Shown piece by piece: positions 1 through 10,241 of a stretch of 10,241 nucleotides of DNA (the first letter of the stretch is position 1; every line of letters starts with the position of its first letter). The translations under genes and the position numbers were made by a program. The stretch comes from Candidatus Auribacterota bacterium. GTDB taxonomy: Bacteria > Auribacterota > JAFGBW01. The stretch covers positions 1 to 10,241 of the forward strand of contig JAFGBW010000137.1 in assembly GCA_016932965.1 (NCBI GenBank), read 5' to 3'. The notes under the pieces are model-generated. The model did no database searches, was not told the origin of the DNA, and worked only from the letters and a program-made list of their open reading frames with translations.

Positions 1-90
1 TATTATCCGGAACGGGGATTCATGGGGCTGCGCGATTTTGACTACAGTCTCCAAACTGGAAATTCCAGGGCCTTGTCAGTATCAGCCTGA
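1..90 (+). CDS. Possible 3' end of an upstream gene (partial)
   Basis: Frame 1 is open from the window edge for 29 codons and ends with TGA at 88-90. The translated tail contains GFMGLRDFDYSLQ, a composition that looks coding. Frame 2 is also open, to a TGA at 125-127, so the frame choice is uncertain. An open run of 29 codons can arise by chance. If the frame-1 reading is right, the gene ends 34 bases before the TTGACA promoter element of the next gene. No function can be assigned. Confidence 0.25.
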   Translation, partial: YYPERGFMGLRDFDYSLQTGNSRALSVSA

Positions 91-123
91 TATCGCAGGC
101 CGTTATGATGTCATTAGTATATC

Positions 124-152
124 TTGACAAATCTATCATGATAAGGTAAACT
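124..152 (+). promoter_or_regulatory. Candidate sigma70-type promoter
   Basis: A perfect -35 hexamer TTGACA (124-129) is followed after 17 bases by TAAACT (147-152), a 4/6 match to the -10 consensus. The predicted transcription start falls at about 158-160, which is the GTG start codon of the downstream gene, so the message may be leaderless or nearly so. The element sits in non-coding or stop-proximal DNA, which supports its being real. Confidence 0.4.
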
Positions 153-158
153 AATAAT

Positions 159-992
159 GTGAAATCCAGGATATTTTTTCTTATATTATTTTTTGGTACC
201 CTTACCGATACCTATTCATTAGCTCCAAAAGGATCTGTTTCGCTGAGGGAATTTCAGGAAAAAAGATACCAGCAGTTTAAAGATCAGGTGTTGGAAAAAG
301 GCATAGACACAAAAACTGTGGATGAAATTACAGATCGATTCTCGTATGACGCAGACGGAGAGCGAAGAATGGAGCGGTATGTTGCCTATGCCACCGGAGT
401 GGCCCTTGAACCTCCTGATATCGCGAAATTACAGAGAATCCAGGCCAAGATCATCCAATTTTTCTCGCGTTTTCCTGCAGATAAAGGGAATCCTTATAAA
501 AAAGTATTTTATCCTTATTTTACGGATCAGGACGAAAGTGATAAAGGACCAGGTATACACTCGACATTAATGAGTTACGGCCATTATCGTAACGACCAAA
601 ATAAAAGGGATTTACCCCTGGAGAAATTTGAAACTGTCAGAAGGATTGTAGGCCAATACGATCCCATTGAAATTGAATACAGCGGATTGCTGATACAGAC
701 CGACGGATCCATCATCTTAAAGGGATATTTCTTCAACGAGGATTATTACCGTTTAACAGAGGAATTATCGTTTGAAACAAAAGGTAAAAAAGAAAGACGT
801 AATTCAGTCTATTTGAATTTCGGACGTCTGACACAACAGCTGGACAAGCAGGTTCTTCTGGCATTCTATGAATTCTTCCAGGATGATCCTGATCTCAATT
901 TAGGCAAGATCACCTATTTATCGGCAAAAGGTTTCAACGGCGAAGTATTCTATTTCAGAGATTCAGACCATTTCCCCCCCACTTCCGCATAA
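159..992 (+). CDS. Exported 2H-phosphoesterase-like protein, second motif degenerate
   Basis: The 277-residue product starts at GTG (159); the overlapping ATG at 157 runs straight into a stop. Residues 1-20 form a signal peptide (short basic start, then a hydrophobic stretch ending TYS), followed at once by LAPKGS (21-26), so the mature protein should act outside the cytoplasm. The body resembles 2H phosphoesterases (the 2'-5' RNA ligase / cyclic phosphodiesterase fold). It has one H-x-T motif, H134-S-T136. About 84 residues on, a segment YLNFGRL (218-224) sits where family members usually read H-x-T-l-G-R. Here the His and Thr are replaced by Tyr218 and Asn220, so classical two-histidine catalysis looks impossible and the protein may bind rather than cleave its ligand. 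There is no strong Shine-Dalgarno: AAGG lies 12 bases upstream. A weak promoter match ends at the start codon. The 2H assignment is inferred from motif spacing; the coding call and signal peptide are firmer. Confidence 0.8.
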   Translation: MKSRIFFLILFFGTLTDTYSLAPKGSVSLREFQEKRYQQFKDQVLEKGIDTKTVDEITDRFSYDADGERRMERYVAYATGVALEPPDIAKLQRIQAKIIQFFSRFPADKGNPYKKVFYPYFTDQDESDKGPGIHSTLMSYGHYRNDQNKRDLPLEKFETVRRIVGQYDPIEIEYSGLLIQTDGSIILKGYFFNEDYYRLTEELSFETKGKKERRNSVYLNFGRLTQQLDKQVLLAFYEFFQDDPDLNLGKITYLSAKGFNGEVFYFRDSDHFPPTSA

Positions 993-1115
993 CACGCATC
1001 ATGCTAATAATCAAGTGAACGGGTCACCTGTCAGAACACGTTGCCTTATGTCCCATTTTTTATTAAAATCGCCGCAGGTTCATTGTCTGATCAACATCAT
1101 AAATAAGATACGAAT

Positions 1116-3077
1116 ATGCGCTGGAAAAGGCTCATCGGAATCGGCTTCCTCATGCTCATCGTATGCGGGATCGCGGCCTATCTCTTTAAAGGTTATCTTA
1201 TAGAACGTCTTAACCAACAGATATTCCAGGCAATCAAAGATGCAACAGGTCTTGAAGTCAAGATACAAGGCAGGATTCATTTTGCGCCAGGCATGATGCC
1301 GACCTTCACGGTGCATCATGTGCATGTATATAACCCCTCCTGGGAAACTCATCCTCAGCTGGCCGCCATTAAACGCATCAAGATCCAGGTCGTTCTGCGC
1401 CCCCTTTTTTCCGGCCGTCTGCAAATCGCGCGGATCATTTTGATCAAACCGGATATCCTGTTTGAAATCAATCAATGGGGAAAATCAAACTTCGAATTTA
1501 AAACAAGTGAGCAATCCCCTGAAAAAGAAAAGCAGGAAGTCCCTGTCAATATCAGGGATAAATTGCCTGCCATCATGATGAATGATTTTCAGATAAAGAG
1601 GGGCAGGTTGACTTACAAGGATGCCAGGAATAAAATAAACCTTTCTCTGGACCTGGAACACCTTGAAATGGCTGTTCCATCATTTGAAAAACCAATCAGG
1701 CTGAAATCCAGGATGGGTTTGAACAAAAACAAGCTGGAGGCAGACATCATTTTAGGTTCTCTAGCGTCCTTAATCAATCAGGAGGCGCCCTGGCCGTTTC
1801 AGGCAACATTAAGAGCTTATGAAAGCATTCTCAAAATGAAGGGTGCTGTCAAAGACATTCTCACCCGTCCCAAGATTTATTCCGCTTTTTCATTTGGGAG
1901 AATGAACCGTCCGGGTTCTGAAAATATAGTGCCGCAAACAAGTGACTTGTCAGGCATCGTGGAAGTGATGATGGGGGAAGGCACCCCTGTTGTGCAGGCT
2001 GACCTTTCTTCCAAAAATTTTGATATCAGCCCCCTGCTAAAAGGGATAAAAAAACCTGAACAAAATGAAATTCATGTGAAAAGAATCTTCCCGGACGCCC
2101 CATTCAGACTGGATACGCTTAAAAAGATCAACGCAGGCATCAGGATACAGGCAGAGCATGTTTTTTTGCAGAGACTTTCCCTGACAAAGCTGAACATGGA
2201 TATGGATATAAAAGACGGGAACCTTGCAGTCAATTCGTTAAAAGCCGGTCTTGCCGGGGGAAATCTGGACATGCAGTTTGATATCAAAACCCGGGATAGC
2301 ACGGCTTCACTCAACGCGGTCCTGAAGGCTGAACACATCAACTTAAAGACCATGCTTATTGATATCATGGACCTCGATACAATTGAGGGAGTCATGAATG
2401 CCGATATCAGCATCGAAGGCCGGGGAAATTCCATTTCCGACATGATGGCCTCCCTCAACGGCAGGTCCGCCATCGCGGTTGTTAATGGGAAAATTCCAAA
2501 TAAAAAATTCATTAAATTTTTAAGCAGGGAGTCAAGATCAGATCGCACCATTGTCAACTGGTTTGTCAGCGGTTTCAATATCGCACAAGGCTCGGCGGAT
2601 ACGACCGCCTTTGTCCTGGATTCGGATCATGTTCTTGTGATCGGAGAAGGCGGAATCAATTTAAAAACCGAGGAGCTTAATTTCAGGTTTGATCCGATAC
2701 CCAAAGGAGGGATAGGAACCAAAATGACCGGAAAAGTCAATACAAGCCTGGGTTCGCTTACAAAGGCCTTCAGGTTGAAAGGGACTCTTGCAGAGCCTTC
2801 CTGGAAAATGGATTCAACCGGTACAGCCATCACTGTAGGGAAAATGGTGGGGGGAGTGATGCTTTTGGGTCCGATCGGACTGGCCGTGCCCTTTGTGAGA
2901 GAAAGCCGGATCAATGAAAGTCTCTATCTGACAGCCGTTGAATCAGCCAGAACAGGCATCAGGATGTCTGAACTGATGAAACAAAAAAAACCGGATAATG
3001 TGGTAAAAAAGGCCGCCTCCGGTACAAAAAAAGTTTTTCAGTCCATCGGGCAGGGGGTGAAAAAAATCTTTAAGTAG
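1116..3077 (+). CDS. AsmA-family envelope protein
   Basis: The 653-residue product has a single N-terminal membrane anchor (about residues 5-23, IGFLMLIVCGIAAYLF) and a large periplasmic domain, the usual AsmA/TamB-like layout. The first 130 residues match the AsmA N-terminal pattern: a 'TGLEVKIQG' strand, 'VHVYNPSW', a 'RPLFSGRLQIARI' strand, then 'KPDILFEIN'. The C-terminal half (about 400-575) matches the AsmA C-terminal region, with a segment ISDMMASLNGRSAI and a long run of alternating beta strands. A glycine-rich hydrophobic stretch (about 574-593) and a Lys-rich amphipathic tail follow. AsmA-like proteins are thought to form beta-groove bridges that carry phospholipid or affect outer-membrane assembly, so a similar role is likely here. 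The ATG has only a weak AAGA 7 bases upstream. The gene probably shares a transcript with the zinc-ribbon gene 56 bases downstream. The family call is strong; the substrate is unknown. Confidence 0.9.
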   Translation: MRWKRLIGIGFLMLIVCGIAAYLFKGYLIERLNQQIFQAIKDATGLEVKIQGRIHFAPGMMPTFTVHHVHVYNPSWETHPQLAAIKRIKIQVVLRPLFSGRLQIARIILIKPDILFEINQWGKSNFEFKTSEQSPEKEKQEVPVNIRDKLPAIMMNDFQIKRGRLTYKDARNKINLSLDLEHLEMAVPSFEKPIRLKSRMGLNKNKLEADIILGSLASLINQEAPWPFQATLRAYESILKMKGAVKDILTRPKIYSAFSFGRMNRPGSENIVPQTSDLSGIVEVMMGEGTPVVQADLSSKNFDISPLLKGIKKPEQNEIHVKRIFPDAPFRLDTLKKINAGIRIQAEHVFLQRLSLTKLNMDMDIKDGNLAVNSLKAGLAGGNLDMQFDIKTRDSTASLNAVLKAEHINLKTMLIDIMDLDTIEGVMNADISIEGRGNSISDMMASLNGRSAIAVVNGKIPNKKFIKFLSRESRSDRTIVNWFVSGFNIAQGSADTTAFVLDSDHVLVIGEGGINLKTEELNFRFDPIPKGGIGTKMTGKVNTSLGSLTKAFRLKGTLAEPSWKMDSTGTAITVGKMVGGVMLLGPIGLAVPFVRESRINESLYLTAVESARTGIRMSELMKQKKPDNVVKKAASGTKKVFQSIGQGVKKIFK

Positions 3078-3133
3078 CCGGGGATTATAGTATGTTATCG
3101 CTCAACCCGTGCAGCAGAAACAGGAGAAAAAAC

Positions 3134-3562
3134 ATGTGGTGTCCAAAATGTCCTGGAAAACTGGAGGATAAACAGATTGATGATGAAAAAGTCCGGGTCT
3201 GTTATTTATGTGAAGGCATCTGGCTGGACAAGGACCAGCTGGATAGAATCATAACTACAAACCTTAAAAACGCATGCGGGTTCCCGTGGAAGCCCAAAGC
3301 CTCTGTTCAGGAAAAATCCGGTACCTCAGAAACGGATCTGGATTCCAAAAAGGGAAGATGCCCCAGGTGCGAAGCCGGGATGAAACAGACTTCCCATAAA
3401 GCCGACCCCGCTGTGATCATTGATATTTGTCCCAATGGACACGGCATATGGCTTGACGGCGGTGAAATCAACCGGCTGAAAAAAAGAGGATTGACCGATC
3501 TGATCCAGTCCCTGAAATCCGCCCTTTCCAATGAACGGGATGAACGCTCCCTGTTCAGCTGA
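3134..3562 (+). CDS. Small protein with two TFIIB-type zinc ribbons
   Basis: I chose the ATG at 3134 (142 residues) over the in-frame ATG at 3092. AGGAG at 3122-3126 lies 7 bases before it, and proteins of this type normally begin M-x-C-P-x-C. The first ribbon has C3-x2-C6 and C23-x2-C26 followed by EGIWLD. The second has C76-x2-C79 and C99-x3-H103 followed by GIWLDGGEI. This CPxC...W-L-D-x-x-E-[IL] layout is typical of the zf-TFIIB (PF13453) family, small bacterial proteins of mostly unknown role. The linker (about 45-74) is polar and likely flexible, and the C-terminus is charged. No signal peptide or membrane segment is seen, so it is probably cytoplasmic. Both zinc sites look complete. 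It lies 56 bases after the AsmA gene on the same strand and meets the DUF805 gene tail to tail with only 4 bases between the stop codons. Confidence 0.88.
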   Translation: MWCPKCPGKLEDKQIDDEKVRVCYLCEGIWLDKDQLDRIITTNLKNACGFPWKPKASVQEKSGTSETDLDSKKGRCPRCEAGMKQTSHKADPAVIIDICPNGHGIWLDGGEINRLKKRGLTDLIQSLKSALSNERDERSLFS

Positions 3563-3589
3563 TCCGTCAATTTTTTTGTAAGGGATCAG
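3559..3589. repeat. 7-bp dyad spanning the convergent gene ends
   Basis: CTGATCC (3559-3565) is repeated inverted as GGATCAG (3583-3589), with a 17-base loop that contains seven T residues (3571-3577). It covers the stop codons of both the zinc-ribbon gene and the DUF805 gene. It could be a weak bidirectional termination signal, but the T-run lies in the loop rather than after the stem, so it is not a canonical intrinsic terminator. Confidence 0.25.
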
Positions 3590-3914
3590 GACCGAACCGG
3601 TTGTCTCCGTCGGTTCCCTTGATGAAACCAAGCTCAATAAAACTCCAAAGGCCTCCGATGTAAGGGACCAGGTTGATCAGAATCCACCATCCGGACTTGT
3701 CCCGGTCATGCCAGCGTTTGATCTGCACGAATAGTCCTATCACGCAAAGAGGGAACAAGAGGATGAGGAGAAGCAGCATGATAGCGGCCTGGTTTTGCAG
3801 CTGAAAAACAGCCGCTAACAATACAAAGACGGCGATGCCTGCAATCAACAGGATATAATACTTCCATAACGTCGCCCTTCCGACACGCCCCTCCGTAGTG
3901 AACAGTTCTTTCAT
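3567..3914 (-). CDS. DUF805 family inner-membrane protein
   Basis: The 115-residue product has the DUF805 (YhaH/YhaI-like) layout. A short cytosolic start, FTTEGRVGRATLWKYY, leads into two hydrophobic helices (about 19-37 and 43-64). The family hallmark RWHDRDKSGWW follows at 67-77, then a third hydrophobic segment with P84 and G87-G88, and the terminal motif GTDGDNRFGPDP (100-111). Length and motifs match the family, whose molecular function is unknown. The start at 3914 is backed by AGGAGG (3919-3924, minus strand) with a short 4-base spacing. It follows the MORN-repeat gene on the same strand after about 92 bases, so the two may share a transcript, although no clear promoter or terminator is visible between them. 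Confidence 0.92.
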   Translation of the reverse strand: MKELFTTEGRVGRATLWKYYILLIAGIAVFVLLAAVFQLQNQAAIMLLLLILLFPLCVIGLFVQIKRWHDRDKSGWWILINLVPYIGGLWSFIELGFIKGTDGDNRFGPDPLQKN

Positions 3915-3918
3915 GCAT

Positions 3919-3924
3919 CCTCCT
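3919..3924 (-). promoter_or_regulatory. Strong Shine-Dalgarno site for the DUF805 gene
   Basis: AGGAGG on the minus strand lies 4 bases before the ATG at 3914. It is a full match to the anti-Shine-Dalgarno sequence and fixes the start codon. Confidence 0.7.
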
Positions 3925-4006
3925 TTCTATGATAAGCATAACCAGTTTAGTGATTGATTATTAAGAATACGATTTAGTGTTGTGACTCCCCCTTCAAATA
4001 ATATGT

Positions 4007-5569
4007 TCAGGATTGTTTTACTGATTCAACCGGGTTCCAATTCTTGAATTCGCCTTCGAAAATTTTATCAACATAAATCATTTTGCCTTTTTTAGGACAA
4101 CCCTGTTTCCATTCCCCCTCGAATGATTTTTTGCCTTTAGAATATTCGTAATCATTCCATTCCATTTTTCCGAACCCGTCCTGCCGGTTGTTCTTCCAGG
4201 ATCCAATATACACACTGTAAAGCCAGGTCATTTTACCCTGTCCTTCCCTTTTCCCCTTTATCCATTCCCCTTCATAACAGGAAGACGGTTCGTAATACCC
4301 GGTCCCATGGCCATCGGGTTCATTTTTTTTCAGCTCCCCCTTATAAAAATATCCCCATTTTTTATATTGTTTTGCCTTGAGTTTTTCCTCGTCTGCTTCC
4401 TTTTTCCTCCCCAGTTTGGATAAAATTCTGGATTTTAACAGAAAAGCATTAGGAAAAAAATCCATATCGAGCACTGAATCAATTGCCTTTAAAGCGGCAT
4501 CCGCCTTTTTCTCATTTAATAATTTTTCAGCCCAGTCAAAATAAGACAATTTCAGCCTTTTATGATTGCAATCCAGCAGGTTCATATTGAATGCGGAAGA
4601 ACCGGAGCTCCTTGTAAAAAAGGGTTTCAGCATTTCAATGTTTTTTTCATAAATCCCAACGGCCTGATCATGCTTGTTTTCAAAATCATACAGTTTGGCC
4701 TGGACTGTATTCATGAGACAGAGTCTTTTGTTGTATGCCTCGGGATTCAGGTCCGTCTGTTTGTTCAGAAAGTCGATATACTTCCTGCTGAGAACCACGA
4801 GGCCATGTAATTTTTTTGCCGCCGGATTCTTTTTGGTGTAAATAGTACAGAGCACATCAGTTTCAATCATGGAATGAATGATGTTGAAAATAGAAGGGCT
4901 TGGGCCGATGATTTTTTCAAAATCGATTTCAGGATCCGCTTTAATCGCCTTGTTGTAAAAATAACCCTTATATTTATCATCAAAATTTCTGCCGATACTC
5001 AATAATTGCGCCGCATCATTGATGAGATCTTTGGGTTTCGGCAGCGGTTTGGAATCCACAGTCAGTGATGATAAAAGTTTTTCCGGTACCGGCTCCTCCC
5101 TTCTTGTCCCTTTGGGAACCCCTTTCGAATCAAACAGGTATAAAAACCATTTGTCGGTTTCAGAGATGAGCCAATTGCTATGGCCAAATACATTTCTTGT
5201 TTCGGAAAATAAAAAATAATTTTCATCAGGTTTTACCTCAAAAAGCAGACGGAAAGGGTCGCCTTTATAATATTTATAAGAATTGTTACCCATGAATTGC
5301 GGCTGACTTTTATATTCAACTTTAATTGAATTTTTCCCGACCGGTAAATACAGGGGGAATTTTTTCGATTTGACGGGATGATTATTGACTTCCAAAATGA
5401 CGAGGTTTTCATCAAAACAATTTAAAATCCCGTCCTGTGGTGTGTAGGGTAAATTTAAATCGCGCAACCTGGGTTTCGGCTTGGCGAGTGCCGGTACTGC
5501 GGTAAAAAGAACATTGAAAATAACCCCAAAAATCAAGGTCACCATAAATTCATGTTTGTGACAGCTCAT
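4007..5569 (-). CDS. Exported MORN-repeat protein with TPR-like middle
   Basis: The ATG at 5569 gives 520 residues and is preferred over the ATG at 5575. GGAGA (5576-5580) lies 6 bases before the former and directly abuts the latter. Residues 1-29 form a signal peptide with the cleavage-type end PALA. Residues about 50-140 look like a small beta domain (NNHPVKSKKFPLYLPVGKN, reminiscent of PEGA or DUF2057-type domains), which is a loose resemblance only. The middle (about 170-400) is helical and TPR-like, with segments such as ADAALKAIDSVLDMDFFPNA. The C-terminus has five MORN-type repeats, starting YKGEL (409), YEGEW (432), YIGSW (454), FEGEW (483) and FEGEF (504). The first three continue with the usual D-G-x-G or E-G-x-G turn; the last two are degenerate. 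MORN repeats form an extended beta sheet that commonly binds proteins or lipids, so a surface or periplasmic scaffold role is possible. No enzyme motif is seen. Confidence 0.85.
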   Translation of the reverse strand: MSCHKHEFMVTLIFGVIFNVLFTAVPALAKPKPRLRDLNLPYTPQDGILNCFDENLVILEVNNHPVKSKKFPLYLPVGKNSIKVEYKSQPQFMGNNSYKYYKGDPFRLLFEVKPDENYFLFSETRNVFGHSNWLISETDKWFLYLFDSKGVPKGTRREEPVPEKLLSSLTVDSKPLPKPKDLINDAAQLLSIGRNFDDKYKGYFYNKAIKADPEIDFEKIIGPSPSIFNIIHSMIETDVLCTIYTKKNPAAKKLHGLVVLSRKYIDFLNKQTDLNPEAYNKRLCLMNTVQAKLYDFENKHDQAVGIYEKNIEMLKPFFTRSSGSSAFNMNLLDCNHKRLKLSYFDWAEKLLNEKKADAALKAIDSVLDMDFFPNAFLLKSRILSKLGRKKEADEEKLKAKQYKKWGYFYKGELKKNEPDGHGTGYYEPSSCYEGEWIKGKREGQGKMTWLYSVYIGSWKNNRQDGFGKMEWNDYEYSKGKKSFEGEWKQGCPKKGKMIYVDKIFEGEFKNWNPVESVKQS

Positions 5570-5603
5570 TTTCATTCTCCAGATTTTTATCCTGATTCAT
5601 ACC

Positions 5604-5641
5604 GGGACAAGGGGTACTTGTTGTTTTAAGGGGTTGTTCCC
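5604..5641. repeat. Short direct and inverted repeats upstream of the MORN gene
   Basis: GGGACAA (5604-5610) is matched inverted, with one base inserted, by TTGTTCCC (5634-5641). Inside it, AAGGGGTACTTGTT (5609-5622) is followed by a shortened direct copy AAGGGGTTGTT (5628-5638). The element lies 35-72 bases upstream of the MORN-repeat start codon, where an operator would sit. A regulator-binding role is inference only. Confidence 0.3.
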
Positions 5642-5809
5642 TCCAGTCAGAATGATCCCATGATTGAATGAAGTATGCAAGAAAAACAGAAGATTGGTTC
5701 TGAATTAAACATGAAAGAATGGATATTTTCTTCTCCGATTATGCGGGCATGTATCCTTGCCGTAAATGGGGATACACAACAGAAATTTTAATGAAAATTC
5801 AATGTTTCA

Positions 5810-5908
5810 AATGCCTGATGGTTGACGGATAATAGTTTCTGGATACTGGTTTTCAGTTGAAAGAAAGCAAACGATTTTCGCGCAGAAGAAATTAGATAAT
5901 CAGGCATT
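5810..5908. repeat. 10-bp inverted repeat with 79-base interior
   Basis: AATGCCTGAT (5810-5819) and its exact reverse complement ATCAGGCATT (5899-5908) flank 79 bases. The interior contains a small near-palindrome, TTTCAGTTGAAA, and a CGATTTTCG hairpin. Together they could fold as a branched RNA or form a protein-binding site. A perfect 10-base match in a region this size has roughly a one in ten chance of arising randomly, so the evidence is modest. Confidence 0.35.
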
Positions 5909-5975
5909 CAGCCGGTATAACTGATTCTGATGTAACACCCGTACATTCCCCCTGGCTTTATTTTTTTCCTACCCC

Positions 5976-6004
5976 TTGAAACAAAGTAAGTTATGTGGTA
6001 AACA
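5976..6004 (+). promoter_or_regulatory. Weak candidate promoter for the kinase-like gene
   Basis: TTGAAA (5976-5981) is followed after 17 bases by TAAACA (5999-6004), preceded by an extended -10 TG (5996-5997). The -10 itself matches consensus at only 3 of 6 positions. It would leave a leader of about 45 bases. It resembles the candidate promoter at 124-152 (TTGACA, 17 bases, TAAACT), including the shared GGTAAAC. Confidence 0.25.
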
Positions 6005-6054
6005 TGAGTCAGCTGTAAAAATGTTTAATTAAAAAAACATATGACCTGAAAATA

Positions 6055-7554
6055 ATGATGAAAGCTGTCCATATTCTTATCGCAGCTAACTTATTGTTAT
6101 GGGCGTGGATTCCAGCGGTGTGTCAATCCGCTGAATTCAATACGGACAATCGATTTGCCTGCCCTATCCATGATTCATTTCTTGCACCCAAATCCAGGCT
6201 CGACAAAGTCAGCAGTGAAATGAGAGCCAGGACAAGACGAAAACAGCAATATGCAGATGTACAGACCATCGAAATCATGAAAATGATCAAATTGCCTCCG
6301 GAAATAAAACGCGAGATAATCAGCAGGATCCGGTGGGAAGTCATGCCCGGACCCGGAGAAGTATCCGGCAGAAATGTCATCATCACATTAAAAAAACCCC
6401 TTCTAATCGGAGGAAGAAGATATAAGGCGATCAGGATCAAAGGGATCGTTTATAAAGACGGGGAAACCGGGGAAGTCTCGCCTCCCATCATGGAATCTTT
6501 CAATTCAGGCACCCAGCCGACGGAATATCAGATCTTAAGAAATGGAAAAATCGAGATCCGCGACATCCACCTATCCCCCAAAGGCGGAATGTATCTGGAA
6601 CAAGCTGAAAATAATTTCCTGATGAACGAAGATCTAAACAAGCTGGGTTTGACCACCCTGCTTCCGATCGGCTATGGCTGTTATCCGAACATGAGCCTGC
6701 ATGACAAGCAAATCGGCTTCGTCATCTATGGAGTGGAGGAAACAACCGATGCCAGGCTTGAGGATGATATAAGGAAAATGCGGCGGCAAGGCCTGACAGA
6801 AACAAGACCCCAAACTGACGGGATTGCGGAATTCATCCGGGAATATTCTCAAATCATGTATCGTTTTGGAAGACGCCTCAGACAGATGCATGATGCCGGG
6901 TATGCCCATTTTGCAACGCATATCAACAACGCTTATTTTTCCGGTGATGAGATTTATTTCTGCGATCTGGATCATGTAAGAAAAAAAACAGGAAAAAGGG
7001 ACTCCAAACCGTTTTCCTTTTTCCAGTTCCGCGATTATAAAAATGCCATCTCCTCTCTGCAAAGAAAATTCATGCCCATTTTTTTTCTCAGAACAAGGAA
7101 TCCGGACGGCACCCGCTTTTCATGGAGAAATTATTCACAGTTTCTGAATCTGTATTACGGTCTCATGGAGGAATATCAGCTTTATCCGCATTATTCCTTC
7201 ATGGCCGGATACTTTCATGATGACAGCAGTATGCAGTACCAGCCGGGCCAGCGTTTGACCCGGCAAAGAAGCCGGCTGTTTTCACAGCTTTCCGATCTGC
7301 AGATATTCGAATCGGATATGGAAAGCTTCGAAGTATGGAGAAGTGTTTTAAATGGAACTGGAGTCGCAAAAACAAGAGACGGAACCGCAAGAGAAATATG
7401 GCCTGGGAATTCGGAAATCGTATTGGATGATCAGGACGGAACTCTTGATGGCGGGGCTGACCGGTTTGTTTATGACGATGTCATGAGAGTAAGAAGCAAG
7501 AAAAATATCCCTCCTTCCCGAAAACGCTCCCGCATGACAAGAACAGCTTCGTAA
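6055..7554 (+). CDS. Exported protein-kinase-like (pseudokinase-type) protein
   Basis: The 499-residue product starts at one of two tandem ATGs (6055 or 6058), with no Shine-Dalgarno site. Residues 1-26 form a signal peptide ending CQSA, and LAPKSR occurs at 43-48, so the protein should be exported. The middle reads like a protein-kinase-like fold. It has a GGRRYKAIRIKG segment (119-130) resembling the nucleotide-loop and lysine strand, and a helix EQAENNFLMNEDLNKLG (from 182) resembling helix C. RRLRQMHDAGYAHFATHINNAYF (273-295, with a catalytic-loop layout) is followed by the metal-binding-type CDLDH (303-307). Aligned to H-R-D-x-K-x-x-N, the loop is H285-F-A-T-H-x-N-N292: Asn is kept, but the catalytic Asp is Ala287 and the Lys is His289. 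It is therefore either inactive as a classical kinase or works by altered chemistry, as shown for SelO and SidJ among kinase-fold proteins. The C-terminus is very basic (about 478-499). The gene calling is firm; the fold is inferred from motif order. Confidence 0.85.
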   Translation: MMKAVHILIAANLLLWAWIPAVCQSAEFNTDNRFACPIHDSFLAPKSRLDKVSSEMRARTRRKQQYADVQTIEIMKMIKLPPEIKREIISRIRWEVMPGPGEVSGRNVIITLKKPLLIGGRRYKAIRIKGIVYKDGETGEVSPPIMESFNSGTQPTEYQILRNGKIEIRDIHLSPKGGMYLEQAENNFLMNEDLNKLGLTTLLPIGYGCYPNMSLHDKQIGFVIYGVEETTDARLEDDIRKMRRQGLTETRPQTDGIAEFIREYSQIMYRFGRRLRQMHDAGYAHFATHINNAYFSGDEIYFCDLDHVRKKTGKRDSKPFSFFQFRDYKNAISSLQRKFMPIFFLRTRNPDGTRFSWRNYSQFLNLYYGLMEEYQLYPHYSFMAGYFHDDSSMQYQPGQRLTRQRSRLFSQLSDLQIFESDMESFEVWRSVLNGTGVAKTRDGTAREIWPGNSEIVLDDQDGTLDGGADRFVYDDVMRVRSKKNIPPSRKRSRMTRTAS

Positions 7555-7586
7555 TTTTTTATAGAATATAACTTAATGAGCAAAAA

Positions 7587-7727
7587 ATGAACATCGTCAG
7601 ATATATTTTCTCGTTCTTTTTTATGTTTTTTTTCACATCATCTATATTTCCCTTAACCGATACTTTTTTTCTCCCGTTTCAATCGTCATTTCCTGATCAT
7701 GTTATGACTCCTTCATTGATCCCCTGA
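7587..7727 (+). CDS. Possible small hydrophobic exported or membrane peptide
   Basis: A 46-codon frame begins at ATG 7587, 32 bases after the kinase-like gene. Residues 1-20 are one basic residue followed by a Phe-rich hydrophobic run (RYIFSFFFMFFF), then a Ser/Pro/Phe-rich tail. This could be a signal or membrane peptide, but T-rich DNA produces Phe-rich frames by chance. There is no clear ribosome site; only TGAG lies upstream. No family is recognised. Confidence 0.2.
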   Translation: MNIVRYIFSFFFMFFFTSSIFPLTDTFFLPFQSSFPDHVMTPSLIP

Positions 7728-7767
7728 TTCAAAAGATCAGATTAAATAGAAAAAAATTTAACACAAC

Positions 7768-7872
7768 ATGAATAAAACAAAAACTTTTTCTTTCTTTTCT
7801 GTGGAAAACTGGGGAATGCCCACTCTAAAATTTCAAATGAAAAGGAGGCTGAGACGCCGTGATAATAGATAA
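7768..7872 (+). CDS. Candidate RiPP precursor peptide (34 residues)
   Basis: The frame starts at ATG 7768 and ends at TAA 7870-7872, 21 bases before the end of the convergent B2-like peptidase gene. The start is MNKTKTFSFF and the middle contains W-G-M-P-T-L, matching the spacing of the Y-x-x-P-x-L leader motif that lasso-type systems use for recognition, with Trp for Tyr. The C-terminal 11 residues are strongly basic (KRRLRRRDNR). The later G-x-F and T(-2) features of true lasso leaders are absent. There is no Shine-Dalgarno site, and it lies opposite the operon strand. The antisense frame at 7742-7879 also shows a W-x-x-P-x-F, which warns that the match could be chance. Confidence 0.25.
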   Translation: MNKTKTFSFFSVENWGMPTLKFQMKRRLRRRDNR

Positions 7873-7893
7873 AACGCATTTGACCAGGAGAGA

Positions 7894-8319
7894 TTACGGT
7901 TTGATCCAGTAACGGATGCCGTTCTCCGGGGAGGAGGTCCACTGCGCTGAATAGGTCAGCTTTGGATTGTCCTTTTCTTCAAAAGGCTCGTCGTTCAGAG
8001 TCAGCCAGCAATGCGCCCGGACTCTTCCCTCTGTTTCCGCCCAGTTCCTGCATCCGAAATTCAATATAAGCGGCACCCCCCTTTTACGAAGAACCGATGC
8101 CAGAGTATATGAACGATAAAAACAAATTCCGGGTTTCCAAAACAGAAAAATCCTGACCCAGAATAAAACCCAGAATCGTATCCGTTTTTCCTCCTCCGAA
8201 GAAAGCGGACGTTCTTCTGCAACAGGAGGAAGAGCCATGCTGGAACCCGGCTTCATGCTTCTTTTGATTTTCCAGGCACTTAACATCTGGCCAACGGATT
8301 CTCTGAAACAGGTCGTCAT
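7894..8319 (-). CDS. Lasso-peptide-B2-like transglutaminase-fold peptidase
   Basis: The 141-residue product matches the Transglut_core3 / lasso peptide B2 family (leader peptidases such as the McjB C-terminal domain) in length and in motif order. C66 sits in a C-x-x-R-S-x-x-L-x-x-x-L-R-x-x-G segment (CFYRSYTLASVLRKRG, 66-81). After the NFG turn (87-89) comes A102-H103-C-W, 37 residues after the Cys, close to the 36 in McjB from memory. The acidic triad member is probably E115 or D117. The catalytic set thus looks intact. These enzymes cut the leader from a ribosomally made peptide in the cytoplasm. The start ATG at 8319 overlaps the stop of the ABC exporter gene as ATGA, with GAGGA 4 bases upstream, so the two are translationally coupled. 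The family call is strong. The substrate is unknown, and whether the product is a lasso peptide is not shown because no cyclase is in view. Confidence 0.88.
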   Translation of the reverse strand: MTTCFRESVGQMLSAWKIKRSMKPGSSMALPPVAEERPLSSEEEKRIRFWVLFWVRIFLFWKPGICFYRSYTLASVLRKRGVPLILNFGCRNWAETEGRVRAHCWLTLNDEPFEEKDNPKLTYSAQWTSSPENGIRYWIKP

Positions 8320-10064
8320 GGATTCCTCACAGGTGAAAGCATGCGTCCTTTGTTCAAATGAATATGCATCTGCCCCAGTTCGATGAGGAACGGATCATGG
8401 GTAACCAGTACAATCGTCCGGTTTGAATGCACAGACAAAATCGTGTCGCGCAGTCGTGTCCGGCTTTCTTCGTCCAGCATGGCAGACGGCTCGTCCATAA
8501 GAAAAATATCCGGATCATGCAACAGGGCTCTGGCAATGGTCAGACGCTGGCGTTCCCCGCCGGATATCATTTCTCCCCGGTTGCCTACGGGCGTTTCCAG
8601 CCCCTTGTAAAAAACACAGGTGTCATCCCAGAGCAGAGCTTCCCGCATCACCTGGATCATTCTTTCCTCCCCGGCGTCAGGAGATCCGTAAACCAGATTA
8701 TCCCGGACGGTTCCGTTCAATAATATGGGTTCCTGAATCACGATTCCCAGCCGCTTTCTCCAGGAAGAACCCTTAAACGTCCGCAGGTTTTCACCATCGA
8801 TCCGGATGACCCCCTCAGATGGACGGATGAATCCCGCCATTAAACTGAGCAGAGTGCTTTTTCCGCTTCCGGAAGGCCCCTGCACCACCACGATTTTTCC
8901 GGCCGGGATTTCCAGATGAATGGATTCTAAAATGTTTTTTTCGCCGGCCCGGTAAGTCACATTTTGAAATATCATTTTCTCCCTGAAAGGCAGAGGATCT
9001 TTTGCATCCGGGAGGTCTTGTTCGATTTCCTTCTGGTCTAGAAAGTCAAAAATCCTTTTGGCGCTCGCTATTGAAATGCGAAGGGAGAGATATAAGGTAG
9101 CCAGAGATTCCAGTGGATAAGTCGCCGTGGGAAGTAAAAGCGCCATTTTCACCAGGGAATCACCCGTGAGGGAATGCCTGACTAACACCTCATACCCCCC
9201 TACTGTTAAAAGCAGCGCTTCCGAAAGCGTAAAAAGGCAGGTGATGAGCTGGGGAACCAGCGAACGGACCACCGCGTACTTCACTGAGGCTTTGGACAGG
9301 GCATCAGCCGATTCATCAAAACGGCTGATTTCCCGGTCTTCCATGGCCATGCTTCTGGACAAAATGACACTGGATAAGTATTCCGTGAGATGACCCTGAA
9401 GATGGGCCATTTTTTCCATGAGAATCCGCGACAATTTTTCGATGTGACGTCCGCCCTTATGGATGATGAACCCGCTCAACAGCAGAAAAATAAATATCAT
9501 GACCGTGAGACGGACGGACAAAGAGCACATGAGCGTAACGGCCAATATCAGGCGTACCGGCTGCATAAAAAGACGGTCGGCGATATCGATCAACGCCATT
9601 TCAAGCTGATCAGCATCCCGGCTGAATAAACTCGCGATTTCGCCGGGACGAAATCGTCTGGAAAAGGAAAGATTGAGCAGCGTCAAATGCTCGAACATCT
9701 GAACACGGATTTTCCATATGATCCGTTGATTCATTCTGGAAAATAAAAATGCCTTTGCTACCCGGAACACCACCGTCAAAATACCCGATATAGTCAGGAT
9801 TCCCATTCCAATCAACAAAGCAGAATACGGGGAGCATGAAAGAAAAAAACGTTCAGTGACCTGATTTAAAAAACGCGCAAAAGATCCGACTCCTTCGTTA
9901 GAAGACAAGGCGCCTGTTCCGGTTAAAAGCCGCTGAATAAACTCCGCTCCTATCCAGATCGAAACAGCCTGAAGCGACACGACAACAAGGGAAAATAACG
10001 ATGTCAGCAGAATCCACGGCCAAAAAGGTTTGAGATAGGACAGGAGTCTGGAACAAACGCGCAT
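8316..10064 (-). CDS. ABC exporter half-transporter (fused membrane and ATPase domains)
   Basis: The 582-residue product has the usual layout of a type IV ABC exporter. An N-terminal membrane domain has about six helices (residues ~15-320), and the ATPase domain runs from about residue 365. ATPase motifs are complete: Walker A GPSGSGKST (396-404, K402), a Q-loop in VIQEP, the signature SGGERQ (501-506), Walker B IFLMDEP (520-526, E525), the D-loop SAMLDE (527-532) and the switch His in VTHD (H556). It should act as a homodimer in the inner membrane. There is no N-terminal C39 peptidase domain, which fits a separate leader peptidase: the B2-like gene overlaps its stop by 4 bases. Lasso and related peptide clusters carry exporters of this type, and the coupling suggests export of the peptide product. 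A general lipid or drug exporter cannot be excluded by the protein alone. Confidence 0.93.
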   Translation of the reverse strand: MRVCSRLLSYLKPFWPWILLTSLFSLVVVSLQAVSIWIGAEFIQRLLTGTGALSSNEGVGSFARFLNQVTERFFLSCSPYSALLIGMGILTISGILTVVFRVAKAFLFSRMNQRIIWKIRVQMFEHLTLLNLSFSRRFRPGEIASLFSRDADQLEMALIDIADRLFMQPVRLILAVTLMCSLSVRLTVMIFIFLLLSGFIIHKGGRHIEKLSRILMEKMAHLQGHLTEYLSSVILSRSMAMEDREISRFDESADALSKASVKYAVVRSLVPQLITCLFTLSEALLLTVGGYEVLVRHSLTGDSLVKMALLLPTATYPLESLATLYLSLRISIASAKRIFDFLDQKEIEQDLPDAKDPLPFREKMIFQNVTYRAGEKNILESIHLEIPAGKIVVVQGPSGSGKSTLLSLMAGFIRPSEGVIRIDGENLRTFKGSSWRKRLGIVIQEPILLNGTVRDNLVYGSPDAGEERMIQVMREALLWDDTCVFYKGLETPVGNRGEMISGGERQRLTIARALLHDPDIFLMDEPSAMLDEESRTRLRDTILSVHSNRTIVLVTHDPFLIELGQMHIHLNKGRMLSPVRNP

Positions 10065-10067
10065 GGA

Positions 10068-10241
10068 TTATTCCGCCCGGAGTATTCCGAGGATATCCAG
10101 TTTACGGACTCTAAGAGACGGGATGATTCCGGCCGTCAGACCACCGGCACTGCAGACTAAAATCGGCAGGATGATGCCTTTCAATCCAAAATAGGGTTGT
10201 AATTGCGAGGCTTCCGGAACCCTTTGTGCAATCAGATGGCA
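10068..10241 (-). CDS. FtsX/MacB-type ABC permease, C-terminal end (partial)
   Basis: The reading frame enters from the right edge and ends with TAA at 10068-10070, giving 57 codons. The translated end has a hydrophobic helix followed by AGIIPSLRVRKLDILGILRAE (split here as AGIIPSLRVRK and LDILGILRAE). This is the classical last turn of MacB/LolE-type permeases, G-x-x-P-[SA]-x-x-A-x-x-x-x-P-x-x-x-L-R-x-E, with a modest substitution at the 'P' position. The partner ATPase should be encoded nearby, probably upstream and outside the window. The stop lies 3 bases before the start of the ABC exporter gene, so the three minus-strand genes form a tight operon. MacB-type permeases drive export or mechanical envelope work, including peptide and lipoprotein transport. 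The N-terminal part is off the window, so the subtype is unresolved. Confidence 0.85.
   Translation of the reverse strand, partial: CHLIAQRVPEASQLQPYFGLKGIILPILVCSAGGLTAGIIPSLRVRKLDILGILRAE

Follow-up and report, generated by a model that had tools for sequence, protein, structure and literature searches.

The machinery of lasso peptide biosynthesis comprises B1, an RRE, B2, a cysteine protease, and D, an ABC exporter. B2 proteases cleave the leader of the precursor peptide, and in the usual lasso layout the B2 gene lies next to that of the ABC exporter. Sactipeptide and ranthipeptide clusters combine a radical-SAM (rSAM) enzyme with an RRE and a short precursor, a combination also found in the system described here; however, the cores of the latter contain few or no cysteines, and a B2-type protease is proposed to remove the leader. 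The putative SynChlorMet (Scm) cassette (NCBIfam TIGR04248-TIGR04251), for which no publication was found in the open-licence literature, consists of two radical-SAM/SPASM proteins, a PqqD-related protein and the HPrK-resembling ScmC, and is thus akin in make-up to the Bacteroidales clusters considered below. Scores against the Scm models are nevertheless far below the cut-offs (ScmD 27.5 of 100, ScmF 21 of 400). It should be noted that, for lasso RREs, YxxP has been reported as a recognition motif (PMC12710340), and that discrete RREs co-occurring with rSAM enzymes have been noted (PMC7470986).

The system proposed here has in common with the lasso B1/B2/D machinery a discrete PqqD-type RRE, a YxxP leader motif, a B2-family protease and an ABC exporter lacking a C39 domain. 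Unlike in lasso biosynthesis, the modifying enzyme is an rSAM protein rather than an Asn-synthetase-like cyclase, the cores of related precursors are Tyr-rich and contain no acid acceptor, and the length of some of the B2-like proteins is only about 90 aa. Judged by gene context, lasso-type recognition and cleavage (RRE and B2) appear to be joined here with rSAM chemistry in place of the lasso cyclase.

The window, i.e., the whole stretch of 10,241 nucleotides analyzed, makes up all of contig C208, one of the 300 contigs of a 3.1-Mb genome (92.6% complete). An operon at its right end consists of the 3′ fragment of a permease gene, an ABC exporter gene and a B2-type protease gene, all directed leftward (Table 1). 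The close packing of the three genes noted in the original prediction was found as described, with 3 bases between the permease stop and the ABC gene start and a 4-base overlap at the next junction. The operon has a GC content of 0.49, toward the upper end of the range in this genome, and the rSAM gene of contig C277, discussed below, one of 0.476; many ordinary genes of the genome reach such values, and GC content therefore gives no argument.

Table 1 Features of the operon at the right end of the window
Feature	Position	Strand	Basis
Membrane permease gene, 3′ end (57 aa + stop)	10068..10241	-	ORF open at contig end; FtsX/MacB type suspected from ...GLTAGIIPSLRVRKLDILGILRAE tail
ABC exporter of 582 aa with fused transmembrane and ATPase domains and no C39 peptidase domain	8316..10064	-	ORF, profile matches
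Predicted leader peptidase of 141 aa, a B2-type (Transglut_core3) cysteine protease	7894..8319	-	ORF, profiles, tree
Codon of predicted catalytic Cys66	8122..8124	-	Translation; invariant in alignments
Codon of predicted catalytic His103	8011..8013	-	Translation; invariant in alignments
Glu115 codon (His + 12), candidate for the third catalytic residue	7975..7977	-	Sequence; role by likeness to McjB
ATGA 4-base overlap, ABC stop/protease start (translational coupling)	8316..8319	-	Sequence

By profile, the window protease is a B2-family member. It scores 38.6 bits against Pfam Transglut_core3 (cut-off 26) and, by a narrow margin, passes NCBIfam lasso_biosyn_B2 (NF033537; 35.2 bits, cut-off 33). 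These profile results, which include the Pfam check of the peptidase proposed earlier, agree with its assignment to the B2 type on the basis of length and the C66-H103 pattern; both residues are invariant in both B2 alignments. The third catalytic residue is less clear-cut: E115 is located at H+12, and E or D is found near the same place in several relatives, while the position is not conserved in the Bacteroidales proteins. Glu115 is proposed by likeness to McjB, which has Asp as its third catalytic residue. No other B2-type protein was found in the assembly; its second Transglut_core3 match is 515 aa long and not encoded in a RiPP context. The AlphaFold model of the protease has a pLDDT of 71.7; transglutaminases rank first in VIA-align, at a weak Z of only 3.6, and Foldseek returned no solved-structure match at E≤0.001. 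No matches were obtained in a PDB sequence search, in a contig scan of genomes with the window protease alone or in a plasmid search.

The ABC protein matches ABC_membrane and ABC_tran, and the profile search detected no C39 peptidase domain, which bears out the original description of the exporter. Its best relatives in the phylum are only 28-31% identical, and it is not close to the exporters of the rSAM clusters in a phylogeny that, because of long branches, is uninformative. The permease label fared less well. For the 57-aa fragment, neither Pfam nor NCBIfam gives a match up to E=10, and among 7,658 ORFs only the tail of an FtsX permease encoded on contig C89 comes near it (E 0.14), so that an FtsX/MacB-type assignment is plausible only. 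Moreover, no FtsX-type permease was found in the related rSAM clusters. For these reasons, the permease, put forward originally as part of a combination that might define a new class, does not define one. Contig C59 was considered as the source of the missing half of the gene and rejected, since it overlaps contig C287 by 87 bases. This overlap lies inside an FtsX permease gene and makes the two contigs (right end of L023, and L034) joinable, yielding a MacB-type ATPase, a permease and a fused MacB in succession.

The original prediction saw no PqqD-like recognition protein beside the exporter and protease, and suggested looking for one, together with a small leader-bearing ORF. Both are present in the genome, but on another contig, the 3.5-kb C277 (L025), where a gene for a PqqD-type protein is followed by a 46-aa precursor ORF and an rSAM gene. 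The ORF is preceded by a ribosome-binding site and encodes MKKTEKKAEKKEYTKPKIEKHKSIVKISGSGCSSYSSRSDGSLYYH, with the leader elements YTKP...KH...GS and the C-terminal end SLYYH. A match to a sigma-70-type promoter (12 of 12 bases) lies upstream of the PqqD gene. The contig breaks inside the gene that follows rSAM; the 79-aa open product has no family match in Pfam or NCBIfam, and the guess that it is an adaptor protein was dropped. The only other stand-alone PqqD protein of the assembly is encoded on C62 (L024 7979-10355), preceded by a HAD-like phosphatase gene and followed directly by the gene for a serine/threonine protein kinase; no RiPP enzyme is seen near it.

Two independent searches of one set of 384 genomes, one with the window protease and the other with the C277 rSAM enzyme, lead to the same cluster. 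The best relative of the protease (31%, E 2e-14) and that of the rSAM enzyme (39%, E 2e-73) are both encoded in genome G377, about 2.6 kb apart on the Nitrospirota contig JAJRZK010000062.1 (L082/L077). Like C277 and the window together, this cluster contains a PqqD protein, a Tyr-rich precursor (48 aa, ending QWYYYYYYYWY) and an ABC exporter. It differs in having a second rSAM enzyme, an HPr-kinase-like (HPrK-like) protein and NTP_transf_5, and in that no FtsX-type permease was found in it. The window protease is paired with that of G377 in the B2 tree (support 90/90), in which the lasso B2s of the phylum form a separate branch. In addition, the genes of C277 point toward its broken end and those of C208 away from its broken end; these directions make a single operon possible. 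The open ends of the two contigs overlap no other contig, in contrast to C59 and C287. The extension to the right suggested originally was not possible, as the window is a whole contig, the last 100 bases of which have no other match.

When 84,980 species genomes were scanned for C277-type rSAM proteins with two short patterns partly derived from the G377 enzyme, 13 full-length relatives were obtained; the search was repeated without bias in the 384 genomes. Given the use of only two such patterns, the family is probably larger than shown. Ten loci, namely that of G377 (L082) and nine from Bacteroidales (L086-L094), carry rSAM, PqqD, HPrK-like, ABC exporter and NTP_transf_5 genes. Each of the nine loci for which the upstream flank was examined (G377 and eight Bacteroidales) also encodes a B2-like protein. 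The Bacteroidales B2-like proteins, mostly about 90-100 residues long, share a Cys and a His that are invariant, as well as an IGENxKYxYW stretch at the C terminus; a direct comparison of the window protease with one of them gave no match, and the link runs via G377. The precursor gene follows directly after PqqD, and its product has a leader with YxxP, His and QGS and, in most cases, a core with LYY repeats. A search pattern combining the leader elements with GS and a YY end retrieves only 9 of 13,136 small ORFs, namely the peptide of C277 and the precursors of eight Bacteroidales clusters.

C277 shows the rSAM family, the PqqD protein and the YxxP...H...GS...YY precursor of the Tyr-rich rSAM cluster type, and the B2-like protease and C39-less ABC exporter of this type are found in the window, on the other contig. 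HPrK-like and NTP_transf_5 genes were seen beside neither C277 nor the window operon; these may lie in the gap between the two contigs. Not all rSAM relatives belong to such a cluster: L083-L085 and L142-L144 are without one, so that membership in the rSAM family does not by itself diagnose one, and C277 could for the same reason be a self-contained locus. At L142 7866-8870 (G191), a 37% relative of the C277 enzyme is encoded alone beside a clpX-like gene, with no PqqD, precursor or protease. The original prediction held that a B2 gene detached from the exporter in homologous loci would refute a dedicated module; in the rSAM/Tyr-rich loci the two genes belong to one cluster, whereas L078 and L081 have no adjacent exporter. 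The latter (L078 7025-9983 in G230, L081 6435-8315 in G268) combine B2, PqqD and rSAM genes and represent other non-lasso contexts of B2.

Lasso cyclases were looked for in the window, among the six full-length Asn-synthase-like proteins of the 92.6%-complete assembly (a gap remaining), and within the examined flanks of the ten related clusters, and none was found, as the original prediction had noted for the visible genes. All six proteins score above the asparagine-synthase cut-off; in contrast, a lasso-type cyclase of the same phylum, that of L050, scores best with the lasso cyclase model and falls below that cut-off. This, together with the lack of a cyclase in the ten clusters, makes a non-lasso RiPP the better reading, and for want of the cyclase we do not class it among the lasso clusters, with the gap as a caveat. 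The proposal of a peptide maturation and export module consisting of a B2-type protease and an exporter is supported, and that of a RiPP class other than lasso peptides is largely borne out, except that a PqqD protein does exist and that the permease is not shared among the clusters. Lasso-like clusters with B1, B2 and HPrK-like genes are present in the same phylum at L050 8695-14415 (G012) and L049 5708-11294 (G005), the former of which also encodes the cyclase and an 81-aa precursor (MSLWECIPIKIKF...PWVPPTLEKIELHSTGSG...).

In our opinion, the genes of the window are probably the downstream end of an rSAM RiPP operon that was split by an assembly gap between C277 and C208. The joined operon would run from the promoter through PqqD (RRE), the 46-aa precursor, rSAM and a further gene to the gap, and from there through the permease and the ABC exporter to B2. 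PqqD would bind the YxxP leader (YTKP) and present the peptide, the rSAM enzyme would modify the Ser/Tyr/Cys-containing core, and the B2 protease would cut the leader off close to the GS(G) motif using C66 and H103, with E115 probably as the third residue. The ABC exporter, having no C39 domain, would then carry the matured peptide out. The order of these steps, the cleavage site and the chemistry are those we infer for a C277/C208 pathway.

It is unlikely that the operon is instead part of a lasso peptide cluster truncated by the end of the contig, with the cyclase, B1 and precursor in the missing right-hand DNA and the ABC protein as a McjD-like exporter. The window protease does pass the lasso B2 model and adjoins an ABC exporter in the usual lasso manner, lasso-type clusters occur in the phylum (e.g., that of G012), and the C277 precursor could be read as Cys1...Asp9 after GSG. 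However, related precursors have no Asp or Glu at core positions 7-9, the protease pairs with that of an rSAM cluster rather than with the lasso B2s of the phylum, and the six full-length Asn-synthase-like proteins of the 92.6%-complete assembly are not of the lasso type. A B2-dependent peptide system unrelated to C277, with an unseen precursor and a MacB-type pump for immunity or as a second exporter, is quite improbable. It would agree with the lack of a physical link, as no read or contig connects C277 with C208, and with an exporter and a permease for which no close counterparts were found in the rSAM clusters. Against it stand the occurrence of the best relatives of B2 and of the C277 rSAM enzyme in one cluster, and the contents of the two contigs: the visible part of C277 has no protease or exporter, and the visible C208 operon has no precursor, RRE or modifying enzyme.

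Transglut_core3 proteins occur in many contexts, and the second one of this genome is encoded away from RiPP genes. Nevertheless, it is very improbable that the window holds a chance neighborhood, i.e., a transglutaminase-like protein with a non-RiPP role, such as cell-envelope protein turnover, beside ordinary exporters. The tight gene spacing and ATGA overlap argue against this, as does the match to the B2-specific model; furthermore, relatives of similar size adjoin RRE, rSAM, HPrK-like or NTP_transf_5 genes.

Beyond the split rSAM operon itself, these clusters may well represent a multi-phylum RiPP class, characterized by rSAM-modified Tyr-rich peptides, YxxP/RRE recognition, release by B2 (about 90 residues in Bacteroidales) and no lasso cyclase. 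To this class the window would contribute a member from one more phylum, with a permease in addition. No description of a Tyr-rich rSAM/B2 RiPP was found in the literature, the search being limited to open-licence papers. If the class is confirmed, a "lasso" annotation based on a B2 match alone mislabels such clusters, and the Tyr-rich peptides of gut and rumen Bacteroidales, Nitrospirota and this phylum can be tested as a source of new peptide modifications. The B2-like proteins of roughly 90 aa would likewise be a minimal form of the B2 protease for study.

The gene adjoining the operon on the other strand (window 6055-7554) encodes a secreted-looking 499-aa protein with a weak kinase-like match (Kdo/WaaP, E 0.011). 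This protein is one of the exported-looking proteins of the genome in which L[AS]PxS is found soon after a signal-like N-terminus (5 of 131 ORFs, compared with 0 of 293 in other genomes). The remaining carriers are encoded at L023 4708-6252, L024 3-971 and 4971-6404, and L030 1-1215. The motif is possibly a sorting or anchoring signal.
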